Source: Cephalotus follicularis (taxonomy: Eukaryota; Streptophyta; Magnoliopsida; Oxalidales; Cephalotaceae). From it: a stretch of DNA of 64,000 bases. The translations under genes and the position numbers were made by a program. The notes beneath the pieces are model-generated. The model did not search any database. It was not told where the DNA came from and was given only the letters and a program-made list of their open reading frames with translations. Positions within the stretch are counted from its first letter, which is position 1. The number at the start of each line of letters is the position of its first letter. The stretch covers positions 642,415-706,414 of the forward strand of contig BDDD01000027.1 of NCBI GenBank assembly GCA_001972305.1, in the 5' to 3' direction. Of this stretch, positions 1 to 64,000 are shown piece after piece.

Positions 1-868
1 TCTATACCTAACCAACGTGGGATATAGGTCATCATCTCAACAGTAGTCCTCACGTGCAAAGTGGAATCAACCATCACATGCAAATTCCACTGTGAGATGA
101 CTCACCTTAACCCCGCCCTCATGAACAAGGTGATAAATCGGGACTTGGCTCGCCATCTCATGGTAAAGGGCTAGTGGTGATAAGGGTTTGGGCTTGTCTG
201 ACTCCGATACAATGTCAAGACCCATTGTCCGACTCCAAAAACATGTTTGTAAGGAGGAGGAATCCCTCAAAGTATTTGAAGTAGACATGTTATTTATATT
301 TAAACAATATGGGATAGGTCGTCATCTCAACAGTGCTTTTGATGGGTCTACAGTTGGTCTATTTATGTCTTCAAAGTAAAAGGTTCCTAGCTTTAAGAGT
401 CCCGTAGTAAGTTAATACATATGTATTTATGCCTAGTGTTACTAGAACAAATGATTGTGTTATTTATCCTAATTCCATCAAACATTTTAGCTTTCTGCCT
501 TCTGCATTACACGCCATATTTTACCCACAACATTAAAGAAACAAAAATTTATGGCAATAACTCCATGATACATTCAATGACAAAAGCAAGTTGAGAAACA
601 TTTCAAGACAAAATAAAAGCTAACGGCAAAGTAGGAAGAACAAGGCCCCTGCTTGAAAAATTAACTGACTATCTACTTTTACATATGTTTTATGGGAATT
701 AATTTAGACTAACTATATACTCAATTTTTTGGTACATCCAGAAAGCAATAACTAATAGAAGTCTACCAGAAAGCAAGTTGACAAAATAACTAATAGAAGT
801 CTAACAGAAAAGATTACGGCAGTAAGGTTCAACAAAACAATTAAAAAGCAAAAAGGAGATTAACGCAC
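1..868. other. Probable intron or flank of the TT9-like gene
   Basis: No exon was recognised here. The segment follows the donor site of exon 9 of the minus-strand TT9-like gene, so it is probably intron. Related tracts near 18-44 and 309-335 (both containing gggata, then TCATCTCAACAGT) form an imperfect direct repeat, which suggests a small repetitive insertion. Confidence 0.35.
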
Positions 869-2727
869 ATTATTCTCGCCTAACTGCAGTAGTGGGAGCA
901 ATATGGGAAAGACAAGTAAGCTGAGAAGACTTCGCGTAACAACTCTACGTAAACGAGACTCGCCAACAGAGAGAATATCCTTGAGATAGTACAAATCATC
1001 TACCAATTTATCAGTTTGCAGAGGTAATATTTTTATCCTTTCATGGGTGTAAGTCTCCCTGCATCAAAATCCAGTGTTTGCTTATAATATATGCATACAG
1101 CCACCAAATTATTATTCATCACAACATCAACTTCGGACAAATTGAAAGTAGCATACTCTGCATCAAGGACAAGGACATCTAGATGATTGCATTGCTGTCT
1201 TATGTTATGAACTATGTCTGAGAAGTATTGCGAGACTGGAGGAGTTGATACAAATTGATAAACCAGATCATCACTAACTGCATAACCAAAAGGATACTGT
1301 TGCGTGTAACACAAGTATATTTTTTTTAATACTGAATATTTCACCTAATTGCAGGAAGGATACAGAGGTAGAGCGCAATACCATTATATATGTTAAGAGT
1401 CAATGCACGTACAGCTGTCTGGATCATCTTTTCTCCAAACTGAGCAAATTTAAGAGCCTCGCTGTACAGGGGAAATGAAACTACAACATCCTGTAATCAG
1501 AGAGATAAAATTAAAAGAAGGAGGAGGAGAAGGAGGAGGAAGAAGAAGCTGCCAGGGCTAAAAGTTAACTGAATCAGTATATTAATAAAATTGGAAGAAC
1601 CATACTGGATGCAAATAAGGAAGCATGCAGGTGCATTCATGCAGCAATAATCGGGACTAAGGCACATCTAATTCCCACTGAGAGCTTAACATATTGGCAA
1701 CATCTAATTCATGCATGAGCTTCAACTTACCCCTTGAACCTTAACAAGAAGGCAAAGAGTGTCCCTGTTTAATTTGCCGCTAACTGCTCTGATTGGAGGC
1801 AAAATAATACAGAAAGCAGTCAGATAAAATGTGCTTACATACGAATCATACCAAGACAAATATTAACTACAGCAAGAACGCACAGAAAACGTGAACCTTA
1901 AAAAGGAGATGTAATATGGAGCTAGATCTCCCCGATCAAATTCATAGTGGTGTCCTATGATGCTGTTAATGTAATCGTTGCTTAAACAATAGTCTGCATC
2001 ATACAATTGTGAAATGCAATCATCAACATACTATTATAAAAAGATTAAATCCGTTTTTTGTATCTGTAGCATTTACAAATGAATTTTCTTACAGATTGCT
2101 TGTTCACTATCCATGTTTTGGATCATTATGCTAAGATACTGAAGCAACGGTGCTTCAATTCTTGAATTTTTAGAGATCCTTAGTACGCGAACAAATTCTG
2201 CTAAAACTTGATATTCCATAAAACATCTGCAGATTGATATTAAAAAAGAAGAAAGTTTGTAGAGATCAATCAGCAACAAAGAAGTGAAGAAGATTAATAG
2301 AAACATAATATATAGATAAAAAAAATAGAGCTAAGAGCAATGCATCATACTCAAAAATCAACGGATCTTGTCTGTCACCATATGTAACTATCTCTACTAT
2401 AGACTGGAGAAGATCTATGACAAATTCCTGAAGTGGGATACAAGAATTATCAGTTAATTTAGAAAAAAAAGTAAATAAACAAATATATAAAATACCGTTA
2501 TATTAAAGGGAGATGTAATGGTTTACCCTGTTGTGCTTATCTACAACTTTGATTGCTCGCAATTCATTGATTACGTATCTAAATCACACAATATCAATAT
2601 TAAAGACCAAATTAGAGGAGCAAAGAAATTCCATGTGCTATATATATATAACATAAAAGTAGAAGAAATGTTACTTGAAGTGTTGGAGAGAGAAGCGGTC
2701 GATGGATCGCCAAAGAGAACGCCACAT
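869..2727 (-). CDS. TT9: CLEC16A / TRANSPARENT TESTA 9-like protein, N-terminal part (partial)
   Basis: Nine exons on the minus strand join with consistent phases into 297 codons: 2675-2727, 2527-2578, 2351-2427, 2093-2226, 1897-1993, 1731-1788, 1382-1490, 1157-1277 and 869-1058. All introns are GT-AG. The protein starts MWRSLWRSIDRFSLQHFK and contains the family's FPL motif (VSFPLYSEALKFAQFGEKM), the YYISFLRAVSGKLN segment and LVDDLYYLKDILSVGESRL. Family knowledge: this is the N-terminal FPL region of CLEC16A proteins, endolysosomal/Golgi trafficking and autophagy factors; the Arabidopsis member is TT9, needed for flavonoid deposition in the vacuole. No stops or frameshifts were seen. The C-terminal two thirds should lie beyond the left edge. 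Start chosen because the MWRS N-terminus is conserved in plant homologues. Confidence 0.88.
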
Positions 2728-3256
2728 CGTCAACCAAAAAAAAAACAAGAAGAAGAAGAGATCTGCTAAATTTAGTGACTAATTTCTACTTCTACAATGA
2801 GACAAGAGGGTGAGAGTGAGAGTGAGAGTGAGTATATGCCATTCGCTCGCCGGTATGGTCTCCTTTTTTCTTCGCTTTGGTTTGGCCGTTTGGTGGTGGT
2901 TACCACCCCTGCTTGCTTACGAGTTACTTCTGTTTTAGGAGCAACTACCTTTCAACGTTTATTTTTCACTTTATTTTTTATAAAAAAAAAAGCCAAAAAT
3001 ATCATTTCTACATCATTTATGTATTAATGAACCAATAATAAAACTAGGAAACATGCATCCTTCGTAGTTGATACATCCAAGGAATCATTATGAGAAATAA
3101 GTCGATCAAAAGAATATAACAATGTAGTTTTTTCTGTCTCCAGAAGCCGAACTCGTAGCATGCCTGCAATTTGCAAATGCAGAAGGCAAATTATTCATTA
3201 AGCTTATATTAAGGTCCGCAACTCCTTGTGAAATGTTAATGATACATATTGCTTTT
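2728..3256. other. 5' flank of the TT9-like gene
   Basis: No gene recognised. On the minus strand, the sequence just above the TT9-like ATG is rich in A and pyrimidines, as in a plant 5'UTR. A GAGAGT-type short repeat lies at about 2809-2832. A 76-codon plus-strand ORF at 2797-3027 has no recognisable homology and low complexity. Confidence 0.4.
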
Positions 3257-3540
3257 TTCTTTAGTTAAATCAAATAATTGAGCTCAAGCAAGACATATAG
3301 AGAAGTGATCCCATCACCATCATAGAGTTGCAGCGCATCCATCGTGTTTCTAGGCATGTCCTTGGCATAATACTTCAGAAAGGAATTAAGAACATAACAC
3401 AAAAATTGCTACAAAAATGTTACACCAGTTGTCTCGATCTAATTCTCTTACTCTATTCTTCCCTTCAATCATAAAAGGCTGCTCCCATCTGTTTACAATA
3501 ATATTCACCATGCTGTGAAGAATGCCTTGGAGATGATAAC
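3257..3540 (-). other. Unidentified exon-like fragments
   Basis: Two minus-strand stretches look coding but belong to no family I recognise. One ends at 3452 before a GTAAG donor and reads ILHSMVNIIVNRWEQPFMIE. The other, beginning near 3408, reads VLNSFLKYYAKDMPRNTMDA and continues for about 20 further residues to a stop. They sit between the TT9-like gene and the OXA1 pseudogene in the same orientation. They could be remnants of another host gene or a captured fragment. Confidence 0.3.
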
Positions 3541-4202
3541 AAAGGCTTCTTGAACAGAACAAGCAATTGAGGACTGATTTATGTAAAGGCAGCGATAAAC
3601 AATAGATAAATGAGCTTAACTTAATTTTAACAACTGAAAGAACCTCTTCATTTCAACACAATTCACCTGATAAGCCCAGTTCAGTCAACAACATAGCATT
3701 CAAATACCTTATATCAAAGCATCATGTCACCCATCTCCCCTTGTTCGGACATCAAATTTCTATGTGAGGGAAGAAATGAAACAACTTGCCAAAATGAGGT
3801 AGCCTGATGCATTATGTTTCTTTACAACCAGTCAATAACCCTACTAGCAAAGAAGAATTCCTACTTCTCTCGCAAAAATAGTGGAGGTAAAACTCTTACC
3901 TAAATTATTAAATAAGACCAAACCCTGCCTAACAAAAAGAAAATATGTAACAACAAACTATTTGAAAGTGATTCCGTTAAGCACAGCTGAAATGGCATCA
4001 CAAGTGACCGCAGCTGATGTGACAAAACAATATTGGTAGTTTTTTTTTTTAATATTGTCAATGATGTTTTGAGTTTTAATACTAAACTACTAATGATATT
4101 TTGTCATTTCAACTGTGATCACTTCTTATGCCAATTCAGTCGTTGTTAGCAGTATTATTCTTTCAATTGTGGCGTTTGTCTTGCCAAAAATAGTAAACCT
4201 CC
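3541..4202. other. Intergenic, nothing recognised
   Basis: AT-rich sequence with a short T tract near 4040. No ORF, RNA gene or clear repeat was identified. Confidence 0.4.
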
Positions 4203-5429
4203 TTAAGTCTTCTTGTTTTTCTTTCTGCCCTTCACTTGTTTCTCCAAACTTCTAATCCTCTGTCTCATAATTGAAGTCTGAAGTTATTCTCCGTTCTGCA
4301 TGCTTTGAAGGTTCAACAGTTGACAAGGCAGAGATCTGTGTTGCTGCAGTGTTTTGTTTGAGTGCTGAAAACAGATCAAAGTAATTGTGGGGCAGTAGTC
4401 GATTCTGCCTTTGGTAGGTCAGGAACACCGAATGCCTTCTTTACACCAGGAATTTTGAGCACTGAAAATGTTTGAACCAATACATTAATTCATTGAATTT
4501 CAAATTTTTATTTATGTGTAAGACTTCAAAAGGTTTGATCAGCCTTTTAGAGATTAAAATAAGCATAGCAAAAATATAGTTAAAGCAGCAAGGTTCAATT
4601 GCATACTGCTTATAAATTTTGAACTAGAAGGGCTCACACAGTCCATACGTTAGTGAAAACAAGTTGGATGTAATCCAGTAACAAAATATAGCCGGCTGGA
4701 GCAAAAGTGAAATTTAACATCAAACTTTGTTTTGAATCTTCCCGTAAATGTTCAGAATAAGTTTAATCATCAAGAACTTGATGCAACAATCAACTACAAA
4801 AAATAGATTCAAACAGCAATCAACCACCTTTTTCTTTTTACAATGCAATAATATTGAGTATTATACTGCAAAAGAAGACCGCTCAAATATTATAATGTTA
4901 GTTTACCTTGGGGAAGCTGATAGTCATTGGAACTGAAACAAAAGCTAGACCTTTTTGAAAATTGTTTCATGGTGTTACCAGCAGGATTTCCTACCATACC
5001 TTCTTGCATGTTGCACTGAGGCAGGGCCGGAGGCGGAGATTAGTCACCTAAAAACTGATTCATACATGATAACCACATTACTTCCGTTTAGATTGAAAAC
5101 AAACGGCCTACCTCCTCTACTGTCAAGGAACTTAATGCTGTTAAGATTTGGAAGGATGTATAAATTATCTGGTGTTGTGAACCAGTATGCTCCACCACTT
5201 TTGAAGGATGGCATTTTTTCTGCCTTGTTTGAAATCTGTAAGGAAAAGTACAAGTCGACCTACATATGTCTAAACTATAAACACCAAAACTCTGGTTGGT
5301 CAAAGGGTTAATTATTGTAGACTGTTATCTGAGCAGAAAATTCTTCTTACTGCTAGGAAAAAACTGATGAAGACAGGACCTTGAATAAATAGAACTTTCA
5401 ATGGAGCAAATGGACTCACTCCATATTTG
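4203..5429 (-). pseudogene. OXA1: OXA1-like mitochondrial membrane insertase pseudogene
   Basis: Ordered remnants of a plant OXA1/YidC insertase lie on the minus strand: about 5351-5429 (PLKVLFIQGPVFISFFLA), 5112-5235 (AEKMPSFKSGGAYWFT), 4907-5015 (CNMQEGMVGNPAGNTMK), 4638-4695 (AIFCYWITSNLFSL) and 4203-4461 (IPGVKKAFGVPDLP, then the basic tail QRIRSLEKQVKGRKKNKK). Family role: insertion of proteins into the mitochondrial inner membrane. Exon order and most splice sites are kept, so this was a genomic copy, not a retrocopy. Lesions: a frameshift in the 5112-5235 exon, one extra A in a homopolymer in the 4907-5015 exon, a stop after the PDLP segment, and another frameshift before the basic tail. 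N-terminal exons were not found up to the retrotransposon at 6636. Confidence 0.82.
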
Positions 5430-6635
5430 CAACAATGAAGGGAATATTATTCACTTGTATTAACATTGAGTACAGAGGCAGCCCTTTATACTGCTACACA
5501 CATATCTAAATAAGGAAATAATGAAATGATGTCCATAATTTTAGCCTAATTTCAGACATCTAATTTATGTCTAAAACTACAGCTCATGACAGCAAATTAT
5601 ACTGGCAGATTTGACAAACAACCATATTATTATCATAATGAAAAGATGAAAGATCTGGTCATAAAAGTATTAGAGAGGAGAACTGATTCGGAATTATATA
5701 ATTCACCTCCACAAATATTCAATGTTACCCGCGAAAAGAGTAGACATCTTGTATGCCTCTGCAGCTCATTCAAAATATGACATCTTCTTGGTAACCCAAA
5801 AAAAAATCTCATTGAGGCGCAATGATGACCAATCACATATTTTTTAAGGAGTCGGAATGACGGTTTTGAAGGAGATCTTTTTCTAAAATTGATCTCATAT
5901 CTTTTCATTTTTTGGAAAAAATCACACATCTTACTTCATATATTTTACTTTAAAAAAGCATTAAGACTCATTTCCAATCCCTATAACACACAGCAAAGAA
6001 GCACAATAATTCTCCTACTGATTATTGTCTCATAGGGTAGTCATGGGGACTAGCCAACAATCCACTTACAATTTTGCCCCATATTATATATGTTCTACAA
6101 CTTCATGATAAGTTTTGCACTTCAAACGACTTACTCTGATACTGATCAATTTACTAAAGATTCACAGTTAAGACAAACATCAATGTTTGAGATTTTTATC
6201 AATGTTTGAGATTTTTATCTCTATTATAGTGATAGTTTGCGGTACTGAACAACTCAGATCAAAGATGACTACGCTTATATCTAAAAACTAGCCCACAAAG
6301 TAATATATATTTTGCCAATTCTTTTCAGCCACTTTGCAACCAAATATCTCCATCACACACATTTTCAATTCTACTTTCTACTCTGCACCACTTGGCACCT
6401 TGAGGAATACTGAATTTGGTAAATCATTCCCATGTCTTCTAACAAAAATCTTCTTGGAATCCAAGTTTTCCATCTCGTATAGTATCATCAAGAATTATCT
6501 TATGGTGTTTTGGATGTGAATAACGAGTTGCTTAAACTTCTTTTTTCTCCCATGTGTATGAAACTATGAAGATAGTTTCTTTTCTCTCTTGTAATTTCAA
6601 AATTTACCAAAATAAGATAGCATCCAAAAACTTTG
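5430..6635. other. Intergenic, left flank of retrotransposon
   Basis: No gene recognised. The last five bases (CTTTG, 6631-6635) are the left target-site duplication of the Tat-like element. A short tandem duplication, ATCAATGTTTGAGATTTTT, occurs at about 6179-6217. Confidence 0.45.
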
Positions 6636-7511
6636 TGATATGAGAAAAATTAAATTATACCAAGAACGACACGTGTCCTCTGCAGACATAGCCAAGTGTC
6701 CAAGGGTTTTGAAGTCTTCATGGATACTGGTCAGAGGAGGCTTATCAAGCCCTGGAAGGAGAAGCAGACGGAGACATCATCTTCGGCACTGGTGCCGAGT
6801 AACTCCCCACTAGTGGTGTTTTAGAATCCACCCTCCTCGGCACAAGAGCCGAGGACCTCTTTTCCAACATTGGAGTCGAGGACCAAGCCAAATGTCTTCC
6901 TCCTCAACTGCACTGTAGCAGACACTTTCCACGGCAGCTTGGCAGAGGGCCTACTGTTTCAGGCGCCAGCCCTAGGAGAAGCCATGGAACTTGAAGATCT
7001 TGAAGTGGATAAATACCAATAGAATCTATCATTTCTCGCCATCGGCAGGATAGGGCCACGAAATCAGCCTACTTTTCAGGGATTCATCTCTTCCAAATAA
7101 GGAAGATGAGGTATAGTAAACTGCCTACAAGGAAGGTAGCGACAAATCAGGTGAAGATAAGAGAAATCCCGATATCCTCGGCATTTCCTTAGGGGACAGC
7201 TATCACCTCCACATTTCACGCTCAGGCAGTTACGCTCCTACACTATAAATACTAGTTCAACAGTCAGAACAAATGTCAGCCATTTTTACTCTCAAAGAAC
7301 CTTGTTTTCTTTGTGCGAAGGCCTAACTTGAGCGTCGGAGTGTCCCCGGGAGAACAACCTCCTGGACCTTCAACGTGTTTGCTCTTCTGTGCATGGAAAG
7401 CATTCATAGCCATCTTCTATCTTCATCTCGGAGCATAGATACCGCGTTTTCCTAAACAAATCAAGCCCTTACACGTGGGGTACTATTGAGGGAAGAATTT
7501 TTGTATCAACA
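6636..7511 (+). repeat. 5' LTR of Tat-like element 1
   Basis: 876-bp direct repeat of 16170-17043. It contains the TCCTCGGCAC / GCCGAGGAC word pair several times and a TATA-like CTATAAATACTAG near 7243-7255, the likely promoter of the genomic RNA. Confidence 0.93.
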
Positions 7512-7529
7512 ATTGGCGCCATTTGTAGG
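7512..7529 (+). promoter_or_regulatory. Primer-binding site of element 1
   Basis: ATTGGCGCCATTTGTAGG follows the LTR directly. TGGCGCC-type sites prime reverse transcription from a host tRNA 3' end in many plant Ty3/gypsy elements. I did not assign the tRNA. Confidence 0.8.
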
Positions 7530-7999
7530 AAAAGCAACAAAAAGCTATCAACAATCATGCCTCTGAGAAAGAACAACAACCAGCTTGGAGCCACAGGCAG
7601 TCAACAACAGGAGGTTACAACTCCTCTTTCAGAAGCCGTCTAAACGGTAGCCCAAGAACAAGCTCCCGTTACAGGGGAGCAGCTCAATTAACTCCTCCAG
7701 GGAATGGAGCGTATCATCGATTTGTTGGTCACTACTCTGGACAACCAACAACAGCAAGTCGGACCTATCTCGCAAGTGGTCCGAGGAGTTTCTGGTCCCA
7801 GCAAACCAGAGGTGGAGACACGACGCCCATGAGGTGCCAGGCAAAACCCGTCAAGGGGAGACAAACTTCCCCTAAGGCGGTCAGGGGATAATATTCCCCT
7901 GGGGAGGAGACCGGAGATCCATGCATCTCAGAGGACAGAGTCCTCAACTGCCCAGGATTAGCCGAACGATCCCAGGAGAGCGAGCGTGAATATCACGCC
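7530..7999 (+). other. Untranslated leader of element 1
   Basis: Retrotransposon leader between the primer-binding site and gag. ORFs on either strand here are short and show no domain. Confidence 0.6.
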
Positions 8000-9058
8000 A
8001 TGGATGTGGATCCTCGGGAGGAGGTCAGAGAAGAAGAAGAAGAGGCGCAAGTGCGCTCCAATGCACCGCGCAGAGCTGGTACGGCCCGAGGAAGCAGGGT
8101 CGACCCCCCAGCCACAGTGGCTGGAGGGTCATGTGTCTCTAGCAAGGCTAGGAACATAGAGGATATGGAACAAGCAATGAACAGAAAGCTTGCTGAGCTA
8201 GAAAGAAAGTTCCGAGGAGCAGAACAGGGGAGGGGACATCTGTCCGAGGTGCAGAACATCAACGCCCACCCCTTCACATCCGAGATCATGGCAGAGGGTG
8301 TTCCTACCGGGTTTCGCTTCCCAAGCCTTGACAAATATGACGGGTCCACGGACCCCATCCAACATGTGCGCTCTTACATTCAAGTCATGTGGATGTACCA
8401 AGCCTCGGATGCTACACTCTGCCGAGGATTCCCAGCGACACTGACTGGAGCTGCCCAGTCGTGGTATTTCACCTTGGCAAAGAATTCGGTGGAGAACTTC
8501 GATCAGTTTACGGAACTGTTCATAACCAAGTTCCTCAACAGCACCACGCATAGGAGGAATTCCACTCACCTGATCAATGTGGTGCAGGGCAAAGATGAGT
8601 CGCTGAGAGATTACCTCACCAGATTCAACAGGGAGTCTCTCACAGTGAAGGATCTGGAGACATCCTTTGCAATGGCAACCTTGAATAACGGGCTGAGGAG
8701 CAATTCATCCTTCACTTTCTCTCTTCTGAAGAAACCGACCAAAGACATGGCAGACCTGCTGAGGAGAGCAGAGAGATATGTTAATGCCGAGGAAGGGATG
8801 GCTGCCAGGAAACAAAAGTCGCCCTGGTCAGGCCATCAGGAGGAGAAATGGGGGCATTCACAAAATGCTCCCGAGAGGAGAGAGAAGAGGAAGGAGAGGC
8901 CAGACTTGTCCGAGAAAGACCTTAGACATAAACTCTCCAGACGAGAGGGCTCATCCAGAGAAGGGGCACCAATCCCGTCCTACAACCACTTTGCCCCCCT
9001 CCTGGATACACACACCAGAATACTTGCAGTGGAACAAGATAAGGTCCCCATCCAGTAG
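8000..9058 (+). CDS. gag: Gag polyprotein of Tat-like element
   Basis: Open frame of 352 codons. Residues about 95-265 form a typical plant retrotransposon gag domain: FPSLDKYDGSTDPIQHVRSY, then GAAQSWYFTL, FLNSTTHRR and DMADLLRRAERYVNAEE. The basic tail (about 270-325) resembles nucleocapsid sequence, but no CCHC knuckle was found. In intact relatives the gag frame runs into protease; here it runs into sequence just upstream of the reverse transcriptase core, so a deletion has removed the join. Gag assembles the cytoplasmic particle that packages the element RNA. Confidence 0.88.
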   Translation: MDVDPREEVREEEEEAQVRSNAPRRAGTARGSRVDPPATVAGGSCVSSKARNIEDMEQAMNRKLAELERKFRGAEQGRGHLSEVQNINAHPFTSEIMAEGVPTGFRFPSLDKYDGSTDPIQHVRSYIQVMWMYQASDATLCRGFPATLTGAAQSWYFTLAKNSVENFDQFTELFITKFLNSTTHRRNSTHLINVVQGKDESLRDYLTRFNRESLTVKDLETSFAMATLNNGLRSNSSFTFSLLKKPTKDMADLLRRAERYVNAEEGMAARKQKSPWSGHQEEKWGHSQNAPERREKRKERPDLSEKDLRHKLSRREGSSREGAPIPSYNHFAPLLDTHTRILAVEQDKVPIQ

Positions 9059-12000
9059 CCAGAGAAGATGAGTCACCTGCCAAGAAGAGGAACTTTGCTC
9101 CAGAGAGGCAGCAGGCAATAGCAGAAGAGGTGAGTAAGCTATTACAGGCGGGATTCATAAGGGAAGTGCATTACTCAGACTGGCTGGCGAACCCAGTACT
9201 AGTCAAAAAGGCAAATGGGAAGTGGAGGATGTGCATCGACTTCACAGACCTCAACAAAGTTTGCCCGAAGGATCACTTCCCTCTCCCAAAGATAGATCAG
9301 TTGGTGGATGCAACCTCGGGCTACAGAATGTTAAGCTTCTTGGATGCCTACTCAGGATACAATCAAATTCCCATGTACGGACCCGACGAGAACAAGACAG
9401 CTTTCGTCACGGACATAGGAATGTATTGCTACAGGGTTATGCCCTTCAGCCTGAAGAATGCAGGGGCCACCTACCAACGTTTGGTGAATAAAATTTTTCA
9501 GCCTTAGATCGGGAAAAATATGGAGGTGTACATCGACGACATGCTCGTCAAGACCCCAGCCAGGAGCCCCCACATAAAAGATTTGGAGGAAACATTTGAG
9601 GTGCTGAGGAGATACAACATGAAACTCAATCCATCCAAGTGCACATTTGGGGTCACCTCTGGCAAGTTCCTCGGATTTATGGTCTCTAGCAGAGGAATAG
9701 AGGCCAATCTGGAGAAGATTTCAGCAATTCAAAGCATGAGGTCTCCTCAAACCATCAGGAATGTGCAGAGGTTAAATGGGAAAATAGCAGCCCTGAGTAG
9801 GTTTGTATCGAAGTCAGCATAAAAATGCCTTCCTTTCTTCAAAATACTCAAGGATCCCAAGGGGTTTTCTTGGTCTGACGATTGTCAAGCAGCCTTCGAC
9901 AAGTTAAAGGAATACCTGACTTCCCCTCCTTTGATTTCAAAACCTAAGGATGGAGAAGACTTGTATTTGTACCTTGCAGCCGCCTCAGGCGCAGTGAGTG
10001 TGGTGCTAGTCAGAGAAGAGGAAGAAGTTCAAAAGCTGGTGTACTATGTGAGCAAGGCTTTGAATGATGCTGAAGGAAGGTACCCTGAGGTAGAGAGATT
10101 TGCATATGCTTTGATCATCTCGGCCAGAAAATTGAGGCCATATTTCCAAGCCCGTACAATCAAGGTTCTGACTGACAAACTGCTTAAACAAGTTCTCGCA
10201 AAGCCTGACACCCCGGGCAGGTTGATTAAGTGGTCAGTCGAGCTAGGCGAGTATGATGTGAAGTTCGAAGCATGACCAACAATTAAATCACAGGTACTGG
10301 CCGACTTTGTTGGAGATAATACACCTACGGAGTGTATGGAGGAGAACCCTTCCGAGAGCGAGAAGGGGATATGGAAATTGTAAGTGGATGGGTCTTCCTA
10401 CATCACTGGCAGTGGAGCGGGGTTGGTATTGACAAGCCCAGATGGTTGGACGTTGGAGTATGCTCTGAGGTTCAAATTTAAAGCTACAAACAAAAAGCTG
10501 AGTGGGAAGCTCTGATAGATGGGCTGACGATCGCAAAGCACTTGGAGGTGCAGAAGATAGAGGCCTCTAGTGATTCTCAGCTAGTGGTTGGTCTAGCAAA
10601 TAGAGAGTATGAAGCCCGAGAAGACACAATGCTGAAATACTTGTCCCATTTTCAGAGTATGAAGTCAGCTTTTAAGTTCCTAAATTTTTTGAAAGTACCC
10701 AGAGCCGAGAACGCTCAAGCAGACCAGTTATCAAAACTAGCAACGACGGAGGAGCTAGAGAAAAGTCAAACCGTGCTAGTAGACTACTTGGACATGCCTA
10801 CCATCTCTGAAGCAGATGTGATGGACATAAATGTACCCCATGAGCCAAACTGGATAACTCCCTTTATTAATTGGCTGAGAAATGGAATCTTACCCGAAGA
10901 GCCCGTGGAGGCGAGGAAGCTGGTCTACAGAGCAAACAGATTCCAACTCCGAGATGGGATCCTCTACAAAAGGTCTTTCTCCTTTCCTTGGCTAAGGTGT
11001 ATGACCCCCCTAGAGGCCGATTATGCTCTGAGGGAGGTCCATGAAGGAATTTGTGGCAACCACATAGGGGGCAGATCATTATCTCATAAGTTGTTGAGGC
11101 AGGGATACTACTGGCCGACTATGCATCAAGATGCTATAGACTTAGTGAGGAAGTGTGACAAGTTCCAGAGGAACGCAAACATAAGCAGAATACCTTCTCA
11201 ACCTCTAACGTCTATCACGGCCCCATGACCCTTTGCACAATGGGGAATGGACTTCGTCAGACCATTACCTATGGCTACAGGCCAGAGGAAATTTCTCATT
11301 GTAGCAGTAGATTACTTCACTAAGTGGGTGGAAGCAGAACCCCTGGCCATAATTACAGAGAAGAACACGGAGAGCTTCGTATGGAAGTCAATCATCTGCA
11401 GATTTGGAGTTCCGAGGAAAATCGTCATAGATAATGGTAAGTAGTTTGATTGTCAAGCCTTCTGTGACTTTTGCAAAGAATGAAGGATAGAACATAGGCT
11501 TGCCTCGGTAGCCTACCCCCAAAGCAATGGTCAAGCCGAGGTGATCAATAGAGAAATCATCTCGGGCTTGAAGAAGCGCTTAGAATATAGCAAAGGAAGA
11601 TGGACGGAGGAGCTACCAATCGTTCTATGGGCATACAGAACAACTCCTCGGACTACAACCGGCGAATCCCCATACAGTCTATGTTTCGAGGCAAAGGCTA
11701 TAATACCAGTGGAGATTGGAGTACAATCACAAAGAGTTGTACATTTCACTGAAGACAATAATGAAGAAGGTCTCAGATGCATCCTCAACCTAGTGGAAGA
11801 ACTAAGAGATAAGGTTACGATCAGAGTTGCAGCCTACCAGCAGAGGGTGAGCCGTTACTATAACAAAAGGGTAAGCCCTAGACCACTAAGACAAGGAGAT
11901 CTAGTCCTTCGCAACTCAGCCGTTGCAGACCCCACCGGAACCAGAGGAAAACTTGCCTCTGCCTGGGAAGGACCATACAAGATCAAGAGGGTCCTCCGCC

Positions 12001-12086
12001 CAGGAACATTCAAACTTGAAATTTTGGGGGGTAGGGAGATTGCCAAAGTTTGGAATACCGAGCATCTGAGGAAGTATTATCAATGA
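9059..12086 (+). pseudogene. pol: Decayed pol: reverse transcriptase, RNase H, integrase
   Basis: Order: reverse transcriptase (9080-9830, with PVLVKKANGKWRMCIDFTDL and catalytic VYIDDMLVK near 9522), an RT-linked RNase H (9930-10275), a second RNase H (from about 10388, VDGSSYITGSGAGLVL), integrase zinc-binding region (11035-11175), integrase core (11247-11600; GMDF, VIDNGK and NGQAEVINREI hold the three acidic residues) and C-terminal domain to 12086. Lesions: stops at 9505, 9820, 10273, 10381, 11226, 11442 and about 11482, and a frameshift near 10500. In the zinc-binding motif the second Cys is Phe (KCDKFQR). Protease and the RT N-terminus are absent. Confidence 0.9.
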
Positions 12087-13104
12087 ATGTAAGTTGTACA
12101 AATTTAGATATCAATAAAAGGAAAAAAAAAAATCAAAACTGGTGTTCCATATTATAGTTCCAAGTTTGCAAGGGACCGGAGGTCAAATGTTCATGTCCTA
12201 AAACCTTTGAACAGCCACTGATCAACTCCCTCAGTTTTCACTTTAAGTGTCCAACCCCCAAGAGAAAGCGAAGAGAACTCGAGGTCTCCGACAGACTAAA
12301 GACTCCTTCCGAGGAGCACCCTAAAGCCTTTTTCTGAGGATCATCCAAAGACTTCCAAGGAAGCACTAAGACTCCCCAGGGAGCAAACTCTGATTGGCAA
12401 TACCATGGAAACTTGTCCAACCAGACCTAAAATCGTGACTTAAAAGGTGAAGCCATGGGAACTCGCAACGATCAAGCTCGTCGGACTAAGCACTTTAATA
12501 TAAGTGTCCCTATGTGGACTGCAAGCTCAGCCGACCTGTCCTAAAAACCTAATGGGTCAGACGATACCCTGCTCGGCAAGCCCATAGGAACTTGTCCAAG
12601 CAGACCAAGACCTTAGTCTACGAATACAGAAGAACTCGTAAAGACAAGGTTAAGGTTAAGTATTTTTGAAGTGTCCTACGAGGACTGCCAAGCTTAAGGG
12701 ATCTCATCTACAAAGAGTTGATGATTTGGAGCTAAGTTAAAATTCCTAAGGGAATTATCAACACATGTATATACGCAAAGCTCAAACACACAGTGCGAGA
12801 AACCAACCAAAGATAAGATCCGAGAACACAAAAGGTCCTTATTTAATATCTTTGATAAGTTACTCAAGTGCTATCCAACCAGGACTATAAAGCCCAAGTG
12901 TCTACTTCTACGAGAAGTCAGAGGTCCAAGTGAATGCAAAAATTCCTAAGGGAATTGTAAACATACATGCCAAGTACAAACACATCAAGCTCGCAATGCA
13001 AAAAGGTTCTTCCTTTTCATTTATACTTAAAAAGGAGTTTACAAATACAAGAGAAGTCAAAAAAACTATTACAAAATAAAAGAAAAAAAGCTAGCCTACA
13101 AAAA
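12087..13104. other. Spacer between pol and the antisense gene
   Basis: Non-coding element sequence where gag-pol and the antisense gene converge tail to tail. It has repeated short words such as TCCTAAGGGAATT(A/G)T (near 12743 and 12945) and GGAACT(T/C)G. An A-rich tract at about 12119-12132 follows the pol stop. No ORF of note. Confidence 0.5.
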
Positions 13105-15525
13105 CTAAATAGTGGGGGGAGCTTCAGGAGAAGGTTCGTCTTTTGGAGGAGGAGGAACAAAAGGTCCAGTCGGAGGAGGTTGAGGAGTGATAAGATCCGA
13201 GGAGGAAGCCAACGAAGATGAGGCCATCACAGGATTCGACAAAGGAATGGTCGCCACAGTTGACCCATCTCCTCCAGCCTCACTTCCTTGGCCGACTACA
13301 GCTTCAGGAGCAGGCAGGATTTCCCCTTCCTCTTCCACGGCCCCTACGCCAGCTCTTCCTTCCAAGGCTTCTTCAACCTTCACCTCCTCGGCTTCATAAC
13401 CGTCAGGATAGTAGTCGAAAGCCTTGGCAGCCAAGCAGTAGGCAACCTTGTCCAAGGGGACCTCGGGATGAAGAGCCTTAACCCAGTTCCTGCAAGTATA
13501 GAACCCCCGACGGTAGTACTCGGCAGATTCCTTGAAGACTTCGTCAGCAAAGGCATCTAAAGCCTTGTAATCTTCCACGGAGGCCTCCGTCAAGGTCTGG
13601 AATCCATCCGAGGACTTAAATTCCGTAAGGGCGTCCTACACTTCCTTAGCCTTCCTCTCCTCCTGTTTCCAGACATAATCCTCATGCTTCTTCTGCAGAG
13701 CCCGGTACTGGTTGCCGACCTTGGAGAGGTCCTTTATCATTTGGTCCCTCTCCAAGACAGCTTTGTTTCTCTCCTCCACTGTTGACTCTTGGGCCTTAAG
13801 GACTTCCTCAAGCTGAGCCTTGGCCATGCGAGAGGTCTCCATCTCTACCATCATCTCCTCGCTTGCCTTGTCATACCTCTCCAAGATGATCGAGAAATTC
13901 TCGACCAAGAGGTGATGATCATTTAGAGCCTGCAAAGAAGACACAGGAATAAGAACGGAAAGTACATAAGAATGTAAAGCACACAAGAAGAGGATCTCCC
14001 TCTACCTCGAAATGGCTCCGCAGGGAGTTATGGATTATGTCCTTATTGGTCCAGTCCTTCCTCTCTTTCAGCTAGTCAGGGAAGAGGCACAGAGAGCTAA
14101 GAGCGAATGGCACCCCAAGGGTATCCAAGCTGGAGGACTCATTCCCAACCCCCTCCAACTCTTCGATCATCTTCTCTGCATCCCGAGGAGGAGGCAGGAT
14201 GATGGGGTTGTTAGAGGTCCTGCCGAGAGCAGACTCCACCTCGGTCTCGAACACATACTTCCCCTTTTTGCTTTGGGGATGAGGAGGAGCACCAGAGGAA
14301 CGCCCTCCAGCAGGACGCTTGGCTCCCTTCTCCTTGGCTGCCGTTGCAGCCTTCTTCATTTTCTTGGCCCCCTCGGTGGCGGCCTTTGCCCTCTGCCTGG
14401 CCCCCTCGACAACATCTTTTTCCTTTTGCTTTGCTGCTTCCGCGGTAGCCTTCTGCTTATTTGCTTCCATAGAGGAAGGCTTGGTGATCTTAGTAGCAGC
14501 GAAGAGAGCGTCGAATCCTCGTCGAGAAGCCATTGCTACATGAAAAATAGGTAAGTCAAGAACATGACAATAAACAGTAAGACAATAGAAGAAATACGAA
14601 GACAAGAAACTGGAGGAGACGAGAGCTTTATACAGTTTTCCCCCATTTCTTGGGGCATGAATTTATCTGGGGATCCCCCACCCCCTGAGGTGTCCTCGAC
14701 ATCTGCCGAGTATGATCCTCGGATGGGAACTACACTCAACCCGGCTCGGAGCAGACGATCCTCAACCACAGTAGAGTTCACCTCCTCAGGCTCTAAGCGC
14801 AAAAGTTTACCAAGGTCCACGTTCTCTGCCGATGTCAGAGGGGATCTCCTGTTAAGGCGTGTAGTTTCCATGGAGTCGCACCAGGCAGGGGGGGTGAACC
14901 CCTCAAAATTTTTTATGAGGAAGTATCTCCTCCTCCAGTTTTTGATGGATTTAGTAGGGTTCAAAAGAAATTTCTTCACACCAGGGCGGGACTTGAAGAA
15001 ATAGCCACGCTTTCCTGGCGAAGAGGAGAGGACATGGAATTCTTTGAATAGTCCTACTATCGCAGCCACCTTGGACTCTAGACACCTAACTAAGAAGCCT
15101 ATAATAAAGCTCCAAGATTGAGGTTGGAGGAGAGAAGGATGGAGATGAAATGTCTCCAAGACCGAGAGAGCAAAAGAGGGCACCGGGACCCTCAAACCAT
15201 GAGAGAGCGCGCCTTCAAAGATAGCGAAGAGGCCCTCCTTACTCTCAGTGACCAGCCGAGGATCCGAGGGGAGACTTAACCTCAACCCAATAGGGAAATT
15301 GTATTTGCGAGAAAGTTCTAGTACCTCATCGCAAGAAAGAGTACTGACACCAAAGCAATCTGGGGCAAGGGTGTCAGCCTCGGTGATGGGAACAACATGG
15401 TCACCCACCGCAGCCCCTAGGCTGCCTTCAGAGGAAAGGGGACTTTCGGTGGTAGGAACCACCATGGCTAGGGGTTCGACTTCTAAAGGAGGAGAAGGCC
15501 TAGCCGTCTGTTTAGTTCTAGCCAT
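13105..15525 (-). CDS. Antisense spliced gene: H3-tail-mimic N-terminus plus Transposase_28-like domain
   Basis: Three exons, 14634-15525, 14006-14535 and 13105-13929, join through GT-AG introns (98 and 76 nt) into exactly 749 codons in one frame, interrupted by in-frame TAGs at 14072 and 13636. The protein starts MARTKQTARPSPPLE; its first nine residues equal those of histone H3. Residues about 55-230 match the plant 'putative gypsy type transposon' family (Transposase_28-like), e.g. FEGALSHGLRVPVPSFALSV, LQPQSWSFIIGFLVRCLES and SPGKRGYFFKSR. Exon 2 is Lys/Ala-rich and basic, with KSKKGK-type nuclear-localisation-like stretches. Exon 3 is a charged coiled coil, then YYRRGFYTCRNW, then an acidic and Pro-rich tail. 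The function is unknown. A nuclear role is inferred from the tail and basic region. Stops may mean a dying copy. Confidence 0.85.
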
Positions 15526-15604
15526 CTATTTGGACACAAAAAAAGAGAAGAAGCTAGGGAAGACTCAGATTCAACTTAGAGCAACAAGGAGACGGGTAAC
15601 TTAC
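15526..15604 (-). other. 5'UTR leader intron of the antisense gene
   Basis: On the minus strand TTTTTG|GTAAGTT opens and CCAAATAG|ATGGC closes a 79-nt candidate intron directly before the start codon. The element 2 gene has a 73-nt intron at the equivalent place (58297-58369), which supports both. Confidence 0.6.
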
Positions 15605-15731
15605 CAAAAACTTTGATGAAAGAGTTACAGGGAGATGGAGATTGAGGGTACTGTAGATGTTAGGAGCTCTCAACGATAATGTAAAGAAGGAAGTTTGAAG
15701 GAGTAAAAGGTTGGTATAGTGAAGTAGAAAT

Positions 15732-15741
15732 CCTTTTATAG
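15732..15741 (-). promoter_or_regulatory. TATA box of the antisense gene
   Basis: CTATAAAAGG on the minus strand lies about 205 bp above the ATG. Transcription would start near 15705. Element 2 has TTTAAATAC at a matching distance. Confidence 0.6.
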
Positions 15742-16154
15742 GCCCATAGCTTGGATCCTGGCCCTCCACCTCACTCAGATCCAACAGTTGAGGAGTGAAC
15801 CATCAAATCAGACGCGGGAGACAAAACCGTCAAATCAGACGTGAGAGACGAAGAGACAGAGGCGGGAAATGCTCTGTTTATGTCATGTGTAAGTCGTGTT
15901 CAATACGCTACTTAAATGCAAATGATTTGGGCTTGTGACACGAGGCCCGTTAGCAGAGATGGACCCAGGCAGAGGCCAGCTTCAATCCTCTGCTAAGACG
16001 AGTTTGTTTTTGTGCCAGAGGACCCCTAAAAGCCACACTATTGGGCCTCAGTTCTTTCACATATGGAAAAGCCTACATGAAGTTTCCAGGAGTTCGGCCC
16101 GAGTCAATACTCTCAACTCTGTTCCTCTTCCTCTGACCACGGTCAGAGAAGAAG
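15742..16154. other. Upstream region of antisense gene, next to 3' LTR
   Basis: Non-coding. It contains two near copies of (A/C)AAATCAGACG(C/T)G(G/A)GAGAC at about 15804-15855, directly repeated upstream of the antisense TATA box, which could be regulatory. Confidence 0.4.
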
Positions 16155-16169
16155 GACCATGGGGGCATA
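16155..16169 (+). promoter_or_regulatory. Polypurine tract of element 1
   Basis: GGACCATGGGGGCA immediately precedes the 3' LTR. It corresponds to the primer site for plus-strand synthesis. Element 2 has TATGCCCCCTGATCC (reverse complement) at the same place. Confidence 0.65.
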
Positions 16170-17043
16170 TGATATGGGAAAAATTAAATTATACCAAGAA
16201 CGACATGTGTCCTCCGCAGACATAGCCAAGTGTCCAAGGGTCTTGAAGTCTGTATGGATACTGGTCAGAGGAGGCTTATCAAGCCCTGGAAGGAGAAGCA
16301 TGGAGACATCATCCTCGGCACTGGTGCCGAGGAACTCCCCACTAGTGGTGTTTTAGAATCCACCCTCCTCGGCACAAGGGTCGAGGACCTCTTTTCCAAC
16401 ATTGGAGCCGAGGACCAAGCCAAAGGTCTTCCTCCTCAACTGCACTATAGCAGACACCTTCCTCGGCAGCTTGGCAGAGGGCCTACTATTTCAGGCGTTA
16501 GCCCTAGGAGAAGCCATGGAACTTGAAGACCTTGAAGTGGATAAATACCAATATAATCTATCCCTTCTCGCCCTCGGCAGGACAGGGCCATGAAATCAGC
16601 TTACTTTTCAGGGATTCATCTCTTCCAAATAAGGAAGATGAGGTATAGTAAACTGCCTACAAGGAAGGTAACGACAAATCAGGTGGAGATAAGGGAAATC
16701 TCGATATCCTCGGAATTTCCTTAGGGGACAGCTATCACCTCCACATTTCACGCTCAGGCAGTTACGCTCCTACACTATAAATACTAGTTCAACAATCAGA
16801 ACAAAGGTCAACCATTTTTACTCTAAAAGAACCTTGTTTTCTCTGTGCGAAGGCCTAACTTGAGTCTCAGAGTGTCCCCGGGAGAACAACCTCCTAGACC
16901 TTCAACGTGTTTGCTCTTCTGTGTAGGGAAAACATTCATAGCCATTTTCTACCTTCATCTCGGAGTATTGATACCGCGTTTCCCTAAACAAATCAAGCCC
17001 TTACACATGGGGTACTGTTGAGGAAAGAATTTCTGTATCAACA
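16170..17043 (+). repeat. 3' LTR of Tat-like element 1
   Basis: 874 bp, collinear with the 5' LTR at 6636-7511 with scattered substitutions and a few short indels, ending TATCAACA before the CTTTG duplication. Confidence 0.93.
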
Positions 17044-17048
17044 CTTTG

Positions 17049-18714
17049 GTTGGGGGAAATAATAAAAAGAATATGTATTTGCACATTATCTTACTGCTAC
17101 TCACGATTCATGCAGAATCTAAGTCAAATAAATATACTCATATATATACTTGGGGATACAATCAAGTACGGCTTCTGGTACGACATCGTATAGTGATAGC
17201 GATTGGACTGGATCAGTGGATGACGTTACGCATTTACACTGGATTCTGGATGTTTCTTATTGGCATCAAAGAAGTAAGATATTGGATGATATTGCAGACT
17301 TCTTTTGGTAAAATTTGAAATTAGGAGAAAAGAAACTTTCTTATTAGTTTCATATACATGGGAAAGAGCAGAATGTTTAACTATCAGTGTAGACGGTGAA
17401 TCAAACTTAGGTGTTTCAAATTTTCATCCATAATTTATTTTTGTAAATCTACCCGTTAAATTTAATAATTCATATATTTATAGATCATTTATAAAAAAAT
17501 TTAACGAAAGATTTATAAAATGAATCATTACATCGTTCTTTATCGATTCATCACTTAAACTTGATCAGTGATCTACAATATTCATTGAGGTAGAGTAGAT
17601 CGATGATCTTGGTCGATATAAAGAAATGAATCCTCTCAATTTCTCTCTCAAATTTTATAAATTTTCAATTTCATTTTATGAATTCAATGGTTAAATTTGA
17701 TATTCTATCTATTTAAATCATGCATACCGATTTATAATCTAATATCTAGAGATATGTTATTGAATAAATAATTTTTTAACCATATATAGAGTGAAAATTA
17801 TATCATTATTGAATTTATTATATGTAAATAGAATATCTATATATTTCAAAATAAAAAAATTAACTTACTTAATCTATATAGAAATAAAATCAAATCTACC
17901 AATTAGATTGATAAAATAAAATTTTATGATAGGATTAAATATTTTAACTTAAAAGTCCATCTTGGATATGCTCACTTTTGCCATTATACACGTATATTGT
18001 TCGATTACATTTCCAATAGTTCGTTGCTATAGCGAGGCCTATCGTCACGTCGACCATCGAATACGAGATTGGGCCCATTATCAAAGATTTGATGGAGTGG
18101 TCCAACTGGTTGAATTGTATGAAGATAGCTTTTTGGTCCTTTTTGATCGCTCGTTATCTGACTGAAAAAGGTGGTTCGAAAGTTTCTTTTCTCCCAGCAA
18201 ACAAAACGAGATCTAGGTTGAATTAGGTCTGAGTAATAGATTTCCTTGAACTCTTCCTTAGTCTTAGATTTCCTTTCATAGATTCTCGAACCTCCGGCAG
18301 ACAGAATCTCCATGCATGCGTTCTTTCTCTCCTCCCCTCCGCCATACATCTCTTTTTTTCTCCTATTTGATTTTTACGGAAAAAAAAAAAGTTTTCTCCG
18401 CCACGTGGTTAATATAGAATCGATGAAGCGACATTAGTGGTGTGTTTTACAACCCACGTGATTAATGAATTCCATTAGGATTCACAGTCGGGTCATACTT
18501 CCAAATATTAAAATAGTAGCTCCTATAATTGTAAATAACCAAACTATAGATAAACCCAATCACTACCAAAGGAGAAATAATTAAAAGGAAAAAGCCTTGA
18601 ATGTGGGTTTTAGGTGTTTTTTTTTCAATATATTTAAACAAATACTCACCTTCTTCTCATTCTCAAACCTCTTCCTGGTTCCAAGGAGATCATTATTACG
18701 AGAGAGAGAGAGAG
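17049..18714. other. Upstream region and probable promoter/5'UTR of LOG
   Basis: Very AT-rich. No gene recognised. A TATA-like AATATATTTAAAC at about 18627-18639 lies 75-90 bp above the LOG start codon, followed by a pyrimidine-rich leader (TTCTTCTCATTCTC) and a GA repeat ending at the ATG. A 114-codon minus-strand ORF at 18005-18349 has no recognisable domain. Confidence 0.4.
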
Positions 18715-21700
18715 ATGGAAGAGGCTAAGTCGAAATTTAGAAGGATCTGTGTGTTTTGTGGCAGCAGTTCAGGGAAAAAAACTAGCTACCAAGAAGCGGC
18801 TGTTGAATTGGGCAAGGAACTGGTAATTAACAATGGCGTTTCCTTTTTCTTCTTTCGTTTATACCCTTCTTAGAAACATAACCACTTACGATTAAAAGTA
18901 ATGAATTATATGTGGAAGGTATTGATCTACTGCTTTTGGTTTTCTTATTCCACTTTCTTCCTGTCTACGTAATCAAACACAGCTTTATTGATTTTGTCAG
19001 TTATGATTCTTGGGGCTCGATCAGTATATATATGGCTTTCTTATTTCTTTTATATTATAATGAATTTGATCCAATATGTGTTTTCAGTTGATAGTGCAGT
19101 TACATCTCTCTCTCTCTTTTCTAATTTCCTTTGTTGAGTTTTATATATCTGAGTTTAGATTGTTCTATATTGCCTGAAATGTTTTTTGCTTATTCTTAAG
19201 TTTCTCTTTCTTCTCAAAAGGGCACAATGGTGGTGTGGTTGCAACAAACAAGCTCTCGACGTGGGCTTATTATTGTTAATGCATTAGCTTAAGGAGAGAA
19301 GGTTTAGGGTTTATGTTTGGCATGAGAGAGAGAGAGAGAGCGAGAGATACTGCTAGCTGTATCCTGCCTGTCAGTTGAGCAGCCTCCTTGCATGATCTTT
19401 GTTTTTGAGATTTTTATTTTAAATAACTAATAACGTAAATATAATTATGGTCTCTCTTGGTTTTCTTTGAGAAGTATACGTGCTACTTGGTATCATGACT
19501 ACATTAAGCGTGCTTGTTTTTGCCTTGAGAACTTCCACAGAGCTTCCATGACAAACCCTCCTCCGTGATTTTTGTTTTATGGGTTCTACTATATGCGAAT
19601 TACTCGTCTTTATTTGTTGCACCCACTACACTAGTCCCTCCTCTTGTAGGGTTACATTATTAGCTGTATTAACTTATTAACAAAATAATGTTAGTTCAGA
19701 GGAATGATGATGGTTGTTTGTGACAAGTGTTAATGGGGTTTGATTTTCGATGTGTATTGAAGGTGGAGAGAAGGATTGATTTGGTTTACGGAGGTGGGAG
19801 CGTGGGATTGATGGGACTTGTTTCTCAGGCAGCTCATGATGGCGGGCGCCATGTTCTAGGGTTTGCTCTCGCTCTCTCCATCTATATGTTTATGGTTGAA
19901 TGTTTAAGTAAAATAAGTTTCAAAGACAAGGTATATTTTTTTTGACATCATTATATTAAATTCTTTTTTCTTTGCACTTTCAAAATGTGGTTTGCCTTGA
20001 ACTGTGCAACTTTCCAATTTTCTTTGATTTGTACGTCATATCAGTAAAATTATTAATGATATTTAAAAATATAATATGATGTGTATTTGTAGTTATTAAA
20101 TTTTAATCTAATAACTGAAATAAAAATTATTCTACCTACAACAATTTTAGAGGATTTAGATTCGAACTACTTAGGGCATATTTGTTACTCTCTTTGATCA
20201 TAAAGGATCAAAAATTCTGGTTACACGTATGAGTTTTGTTGATATTTTGAACATTGTAAAAGCACCAACCAGGTATGCTTTGATTAGTTGTTTGTGTGGA
20301 AGTGAAACCGCCATTTGTTCCAGGCAATGTCAGTAAACATTACACACTAGAACTTCCTATGATAATCAAAGACATTGAAAAGCGTAATAGAAAATGTATG
20401 GACTACCGAATACTTCTTGTGCGTAGACTGCCCTGCATCGATCTTATGCCCCTTGACTCTTTTTCACTCTATAAAAGGGCCACTTTTCCAGATGTCCTTT
20501 AAGGGGTGTCCAGATCAGGTCCAGGTCAATCTAAGTTGAAAGTACACTTATAAATTCAACATTTTGAGAGCATGTCGTTTGGTTTATAATCTTCAATCGT
20601 AAGAGAATGTTATATGAATGGTTATCATATGCCTTTGCATGTGCACGGACATATTATTATACAGGAGTAACATTGAGTGTGATGGTGGGTTTTGCAGGGT
20701 TATACCAAGGTCCCTCATGCCTAGAGAGGTTAGAAACTTCAAATCAAATCACTCTTTCTTTCTTTGATTTGTTTTTTCACAATGCTAAAAAAGCATGGTT
20801 ATAGTCACAGTCAAATTTGTTTCAAAAACCACGGTGGTAATAGATAGGTAACTACACAACGTAATCCCGGTGAAACTGTAAACATATCTATCAAGTCTAT
20901 TATATATCAATGTGAATCTTGTCACAATTTTGAATGTTACGAAAATCAATAATATGTTATTAGCGGCATATGACTATACATAACAAATGTATAACATATA
21001 CAATGTCATTTAACTACTGAAAAAATTAATAATTACATCAGTTTTCTTTTTTCTTCCATTCCACTTGTTAGATAATACATCATATATTATGTATTTGTTA
21101 TGCATAATCATATGCTATTAAAAACATTATTGTACTAAAATGCTATTTTTATTGTAGTGGCATCGGACTTTTGTTTTTTATCCCCAAACTTGATTCCTCT
21201 ATCACGTTAGCGATTTCACTATTCGTGCTATTATGTTTTTTAACTTATTGGTTTTCAAAAAAATAAATTTCAATTTATTTTTTTATGTTGGAAGTAAAAA
21301 GAGGGCGTTTCCTTATGGGAACATGGTGTCGTGTGCAGATAACTGGTGAGCCTGTTGGAGAAGTGAGAGCTGTATCTGATATGCACCAAAGGAAGGCGGA
21401 AATGGCACGTCAAGCTGATGCCTTCATTGCTCTCCCTGGTAAGGATTTCGTTCACTAGTATGTTATTTAATGAATTTAGTATCATGATTTGATTTCATGC
21501 ATATGTTAAGTCTCCCAAATATTTGTGGCGTCCATATGTGCTGACTTTACACACTAAAAAAAGAAAAACTCACATGCAGCTTATTATTTGGTACATCAGG
21601 TGGCTATGGAACCCTTGAAGAACTTCTGGAAGTCATTACATGGGCTCAACTTGGAATCCACCACAAACCTGTGAGAATTAATCTCTTTTTGCTGTTCTCA

Positions 21701-24700
21701 TCTATTGAGATAATGATGGAATGTCTAGACAGATATGGATATATAATTGACCACATATAGAAGTTCCACTATATCAGACGACTATATCCAAGGCAGTAAG
21801 AACTATGAAGTTAAACTAAGGCAATCAAAGAAACTACTATATAATGTTACATAGGAATTGATTGCACTTTTGGAAAAGTGAACCTTTGTGGAACTGAATT
21901 TTATTTTGCTTTCATCTGCTTATAAACAACCAGACTTCTCTTGCCTTCCGAAATGTCGTTATTTAATTATATGTTTCAACAAGTCATCAGCGGCTAGCAC
22001 CTGCATTCACATGACGTCATGTTAAGTGTTGTTGAGCTATATTTTTTATTTTTTATTTATTTCGCTTTAAAAAGTAGAGATTGTCATGTCTCCAATCTTA
22101 TATATGTGACACATCTTCCATTTTCATGTTTCTTGAGTACACATCATTCCATAATTGTGGAAATTATCAATATTGATGACACCTAATTAATCAACGCAAA
22201 TGGTTCTTCAATTGGATTCACATGGAATCATTGGGTAAGATATCCTGTTTCATGATACATCATACATGATTTGGAAAACAGATTGAGAGGGCTCCGTTTG
22301 AATAGGAGAGTTTGTGTTGCATTTTAGGTGAGGAAACATAACACTTTTTTTTTTTTTTTTTTTGTGAAAGAGGAAACAAAACCTCCAATTGTAGATGTTT
22401 TGTCTTTGTTTTTCTTAAGAATAAGGATTGCCTGCTTTTATTCTTAAATGCATTGCGACAATGAAGTCATTTTTTTGGCAGGTGGGACTCTTGAATGTGG
22501 AAGGGTACTACAATTCCTTGCTGTCTTTCCTTGATAAGGCCGTTGATGAAGGCTTTATATCGCCCACTGCACGTCGCATTATCGTGTCTGCCCCAACAGC
22601 CAAACAATTGTTTGGACAACTTGAGGTTTGTATGCCATTGCATCTCATAAGATAGTATGAGTAGAACTCTTTCATTAAGTCAAAATTACACATTATTGAC
22701 TAACATAGGCAAAAGGTTTATACTGTAATGGTGTCAATTATTTTCCTATATATAAGGTTTATACTATAATGGTGTAGGTGTCACATGGTCAAATTCGCAC
22801 CAAAATTCTCACCCGCGATGGCACTAGACTCCAGCCTAGTCTCAGCCAAAATTCCGAGTAACGCCCCTCTATAGAGGCTAATTTTAACCCGCACACAATG
22901 AGTTAAAACACAACAACAAAGCTAGAGCACGCTCATACAAATTATAGGAAAAATCTCAACATTTAGTGCCTGTTTGGTAATGCTTTTGTAACGCCCCAAA
23001 CCCCAAGGGTCAACCCCCAAGGTTTGACGCGCTACTAACAGTATCATTCATTTAATATTCAGCGGAAATTAAAACATTTCAACAATGCATGCGGAATAAA
23101 TTTAATTAACTATCCTTACGTGGATAAACCCAGTGTTATACAAAATAGTTAATAAAAGCTCTGCCACATGTCGACAGGTCAAGAAATACAATATTCAAAA
23201 TATAAATAGGTTGGTCGTCGAACTGCTGTGGAGGAGACTCACCCGGGGCTTCAATCCTCGGCTAGCTGCGTAGTTCCACCTGTACCTGACCCATTACATT
23301 AAAATGCAATGGGTCAGCAACCACTGGTCGTGTAGGAACTACAACCCACTCATGCATGGAGATGCAGATGCAGCAAGCATATGTGATGCAAATGAGAGAT
23401 GCAATATATATAACAGTATCACACAAACATAAGCCGAGGAGAATAAATGTGCATGCATATAATTCATAGTCCATAACATAATCATCATCATTATCATTTA
23501 TCCTCGGACTACTCTACTCAAACATACATGACAATCATATCAGAGGAGTCTAGTCCGGTCATCCTATGGTCATGGTCAATATACATGGTTCACCTTTGGG
23601 ATCACCTGCCCGTGGAATTCTCCTCCGGTTCACCTGCTGAGCGGTTCACCCTTTGCTCACCTGCTCGCGGTTCACCCCTTGGATCACCAGCCTTGGCGGA
23701 ATTCACCCTTAGGTTCACCATTGGAAGTTCGTCCGAGGATCACCAGCCTCGAGGTATTCAACAATTGGGTTCACCTGCCTCGACGGAATTCTCCCCAGTT
23801 GGACTCACCAGCCTGGAAACATCTTTAACATTTATAATTCATTCCTTATGTCCAACTAGAGTAAACTGCATGACACTTCCTATACAATGCTCTACGCATG
23901 CAGGTGGTATCATTTATTTATTACTACTGTCCTTTCCATACTTTTGTGCACTCAACATCTCTCCACTGGCCTCATTATTATTATTCTTTTTCATTCCCTT
24001 CCACAGCCGACATGTCAATCACACATATACATATAATACTGATTCCTTTAATGCATGGAAAAAGGCGCTGTTGGTGTACCATCTCTCATGCGTGCAAAGC
24101 CATCACGTTATGGCGCATGAGGGGCATTATTTAAGCCTTTAAAATGCATGCATGAATACACTTAAAGCCTACTCTGCTTTATTGCTACTCGGCACCTGAT
24201 TGTAGCGCCATATCACTGCGCCTTTCAGTGCTTAAAAGTGGAGAGCTCATATGTGCATATGCAAGGGCGCTACGCAGAGGACGACTTGGTGCTTTCATGG
24301 GAGCTCGGCTGGTACACTCGGACGTTGGAAGTGGAGCTCGGTATTAGTGTCCTCAGCACCTTGGACATGCAGAGGATGCAAGCAGAGAACAGTGATGTCT
24401 TCTTCTTCCTATGGACACATGCTGGCAGTGGTTGTGCACCTTACACGAACAGTAACTGCACAGCAAGTTATGGCTTCCTTGGGCGTTCACCAGTGAGGAG
24501 CTTGGGGTGCTCAGCATGTAGCAGTTACGACGTGCCACGCTGTCCTGGTGTGTCCTCGGGTATGCGAGTTAGAGGTAGCCCATGGTGGCTCCTCGGACGC
24601 GCGGCAAAGGATGGCTATGCGGCTATGGTGGAGGACAAACTCTGCAGCGCATATGGCAGAGGATGAGCTCGGTACTAGCGAACCCAGTGCCCTGGGCATG

Positions 24701-27700
24701 CATAGGACACATGCATGGGGAGCTCAAGCGTTGCAGCCATGGATGCTTGCCACCTCTACCCTAGCTACTCAGCAACATGCCACCTCGGGTGCCTTAACAA
24801 GGGGGAAGCTAGGCACCACTGCGTGTGGCATCTCGGCAACCATGGAAGCTCAATACCGTGGCTCCTCGGGCGTGGGAGCTCTGGACTTGGCACCTCGGCA
24901 TGCAGGCACCTCGGCAGGTGGTACTAGTACAACCCCCGCCAGTGTCCTCGGCAACTTGGCACCTCTGGCGTAGGCGACGCCATTGCAGAGGAGAGCTTGA
25001 CTCCTCTGCCATGGACGCACATCAGAGGTGCTCAGTGCTATTGCTCCTCGGCAAAGAACAGGGGAGAGCCAGGCTTGGCAAGGGCTCCTCAGCACAATGG
25101 CTCCATGGTACACTGACGCGATAGCACCTCTGCATCGTGGTGCAATGGCGCCTCAGGCATTGCATGCTCCTCGGTACGATACACGTGCAGTGGCAGTAGA
25201 AAGCCCAGCACCATTTCCGTGGGAAGCACTGCACCTCGGGCGTATAGTAGAGGAGGGCCATAGTTGGCGCACCTCGGACACCTAGCCGAGGAGAGCTTGG
25301 TGCATGCATGGCGGAGGACGTCATGCGCTTGGCAGAGGACGAAGCATGCCTGGGATGCATGTAGGCTCATGACGCAAGCTCGGCGGCGTGTCCTCTGTCG
25401 CACACCATTGGTTTGGTAGAGTAGCGCTCTGTGCCAGTGCATTCTTGGGGGTATGTGAGCAGAGGAGAGCTTCTACGCCTAAATCGGAATGCTCTGCACA
25501 ATACAATCTCAGACGCATGTCCTCGGCACAGGGAGAGTAGGATGCATGCAACGGATGCTCGGCTCGCAATATTGCAAGCTTGAGATGCCTGCAAGGAAGC
25601 CTTAGCCACATGGCTCACTGGACGTGAGCAGAGCAACATTCTGCGCTGTGCACATGTCTTTACGCGGTGCTCACATGCTCAGGCGCTATAATTATATATA
25701 TATATATACATGTATCCATGACACGCAAGGGGTGTTGGGCAACACCATCTCAGTATAATAATAGCATAATATTCACTAAATCTGTTGCAGAGGACCCTTA
25801 AATATACTTCTCTCTCTAACTCACCATTAACTAGTCAGAACATTCATCATTAACATAATATTTAATATGTAGTGAGAAAGAAAGCACTGAGTAGGAGTAG
25901 ATCCTACCTGGAATTGGAGAGCTCTTTCCTTCACTGCTTCCTCCTCCTTTGCTCCTTGCCATTGCTTCTTCTTCCTAGATACTTCACTTCACCATGGCAT
26001 CTCTTTATCTTTTTCATTTCACAAAAGCTCAGCAGCCCTCTCCCTCTTTTCACCTTCCTTTTATAGACACAATCGAACACTCTAGAATTCTCTCCATATT
26101 TCTACAATTTCTTTTCCTGAATTGAGCTAGTGGACTTGCTAGTCGGCCCACTCTTCCTTCAATCCAATATGGCCCAAGTCTCATTTGCTTCCATTTATAA
26201 TAACATAGCCCACTAATAACATGTTTTAGGCCCAAATTCCCTCATTATCCTTTTACCAATCGGTCCAAGACCATAGAATATTTCAAGCCCAATTCTTTAT
26301 TAACTTAATTTATATTTCAATACATTTTGGGCCCAATTTTTCTCCTTTAATTATTAAAAAAAAATTCCGGGTATTACAATCCTCCCCCCTTAGAAGAATC
26401 TCGTCCCGAGATTCTAGGGTAAAACAGGTGAGGACACATCACTGTTACATCATTTCCACGCTTCCACTGCGCTTTCATTTTCACGACATTACCGTAACAC
26501 TTAACAATATACTTTCATGTTATTTCAATTCATTCCTCTGAAAATCGTCTAGAGGCTAACTAATACGTATACTGTAACGAACCAGCATATTTAGGTAGTT
26601 AGCTACACACACCACCCAGACATACGATTCACAACAACTCTGTCACTTTCCATTACCATTTTATCAATACAATACATTAATTCCATTTATTTATTTATTT
26701 TTAGGAGACGTAGGTTCGTTACCGCCTCATTCCCAAAAATTTCTTCAATTTCGCCCGTTGTTTCCATTATCACGCCTCTGTTTCACACTCCGTTATCACA
26801 TCAGAGGCCAACAGGGAATTTCTCGGCCTTCCTGGTCTCCCAAAGTACTTTCCAGTTTCCTCATGCGGCAGTCCGCATAACTTTTATGCTCTGTTTCGCA
26901 TCGGTAACAGCCTTTTTGGTGCCAACTTTGGTCCCAAAAGACCCCGTTCACCCACTTGAACTTATTAAAATGAAAAACAGTGTTGGAATCCCTGTCGAGT
27001 ACTGAGAATTACTTGTAATTTTCTCAGAATCGGGACATAAAAATGAGGGTCCCTGTCAGACGCCGCGTGTATCGACAATTCGTGAAGCCTTACATTCTCT
27101 TCAATGTGTAAGGCTGCTATCCCTTCAAGAGGGCAGATCGTTCTGATCACAAGGAGAAGAGCACTTTTAGAGGAGCGATCAGTAATTATTCATGTAACGT
27201 TCAGGTTAATCGTTGTCCTTGGTAAACCAAGACGCTTCCTATTGTACTGCTCTGATTCACTGTATACACTTTGCCTCCCAGGGTAAGCATCGATCCCGTA
27301 AGTTGAGGGGCAAGGCAAGCCCGTGGTAACGGTGCTTGCTGTTTATTTATATCATTATGAGTTTCAGATCCCAGTACACCTTGCGAATCGCCGGATGCAC
27401 CGAAAGCATGGAGGGTGAGAGTATGACAACAACTCATCCCTCAATTCTTTTAAGAATACGAATTCTACCTCGGAATCTCATCAATTCGTCACCAGGAATC
27501 CAGAAATACTTTTCCATTCACCTTGATCATTCATTGTAGCCTTAAGCAGCAATTCACCCGTACATTGAGTTTTCCAATAATATTGGCGTTCTTGTATACG
27601 CGAAGTCGTTAAGCAGGCTAACTAGTGACTTAGTACGTCCGCCACATTATTACCTTTGCCTGGATGGTACTAGGTCATAATTATAGTTATTAAGTAACTT

Positions 27701-29509
27701 CGTGAAGCGTATATGGTCTCCATTTCCTTCTGCATCGAGACACATCCTAGGCCCCTGCCTGATGCATCGCTGTGCACTACAAACCTTTACTGCCATCCGG
27801 CAAAGCCAAGATAAGCGAAGAAGTCAAACGATGGTTGAGCTCCTAGAAGCCCCATTCACATTGTTCATTCCATTCAAAAGCTACATCCTTCTGCATCAAT
27901 CAAGTCAGAGGAGTAGCTGTACGCGAGATTCCTCCAACAAAACGTCAGTAGCATCCTGCCACGCCTAGGAAGCTTCCTCATATTATTGGGGCAAGGGTCA
28001 GGATTACATCATGCACATAAGGGGGAGCTCGTAGTTGCCAGGGGAAATCTCGGTGCTGCACGCTCACAATGTGAAGCGCTCGGCAGGCCTAGCAGAGCTC
28101 AGGACAGTACTCGGTGCTATGCTATGCTTAGGATACTAGATGTCCATCCTCAGAGCTATACGCTGTATAAGCACTCAGCAACTTGTCTAGAGAATTCTCA
28201 CCTAATTCTCACACCATGTGTTTTCCTCTCATCATGATACTTAGACAAGTCTACTTACTCGCCTATTTATAGTGCAGCCATGCACTTTAGCAGTTAACAC
28301 CCCTAACTGCTAGGGGCACTTGGCATTCATGCCTTAAAATTGATACTCACCAATTGCTAAATATACAGATGGCTCATAACAGGCCTTACAACACACCAGA
28401 TAATGCCTCAAGTGGCCAACAAGCTCAACCTAAAATGTAGGAACCACTATCTCAACCTGCCCCCACGTTCTGGCCTTTATGCATCATGACCCCAAGTCCT
28501 GCGCGCCATGCACGCATGTTGCGGGCGCCTGCCGGGCGATGCGCGCACGCTGTGCCTTTGTTGCGCGCTGTGGGCGCATGTCGCATGTTGCGCGCACACG
28601 CCCGCCTGTTGCGCCCACAAGTCCTGTTGTTGCGCGCGCACATGCCCTGCATGTTGCCTGCTGCGTCCCGCACCTGCCGCGCAATGCTCCTCGCATGTTG
28701 CATGCCATGCCTGCCTGATGCACGCACACTCTGCCTGATGTGCGCCCATGCCTACCTGATGTGCGCGCACTCTGCCTGATGTGCGCCCATGCCTGCCTGA
28801 TGTGCGCGCGCGCTATGCCTGTCTGATGCTCACATATGCTGCCCGCCATATCTGAGTAAGCCATCCGATATGAAAATGCCCCACATGTGCCTGTTTCCTC
28901 GTAGCGTGCCTTCCTCATGCTACTGCCGCTAGGCCCGCATAAGTGCAGGTCTCCGAACCAACGCCAGCTGTGATGCGCGCAGATGCCTGCACGCATATCT
29001 GCCTCATGCGTACCTTGTCTAGTTGCCATGTGCGTGCTCTCCCGGACACCAGTGCCAACCAGCGGCATCCTATCGTGCCAACATAGCCAAAGCCATGCCA
29101 TCTGATATTCCATCGTCCCAACATGGCCTGCTTCCTCCATAGCATGCCTCCCCCATGCCATGATCCGGGCCAGCATAGGTGCAGGTCAAGAAACCTACGC
29201 CAGCCATCCATGCCCCAAGCCTAAGGGGCTAACAGTAGATTTATACTGTAATGGTGTCAATCATTTTCCTATATATAAGGTTTATACTATAATGGTGTCA
29301 ATTAGTTTCCTATATATCTTTTCTAAGTTGAAGTTTGTTTTCCACTTGTACATTTTTTTGAAATTCTTATATATGATGATCGATTAAGTATTCTCTTGTT
29401 TTATTTGCGTTAGGAACATGTACCTGAGTACGATGAATACGTGACCAAGTTGGTGTGGGAGGAAGTTGACAGACTAAATTATGTGCCAGAATCAAAGGTT
29501 GCCACATGA
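18715..29509 (+). CDS. LOG: LOG family cytokinin riboside 5'-monophosphate phosphoribohydrolase
   Basis: Seven exons give 215 codons plus stop: 18715-18822, 19763-19860, 20698-20728, 21339-21438, 21600-21670, 22482-22625 and 29414-29509. All junctions are GT-AG and in phase. Motifs: [12 protein letters not shown] at the N-terminus, [33 protein letters not shown] (catalytic PGGxGTxxE signature) and [18 protein letters not shown]. Length is normal for the family. LOG enzymes release active cytokinin bases from nucleotide precursors in one step, in cytosol and nucleus; they act in meristem maintenance. The gene looks intact. The last intron (22626-29413, 6788 bp) holds a minus-strand retroelement; other introns are up to about 1 kb. 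Splicing across it may be inefficient, and a product without exon 7 would lack the last 32 residues. Confidence 0.95.
22715..22775. repeat. About 40-bp intron repeat, left of insertion
   Basis: One full unit starting GGTTTATACTGTAATGGTGT plus the first 20 bases of a second (ending ACTATAATGGTGT). The same repeat resumes at 29239 after the inserted DNA. Confidence 0.8.
22776..22986. other. Unassigned inserted sequence left of the LTR
   Basis: Begins directly where the intron repeat breaks off and runs to the LTR. It ends TGCCTGTTTGGTAATGC, a word seen at many plant hAT-type termini, so it may be part of another small element. No ORF. Confidence 0.35.
22987..26378 (-). repeat. 3' LTR (3.4 kb) of the LOG-intron retroelement
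   Basis: TG...CA bounded, unusually long. 23570-23820 holds a degenerate array of (T/A)CACC(T/A)GC...GGTTCACC words. 24240-25600 is a GC-rich stretch dominated by CCTCGGCAC and AGAGGA words with many overlapping meaningless ORFs. The outer part has several GGGCCCA words. It resembles the LTRs at 43431-46648 and 60549-62368. Confidence 0.72.
28480..29220. repeat. GC-rich degenerate tandem repeats
   Basis: From about 28710 to 28840 a unit of CCTGCCTGATGTGCGCGC type recurs at roughly 20- and 40-bp spacing. 28850-29000 and 29070-29215 are diverged copies of a roughly 150-bp block (both with AGTGCAGGTC or AGGTGCAGGTC followed by a CGCCAGC word). All six frames are nearly open because of composition. 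Confidence 0.65.
29239..29317. repeat. About 40-bp intron repeat, right of insertion
   Basis: Two units beginning TTTATACT(G/A)TAATGGTGTCAAT. The array matches 22715-22775 and ends about 100 bp before LOG exon 7. Confidence 0.8.
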
Positions 29510-29754
29510 TATGTTGCAAAGAGTGACATCTTTTCTCTTTTGTGGTTTTTGAGTACTCTATATATACGGTCTTATAACACCGTACAATTTGAGCACGGGA
29601 ACTTTTTGGTCATTTGCAACCGTAAGCGAGAACAACGTTTTAAAGTCCCATAATTATGTCTGGTAAAGAAAGAGCCTCTCTGTGAAATTGTAAAAAATCA
29701 ATGCATCCGTTCTCGTGTTTTGTTAATGCTTGTTCGGATTTTTAGATTAATTAA
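29510..29754 (+). other. LOG 3' flank / 3'UTR
   Basis: AT-rich DNA after the LOG stop codon. No polyadenylation signal could be assigned with confidence. It ends where similarity to 54571 begins. Confidence 0.45.
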
Positions 29755-30860
29755 AGTCAAGCAACATGAATTATGTTCCTCTAATGAAAGTCAGATATTG
29801 TAGGTATGTTTAATATTCGAAGGTGAACATTCATGAACCAAAATTTCACTTAAGAGATTTATTTATTTATTTATCTAATTATTGAGGATTTAAAACCTCT
29901 ATAACATATGAGTTACATTCACCCCAGTTTTTTTTTCCCCAAACCTGTTAAGATTCAATTGATTGTTGGTTCAATTACTACTGGAGTTCTATAATTTCAT
30001 GATTGTTGAGTTACATGTATTATATAAAATTTGAAAACTCTCGCTTAGTGTCGATGCTAAGAACACATGCATCTTCCTTAAAACAAAAAGAAAAGAGATA
30101 AAATAATTAGAAAGTTATTTATCAATTAATGAAATTCTACATTAACACGATATTATGGGTCAAAATGAGTAACTAGGATCTTATATTAATGTTATAATTT
30201 AGATTAAAGCTTGACTTGGTTTGACACTAATTTGTTATAAAAAAGTGAGTAACTAGGATCTTACATTGATGCTATTGTTTAGATTAAAGTTTGACTTGGA
30301 TTGATAATGATGCGTGATAAAAAAGTGGTATACTTTTCGTTGTTACATTGTTCAATATAATAGAGTGCTATAAATATTAAAAGTATAGTTATTAAAATAA
30401 CATTCAATATTACTAATTCTATTAAATCATACAATAATTATTGATGTCGATATATTAATTTTATTTAAAGTTGAAGTCTCACCCATAAAGCATGTTGCCG
30501 CGAAAATTTGGAGACTTTTAACAAAAGTTGATTTGAGAAACATGCGACAAATAAGAGAGATCGAAAGGGTGACCGGAGTGGACTTCGATGAACTCTAATG
30601 CTTAAGTCAAACGACGTAAATCGAAAGTAGAGAAAGGCAATGAGAGTTCGATACTAATTTGTTATAGTGTTTCATTATGTTTTAACTTGTGAAATCCTAA
30701 TGAGATTCGTAAGTCTAAATCCTAGGAGGATCGTGTGTCTTATAGAATCCTGCCACAGTATTTGAAATGGTTTAATCGGGTTAGGACTCCAATCGTAATT
30801 TGATATGGATCCTCTCAGCAGTGGACTGACCCCTTAGTGGGTGCAAAGTGTCATCATCTT
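29755..30860. repeat. 1.1-kb direct repeat, left copy
   Basis: Matches 54571-55640 in the same orientation with gaps. Shared blocks include TCCTCTAATG(A/G)AAGTCAGATA near 29780, GACAAATAAGAGAGAT near 30547 and GGTTTAATCGGGTT near 30767. A sub-repeat (GAGTAACTAGGATCTTA) occurs twice in this copy. Possibly an LTR pair of an old Ty3 element (see 53670-54560). Confidence 0.7.
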
Positions 30861-31400
30861 ACATAATGAATATTTTAAACATTATCATAATGCACTACTA
30901 AAAAATAGGGCAACGGCGAGGGGAAGATACCCTCGTCGAATACCTCCTCGCCATGGCCCATGGCGAGGGTCTGGCGAGGGCATGGCGAGAGTGACCTCCC
31001 CTCGCAGTATAATGCCCTCGCCATGTCCGAGGGTGTGGCGAGGGTACTTGCCCCTCACCGTCATCTACTCGGTAAGCGCTGCTACCCTCGCCAACCCTCT
31101 GCAACCCTCGCGGCGAGGTCAATAACCATCGCCATGCCCTCGCTAGTCTGCATATTTTGTTGATGGATTTATCAGTAGAATCCATTCCTTATATCCAAGC
31201 AAAACTTGCAATTCATTCAGCAACAGTCACAATAACAGTTTATATTTCAATTGTCCGTCCAATGGACTTCATCCATAAATACTCAATAAAACATTTCATT
31301 CACATTAAAATAACAAAACAATGTAAATGAATTTTATAGCATGTTTATAAAAAATGTAATAAGTTTACAAATAGTCTTAAATTGTGTCAAAATCAACGAA

Positions 31401-31820
31401 TTACGACTCGTCATTGCTATAGTCCAAGTCAAGAGATGGCTGAAAGGGGGGGTGCCGAGTTTGCGGCAAACTTTGATCAGATGGTGTGTGTCTAGACTGA
31501 GACCCCATCATCTGAGTCATTTGAGCCATAAAACTCTCCAACGTCGTCTGCACCAGGTTTACCTGCTGTCGAAGCTCTAAGACCTCCTCGCGAACACCTC
31601 CGTCCGTCCCTGGGCTAGCCTCTGATGGCTGTGAAGTGAATGGGCGACTCTGACTTCCCATTCCCGACTGAGCAAAGCGAAGTGCTTGTGGTAGCATCTT
31701 CGTGGAAGTCATGTAGTTCCCAAATCCACGGATCTTGCCCTTCCGCGGACCTCCTGTCGCCTTTGTCCATGCCACGACGTTGAAGGGAGCCGACCTACTA
31801 ATACTGTTGGGCCCCTCCAC
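31401..31820 (-). pseudogene. CACTA transposase-like protein, C-terminal fragment
   Basis: 139 codons open on the minus strand. The segment FNVVAWTKATGGPRKGKIRGF is followed by a region with heptad-like spacing (VLELRQQVNLVQTTLESFMAQM) typical of the end of plant En/Spm TNPA/Transposase_24-like proteins. It is split from its N-terminal part (33885-34169) by introns and the solo LTR. Confidence 0.7.
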
Positions 31821-31977
31821 AGTATCTGCCCCGCTAGCAGCCTTGTACTTCTCCTATAAAAAATACAAGATTAATCATTTCAGTAATTGACATATATATA
31901 AAAGGTAATTGACATATTCATTACAGTTTGTGACTCACCAGCCTCTCCACTACAATAGGAGGTGGAAGAGTATCCTC

Positions 31978-32110
31978 TGTTGGAATCTTATGGCGATTTA
32001 AACAATAAAAATATCTAGATGCATAAAACCCTAAATATATATTGTGTTATCATCTCATGATTATCAAGCCATGTGATTCGATTCCAGGACCTTTTGAGCA
32101 TACATATACA

Positions 32111-32147
<37 letters not shown>

Positions 32148-33759
32148 AGGAGCAGGAGGAATTACTCACATTAATGGAGCGGCTCATTCCTTATTCCTTT
32201 GAATCTTCTTGCTTCCAAAAGCACATGTTCTTGTTGTTTGTATAGAACGGTTCTAGCCTCCAAGTGTAGAAGGCCTCCAAGGTATCCACACCAAGCTTCA
32301 ATTTCCAACACCCGGTTTCTCAAACCTTCAATTCTTGATTGTGTTCTTGAGAGAGAAAAGAGAGAAGACTCCAAAAGAACACAAAAACATGTACATTATA
32401 AGAGGGGGGTGTGCTCTATATATAGTTGTTACTAGACAATCATATTAGAACACAAACTCTTTTACTTCTAAGAGAAGTCTCATATTCCTTCTAGGAGAAG
32501 TCTCATATTCCTTCTAGGAGAAGTGCTCTTTTCCTTCTAGAATTCTAATTTACCTTAATCTCATTAAGGATAATTAATCTCATTAATTATAATTAGAAAA
32601 TTATTATCCTAATTTTTCTCTCATAACCGTATTGGAAATATCAGCCCGTATTGTGTGCGACCCTGTCGGTTCACTATTACGCTGACCATAGAATTAAATT
32701 GTGACACTCACAATTATCCAATAAAATATTTATTATCACATAAAAAATATTCTCTTGAACATTTTGAATTAAAACTCTTTTAATTATTTTCTTCCAAAAT
32801 TAATTTATCAATTTAATCTCGGGCATCCCACTAGTCGACATCGACATCTAGAAAATGCATAACGACCCTCGGGTAATATGAAAAAACTGTGAACCACTAT
32901 TTACAGGTACATGCACGTATAATCCCTCCATTGACAATGCTCTGATTAAATCTAGGGTACGAATTATGTCAGACTCCAATAATTTAATCTTTAGCCTCGT
33001 GACTATCTTTCATTAGTATAAATAATATTAGAGGTGCCCCTCTAATATTCAACCAATTATATCACACTCTTGATATCGTGGCTAGCCTGGCCAGACACTT
33101 AATCGCTAACGAAAATCATCCTGAGCATAATCTTCTTTTACTAGAAGCAATGGATTCATTGTTGCCAGTTCACATGCCTCCATACATAAGCGTACTATGT
33201 CCAACTAATGCTTGTATACACTTCATAGAATATGTATTTAAGCATCATCAAAACACAGCACCCTATGCACAAGACATCCAGTGACGGCTCATGTCCAAGG
33301 ACCACATGCACTGCTATAAAACTAGAATTCTGTCTGACATGTAAGTAAAACTCCATACAAATATTCTATCAACAGTCACCCTCAGTGAACTCGGGAAACG
33401 AGCACCCACGTAGTTGTCATAGCATCATCCATGCGAGTGAGTGTGAAATCAGTCACCCTCTACTTACCGATCCGACAGTACGTGCTGGATTATTCGGATT
33501 GATCATGCCCTATGTGTCAATCCTATGACCAGGAAGATTCGAATTAAATTATACCGAGATTTCAATTCTCACATCACGATCTTATCATGAACTTGGTTCT
33601 CTAAGTTTATTCCAGGACATTCATCATTAATCATATGTTAAAGAAATGAACTCATGGCCATTGATAAAACATAAACATCTTTATTGAATTTATAAATCGT
33701 TTATACAAGATATAGTAAATACAAGCTCAACACTGGCTTATAGGACTTTATCTCTAACA
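31978..33759 (-). mobile_element. Solo LTR of a Ty1/copia family, in CACTA element
   Basis: 1782 bp running TGTTGGAATC...TCTCTAACA, flanked by TCCTC on both sides (31973-31977 and 33760-33764). It is a diverged reverse-complement relative of 40685-42431. No internal coding sequence. Solo LTRs arise by recombination between the two LTRs of a full element. A TA microsatellite lies at about 32115-32144. Confidence 0.85.
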
Positions 33760-33884
33760 TCCTCTCCCACCCTCATATGGGTATCATAAAATACATCCTT
33801 AAAATTTTTCCCTTTCGCCTCCTGCAAGTCAAATGCTATTTTGAATAAGTTTGAAAGACAAATTAAGTTTATTAATCACCATAA

Positions 33885-34169
33885 TTACAAGTGAAGTTTA
33901 TTTCTTACCCCAATCGTAAGCTGTCTTTCCATCGTGTGACTACCGCCAGTGTAGGTGGTTTGTGTTTCGTTTTCCCTATTGGCGGCATTTGTTCTTGCCC
34001 GCTTCTGAAAATCCTCGGACATACACATGTTCACCATTTCATCCCACACTGGCTGTGGTATCTCTACAGGGCCATGCTGACTGCACTCAGGGCTCATCTG
34101 ACGCAAACCAGCGCCTGTCATTGCCTTCTTCCTATAGTTATGCATCCACTTTGGGTAATTCTCTTGCAC
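33885..34169 (-). pseudogene. CACTA transposase-like protein, N-terminal fragment
   Basis: 94 open codons on the minus strand, with the family words PKWMHNYRKK, CSQHGPVEIPQPVWDEM and SEDFQKRARTNAANRENETQ. Belongs to the same gene as 31401-31820. The flanking sequence up to about 34640 carries short continuing pieces. Confidence 0.72.
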
Positions 34170-34782
34170 GTAACTATGGAATGCAGACCTGTTGTGTGCA
34201 TTAGATGGCAGAAAGTGGAAGTAGTCCTACAAAACATCAATGTCAAATAAAGAAAATATAAATATCCTGAATAATATTAATTGTTAACTGCAGCAGTTTT
34301 ACTCATCAGTAGCTTCTCCCACAGTAGTTCATTCTCTGAATCGGGCCACTGGCTCCACGTGGTCCATGGTTGCAGTATTCTGCACTTGATGATGGACGCT
34401 ATGGTGTTCTTCACGTTCATCTCCTCAAAACACTTATAATTAAACAAATATTAGCACCAACATCATAGGTTAGTTTTTAAAAAAATTCACTTAAATTACT
34501 AGTTACTTACCCATCAGTACTGATATGCCGAACAGGCCTAGAATAATCCACCCCATGCGGGGGCATGTCCGCCCTCCTACTAGATCCCCTCATACGTCAC
34601 TGATGGGAACCTGATTCAAAAAAATAGTTACGTTTGACTGTAAACACGTATAACAAAAAAGCTTTGACAATACGAAAAACAGTGTAAGGTCAAATATCGT
34701 GACATAAGAAATTTCCTTACTAGCGCTGGAAACATCGGTATCCTTTTCCCGTGTGTCTAACTCCATGGAGTCCGACTAGGGA

Positions 34783-37303
34783 TGTAAAGCCCCGTAACCT
34801 TTTTGGAAATTCAAGTTTCTTGTCTATAAGGTTTGAGGTGTTTTCTTTTGGGTTGGGCTTATTTGAGGATTATGGTGAAAAGGAACGAGTTATAAGCCCA
34901 AGGTTTAAATGAGATTATTAGACTTTTAAAGGACTTAAGTGCAAAGCTTGTTGAGGAAGATTTCAAGTTCCAAGGCTTATGTTGGCTTAAGATAAGATTA
35001 GCATAGATTTTTTCTTAGTGTTGGCATTTTCAGCCGTGTAAGTGAGAGAGAGAGAGAGAGCTCTGGTTTTCCTTCTTCTTCTTCCCCGTTCTTTTGCGCG
35101 AACCAGTGGCTGTTGAAGCGTCCGAGCACAGCAAGAATAAGAGTCAGACAAGGAGAAAGAAGTGAAGCAGTCAAGCCAGCAGAGGAACGTAGCAGGAAAG
35201 GAAGAAAAGTTAGCGTCCGAGGAAGTAGCAAGAACTATGAGTGGGACATTCTTTCTCTATAAGTTGTTTTAATCCTTTTGATATTTCTTGATAAATCTCC
35301 TTTAGTTTTCAGTCCAGTGCAGTCAGTGAGTTCAGCCGGGAATTGTTTCCCTAGCGTTTTTATGTAAGTCTCCTTTGTGAGAGGAGTGAATTCTGAACAC
35401 TAGAGCTCAAGTTTTGTTCTAAGTGATTAGTCACTTTCCTGAGTGGTAACAGTATATGTTCAGCCCCCCTCGTCGGCGTACCCGTTCCTTATGATGGGTT
35501 GTTGAGTGAGTCTGCCACCAGGTTCCATACCTGGATCTCCTTTACACTGTGGCTAGGACGGTGTATAGAGGTTTGGGTGCAGCCGAGCACATATGTACAT
35601 AGTTCCTCCCTCCTCGGCCTTTTCATCGCCTAGGATGAGAAGACGGGCGAGTCTGTCCTCAGGTTCCATACCTGGATCTCGTTGACACTGTTGCTAAGAT
35701 AGTGTAAAGCAGTTTGAGCACAGCAAACCTAAGTTACCCGAGAAAAGAGATTAGAGCCTTCAGTAAGTTCTTAGAGGAAGAGCTAGTCCTCGGTTCATTC
35801 TATTCAGTGTGTAAGTAAGCATCAGAGGAGAACAAAGGTTCTCGGCAAGCAAGCTACCCAGTTTATGGAAAAGGCCAAAGATCAGCTCAGCTCAGGCCAC
35901 TATAAGTTGGCACATATATTATGTAAAGAAAGCAAGAAGCAATGTAAGTTCTGAGATCAGTTCTTGTCCTCCTCGACACTTTAGCCTAGTTGGACCCTTC
36001 AGAGCATTTCTAGCTATCAGTTGTGAGATCTTATGTTTATTCAGTTTTCATAGCACTGTGGTATCAGCTAAGCAGAGAAAAAGAGTAAGTTTTTCAAGTA
36101 CTTTGAGCGTTTCTTTATTTTATGGCATGACATATTGTTGTTTATAGTTCCTTTCCCAAGTTGGGACATCATTCATGTTCATGGTAAGCTTTCTTCATCG
36201 CATTCCTTTTTAAAGAATGCATCAGAGGATATTTTGTTCTCATTCACTTAGTCAGTTGGACTAATCCCCTCACAGATTGTTTTGCAGACTATCCAGCAGG
36301 AGGAGATCCTCTAGCTCAGTAGTAGAAAGCTAAGCAAAGGTAGTTTTTGAGCTCGGCACCTCGGGATGTCAGCTCGGGCGTCTAGTTTGCATTGCATAGG
36401 GCATTCTTTTGGGTTTCTCTACCTTCTTTTTGTAGTAGAGTAGCCGAGAGCTGTTTTTGTATTGATATGTTTAAACATGAGAATTTATGTTATTCGTTTG
36501 ATGTATAGAAGAAAGTTTATGCTATTTCTTTTGCCGAGCAGAGAAGCCAATGTATGTTTCTTGTCAGAGGACAACCATGTTATGTATTTTTTTTACACTT
36601 TCAAGAAGGATATAGATGTTTTTAGTTGTAGACTAGTTTTGTCTTGTGATTTGAAGTATGTTTGATGTTATAAGTTTTGTGATATCAGGTCTGTCCGAGG
36701 AGCAAGATAGTCCTCGGATAGCATAGTAGAGGATAGTAGAGAACGACATGGGATGATGGTTTAAGCTTTGAAGGCTTTACCCGAGGAGGCAGGGTGTCCT
36801 CGGATGTTGTTGGGCCTTTTGATGTATGAGGCTAAGAAGGAGTCCTCGAAATATAGTCAGAGGATCCAAGAAAGTGAGAGGTCTGAGGACGACTTGAAGT
36901 TCTAGAGCTACAGTGTTAAGTTAGTTAAGCTGTGCGTTTTGATGCTAAGGTTAAGAGTGGTGTTTTGAAGCACTCTTTGAGAATAGCAGAGGAGAAAGAA
37001 CCGTGGACAGAATGTGTCCTCAGGCGTTATGCAGACTTGGTGTTTAAGTGATCATGGGTGGAGCACGTGGGTGCTCTCCTTGGGAACTAAGTGATGCGAC
37101 GCGTTTTGAAATCCTTAATCAAGGCAGTTAGTGACTTAATAAAATGGGGAGTTTGAGTCCTAGGATCCTTTTGTCCTATGCCCTTTTTCCGCGCTTGTTA
37201 CGCGTTTTGCCAGGCCTTTCTCCTCGGGCTTTCGTGTAACGCATCCCTGGAGCGATCCTCGTAGGACACGTGTCCCAGAGCTTAGCGGGAACGGGTCCTG
37301 TCA
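34783..37303 (+). mobile_element. Long Ty3-type LTR with primer-binding site
   Basis: Begins TGTAAAGCCCCGTAACC and ends GGGTCCTGTCA. It is followed at 37306-37318 by TGGTGTCAGAGCG, a variant of the initiator-tRNA-Met primer site, so this is a 5' LTR with little of its internal region left. 2.5 kb, with a GA repeat at 35043-35060 and many CCTCGG / GAGGA words. A duplicated block (AGGTTCCATACCTGGATCTC at 35520 and 35661) lies in its centre. No coding capacity seen. Confidence 0.68.
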
Positions 37304-37837
37304 GTTTGGTGTCAGAGCGTAGGTTTGAGTTTTCCTTGTGCTTGCTATGTTAGTTAGTGGGGTATCATGTTGGGTTGCATTCATGTATTGCATTTAGTTT
37401 GCAACGATATGAATGAAAAATTACCAAGTGTGTTGAATAAGTCAATACTTAAAATATCCTTTTGGACTTTTCAAAGGCTTGTTAAACAAGCTTATGACTT
37501 ATTATTTCTCTCTTTTTAACACCCTTTGGCCAGCCATTAAGTCCCCAATTCGTCCCACACAAATGCAAAGCAAGTTTGGGCCAAAATGGTGTAAGACTTG
37601 CAAATGGGGTTAAGTAAAATCAACTTAGATTTCACTAACCATCAAGCCCACATTTAAACACACATTGGGCTAGCCAATTTAAGGACAATTAAGCCCAAAA
37701 TTTTGACCATTAAGGGAAATAAATCCCAAGCCCTAAATGTTATAAAGGCCATAAGCTCTCCCTACAAGTAAATGCCCTATGCATTCACATATTGAGACAA
37801 ACAACTATTTGCACGTAATATTTCATTATGGTGATAC
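37304..37837. other. Short internal remnant and unassigned sequence
   Basis: Contains the primer-binding site above, then sequence I could not assign. It may be part of the inverted copia LTR that follows. No ORF. Confidence 0.35.
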
Positions 37838-39095
37838 TTGAACTCATTTCAAAGAAATGATTGTTCGACAAATGAAATATTCACTAGCAAAGTAACATCT
37901 CCATTAGATGTTATCCTTTCACTGAATGACATGTCACCCGACATATCAACCTGTTCCAAAATCAGGCGGGACCCAAAAGCCAGGTTCGTTCTCGGTACAA
38001 ATGATATATTTTCTAGAAATCCCAGAATTCTGGTACGACCATCCCGATAGTCCTTGACTATCCATATGGCCCCGGTGTGACCTCCAATCACCTCTGGCTC
38101 CGTGTACACCATGTCTATCATTTGTTATCCAGTTAAACCTATACTTTATCACTGTCATCGGCATATGTGTCGCATATCCCTCATCATCTCAGTTCCGACG
38201 GTGACTAGGGTTTGGATTAATGTTACCCCTAGGTAAAACGCGACAACTATAATTCTTTGAACGCATTGAGACTATCGGGAGATATCCCAGGAAACCTCGT
38301 TTCCATCTCCCAAGTGCTCGGTAGAGACTTCCAAGTCTTCAATGGTCACAGATGTTATAGAGCCTATAACCCTCAACATAGGTGTGATGATCCCATATTG
38401 CGTACTCACCCATACGTCTCAATGCAGCTTCCACAAGGCCCAAAGACAACCATTTTTCCAGTACGTGGCTAGTGCTGGGGAGGCAAAATCAAAGCCATGC
38501 AGTTACTACACAACGCATGTCAGCTGCTCAGGTCTAAGGATACAACGCGAGTCTTAAAGTACCCACTAGTCTCCTTTGACCAAACACTACCGCGACAAAT
38601 AGGAATCCTATTGACAAAGGTGTTGACTCTACAAATAGGTAACCTATGGTTGGTCGGTTCAATGATGCTTTCTAGCACACATCCCGCATCAGCTTTAGGA
38701 TAAACCCAAATGGCAATGAGATGATTCATCCTCCCTGTTGCATCGGGAGCAAGCATAACACGGCAAGTCTTTGCGGTTCATCAATTTCCCTAAGAAAGTG
38801 AACCTATGACTTGGAACTTTTGTCACAAGGGAGTAAGGATCTCATTCTCATAACCTCCTAGGCATGAGATCCAACCCTTTATGGATAGGGCACTATATGT
38901 GTATTTAGTTGACATGGTGATCAACTGATCCAATTCAACAGTTTGAGATAATACATGTAGCCTTTGCCATTTTTTACTGTAGTATGCACATTAAAACATA
39001 ATTGGAACTAAGAATGTTTAAACATGGAGTGTAACATATGTACAGAACATATCAATGCAGCCACCTCTTAGCTTGTAGGGGCAGCCCTATCTAAC
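37838..39095 (-). repeat. Inverted outer half of a copia LTR
   Basis: Reverse-complement match to about 50297-51500, the outer half of the right copia LTR. The LTR start reads TGTTAGATAGGGCTGCCCC on the minus strand, ending at 39095. Markers shared with the right copy include GATCAGTTGATCA and the string CTTTGGGCCTTGTGG. Confidence 0.75.
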
Positions 39096-39232
39096 ACACC
39101 GGGTGCACCAAAAATGGGGAAAACGCACCCTTAGTGTGCGACAGCGCAGGGGGTGCGCTTTCGAGCGAAGAAGATAGGCGCTTGGCGCCGGTGGCCGCAT
39201 AAAAGGTGGATTCTCATCCACGATACTCCTCT

Positions 39233-39238
39233 TCTCTC

Positions 39239-39287
<49 letters not shown>
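39233..39287. repeat. CT microsatellite in copia LTR
   Basis: About 27 CT units, once interrupted by TA. The right LTR has a shorter tract at 51856-51890. Confidence 0.9.
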
Positions 39288-39288
<1 letters not shown>

Positions 39289-40684
39289 AGTTTTCTCTTT
39301 CGTTTCTCTCTAGTTTGAACCGACGCGTTTTTGCTTCTCCCACTGCCGGCTTCTCTTCCACCATCGGTTATCGCAGTAGGTGGAGCCAATCTTTGGCTTT
39401 ATCTATTTTGATTCTAGTCTAGGTGATTTTCGTATGTTTTTTGGCTGGATTTCGATTGGTGAGTCGACTCATTGTGCCCCGTGGCTTGGCGTCCCAGCCC
39501 GAGTCACAGCGGGTCTTGGGTTACAACGTGAAGATCGAGATTTTTGGTGACCGGTGATGGCTCGGCTGGTCTATGACATGTTGAACGGAGTCGCTGAGTC
39601 CAACTCAGCGATTCTCCATCACTTTCGGCTGTGTCGTTGCATTCTGGGGCGCTTCCCGCCGAGTCTCCACCAGCAATGGGTAGATTGACACTTTTGGAGT
39701 CCGATGGTGTCTTGGTCGGACCTCTGGCGAGTTGGCCGGAATCCAGCAGTGGCTCCGGTGATCCGTTGTGGCTCCGGTGACTGGCCGTGGCTACTACAAG
39801 CGTGAAGTAGCAAAGTGGTGGAGCCTTCAGCATTGGTATGGTTCCTAATCTATTGTATTTATTGTTACCGAATTATATTCGATTTTTAAAAGTGAATGTA
39901 TGCTTGATTTTATTAGTTCGATTGAACATTAAACGGTGATCCTTGGCTTTTAGATTATGGTAGTAAGATGTCAGTGTGAACCTTGACTTGCAATCTTGGT
40001 GTTTTGAAAAATTAAAATTATACACACTAACATCCTAGACCCAAAATCGACCGGGAACCTCTCCCAGGTTTCCAACAGTGGTATCAGAGCGATCTGTTTT
40101 AATTTCAATTAGACTTTAATTTCTATTTTGGTGACTATTTTGGAATGATTAAAGTAGCTGAAATTCTAATTTAATTCCCTTCCCATGGTTATTTTATAAA
40201 ATTAATTTTTTCTTAAACCAAAGGGAAACTAGGTTTTAATTAATCTAATGGGAGGTTTACTGGAATATCGACGGACTTGTTGGAATTATTTCGATTGGTC
40301 ATCAGAAATTGAAATTGTTTGTGTTTATTTAAAGTCTATTGTGGATGTAGATTTTAAATGTCTTATGCATGATGGTAGGCTATGGGATTAGACCTAACTT
40401 TTGGTTTCTTTTGTGGATGGTTTAATTTGCTTTATTAGCTTGTGCTTTATTTGGTCTGTAATAAGGTTATCTACGTGCACCATTATTTCCTTATTTCTTT
40501 AATTCTCTCTCCCTCCAATTTGTATTCTATTCTTTATTTTTTAAATGTATTTGGAAATTTCATTTTGCAAACAAAGAAGAAATGAATCACAAAGGAGCTT
40601 GAAGAGGTAGATCAAGGAAATTGCAAGACCACGTGAGGCCATATATGCATGGTGCATTTTGTAATAAAGTAGTTTTGAGTAGTT

Positions 40685-42431
40685 TGTTAGAGATGAAGTG
40701 CTGCGAGCCAGTGTCGAGCTTGTATTTACTTCATCTTATAAAACGATTTATAAATTCAATAAAGATATTTATGGTTTATCAATGGCTATGAGTTTGTTTC
40801 ATTAATACATGCTTAATTAATTGTAAATGAATGTATTGGAATGAAGTTAGAGAACTAAGTTCATGATGAGATCGTGAGAGTTGGAATCTCGATATACTTT
40901 ATTTCGAATCTTCCTGGTCATAGGATTGACACTCAGGGCATGATCAATCTGGATAATCCAGCACGTACTGTCAAATCGGTAAGTAGAGGGTGACTGATCT
41001 CACACTCACTCGCATGGATGATGCTATGACAACTACGTGGGTGCTCATTTGACGAGTTCACTGAATGTGACTGCTGATAGAATATCTGTATGGAGTTTTA
41101 CTTACATGTCTGACATCATTCTAGTTTTACAGCAGTGCATGTGGTCCTTGGACATGAGTCGTCACTGGATGTCTTGTGCATAGGGTGCTGTGTTTTGATA
41201 ATGCTTAAATACATATTCTATGAAGTGTATACAAGCAATAGTTGGACATAGTACGCTTATGTATGGAGGCATGTGAACTGGTAACAATGAATCTATTGCT
41301 TCTAATAAAAGAAGATTATGCTCAAGATGATTTTCGTTAGCAATTAAGCGTCTGGCCAGGGTAGCCACGATATGAAGAGTGTGATATTATTGGTTGAATA
41401 TTAGAGGGGCACCTCTAATATTATTTAGGCTAATGAAAGATAGTCACAAGGCTGAAAATTAAATTATTGGGGTATGACTTAATCTGTACCCTAGATTTAA
41501 TCAGAGTATTGTCAATGGAGGGACTATACGTGCATGTACCTTAAATTGTGGTTCGCAGATGACTCATATTACCCGGGGGTCGTTATGCATTGCTAGATGT
41601 CGATGTCGACCAGTAGGATGCTTGAGATTAAATTGATAATTAATCTTGGAAGAAAAGAATTAAAAGATTTTTAATTCGAAATGTTCGAGAGAATATTTTT
41701 ATGTGATAATAAATATTTAATCGGATAATCGTGAGCGTCATGATTTAATCCTACGGCCAGTGTAATAGTGAACCCATTGGGTTACACACAATACGGGCTA
41801 ATATTTCCAACACGGTTATGAGAGAAAAATTAGGATAATTATTTCCTAATTATATTCAATGAGATTATATATATATATATATATATATAATGAGATTAAT
41901 TATCTTTACTGAGATTAAGGAAAGAAAGAAGTTTAAAAGGAAAAGAATTCCTTTTAAGAAAGAGGGCTGATTGAATTAGGAGATCGTGTTTAAGTGAGAT
42001 TTGGCTAGCAGCAATTATATAAACACATCTCTCTATTCTCTACTAATGATTGAACACGTTTTCTCTTAAGAAAACAAACCCTAGCCACCCCTCTCTCTCT
42101 CTCATACATACAATCAAGTGTTGATAGCTTGTGAAGCTTTTCGTGTTGGAGATTGAAGCTTGGTGTGGATACCTTCGAGGCTTTCTACACTTTGAGGCTA
42201 GAACCGTTTCAAAGAAACAAGGAGCCTGCGCTTTTGAAAGCAAGAAGATTCAAAGGAAGAAGGAATGAGCCGCTCCATTGATGTGATATGTGTGTGTGTA
42301 TATATATATGCTCAAAAGATCCTGTGTAATGAATCATATGGCTTGATGATCATGAGATGATAACACAATATATATATTATGGTTTTATACATTTAGATAT
42401 TTTATTGTTTAATCGCCATAAGGTTCTAACA
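40685..42431 (+). mobile_element. Solo LTR (copia family) inside the copia element
   Basis: 1747 bp, TGTTAGAGATG...GGTTCTAACA, flanked by TAGTT at 40680-40684 and 42432-42436. Same family as the solo LTR at 31978-33759, opposite orientation. An AT microsatellite lies at 41866-41889. Confidence 0.87.
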
Positions 42432-43430
42432 TAGTTCACCTAGGAGACCGAGTGATCACATACGCTCGTGTGATCTCTCATAGATTTAATCCCTAGCCAT
42501 ACCATTTTTATTTCTATGTGGATCACAGGTTGCATGAGATGAATGTTTTCTTTTTACAAACAATCCAAACACGTCAAGCATAATAAGCCGTTACCAAATG
42601 GATTGAAAGATTAAAATTAATCTAATAATGGTTTTGGCTATTTAAATAAAATAAGACCTCAAATTCCTCCAATTTGTGATATAATAAGTCCATAGTGATG
42701 TGTGCACTGTTGGCTGCTCCAACGTTGGCCTTCCACGCCTTCGTTTATTAGTATGGATATACTGGGGATAGCACAACCAAACTGAGGTCTCCCGTATGAC
42801 CATTTATACTAAATTTCAGTGTGAGGTGCACTGGAAGGAAATAACTAAGTTTTGATGTTCTGACTAGCTCCCTAGTGGATATCAAAACTGGTTCATTTCT
42901 TTGAGGGATTGTGAGTTAGGACTTATACCAGGACCATATTATTAGCGCAGCCCAGCAGTGGATTATATGGGCCGTCATGCCGAATATTGCATCGGATCTT
43001 GCATTTCAAGGACGAGGCGCTAATGCAAATAGGGCATTTATGTCTAACTATTTTGATATTGTAGTTTGTCATGCCCTAGGTGAGGCCACAATAGGCGGGA
43101 TAGATTCCGATCCCCACTAGGAAGCGAGGCTTCCCGAATTCCACATTGGAGGTGTGGGATACGATTAGAAAAGTGGTAGGAGCCATAACTTCCAAAGACC
43201 AAGAGTTATGGTAATAACATAAAATTGAATGATCTGCTAATTTTCTCTCTTGTTTCTTCTAATAGGTTGTTAGATAACATATTTTACATACTCAAATGGC
43301 AGACAGCACTATAATATGGCATGATTAATATTTTTCTCAAGCTACAAAATCCACGTTTTATTGAATGATTAAGCATTTTACGTATGGTACTCACGAGCAT
43401 GAGAATTGATCATGTTATGACTGAAAAAGC

Positions 43431-46400
43431 TGACACGCCCCGTTCCCGAGCACCCCTGCCCGAGGACGGCTATGCCAGGTGGAAGGATCCCCCACCTGGA
43501 TCCCTAACCAAAACCCCAACAAACAAAGACTAACACTAAGGCCAAGGGCAGGCGTTAAAACACGCTACCGAGGAGAGCCACGCTCCCCAGGCCAAATGCA
43601 CCTATGGCATAAAAACAAGAAATGCCCGAAGAAACACACGGCAGAGAAGGGACAAAGAAGGAATGGTAAAACTGTAAATAACCCTTACATAAAACTATTC
43701 CCAAAACTCACCGTTTAACTAAAGGGGACACACACAACAACCACTACCCAAACGCACCGTTCCACTAAAGGAACATGCCAGGGGAAGGAGCCAGGGCAGA
43801 GAACGTAACACTACGTCTTGCCTGGGGTCCCAGGCAAGGGATGCCAACACCACCCAACACAACATGACGTATCACCAGCCAGGTCTGCACCTCCATCCTA
43901 AGACATGCCTTCCCCGGATGAGCCATCCTTGGGCATGTCCTCATTGGACGACTAACTTCGGACATGTCCACCCCGGGCATGTCCTCCCCGGGCATGACCC
44001 ATAAAAACAAGGATATGCCCGGGCACAAGAAAACAACAACTTTTAACATAAGCTAAGTCTGGGATCAACACAAGGGCCCGGGGGCAAAAGCCAAGCAAAG
44101 GACAATTATTCGAGGTCCCACCAACGCTCAACTTACACTAAGGAGACGGACTCTCACCCCGGCCAGGTGCCCAGGGGATCCACCAGGGTTCACCGGACAA
44201 AACATCTCCAGGGACCGAGCTGGTCCGAGGTCGAGAGGTCGAACAAAACTAAGGAAAACTGCTTACTCCCACTTAACGCCTACGGGCATGCCCGGGGACA
44301 AACACCCGGGGACGCCACCAGACCTCAGCTTAGGGTCAACCAACCTGGGCTACGAGGTCAACCTAAGGTTTGACTAACCATGAACATAGACACCCCTCCC
44401 CTGGCATCTCAGCAGAGGTGCCACGCACAAAAGGCCTCAGGAGAAACACTAAAGTTTCACCAAGGCCTGGACTGGGGAGACCTGCTCCTCTGCCCAGGGT
44501 CAAACAACTCCCGAACTCATACGTCGCCCATGCACCCTAAACGCTTAACATAAACAACGTCAGGGCTGGGAAAACAGCTCATAACAACAAGGTATATAAA
44601 ACAAGTGAATTATATATGGTCCTGGGAAAAATGACAAGGACCCACAACATCCAAAAATCATGTACATTTTTACAAAGAAGGTTTACAGGACATAGACATC
44701 AACAAGTCTATAAAAAAACCCCATGAATTTCCCCAAATGCATAAAGGTGCCCGTGGTCGAGTAGCCATCCTAAGGTGCTGCGTCCGACGTCTACCTCTTT
44801 CAATATGCTGTCCTTAGTGGATCTTAAGAACCCTGCTGCCCCGCTTCCTCTGCTCACAAAACTGAGAGGAGATTAGTCCAACTGACTAGTGAGTAAGATC
44901 AAGGAATATCCTGGGCAAACCCACTTCCACCGGGGTGCCAAGAGCCAAGATAAACGTGCCCTACCCCAACTGGGCCAAAGGACAACCCATATCCACTGCT
45001 CAACAAAACAAGGTAGGGGTGAAAATATACAAGGATATCAATAAAAAGGAAAACCCGAGGAGACGTCAGAGCTACCAACTCAATGACTGACCTCAAGGAA
45101 AAAAGATAAACAAGAGGTTATATGTCAGAACATGCCAGGATCCAAGGATCAACAAAAGATCAACTCTAAAGATCAACAATTATCAAGGGACTACTGGTAC
45201 TGTATCAATCACAAACACATTCCACATACGCACATGCACACATCATACTCACACACTTCCATAGCCGAAACCACCTCGGCAAGCATAAATAACAACTCCG
45301 TTGACGTTCCATCAACGCGGTCATGGGCTACAGGACTGTACACATCCCTCATATACGCATATAGATACCCACTTCCAGAGTACCACATGAACATCAGTAG
45401 AAGGGCTACGCAAGCACTCATTCCCCGGTAATCACACATTAGCGCACCTCACTACATGAACATCGATCGAGCGGCTACGCAAGCCCACCCTCGTCTGCAA
45501 TCACGAGCTCAGCACTACACCATATGAACATCGATCGAGGAGAAACTCGTTGGTAATCACATAGTGTTAGTATCGTCCAAGGGGACCGCGAATCAACGCT
45601 CAGCTCCACCCGTGACGAGATGACAGAGGAGAACATCGGCTCAGAGGTAAGTGTATCACCACTTAGACCATCTCGTGCCGGCAATCTCATGCCCGAGGAC
45701 TCCATTATGGCCTGACCAGAGAAGATAGCGGATCCACGGCTGCCCCCACACATCATTCCATCATAGACCAATGAAATGAGCAGATCAGAGTATGGAACCC
45801 AGGCACAGTCACACTCAACAACTCATCATAGACAATGGCATTGCTGAATGGAATTGGGATCGAACGCCCACTCCCCCATCAGCCACAACAAGTCTCATAC
45901 ATAACCAAGTAACCAGTAATCAGTACCCGTGGACAACAACACATGATATCAAATAAAGTATGAATACTTAAACATAAAAGGGAAACAACAAGTTCAACCT
46001 AGGCATCAAGACAACCGTATTCACATGCAATATCAATAGATGACAGGAGAAGAAATCCTAGTCAAGATAATATCATGGAAGGACATATAAACAGTAAACT
46101 CTCAGTTATCAATTGATAGAAAGAAGAACATCCCACTCACTAGTATCAGTAGCTTCCTCAACTAGCTTCCTTGTTGTGCGAACTCCGTGCCTAGATCTTC
46201 CTCTGCAAGACCAACACACAACAACGCTTAGCCACCATGAACAACATCTCTGAAGTTATGCATGAACCACATACATCCATGAAAACCAAGGCGAAGCTCT
46301 TCCTCGGCCTCAAAGATCGTGCCTGCACCAACCATGTGATGCACCAAAACGTACTGAGGAGGACACTTACTCTCTCAAATGCTTCTTCAGGCATGAGATG

Positions 46401-46648
46401 ATGGATATGACATATGCTGAAAGCCAACTGCCAAGCTTCCTAAGCAAGCTTTGCACATATCCCAATACTAAACAAATATCTCTTATCTCTTAAACCATAA
46501 CAACCATTGGGCCTCCACCAAGCCCAAGCTAAACTAACATTATCCAATAAGAGAAGCCCAAGCCAACCACAACCAAGGAGAAAAGAAAAAAAAAATTTCC
46601 CCAAGCCCCAAACATCAATTTACCCAAAAATTAATGCGGGTCGTTACA
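43431..46648 (-). mobile_element. Ty3-type (Tekay/Del-like) LTR insertion in copia gag region
   Basis: On the minus strand starts TGTAACGACCCGC and ends GGGGCGTGTCA, 3.2 kb. It interrupts the copia gag region, which resumes at 46649. No internal coding region, so it is a solo LTR or large derivative. A clear target duplication was not found (AAAGC left, GAAAC right). 43900-44010 has repeated GGGCATGTCC words; 45340-45580 has diverged copies of a block containing ATGAACATC(G/A)(A/G)T and GGCTACGCAAGC. Confidence 0.65.
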
Positions 46649-47130
46649 GAAACACCCCTCATATTAGGGATCATTGCATCTGACCATCAAAAGGCCAGGG
46701 TGGCTCAATGGTGGGACAGCAATCATAGAGTCCGTTACATGGTGATTATTGGCATGAGTCCATATTGCCAAACGCTATGTGTGTCTTCACAGACCTTGCG
46801 TGACATGTTAATATAGCTTGAGGAGTTGTTTGGCACACAGTCGGAGACTGGTAAGGTAGATTTAGACCATGTTGGGTCAAATTGATCTGTGATACTTATT
46901 CCTTCTTCTGAACAACCTCTGAGAGGGGTGGATCGAGTGAATCCAGTTCCAAGGGAAAGGCGCCCATAAGGAAGAAAGAAAATGAACCACTACACGTGGT
47001 TGGGGATGCCATTCATAAGAGGATTAAAGATCTTACAAAAGAGAAAGCCTGCTTCTTTTATGGGAAGCCAGGGCACTGGAAGAGAAATTGCAAGCAATTC
47101 CTTGCTTCCATTGCAGATGGTATCTCGGGG
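46649..47130 (+). pseudogene. gag: Copia gag remnant with zinc knuckle
   Basis: Contains LEELFGTQSETGK near 46820-46855 and a nucleocapsid zinc knuckle at about 47047-47090 (CFFYGKPGHWKRNC), in which the second Cys of the canonical CX2C is Tyr. Stops interrupt the frame. Confidence 0.75.
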
Positions 47131-47629
47131 TCAGGTACCTTCATATTTTTTATATTCCATCTAGCTTACAATGTAAGTTCAGCTTGGGTATAGGACGCAG
47201 GTTGTGAGATTAACATTTATAACTCTTTGCAGGAGCTAAGAGAAGCTAGACAACTGGGAACTGTGGATGCAATGGACCTACGACATGATGGATCAGGGAT
47301 CTGCACTAGTGTTGTAGGAAATTTTGATTTGTATAATATAGCCATGTGGCTTTTGTATGTGGACTTAACCCTTGTAAACATTGTAAAGAACTTTTTTTCT
47401 AAAACTTTGATTAGCATATCCAATGTATATTTTGTAAAGCTGAGAGCTTTTTATTTATTACATGTGGATATTCGCTATTATTTTTTGGTTATGTATCAGT
47501 CGGCACTAATAAACTAGATAATGGTTTCAAGTCATAAATACTAATCAAACAATAGCACTAGCTATTGAGCAAGAAATTACTAATAAAAGACTACGAGAGA
47601 CAATTGATACAAACCCTTCACATATCTTA

Positions 47630-50290
47630 GCATCATTGATTAGGTCATACTAGCGGGGCTAGATTAACACGATTGGTTAAGGATGGACTTTTGGACATCC
47701 AGGATGGGGAGTCCCTTCCAACGTGTGTACCATGTTTGATTGGTGAAAATCACCAAATCTCTTTTTCTCCGAGGACGGAGATAAGATAGTGGAAATATTT
47801 TGTTTTGTCCACACTAACATATATGGAATAATGTCAGACAATGCACGTGAAGGTTTTCACTACTTCGTTACCTTTAACGGTGACTCATCACGGTTTCGAT
47901 AAGTGTTTCGGGTGAAACACAATCTGAATCCATTGAAAGTGTTAAGGGATTTAGATATGAAGTAGATATGCAAATAGGTAAACCCATTAAACACTTCGGT
48001 GGGATCGAAGAGGGCAAATACCTGTCTACTGTATTATAGGGTTATCTGAGAGATAACATGATTCTCTCTAAAGGGACACTTCCTAGAACACCATAGTGTG
48101 ATGATGTATCCAAACAGAGGTAATGGACATTAGTGAAAATGTCCAATCCATTATGTCTTTTATTCATCTTCCTATCTCCTTCTGGGATTATACGTTGCAG
48201 TGGAAACGTATATCCTAATCCGGATTCTTATGAAATCAATCCCCTCCAGATCTTTCAAGATACTAAAATGGAGGAAACCCAGCCTAAACCAAGAGGGTTA
48301 AAGGTTGTCCAACTTGTAAAAGAAGGTGGGATCCTTCTAAGCTGGAGGCGCGAGCGGTTCGTTGCCAGTTTGTGGGATTTCATAAGAAATGCTTAGGATT
48401 TTATTTCAACCATCCTAGCAAACAAATGGTATTTGTTTCGCGTACTGTAAAATTCTAAGAGAGAATATATGTTTACAGAAAGCAGTGGGAGTAAGGTGTA
48501 ACTAAGAGAGATATCACCTGGTGAAAACCCACAGGACGATAAGGAATTAGATGTTGAATCCTCTAAAGACAAATTTGAGAAAAGATCCCAATCTGAGATG
48601 AAATCTCAGTAAGGCATTCCTTGTGAGAGGAGATCAGGCAAGGTTTTAACAACTCCTGAGAAATATGGTTTTCTCATAAAAGACACTGATAAACCTAAAG
48701 TCATCGATGATGACAAGCATGTCAGCTACATGAAAATAGTGAAGTGCACTGATTCCAGGACATGTTTGGGAGTCATGAAATCCGAAATGGACACCATATA
48801 CACCAACCCAGTATGGAACTTGGTAAATTCTCCCTAGGGTGGGTTGCCTATCGGTTGCATATAAATCTTCAAAGAGGAAGATAGGCGTTAATGGAAAAGG
48901 TTGAAACATTTAAAGCACGATTGATAGCGAAAGGGTATAAACTAAGACAATAGGTCGACTATACCGAAACTTTCTCATAAATTGCAATGCTTAAGTCCAT
49001 TCGGATAATGCTTGCCATTGCCGCTCATCGTGATTATGAGCAATGGCAAATGGATGTCAAGATGGCCTTCGTTGAAGAACTATCTTGAAGAGGACATTCA
49101 AATGTTCCAAACCCGAGGGGTTTACATCTAATGAGCATTAGCACAGAGTGTTCAAACTCCAAAGGTCTGAGTATGACCTTAAGCAAGCATCCCGTAACTG
49201 AAACATCTATTTTTAATTTCATCAAAACGATGTTATGCCTTATGTCTACCAGAAATAGGATATCTCAGGTATCACTTTCTTGGTACTATACTTTGACAAC
49301 ATACTACTCACTGAAAATGAAGTAGGCATGTTATAGTACAATTAACCAAGAACTTCTCCAAAAGGATTTAGGAGAGACTTCTTACGTTTTGGGAATGAAG
49401 ATCTAAAGAGATAGATCAAGTAGGTTGTTCGGACTTTCCCATAGCCAGTACATCAGCAGGATACTGAAAATAGTATGGACTTTTGAATTCCATTTTTTGC
49501 TTACTGCCAATTACCCAAGGAATTCATCTTTCCAAGAGGATGTCTACACAGACTTCTGAGGAGAATGTTGCATGAATGAGCTACCTTACGCTTCGGCTAT
49601 AGGCTGCATCATGCTATACCATATTTTGTACTAGGCCTGACATTGCCTAAGCCTAAGGGTATGGCTAGTCGATCATCAGTCCAATCCCTGTGAAAGGCAC
49701 TAGGAAATTGGCAAAGATATCTGAGAGAGAGTCAGGATTTCTTCACGACATATGGAGGAGATAGTGAATTGAAATTTAAGAGTTATTTTTTACTCTGATT
49801 TCAACTGTGATATGAATGATCACAAGATAGTATCAGGATATGTAATTATCTTGAACGAAGGTGCTGTGTGAGTTGGAGGAGTTTATAACAGTAGGGTACT
49901 ATTGACTCAACCATGGAATAAGAGTATGTTGTAACCTATGATACCGATATGTAGCTGTTTGGATACGGAAGTTCATTGTGGAACTTCATCTAGTTTAATC
50001 TATCGTTCGTCCAGCTGTGTATAGTGACAACGATGGGGGGCCTTAACACAGACTATGGAACCTAGGTCTCATAACCGCTCTAGACTTATAAAGTTACAGT
50101 ATCATTAGATTATATGATCAATGAGATCATATACAGAGGAAACATTATCCTAGAGAGATTTGTGATGGTAGTAAATTTTTGGCAAACCCGCTGACCAAAT
50201 CCAAAAGCTTTCAAAGTACTCGAGTGACAGGGGAAGTACGATGGGCTTAGGCTATAGGTCTTCGTGGCTTGAGGGTCAAGTGGAAGATTT
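47630..50290 (+). pseudogene. pol: Copia pol remnant (integrase, reverse transcriptase, RNase H)
   Basis: Recognisable pieces: GAG-pre-integrase region (LTRLVKDGLLDIQDGESLPT, 47665-47725, with a Cys pair following), a linker with SGKVLTTPEKYGFLI (about 48625-48690), reverse transcriptase start (MKSEMDTIYTNPVWNLV near 48780-48830, then a QMDVK-like DYEQWQMDVKMAF near 49030-49065) and the RNase H terminus (ANPLTKSKSF near 50180). Many stops and frameshifts. Conserved order supports a single decayed copia pol. Confidence 0.78.
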
Positions 50291-50293
50291 TTG

Positions 50294-51851
50294 GAGTAGG
50301 GGTGTCCCTGTAAGCCACAAGGTGTATATATATATATACGCTCCTCGTCTGCATATGTCTCTTTAAGTTGCAAGGCAGCTACATGTGTGTATATTACACT
50401 CTCTATTTATACAATCTGAATTCCTTTTCATGTTTGATAGTGCATATTCAATCAACAATGGCAACCCGCTATATGAATATCCCAACCCATCTCAATGGAT
50501 CAGTTGATCATCATGTCAACTGAGTACACATACAGTGCCATGTTGTAAAATGGTTGGATCTCATGCCTGAGAAGTTATGAGAATGAGATCCTTACTCCCT
50601 TCTGATAAAACGTTCCAAGTCATAGGTTCACTTTCTTAGGGCAATTGATGAACTGTAAAGACTTGTCGTATTATGCTTGCCCTATTGTGTGTGGGGGATG
50701 GACCATCTCATTACCATTTGGATTTATCCTAAAGCTGATGTGGGGTTCGTGCTAGAGAGCTGAACAGACCCACCATAGGAAACCTATTTGGAAAGTCATA
50801 CCTATGTCAATAGGATTCCTATAGTCTCGGTAGTGTATAGTCTATGGTGACTAGTAGACCATTCGTGGACTACATTGTATCGTTTGACCTGAGCGGCTGG
50901 CATACGTTGTGTTGTAACCGCTTGGCTTTGATTTCTGCCTTCCCCAGCACTAGCACATGCTGGCAAAAGCGTTATCTTTGGGCCTTGTGGGAGTTTCATT
51001 GAGATAAATGGGCGAGTACGCAATAAGGGGTAGTCACACCCATATGAAGGGTGATCGACTCTATATTATTTATGTCCGTTGAGACTTAAAAACCCTGATC
51101 ATGTATAGGCAAACTGAAAACAGGGTTTCCGGGGAGGTTGCCGACAGTCTCAATGCGTACGTAGATTTATAGTAATCACGGCTTTACCTAAGGGTGACAT
51201 TATTCCAAACCCTAGGTCACAGTCGGAGCTAAGAATGACATAGGATACATGACACATATGACGATGACTGGATAAAGTACTGGTTAACCGGTTAACGGAT
51301 GATAGATGTGGTTTACAAAAATCCGGGGGATGATTGGAAATCATACCGGGGTCATTCTAATCGTCGGGACTATTAGGGTGGTCGTACCAGAACTCCAGGA
51401 TGTTCTAGGAAATTTATCGTCGTACCGGATTTCAACTGGGCTTTCGGGTCTCACCTGATTATTGAAAAAGTAACGCATGCTGCACACATGCTAACTTGGT
51501 GAAAAATCTAGTTTTTAACTAGTATATATTAATTTGACATTAGTAGTTTATTTTTTACCACCGTATTGTCTTATTGATATATTGAAGAGAAGTCAAAGTG
51601 GGAGTATGTTTAACATACATTGTGCGGGGCACATAATTAATTTGAGAGAGACAAATAATAGAAGAGAAAGAGACAAAAATGAGACTTAGTCAATTTTTGG
51701 CCAATTTTACCCGCCAAACAGGCCAGGTGCGCCAAAAACGGGGAAAACGTACGCTTAGCGTGTGACAGCGTCAGGGGCACATTTTTGGGGGGAGAAAATC
51801 GACGCTTGGCGCCGGTGGCTGCGCAAGAGGTGGACTCTCATCCATGGTATG

Positions 51852-51893
<42 letters not shown>

Positions 51894-52680
51894 GTTTTCT
51901 CTTTCGTTTCTCTCTGGTTTGAACCGACGCGTTTTTGCATCTCCCACCGCGGGCTTCTCTTCCACCGCCGATTATCATAGTAGGTGGAGCCAATCTTTGG
52001 CTCTATCTACTTTGATTCTAGTCTAGGCAATTTCAGTGCATTTTTTGACCAGATTTCGATTGGTGAGTCGACTCGTTGTGCGTCGTGGCTTGGCATTCCC
52101 AACCGAGTCACGGCGGGTATTGGGTTGCAACGTGAAGATCGGGATTTTTGGTGACCAGTGATGGCGCGGCCGGTCCATTACGAGTTGAACGGAGTCGCTG
52201 AGTCCAACTCAGCGATTCTCTGTCCCTGCCGGCTGCGCCGTTGCGTTCCGGGGTACTTCCCGCCGTGTCTCCGCCAATAATGGGTAGATCGGCTCTTTTG
52301 AAGTCCGATGGTGTCTTGCTCGGACCTCTGGCGAGTTGTCCAGAATCCGGCAGTGGCTCCGGTGATTGGTTGTGGCTCCGGTGACTGGCAGTGGCTGCTG
52401 CAAGCGTGTAGCGGCAAAGTGGTGGAGCCTCCAACATTGGTATGGTTCCTAATCTATTGTATTTATTGTTACAGAATTATATTCGGTTTTTAAAAGTGGA
52501 TGTATGCTTGATTTTATTAGTTTGATTGAACATTAAACGGTGATCCTTAACTTTTAGATTATGGTAGTAAGATGTCAGTGTGACCTTGACTTGCAGTCTT
52601 GGTGTTTTGAAAAATTAAAATTATACATACTAACATCCTAGACCCAAAATTGACCGAGAACCTCTCCCGGGTTTCCAACA
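50294..52680 (+). repeat. Right LTR of the copia element
   Basis: About 2.4 kb, starting near TTTTGGAGTAGGGGTGTCC (diverged TGTTGGAGTAGG...) and ending GGGTTTCCAACA. Inner half (51721-52680) is collinear with 39096-40077. The outer half matches 37838-39095 only in inverted orientation. The RNase H end and a purine-rich stretch precede it. Confidence 0.75.
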
Positions 52681-53315
52681 TCACCTTTGAAGGTTGGTAT
52701 TCCTTCAAAGGTGTTTATTGCCTTAGAGTCAAGGTTAGTTCCTTGCCTTTGGAGGCATGCCCAACTTCAGAGGTTGGTATTCCTTTGATTATTGCCTTCA
52801 AGGCAAGGTCAGTTCCTTGCCTTTGAGGGCATGGTCACCTGTAAAGGTTGGTATTCCTTTGAAGGTGTTATTGCCTTTGAGACAAAGTTAGTACCTTACC
52901 TTTGGAGGCATGTTCACCTCCGAAGGTTGGTGTTCTTTTGAAGGTGTTACCTCATTCGAGGCAAGGTATGTTCCTAGCCTTTGGGGGCATGCTCACCTTC
53001 GGATGTTGGTATTCCTTCAAAGGTGTTTACTATCTTCAAGGCAAGGTCTTTTCCTTGCCTTTGGAGGCATGCTCACCTTAGTAGGTTGGTATTCCTTCGA
53101 AGATGTTTACTACCTTCGATGCAAGGTATGTTCCTTGACTTTGGGGGCATGCTCACCTTCAGAGGTTGGTATTCTTTTCCAAGGTGTTTTTGCCTTCAAG
53201 ACAAGGTTAGATCCTTTCCTTTAGAGGCATGCTCACCTTTGAAGGTTGGTATTCGTTCGAAGGTGTTTTTGCCTTCGAGGAAATGTTAGTTCCTTGCCTT
53301 TTGAGCCATGACAAC
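52681..53315. repeat. 80-bp tandem repeat array with internal dyads
   Basis: About eight copies of a 76-81-bp unit. Each has GAAGGTTGGTATTCCTTC (a dyad: CACCTTTGAAGG ... CCTTCAAAGGTG) and a second dyad around GGCAAGGT...ATTCCTTGCC, then GGAGGCATG(C/T)TCACC. Starts exactly at the end of the copia LTR. Confidence 0.88.
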
Positions 53316-53669
53316 TCCTAACTCCTGGAAATAGCACTTGTGATGATGAGGGTAACAAATATGAGAACGACGATGCTCCCAGTCTTAGCTATCCCATGGA
53401 GTTGCTTTCTCCAAGAAGTTTCATCGATTTATTGAACCACTAACACATTATAGAAAGTGTAACAAAGAAGAAACCCCATATTATTGAAGACATAATATAG
53501 TCTTAACATATCAAGTTCTAAATGAAAGAAATAAGTCCTACATGAAAGAGACTCAAACGATCTCGGATACCACAGGGGAGATCCTAACGATCTCACCAAC
53601 CTTCAAATGCCAGCAATGTGCTGAAAATATGCTTCCTACCGTTGATTTTGGATTTTAGTTTGCAAGCTT
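53316..53669. other. Unassigned, between tandem array and gag-protease fragment
   Basis: No ORF of note. Probably part of the minus-strand Ty3 fragment that follows. Confidence 0.35.
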
Positions 53670-54560
53670 TCATTGGTCGTGGGCTTTAGTGTTTTTAAAT
53701 AGCACTTCTAGCAACTTTTGATATCTATGAACTTCACCAATCCTCGAACTCATTGGAAACTTTATCTTTAGGTGAGTGGTTGATAAAACTGTTCTCAAAG
53801 CATTGAGGCTTGGCCTTTCGAGAATCATATTATAAGCCAAGGGGAGTTTAACCACCAAAAATTTCACCGTGACCGTGGATTGGTGGGGTGCAATCCCCAT
53901 GGTTACTGGCAGCTTAATAGCCTTTCAACATGGATAGGCTCTCTTGAGAATCCATAGATTGGGGACGGGGGAGTCAAAGGGTTTCAACATGTCACTGCCC
54001 AAATTCATATTTTCAAAAACGTCATGGTATAGTATGTTCGCAGAGTTACCATTATCGATGAGCACCTTTTTCACCTCGAAGTTTGCTACTATCAAGGTGT
54101 AACAATAGCATCATCATGAGGTGTTTGGACACCGTCAAAGTCGACATTCAAGAAGGAGATAACCAAATCAGTCTTCGGCCTGTTAGGTCCAAATGCAGTC
54201 AAGACCTGACGTGCATAAACTTTTTTAGATGACAAGGTTAATCCCCTAGCAGCAAACCTTCAAGATATGGTTTGAATAACACATGTTGTGGACTCTGTCC
54301 TCGCAGATGGAGAACGTCGAGGTCTCTCCTCATTTTTCTTTATTCCATCAGCCACATAGGCGTTAAGATAGCCTCGCTGGATTAGAGCTTCACTTTTGTC
54401 CTTTAGTTGATGGCCGGTACGATCAGTGTCATGACCATGATCTGTATGGTATCGGCAATATAACCGTTTGTCTCTCTTATTGTCGTTAGATTTGAGATTC
54501 TCGGGCCATTAGAGGTAGTTTTTGTCTCGAATCTCTATCAATATATCAGTCATTTTCATT
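53670..54560 (-). pseudogene. Ty3/gypsy gag-protease fragment
   Basis: Reading down the minus strand: a nucleocapsid-like CRYHTDHGHDTD segment (about 54420-54455; the last Cys is lost), a basic linker, KKVLIDNGNSANIL (aspartic protease active-site region; catalytic D kept, TG changed to NG) near 54045-54085, and FLVVKLPLAYNMILERPSLN (53790-53850). This is the gag end and protease of a Tat-like element, the part that is missing from element 1. Frame breaks at several points. Confidence 0.78.
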
Positions 54561-54570
54561 GTCAGTGACA

Positions 54571-55640
54571 TTAAACAACATGAACTATATTCCTCTAATG
54601 GAAGTCAGATATTGGAGATATGTTTAATATTCGAAGGTGGACATTCATAGACCAAAATTCCACTTAATAGGCATATTTATTTATTTGTTTATCATAATTG
54701 TTGAGGCTATACCATATGAGTTCCATCCACCCCCGATTTTTTTTTCCAAAACCGTTAAGATTCAATTGATTGTTGGTTCAATTATTACTTGAGTTCTATA
54801 ATTCCATTTGAGTACAGGTATTACTGAATTCATTGTTTTTCATGTATCTAAGGATTAATATAAAATGTGAAAACTCCCATTTAGTCTCGATGCTAAGAAC
54901 ACATGCATCTTCCTTAAAACAAAAAGAAAAGAGATAAAACAATTTGAAGGTTATCTATCAATTAATGAAATTCTACATAAACATGATATTATGAGTCAAA
55001 ATGAGTAACTAGGATCTTACATTAATGAAATTCTTGAGTGTCAATGGTAAGATGTTTGACTTACAGAATGCTCAAATGGCCTTCTTAAGTGTCAAACAGA
55101 GTGCTCTTGGCTTTCAAAAGGCCAAATGGTCTTCGTAGGTCCCTTCTTTTCCATGGCTTTGTTTCAGGTGAGTATAGGAATACGACAATTGTTGATTGCT
55201 CATTTTTCACAGACGACGTCAATCTATTATCGCAAAAATTCGGAGACTTCTAGCAACCGTTGATTTGAGAAACCTACGACAAATAAGAGAGATTGGAAGG
55301 TGACCGGAATGGGCTCTGGGGAGACTCTCTGATGCTTAAGTCAAACAACATAAATCAAAAGTAGAGAAAGACAATAAGAGTTCGATTACTTTCGTACATT
55401 GAAGCCCCCCTTTATATATACTGATTTGTTGTAGTATTTTAGTACGTTTTAACTTGTGGAATCTTAATGGGATATGTAAATCTGAATCTTAGGAGAATCG
55501 TGTGTATTATGGAATATTGTCACAGTACTTGAAGTGGTTTAATCGGGTTGATGAGGACTCCGATCGTAATTTGATATGAATCCTTTTAGCAGTAGACTTA
55601 CCTTTTAATGGGTGCCACGTATTATCATCCTACGTAGCGG
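54571..55640. repeat. 1.1-kb direct repeat, right copy
   Basis: Second copy of 29755-30860. It follows the gag end of the minus-strand fragment directly, the position expected for a 5' LTR or leader of that element. Confidence 0.68.
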
Positions 55641-57031
55641 ATAGTTTTCTCGTTTTCTCCTTATCAATACCAAACAAAATCTCAATCCAATCTAAATAAA
55701 GCACGACGTTAGTCATTGCCTCCCATAAAAAAAGACTGGAGTGATTATTTATTTAAGAGCCCATTTTCCAAAACAGAGGGTTACCCATATCAACCTATCA
55801 AATATAACCTAACTTTGCTTCTTTTATTTCATTTTTCATTTAAGCCTTCGTTTGGAATTGTTGTTAGAGTTTCAACTTTTGTAGTTTGGGACACCATCAC
55901 AACAAATTAATAGTTGTTAATAAAACTTGAGTTACAAAAGGTTTATAAATATTGTGGGATTTAGTTAAATATTTTGATTCACATATATAATAATACTTAT
56001 TTAATTATTCTTTTTTCACTCTTTACACTTTTAACAGTCATTTTGTTAAATTCTTTCGAACTCAGCATAACAACACATAATATAATATTTTTTCATATCA
56101 CAACATTGCTAAACCAAATCATGGTCTATATTGATTGAGCTATCCGTTGAAAATGCAAATGCTAAAGGAACAAAATGTACTAATGATCTTTCGCCAAACA
56201 AAACTTATAATTTAATGAAAAGGGGGATAATTTTATTTAAAAACTATTGTTTTACCAATATTATTAAAATAATTTTACCAATATTTATTAAATAATTCAT
56301 TGTTGTTGTAATTATTATAAATCAGACGAGGATCTTTCCGAAAGATATTTGGAAAAGACACAAAATTAAAGAAAAAGAAAACTCTCAAAGAGCATTTTGA
56401 GCGAGGTGATTGATGTTATATGTTGTAATTGAGTAGGGTACCTCTGCATGTGGTACTGAGTACGGTGGGCTATGAGAATTAATGAAGAAGAAGACAATCG
56501 AGAAAAGGCTACCCGTAACCATGAGTTGGCTTTTCTGCATATTTCAGTGAAAACATGGGGGAATCTTTCATACTGTAGCGTCACGTAATTTCCATCTCAG
56601 TCTGTTTGATTTAAAAATAATAATTTCCATCTCAGTCTGTAGATTTAAAAATAATAATTATCTTTAGATGTTCCGTTTGTATATACTTTATGAAATTATA
56701 TGTAACAATGAGTTTTGTCCTGCTTGAGCATCCGGCCAACACTTGATTTAGTAGACATTGATTGAATATGTTCTGAACTTTCTATATTAAATTATACTGT
56801 TGAGATCTGTTTTCTTGTTCTTTAAGCATAAAGCTTCTGTAACATCAGTTTAATCGTAATTATTAAGAATGTCAACGCTGCACTGTTGTCTATGTAGTAT
56901 AAGCAGCAATCTGTCAACATCCGTGAAATATTTAGAACTACATTCAGAAAAATTCACACTAAAATAAGGGGCAAAGAAAAGTGCAGGGACAAGTGATAAA
57001 AAAATATTTGCAAGCAATGGTGGATGGGTTC
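55641..57031. other. AT-rich intergenic DNA, nothing recognised
   Basis: No gene or domain found. A duplicated phrase, ATTTCCATCTCAGTCTGT, occurs at about 56588 and 56622. The next element begins at 57032. Confidence 0.45.
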
Positions 57032-57575
57032 TGTTGACGTAGAAATCTTTCCTTTAACAGTATCTCACGTATAAAACCTTGATTTGTTTAGAGAAACGTT
57101 GAAATCTGTCCGAAAAAAAGTGTAGGTTGACTGGTAATCCCTGTACAAGTAAAAGAGAATGGTAGAAGGTCTAGGAGGTGGTTCTCCCGGGGACACTCTG
57201 ACGCTCAAGTTAGTAGTTGCACAGAGAGTATTGAGGTTCTTTGAGTACTAAAATGGCTGACCTTTGTTTTAACTGTGAAACTGGTATTTATAGATCTCTC
57301 AGTGATTGATGAGCGTCTAATAAGGAGTTGGTTGCCCCTAGGGGAAATGTGTCTGTGGTCCTGGCATTTTCCCTGATCTCCTTCAGATTTGGTGGCTATG
57401 GCTGCATGCTCATCTCTAGATTATGGGGTTATGGTGGCATGTCAGTCTCTTTTCCCGCGTTGATGTGATGGCAGGTCGTGATGGCAGGCCACGCGCCCCA
57501 GCCCTGGAGCGACATCTGCCTTCCTCTCCTTGAGGCATGTGCCCTTATGCTTAAAAAAGGTTTTTTCCCATATCA
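57032..57575 (-). repeat. 3' LTR of Tat-like element 2
   Basis: 544 bp, TGTTGACG...CATATCA on the plus strand, against about 875 bp in element 1. The CCTCGG-rich central part of the element 1 LTR is largely missing. Confidence 0.8.
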
Positions 57576-57654
57576 TATGCCCCCTGATCCTTCTTCTTTG
57601 GCCTTGGCAGAGGAGGAGGAGCATAGTTGAGAGCAGGAGCCTGGTCAGTACTCC

Positions 57655-57890
57655 GAGGAAGGACCCCTCCTGGACTGACCAGGGGAAGAGGAGAGACAGG
57701 CTTGAGGACCCCTCCTGGGCTGACCAGGGGAAGAGGAGAGGCAGGCCTGAGGACCCCTCCTAGGCTGACCAGGGGAAGAGGAGAGTCAGGCTTGAGGGCC
57801 CATCCTAGGCTGACCAGGGGAAGAGGAGAGGCAGGCTTGAGGACCCCTCCTGGGTTGACCAGGGGAAGAGGAGAGGCTGGACTGAGGGCC
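57655..57890. repeat. 45-bp tandem array, five copies
   Basis: Unit GGACCCCTCCTGGGCTGACC followed by AGGGGAAGAGGAGAG and a variable CAGGCTTGA end. 45 is a multiple of three and both strands are open (15-residue repeats, e.g. KPASPLPLVSLGGVL on the minus strand). Lies 280-520 bp upstream of the element 2 antisense gene TATA box. Confidence 0.9.
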
Positions 57891-58171
57891 TCACGAGGGA
57901 CCTTACTCATGGTTGGGCGAGCTTGGCCCAAGCCTTATGCTGGCCCACCCTTATAACACACGCCAGATGTTGATAAGATGGGGTGCGACATATGTCGTTT
58001 CGCGCCGTCCCCCTCAATTAATACCCATCATCGCGCCGTAAATTACGAAATTTAAACGCCAGATGTTTCGATGCCCGTGCATGACCTTTGGTTTGCCACT
58101 CCTGATTTGATAGGAGGATCTCCACCATTGAATGTAACTGGGATCTACGGTCCAGATTCCTCCCTAGGGTC

Positions 58172-58180
58172 TTTAAATAC
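58172..58180 (+). promoter_or_regulatory. TATA-like box of element 2 antisense gene
   Basis: TTTAAATAC about 200 bp before the ATG at 58378, the same spacing as in element 1. Confidence 0.5.
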
Positions 58181-58296
58181 CCCTTCTCCCTTTGGGGATC
58201 CTTTTTACGTTTTCGCAAACCCTAAAAACACCAGACTCTTGAATCTTCTGCTCTTCCAACCTTCAACTTCGTCTTCTTCTTCGCTCGAGAACACAG

Positions 58297-58369
58297 GTGA
58301 ACCCAGTTTTCATCTACCAGTTACTTGTCAAAGCTTCCCCCATGTCCACTTCGTCTTCCTCTCTCTCAG
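58297..58369 (+). other. 5'UTR leader intron of element 2 antisense gene
   Basis: ACACAG|GTGAAC opens and CTCTCTCAG|ACAACCCC closes a 73-nt candidate intron just before the ATG. Confidence 0.55.
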
Positions 58370-58377
58370 ACAACCCC

Positions 58378-61300
58378 ATGGCCAGAACGAAGCAGACCAA
58401 GAGCTTTGTCAGGCGCCCAGAAGTGGTAGCCCGAGCGTCCACAGGGGTCACTTCGTTGTTCGTCCCCTCAACATGGAGGTGGAAATGGGGGCCTCCGCCG
58501 CTGGGAACCCGAACGTTGAAGCTACAAGGGTCGGAGTTCGAGTTTTCCGGGCCGATTTTGACGAGACCACCATGCGCCCCCACAAACTGGCGCAACTGGT
58601 TAAGGAGTACTCTATTCCTAGTGGCCTGGACTTGGAGATCCTAGCTGACCCCATGTCAGTCACAGTGAACCAACCCAAGCACTTTGTGGTGTTCCAAGAT
58701 GCTTTGGAGCATGGGTTGAGACTTCCGCTGCCGCCGTTTGCCGTTACCGTTCTCGGGCACTACCGGATCCATCATTCAATGCTGCAAGCACAGTCCTGGG
58801 GGTTCATCTTCGGGTTCATCGTACGCTGCCTTGAGGCGGATGCAGTGCCTACCCTCGGGCTGTTCAAAGAATTCCACACCGTGGCTCCCTCCCCAAAGAA
58901 GCGCGGCTTTCACTTTAAGTCAAGCGTGGGTCACCCCAAGCTGCTGGCGGAGAACACCAAGACAGTCAAGCGCTGGAGGGAAAAAGACTTCCTGGTCAAG
59001 AACCTCCCCGGCTTTATCCCCTGTCCTTGAACAGATACACTAGATATCGGGCTTTTGAACCAAAGGTCGTTTCTGACCAGGGAAGAGACCGCTGACCTGA
59101 GGAGGCTTTCGGCCCTTGCACCCGAGGACGTGCTCAAAGTGGTGTCCGAGGACTGCCTGCGATGACATGGGCTGAGCATGTCCATAGGCCGTAGGGCCAG
59201 GCTAGAGCTAGAGGCGGAGAAGGTGCCCATGGGGATCCAGAGAGAGAGAGAGGCCAGGGTGGCCATGGCGGGGCTACTTCCTCGGCGACCTCACAAGGAG
59301 AGAGTCGTACTAAGCTTTCTCTGGGGCTATCTTTTTCTTTTTGAGTTAGTTTCTAACTTTTTGATGCTTTATTAACCGCTTCTTTGCTTGACTGTGCAGA
59401 GATGGCCCGCTAAGATTCAGCCATGGACTTGATCAGGGCTGGCCGTGACCAGGCTCGTGCTGCTGACCCGGGGGTGCAGAGGAGGGACACTGAGAAAAGG
59501 CAGAGGGCCTTGGAGAAGTCGCCGAAGGCGGCGGAGAGGAGGGCAGCCAGGCAGGCTGAGGCGCAGGCCAGGCTTGATAAGCTGCCCTGGGTCCTATCCG
59601 AGGAGGCCAGGGAGGCCAGTGATACGGAGGCCAGGGAGGCAAGGGTTGCGGCGGCTAGGGAGGCCAGGGCTGCGGAGGCTCGGGCTGCTGAGGAGGAGCG
59701 TGATGCTGAGGTGGAACGTGCTGTTGGGGCCAGGGCATCTATGACTGATGCTAAGCTCGCCCGTCCTTCGAAAAGGCATCGGTTGGAGAAGGGGTAGGTT
59801 CCCCAGGGCGAATCCGTCAAGGGGCGCTTCTGTGACCCCGACCATCCTTATCCTGCTGCGGAGCTCGCATATGTGAGGGATATCCTAGGAGAGCTCGGTC
59901 GAGCTGGCGTTTGTTTGAAGACGCCCGAGGTCGCCACAGAGCTGGGAAAAGTAGGCACGTTCCCCTCGAGTTGGGGCTAAGGGAGGAGTGGACGACCGGA
60001 CAGCTTTGGACCAACCTCTTCCAGTGCTGCCATCGGGTAAGCACATTTTCCTTGACTTTCTTTTTTTGAGCTTTTTCTTGCTCTGAACTGACGTTGTTTT
60101 CTTTTCTTTTTTTTTCTAAGGCCATGGTCAATGCCCATCTTCTGATGGACAGGAATGACCAAGAGACCAGCCTGAACGAGTAGCTCGGGGCTGAGAATGC
60201 TGAGCTGAGCAGGTCTCTGGCCACGGCCCGTGCTCAGCTGGATGAAGTGTTGGGTGCCCAGGAGGGCTTGGCAGCTGAAAGGGATGGCGCCGTGGAGGAG
60301 GCCAGGAGGGAGAGAGGGCTCAAAATTATTGTCATGGAGCGGGTAATTGAACTCGAGGGCAGGGTGGAGGCCCTTCATAACCAGTTAGCCTCATGCCAAG
60401 AGCTTGGTGATGCCAGGGTCAAAGTTGTTGCAGAGAGGGCAGTCCTGGACTTTAATGCGTCAGTTGAGTTCCGTGACACCATGGATCAGGCCGTGGAGCT
60501 CTACAAAACTTCTGAGGACTTCAACCGTGAGGTCTTGAAGAAGTCCTCTGTCACGCCCCGAATCGTGGGATGGGCCCCGCGATTCGACACGTGGCAATCC
60601 GTACAATCATAAAAATTTAGAACTTAATATAATTCATAGTCAAAATCCTTTATTTATTGTGTGGATTACAGACCCAGTTCAAATCAAATAAATTACATCA
60701 TCATGAACCAGAATAAAATAAAATAAAATAAATACATAATTTATTTCTAGGCACGCGACAGAGGACAGGAATCACCTCTGCACTTGGTCCTCGGAAGTAT
60801 GGCGCTATAGCAGTGGATAAGCTTCATGGGCATGGGTCGACCATGGCGCCCTGTTATGGCGCAACCTCGGGCAGAGCAGAGGAGGGTGCAAGGCGCCATC
60901 GTGGGGAGCTCGGACGCTGTACCATGCGTGGGACGCATGGACTGGCTTCCTCGGACGCCTGGGACTACACGTCCTCGGCAGCTTCTTCAGAAACGTGCTA
61001 GCTCATCTCTGGCGTCATGGCAGAGAGCGCTACACATGGCAGAGGACAAGGACGTCCTCTGTGCATGGTGTTCTCAGCATCACCGGTCCTCTGCTCCCGT
61101 GCTCAGCCGATGACACCTCGGCAGGTCATCTCGGCTCGTTGGCTCCTCGGCATAACCCATGGGCTTGCAGAGGATGGGACGCCTGCCGTCCTCTGCATTT
61201 GCGTCCTCGGCATTCATAAGATGAAACGTGTGCAGAGGAGTAAGGTATCCTCTGCACTTGGCACCTCAGTATCTTTACGGTGGGAGCCCGACACCGTTGC

Positions 61301-62785
61301 ATGCACAGGACGCATGCAGTTGGATCCGGACGCATGTTGTTGGATCCTCGGGCGTTGCCACTGGTCCCTTGCACAATGGCAACGGCTCATGGTCTCTAAC
61401 GTTAGTGACGAGGTTCGGGCATGGTAGGGAGCATGACCAGTAAGGCTCAACGTCCATCACTCCTCTGCATGTGGTGTCCCTCACAAGTGCACTGGTTATG
61501 TGACAGTGGTGCACAAAATGGTAGAGAAGGCAACCACGTTCAATGCTCATTGTTGCATGCATAGGGGAGCATAGTGCGAATTGCCAGAGGAGTAAGCCTT
61601 GTATTCTACCTCATCTTTTCCTAATTACAAATTATAATATAAGTATATATAACAATTTAACAACCACTCAATAGCAACAACCAAAGTAGCAAGCAGAGAA
61701 CAGACAATCACAACAAGCAGCAAAACACATAAAAATAATTCCATATATAAATATGCTGGTAGGCACTCGTTATAGAGCAACCTACCTGGAGGGGGTTGGA
61801 AACGGAGATCGCCTTCCTCAATTCCTGGACTTCCTTCCTTTCCAAGAACTCCCACGCCTCCAATCGTCTCTCTTGTTTCCAAAAATATTTCTTGCATGTT
61901 TTTCCCAAAGCTGGGAGTGAGGGCTTTTAAAGGAAGGGAGAAAACGGAGACAAGAATTCTCCAGAGCTTTTCATTTCTTTGTCTTTTCCTATCCATTTTC
62001 TCAACAACCCGTCCCCACTCTCACATCTCCATTTTTATACTTGCCAAGAGAAGTCTCTAGAATTCTCATGAGAATTCAAATGGACAAAGGCTGCTAATTT
62101 GGGCTTGGGCTGCCTTCTTCTTCTTCAATTAATCTTTCCTTTTAAAATTTTAAGTCCAATACTATGCACCATATAATCTTGGCCCAAATCACTTTATACT
62201 TAATAATTTCGGCCCAAAATAAATATAAATAATTCTTAAGCATGGGACCATTATTTACACCACATTAAGGCCCGAATAATTACGTCATAAATTCGGGTCC
62301 AGCCCAAAAAGTGGGAAAATAATTACAAGGCCCAATAAATATATTTTATAATATTTAGGGCTCTTACATCCTCCGCCAACTTTCGTCGGGGGTACTATAC
62401 CTGTCGAAACATGGCCGAGTGCTTTTCGGATCTCCCGTTAGACTCCTTTGTCTGTGGTCCTTCCGTGGCAGAGTATGACTTCATCCCAGAGGGCATTGAA
62501 GAGGCCGAGGATGAAGCCTTCAGAGCCTTCGATGAAGAGTAAAGTCATGCTCAGGACCCCTGTTGGTCGCCCAACGACCATGACCTAGTTCCCTTCACTG
62601 CACCTACTGGGGATGGAAACCTCGGGGGCTTTGATGCTGAGCCTCTCTCTCGCATCATTGCTGAGGAGCCTACCCCAGCGCGGACGACCGAGGATGATCC
62701 GGCTCCTTCTCCTGGTCCCCGCCTCGATGTCCCTCCTCCTCCTCCTCCGTCCATAGTAAACATCCCTTCGGGGGATGAGGCTTAG
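58378..62785 (+). pseudogene. Antisense H3-tail-mimic gene of element 2 (broken)
   Basis: Starts MARTKQTKSFVRR. After about 20-35 codons the frame shifts, and the Transposase_28-like domain follows at 58490-59030 (FQDALEHGLRLPLPPFAVTV, LQAQSWGFIFGFIVRCLEAD, SPKKRGFHFKSS). Stops at 59028 and near 59163 are TGA where Trp would fit. Further exons: an Ala/Arg/Glu-rich helix (59403-59797), a coiled coil (60121-60548), then, beyond the solo LTR, FRRGYYTCRN (62375-62410) and an acidic, Pro-rich end (DVPPPPPPSIV) to 62785, with a TAA near 62539. Order and motifs match the element 1 gene; overall similarity is modest. Function unknown. Confidence 0.82.
60549..62368 (-). mobile_element. Solo LTR (Tekay/Del-like) within the element 2 antisense gene
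   Basis: 1820 bp, TGTCACGCCCCG...GGCTCTTACA on the plus strand, flanked by TCCTC at 60544-60548 and 62369-62373. Removing it with one TCCTC restores the reading frame (KKSS then ANFRRGYYTCRN). Related to the LTRs at 22987 and 43431. Contains many CCTCGG / CAGAGGA words. Confidence 0.9.
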
Positions 62786-64000
62786 GATAGGTTTTTGTTT
62801 ACTCTGCCTTGTAATTTTTTTTTCTTCTCAATAATGTAATCTTTTCAATGATCAATAAGATGAAGTGATTTTGTATCTCACTTGTGTATATTTTATTTCT
62901 GCTTCGTAATGCCAAGTACTCAAGAAGTACCATCCTTTTTGACCCCGGGCTCTGCTTGTGTTGCGCACTGCGCTTGAGCTCTTCCCGGGCACTCACTATT
63001 CCCTTAGGACAATAGAATGTAAATAAAAAAACAATCTTCAGGCCTGATCATCTAAGCTTTGTGGTCCCCTTAGGACGCCTCATTTAGAGGGCGCTTAGGC
63101 ATAGAGACTTAGTCTTTATGAGTTCTGTTGTGTTCGCGGACTAGGATCTTGGTCTGCCCGGGCAAGTTCATATGGGTTTGCCGAGCAGGATGTCGTCTGG
63201 TTCAAAATGTTATGAGTCAGGTCGTCTGAGCTTGTAGTCCTCGTAGGGACACTTGTATCAAAGTGCTCAGTACAATGAATTTGATCGTTGCGAGTTCCCA
63301 TGGATTCGCCTCTCAAGACACGACTTTAGGTCTGGTCGAGTAAGTTCTCATGGTGTTGCCGACCAGAGTGTGCTCCCTGGGGAGTCTTATTGCTTCATTG
63401 GAAGTCTTTATGTCCTCCTCTGGAATAGTCTCTTCGTAGTGCCCCCTGGAGGGTCTTTTTGCTGAGTGCTCCCCTGGGGGAGGCTTTTCGTAATGCCCCC
63501 TTGGGGGGGGGGGCTCTTTGTGTTACTGGTTAGTTAAAGCTTAGGCCAGCCTTCGCAGCTCGGGTTGGTTGACCCTAAGCTGAGGTCTGGTGGCTTCCTC
63601 GGATGTTTATCCCCAGGCACGCTCGCAGACGTTACGGGCAAGTAGGGAGTTTTCCTTTGTTTTGCCCGTCCTCCCAACCTCGGACCGACTCGGTCGCAGG
63701 AGATGTTTTGTTAGGTGGGTCCTGGTGGAACCCTTGAGTCCCTAGTCGGAGTGAGATTCCACCTCCTTAGTGTAAGTTGAACATTTGGGGGACCTCAGGT
63801 GGTCGTCCCTTGCTTGGTGTTTCTTCTGCCATATGCCCCCTGGGGGGTCTTTTTGGCACTCCCCTGGTGAGGAGGCTTTGTTGCTTTGCCCCCTAGGGGG
63901 TCTTTTGGTGCTCCCTTGGTGGGGAGGCTTTTTGGTGCTTTGAGGAAATTGATCGGCTGTTGTTCAGAGGTTTAAGGACGTGAACATTGGTCCTCCGGTC
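62786..64000. other. Non-coding accessory region of element 2
   Basis: No ORF with a domain. 63430-63520 and 63830-63940 have short repeats of GCCCCCT(T/G)GGGGG and GGTCTTTTTG. 63558-63785 matches 44119-44352 in reverse complement. A T/A-rich stretch at 62805-62860 follows the antisense gene stop and may include its polyadenylation region (AATAATGTAAT, CAATAAG). Confidence 0.5.

Follow-up and report, generated by a model that had tools for sequence, protein, structure and literature searches.

The closest described relatives of the gene analyzed here are the TRP28 ORFs of Retand retrotransposons, including maize Grande gene23, rice RIRE2, and Silene Retand, in which an antisense gene with a TRP28 domain (PF04195) is located between pol and the 3′ LTR (Vicient 2025, PMC11963269). 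That paper reports the TRP28 antisense protein in 97% of recently active Retand clusters, gives TRP28 as predicted to bind DNA, and states its function as unknown. Retand antisense genes have their own promoter, and the related Grande gene23 was described as a nuclear protein, likewise with a promoter of its own (PMC7264820). The word histone does not occur in the main text of either paper, and N-terminal is also absent from the main text of PMC11963269. When these main texts are compared with the gene reported here, the published Retand TRP28 descriptions contain no H3-like N terminus, whereas our gene has one.

Histone mimicry is already known from other proteins. Viral histone mimics, such as influenza NS1 and others, are parasite proteins that copy an H3-like peptide and so gain access to chromatin factors of the host, and the copied peptide is C terminal or internal and shorter. 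In contrast, the sequence described here would form a free N terminus, equal to H3 residues 1 to 8 at 548 sites and present in a wider form at 3359. A second precedent is the SNAG domain, which keeps Arg2 but not Lys4, whereas ARTK is literal in the present protein, which is encoded by a transposon and in a plant. In SNAG proteins such as Snail1 and GFI1, which are nuclear and bind DNA, the N terminus imitates the H3 tail, as we propose here, and the domain recruits LSD1 (PMC12612597). Vandal DNA transposons encode anti-silencing accessory proteins (PMC11728184). The gene described here likewise encodes an accessory protein of a plant transposon, but anti-silencing is established for Vandal and only proposed in our case. 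To our knowledge, neither a relationship nor histone mimicry links Vandal proteins and TRP28. Among the titles and abstract starts of open PMC papers, we found no earlier report that connects histone mimicry or MARTKQTAR to plant transposons, and none of the open PMC papers mentioning MARTKQT concerns transposon proteins by its title. What appears to be new is a transposon-encoded, literal H3 N terminus in so many copies.

The host element and its antisense TRP28 gene

We analyzed a stretch of 64,000 nucleotides from Cephalotus follicularis (contig BDDD01000027.1), hereafter called the window. It contains a retrotransposon on the plus strand, bounded by a 5′ LTR (6636–7511; ends from BLAST) and a 3′ LTR (16170–17043) that share 93.7% identity over 876 columns by self-BLAST (K2P 0.064), a divergence corresponding to 2.5 to 4.6 My at two assumed rates. 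Pfam matches on the same strand place gag (PF03732) at 8000–9058, reverse transcriptase and RNase H (PF00078, PF17919/PF17917) in three open pieces at 9043–10272, and a second RNase-H-like domain (PF13456) with the integrase zinc-binding and core domains (PF17921, PF00665), again in pieces, at 10482–12083. We regard this copy as degenerate, since its pol reading frames are fragmented and the seven frames submitted to Pfam yielded no protease domain. The gag and reverse transcriptase frames almost abut (9043–9058), and the copy may be without the protease part. No chromodomain match was obtained in the integrase frames at E ≤ 0.01, where only SH3_Tf2-1 appeared, below its cut-off.

The TRP28 ORF on the minus strand (15525–14536) sits between the end of the integrase (12083) and the 3′ LTR (16170), which is the position that marks Retand elements. 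Moreover, the LTR length (about 875 bp), the internal length (about 8.66 kb), and the distance from the integrase end to the 3′ LTR (about 4.09 kb) all fall inside the Retand ranges given in PMC11963269 (315–1194 bp, 7380–12,869 bp, and 2933–6566 bp from pol to 3′ LTR, respectively). By the position of TRP28 and these lengths, we assign the element as a Retand-like Ty3/gypsy retrotransposon with TRP28 as its antisense accessory gene.

Translation of the minus strand from 15525 begins with MARTKQTARPSPPLEVEPL... and remains open to 14536 (329 codons). Codons 1 to 9 (15525–15499) read MARTKQTAR, that is, the initiator Met followed by H3 residues 1 to 8, as the first-pass annotation of this DNA had claimed. 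The TRP28 domain (PF04195, also named Transposase_28) matches residues 103 to 166 with 34.8 bits against a cut-off of 26.2; it is the sole Pfam match in the 329-residue ORF at E ≤ 1, and a histone fold is absent after the tail. The protein is thus not a true histone H3, since only a TRP28 domain follows the tail. Removal of an initiator Met that precedes Ala exposes a free A1-R2-T3-K4 end, as on H3, and the antisense TRP28 protein would be expected to undergo the same Met removal and to carry an unblocked N terminus. AlphaFold models of two window sequences had a mean pLDDT of 35 and were uninformative.

Splice signals suggest three coding exons on the minus strand: a first exon at 15525–14634 (end inferred) that includes the TRP28 domain, a Lys/Ala-rich second exon at 14535–14006, and a third exon at 13929–13105. 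Together they amount to 2247 bases, or 749 codons. This model reproduces the length of the 749-codon gene annotated earlier, but the window copy is not an intact gene because it contains two in-frame TAG codons (14074–14072 in the second exon and 13638–13636 in the third). Residues 300 to 420 of the antisense protein form another Lys/Arg-rich stretch, with 27 Lys and Arg among 121 residues.

To place the start codon, we compared 30 lineage A copies (L001–L030), the best matches of the lineage A search described below. An antisense TATA box at 15740–15735 lies outside the 3′ LTR, and TATAAA occurs 204 to 216 bases 5′ of the ATG in 29 of the 30 copies. A putative 5′-UTR intron at 15604–15526 (GTAAGT ... 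AAATAG) ends exactly at the ATG; a GTAAG- or GTGAG-type donor is found 69 to 81 bases 5′ of the ATG in 28 copies, and AG immediately precedes the ATG in 28 copies. With the transcript start expected at TATA plus 30, the stretch from there to the tail ATG is free of ATG in 23 of the 30 copies and contains at least one in seven; on this count, an upstream start codon was dropped as a candidate. At the lineage B and D loci, a donor-like GTGA or GTGAG and a pyrimidine stretch are seen by eye at equivalent places, and the ATG is directly preceded by AG in six and by AA in five of 11 loci. The ATG at 15525 is well supported as the likely true start codon: the TATA box, the 5′-UTR intron, and the upstream ATG count all speak for it over a start elsewhere, which the first-pass annotation had named as a finding that would go against its reading. 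Upstream of the antisense TATA box, the window also contains nearly two 27-bp direct repeats (88% match; 15798–15849), a possible promoter element.

Searching the window with core parts alone gave two TRP28 copies, both beginning MARTKQT. The second, diverged copy lies on the plus strand and starts with MARTKQTK (58378–58401), with donor-like and acceptor-like sites upstream, including an acceptor-like CAG 8 bases before the ATG. A frame break follows its start, so that the TRP28 part (58473–59027; PF04195, 41.1 bits) is in a frame different from that of the start codon. The TRP28 parts of the two copies are 47% identical over 152 residues. Near this copy, 57660–57890 is an array of roughly 45-bp tandem units that are 91% alike. 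A green-alga CENH3, given as an antigen peptide in PMC11005252, also starts MARTKQTK, and this flavor of the tail therefore exists in a true histone variant.

Genome-wide recurrence of the tail

The source genome (1,577,397,061 bases) was searched with patterns that allow any codons, and the reversed pattern served as the control. MARTKQTAR was found at 548 sites, nine of which are true H3 genes, whereas the reversed pattern was found at none, which bears out the earlier statement that the match exceeds chance. Single positions were then freed, each count being conditional on the other eight residues, with A1, T3, T6, and R8 held fixed throughout. Freeing K4 gave 608 sites (control 1), freeing R2 gave 595 (control 0), freeing Q5 gave 1202 (control 1), and freeing A7 (MARTKQTxR) gave 2338 (control 2); the pattern MARTKxTxR, with both Q5 and A7 freed, matched 3359 sites (control 3). 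Within these 3359 sites, Q5 is present in 70%, A7 in 36%, and both in 16%, meaning that 84% are not exact copies of H3. Among 100 MARTKQTxR matches listed, position 7 is Lys in 36, Ala in 23, Arg in 23, Ser in 14, Thr in 2, Val in 1, and Phe in 1. Likewise, position 5 varies among the 59 codons listed from the Q5-free matches (Gln 28, Arg 21, Leu 5, stop 3, Cys 2). Identity to H3 through Arg8, as first annotated, is thus real at 548 sites and yet only one flavor of a tail whose positions 5 and 7 vary.

Positions 2 and 4 behave differently from positions 5 and 7. Only 198 sites (control 6) have Arg instead of Lys at position 4 and only 160 (control 1) have Lys instead of Arg at position 2, against 3359, so that by these pattern counts Arg makes up 95.5% of Arg plus Lys at position 2, and Lys 94.4% of Lys plus Arg at position 4. 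Among the 100 matches listed from the R2-free search, 92 have Arg, and the others have Lys (3), Ile (2), Gln (2), or Met (1). The K4-free search returned Lys in 88 of the 100 matches listed, Asn in 11, and Glu in one, and ten of these listed matches are identical 26-base strings encoding MARTNQTAR (e.g., C3:274091, C29:19411, and C201:508376). We read MARTNQTAR as an amplified subfamily, a natural K4 mutant (Lys4 to Asn) that has still spread. The inclusion of Lys4 in the tail, noted in the first annotation, holds in that K4 is rarely exchanged for Arg, but not in the one amplified subfamily with Asn. As far as the site patterns can tell, selection holds for R2 and K4 and not for H3 positions 5 and 7.

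These exchange counts bear on an alternative that we hold to be possible though unlikely, namely that MARTKxTxR is a basic N-terminal signal for nuclear import or nucleic acid contact and that its resemblance to H3 is coincidental. Many copies are indeed more basic than H3, with Lys or Arg at position 7 in 59 of the 100 matches listed and Arg at position 5 in 21 of the 59 codons listed, and the related gene23 protein is described as nuclear (PMC7264820). However, a basic signal should permit Lys and Arg to replace one another, which the counts at positions 2 and 4 do not show, and the eight non-Arg residues at position 2 among the matches listed look like scattered decay. Ala straight after Met would need a separate reason, and the protein has another Lys/Arg-rich stretch at residues 300 to 420. 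Because R2 and K4 are rarely exchanged for Lys and Arg, specific recognition fits the tail better than a generic basic signal; and the retention of R2 and K4 beside variable positions 5 and 7 speaks for a free A-R-T-K end being what is recognized.

Lineages that share the tail and selection on it

Twenty pattern matches with varied codons, chosen by the tail pattern and all from the genome of the window, were fetched and fell into three lineages. After MARTKQTAR, the nine loci of lineage A continue with ..[PSVAT]S.PLEVEPL or near, the nine loci of lineage B with ..QV.DPN.V.RLAGE and kin, and the two loci of lineage D with ..PAGSQPISSA and near; several of the 20 are broken further downstream. 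The residue at H3 position 9, which is Lys in H3, is Pro, Gln, Val, Ala, Ser, or Thr in these loci and never Lys. We aligned the window copy with ten of the 20 loci (three of nine from lineage A, five of nine from B, and both from D), together with four MAS-group loci out of the 30 described below and the core of the second window copy. In alignment columns 10 to 60, identity between lineages is 32% (A–B), 20% (A–D), and 34% (B–D), while the tail is the same; in the TRP28 domain, it is 57%, 55%, and 67%, respectively. Since the loci of lineages B and D were picked by the tail pattern, the 100% identity of their tails does not count as evidence on its own.

Homology searches reach the same N terminus. 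In the lineage A search (13,432 first-look candidates), 144 of the 150 scored matches align from residue 1. The lineage B search (13,774 first-look candidates) likewise gave 150 scored matches, including the place of the query itself, and the 149 others are 65 to 82% identical to the query; 140 matches align from residue 1, seven from residue 2, and one each from residues 4, 5, and 10. The tail was part of both queries and so contributed slightly to the ranking, and an alignment reaching residue 1 means a similar tail and not necessarily an identical one. The exact nine-residue tail is present in 16 of 28 lineage A matches on contigs C1 to C366, for which the MARTKQTAR listing covers every site, the window copy included, and in the rest it is changed or cut.

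Those 30 loci that score highest for PF04195 form part of a different TRP28 group, which is more decayed; the four loci used here start with MAS or MAF. MA[RSK]T[KR] is absent from every frame of these 30 loci, which is weak evidence as most of them are broken. Two other PF04195 matches (C33:615093 and C41:197415) have MARTKQTR 309 bases upstream, and the motif therefore reaches the higher-scoring TRP28 group; at three comparable matches (C4:378969, C15:203985, and C33:320019), no MARTKQTxR or MARTKxTxR site was found at that distance. No relatives were confirmed in IMG/VR and GTDB contigs. The tail is common across lineages of the source genome and not missing from relatives, and the first-pass view that retrotransposon TRP28 proteins have an H3-like start stands for lineages A, B, and D but not for the decayed, high-scoring group with its other N termini.

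MARTKQT is spelled in 60 ways among the 100 MARTKQTxR matches listed, with all four bases at each of its three 4-fold sites. Since the tail has 60 codings and is common to lineages whose flanks are only 20 to 34% identical, it is the protein sequence that is kept. A constraint on DNA or RNA, such as a splice site, promoter, or start context, could be suspected from the AG that abuts the ATG in 28 of the 30 lineage A copies. However, synonymous sites of the tail vary freely, which rules out such a constraint in the main, and the almost even split of AG and AA before the ATG in lineages B and D means that the junction is not fixed; we consider this the least probable of the explanations weighed here.

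It is also very improbable that the tail is a fossil of a host H3 gene whose 5′ end (AG|ATG plus the first codons) was captured by the element. One H3 gene (L036) does have an intron-acceptor-like AG immediately before its ATG. Nevertheless, when six query stretches were compared with H3 5′ regions, only the tail codons and stretches of 13 to 18 bases matched, and the longer matches (17–36 bases), which involve lineages B and D and lie 1.4 kb away from an H3 gene, have the appearance of an inserted element. Over the 27 bases of the tail, five element copies show 5 to 9 differences from seven H3 starts and 3 to 7 from one another. Moreover, a fossil would not persist through 60 codings, and capture would explain the origin of the tail and not its upkeep; given H3 5′ flanks that match nothing beyond the tail and the 13- to 18-base stretches, it was dropped as a full explanation. 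The stretch that resembles the antisense 5′ end of lineages D and B is at 2955–3077 of loci L051 and L052 (contig C1961), in a duplicated region about 1.4 kb from the H3 gene start, and its proximity to that gene is probably chance given some 13,000 first-look candidates genome-wide.

Within lineage A, pN/pS over the 30 copies is 0.13 for the tail, compared with 0.34 to 0.53 in codons 10 to 72 and 0.10 to 0.23 in the domain (codons 73–219), where it is similar to the tail. Among 211 nine-codon windows, 51 have lower pN/pS and 84 have lower pN than the tail. The tail is intact in 22 of the 30 copies, against a mean of 18.6 over the nine-codon windows, and 58 of the 211 do better. By residue, the tail is kept in 29 (M), 30 (A), 29 (R), 29 (T), 30 (K), 28 (Q), 29 (T), 26 (A), and 30 (R) copies. 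In the comparison of the tail with the residues that follow, which had been suggested as a check, the tail therefore surpasses codons 10 to 72 but only about equals the domain. The strong signal of conservation lies between lineages and not inside one. Overall, the sequence comparisons support the view that the H3-like start is no accident of a single copy: a very large antisense-gene family has it under selection, at the likely true start codon and across lineages that have diverged in the adjoining residues.

A candidate mimic of the H3 tail

H3 N-terminus readers contact R2 and K4 and touch positions 5 and 7 less. We propose, with a probability of roughly 45%, that the N terminus of the antisense TRP28 protein is a selected mimic of the H3 tail that acts on the H3K4 machinery, possibly on demethylases supporting RNA-directed DNA methylation (RdDM). 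The earlier functional suggestion, that the element might recruit or titrate H3K4 machinery and thereby escape silencing, fits the R2/K4 pattern and is carried forward here at that strength.

Alternatively, selection may keep the start as a motif to which an unrelated protein of the host or the element docks, the likeness of the start to H3 having arisen by chance among many families, a reading that we hold to be unlikely. The core comprises only about six residues after Met, and six specified residues have odds of 1.6e-8 per N terminus by flat residue odds, which becomes about 2e-3 at an assumed 1e5 families and roughly 1e-2 given that Ala is common after Met. A docking motif of this kind must, however, be set against the retention of Q5 in 70% and of exact H3 residues 1 to 8 in 16% of the MARTKxTxR sites, and against R2 and K4, both among the contacts of H3 readers, holding best of the four positions tested. 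In addition, the protein belongs to an element whose control by the host runs through chromatin.

In the proposed mimicry of H3, removal of Met before Ala would free the A1-R2-T3-K4 end, and the TRP28 protein, which would be nuclear and has a domain predicted to bind DNA, would present ARTK to host H3K4 factors, whether bound to the element or free within the nucleus. The first-choice targets would be the H3K4 demethylases LDL1/LDL2 and JMJ14. By occupying or recruiting these enzymes, as SNAG does with LSD1, the mimic could weaken silencing of the element; alternatively, the tail itself could be methylated and read, with the same outcome, or the targets could be WDR5a and PHD or BAH-PHD readers. 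As reported in PMC3820799, JMJ14 acts together with LDL1/2 in maintaining RdDM patterns, and H3K4me2/3 rises in regions that lose DNA methylation in JMJ14/LDL1/2 mutants. The same paper describes the methylation loss in those mutants as not generally tied to transcriptional derepression, which weakens the expected payoff for the element. More tentatively, and with some doubt, a major class of plant retrotransposons may encode, in a backward gene, a DNA-binding protein whose free N terminus is an H3 tail (A1-R2-T3-K4). The host would then methylate, read, or demethylate this end as it would a nucleosome, and every copy of the protein would act either as "active chromatin" in portable form or as a decoy for those H3K4 demethylases by which RdDM is supported.

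A selected, H3-like free N terminus makes the function of TRP28 concretely testable, as binding to the plant H3K4 machinery. If the proposal is true, plant H3 N-terminal peptide antibodies or mass spectrometry may also detect transposon proteins. It would mean that one genome contains a transposon-encoded histone mimic in thousands of copies, and it would tie the control of H3K4 methylation to the struggle between plants and their retrotransposons.
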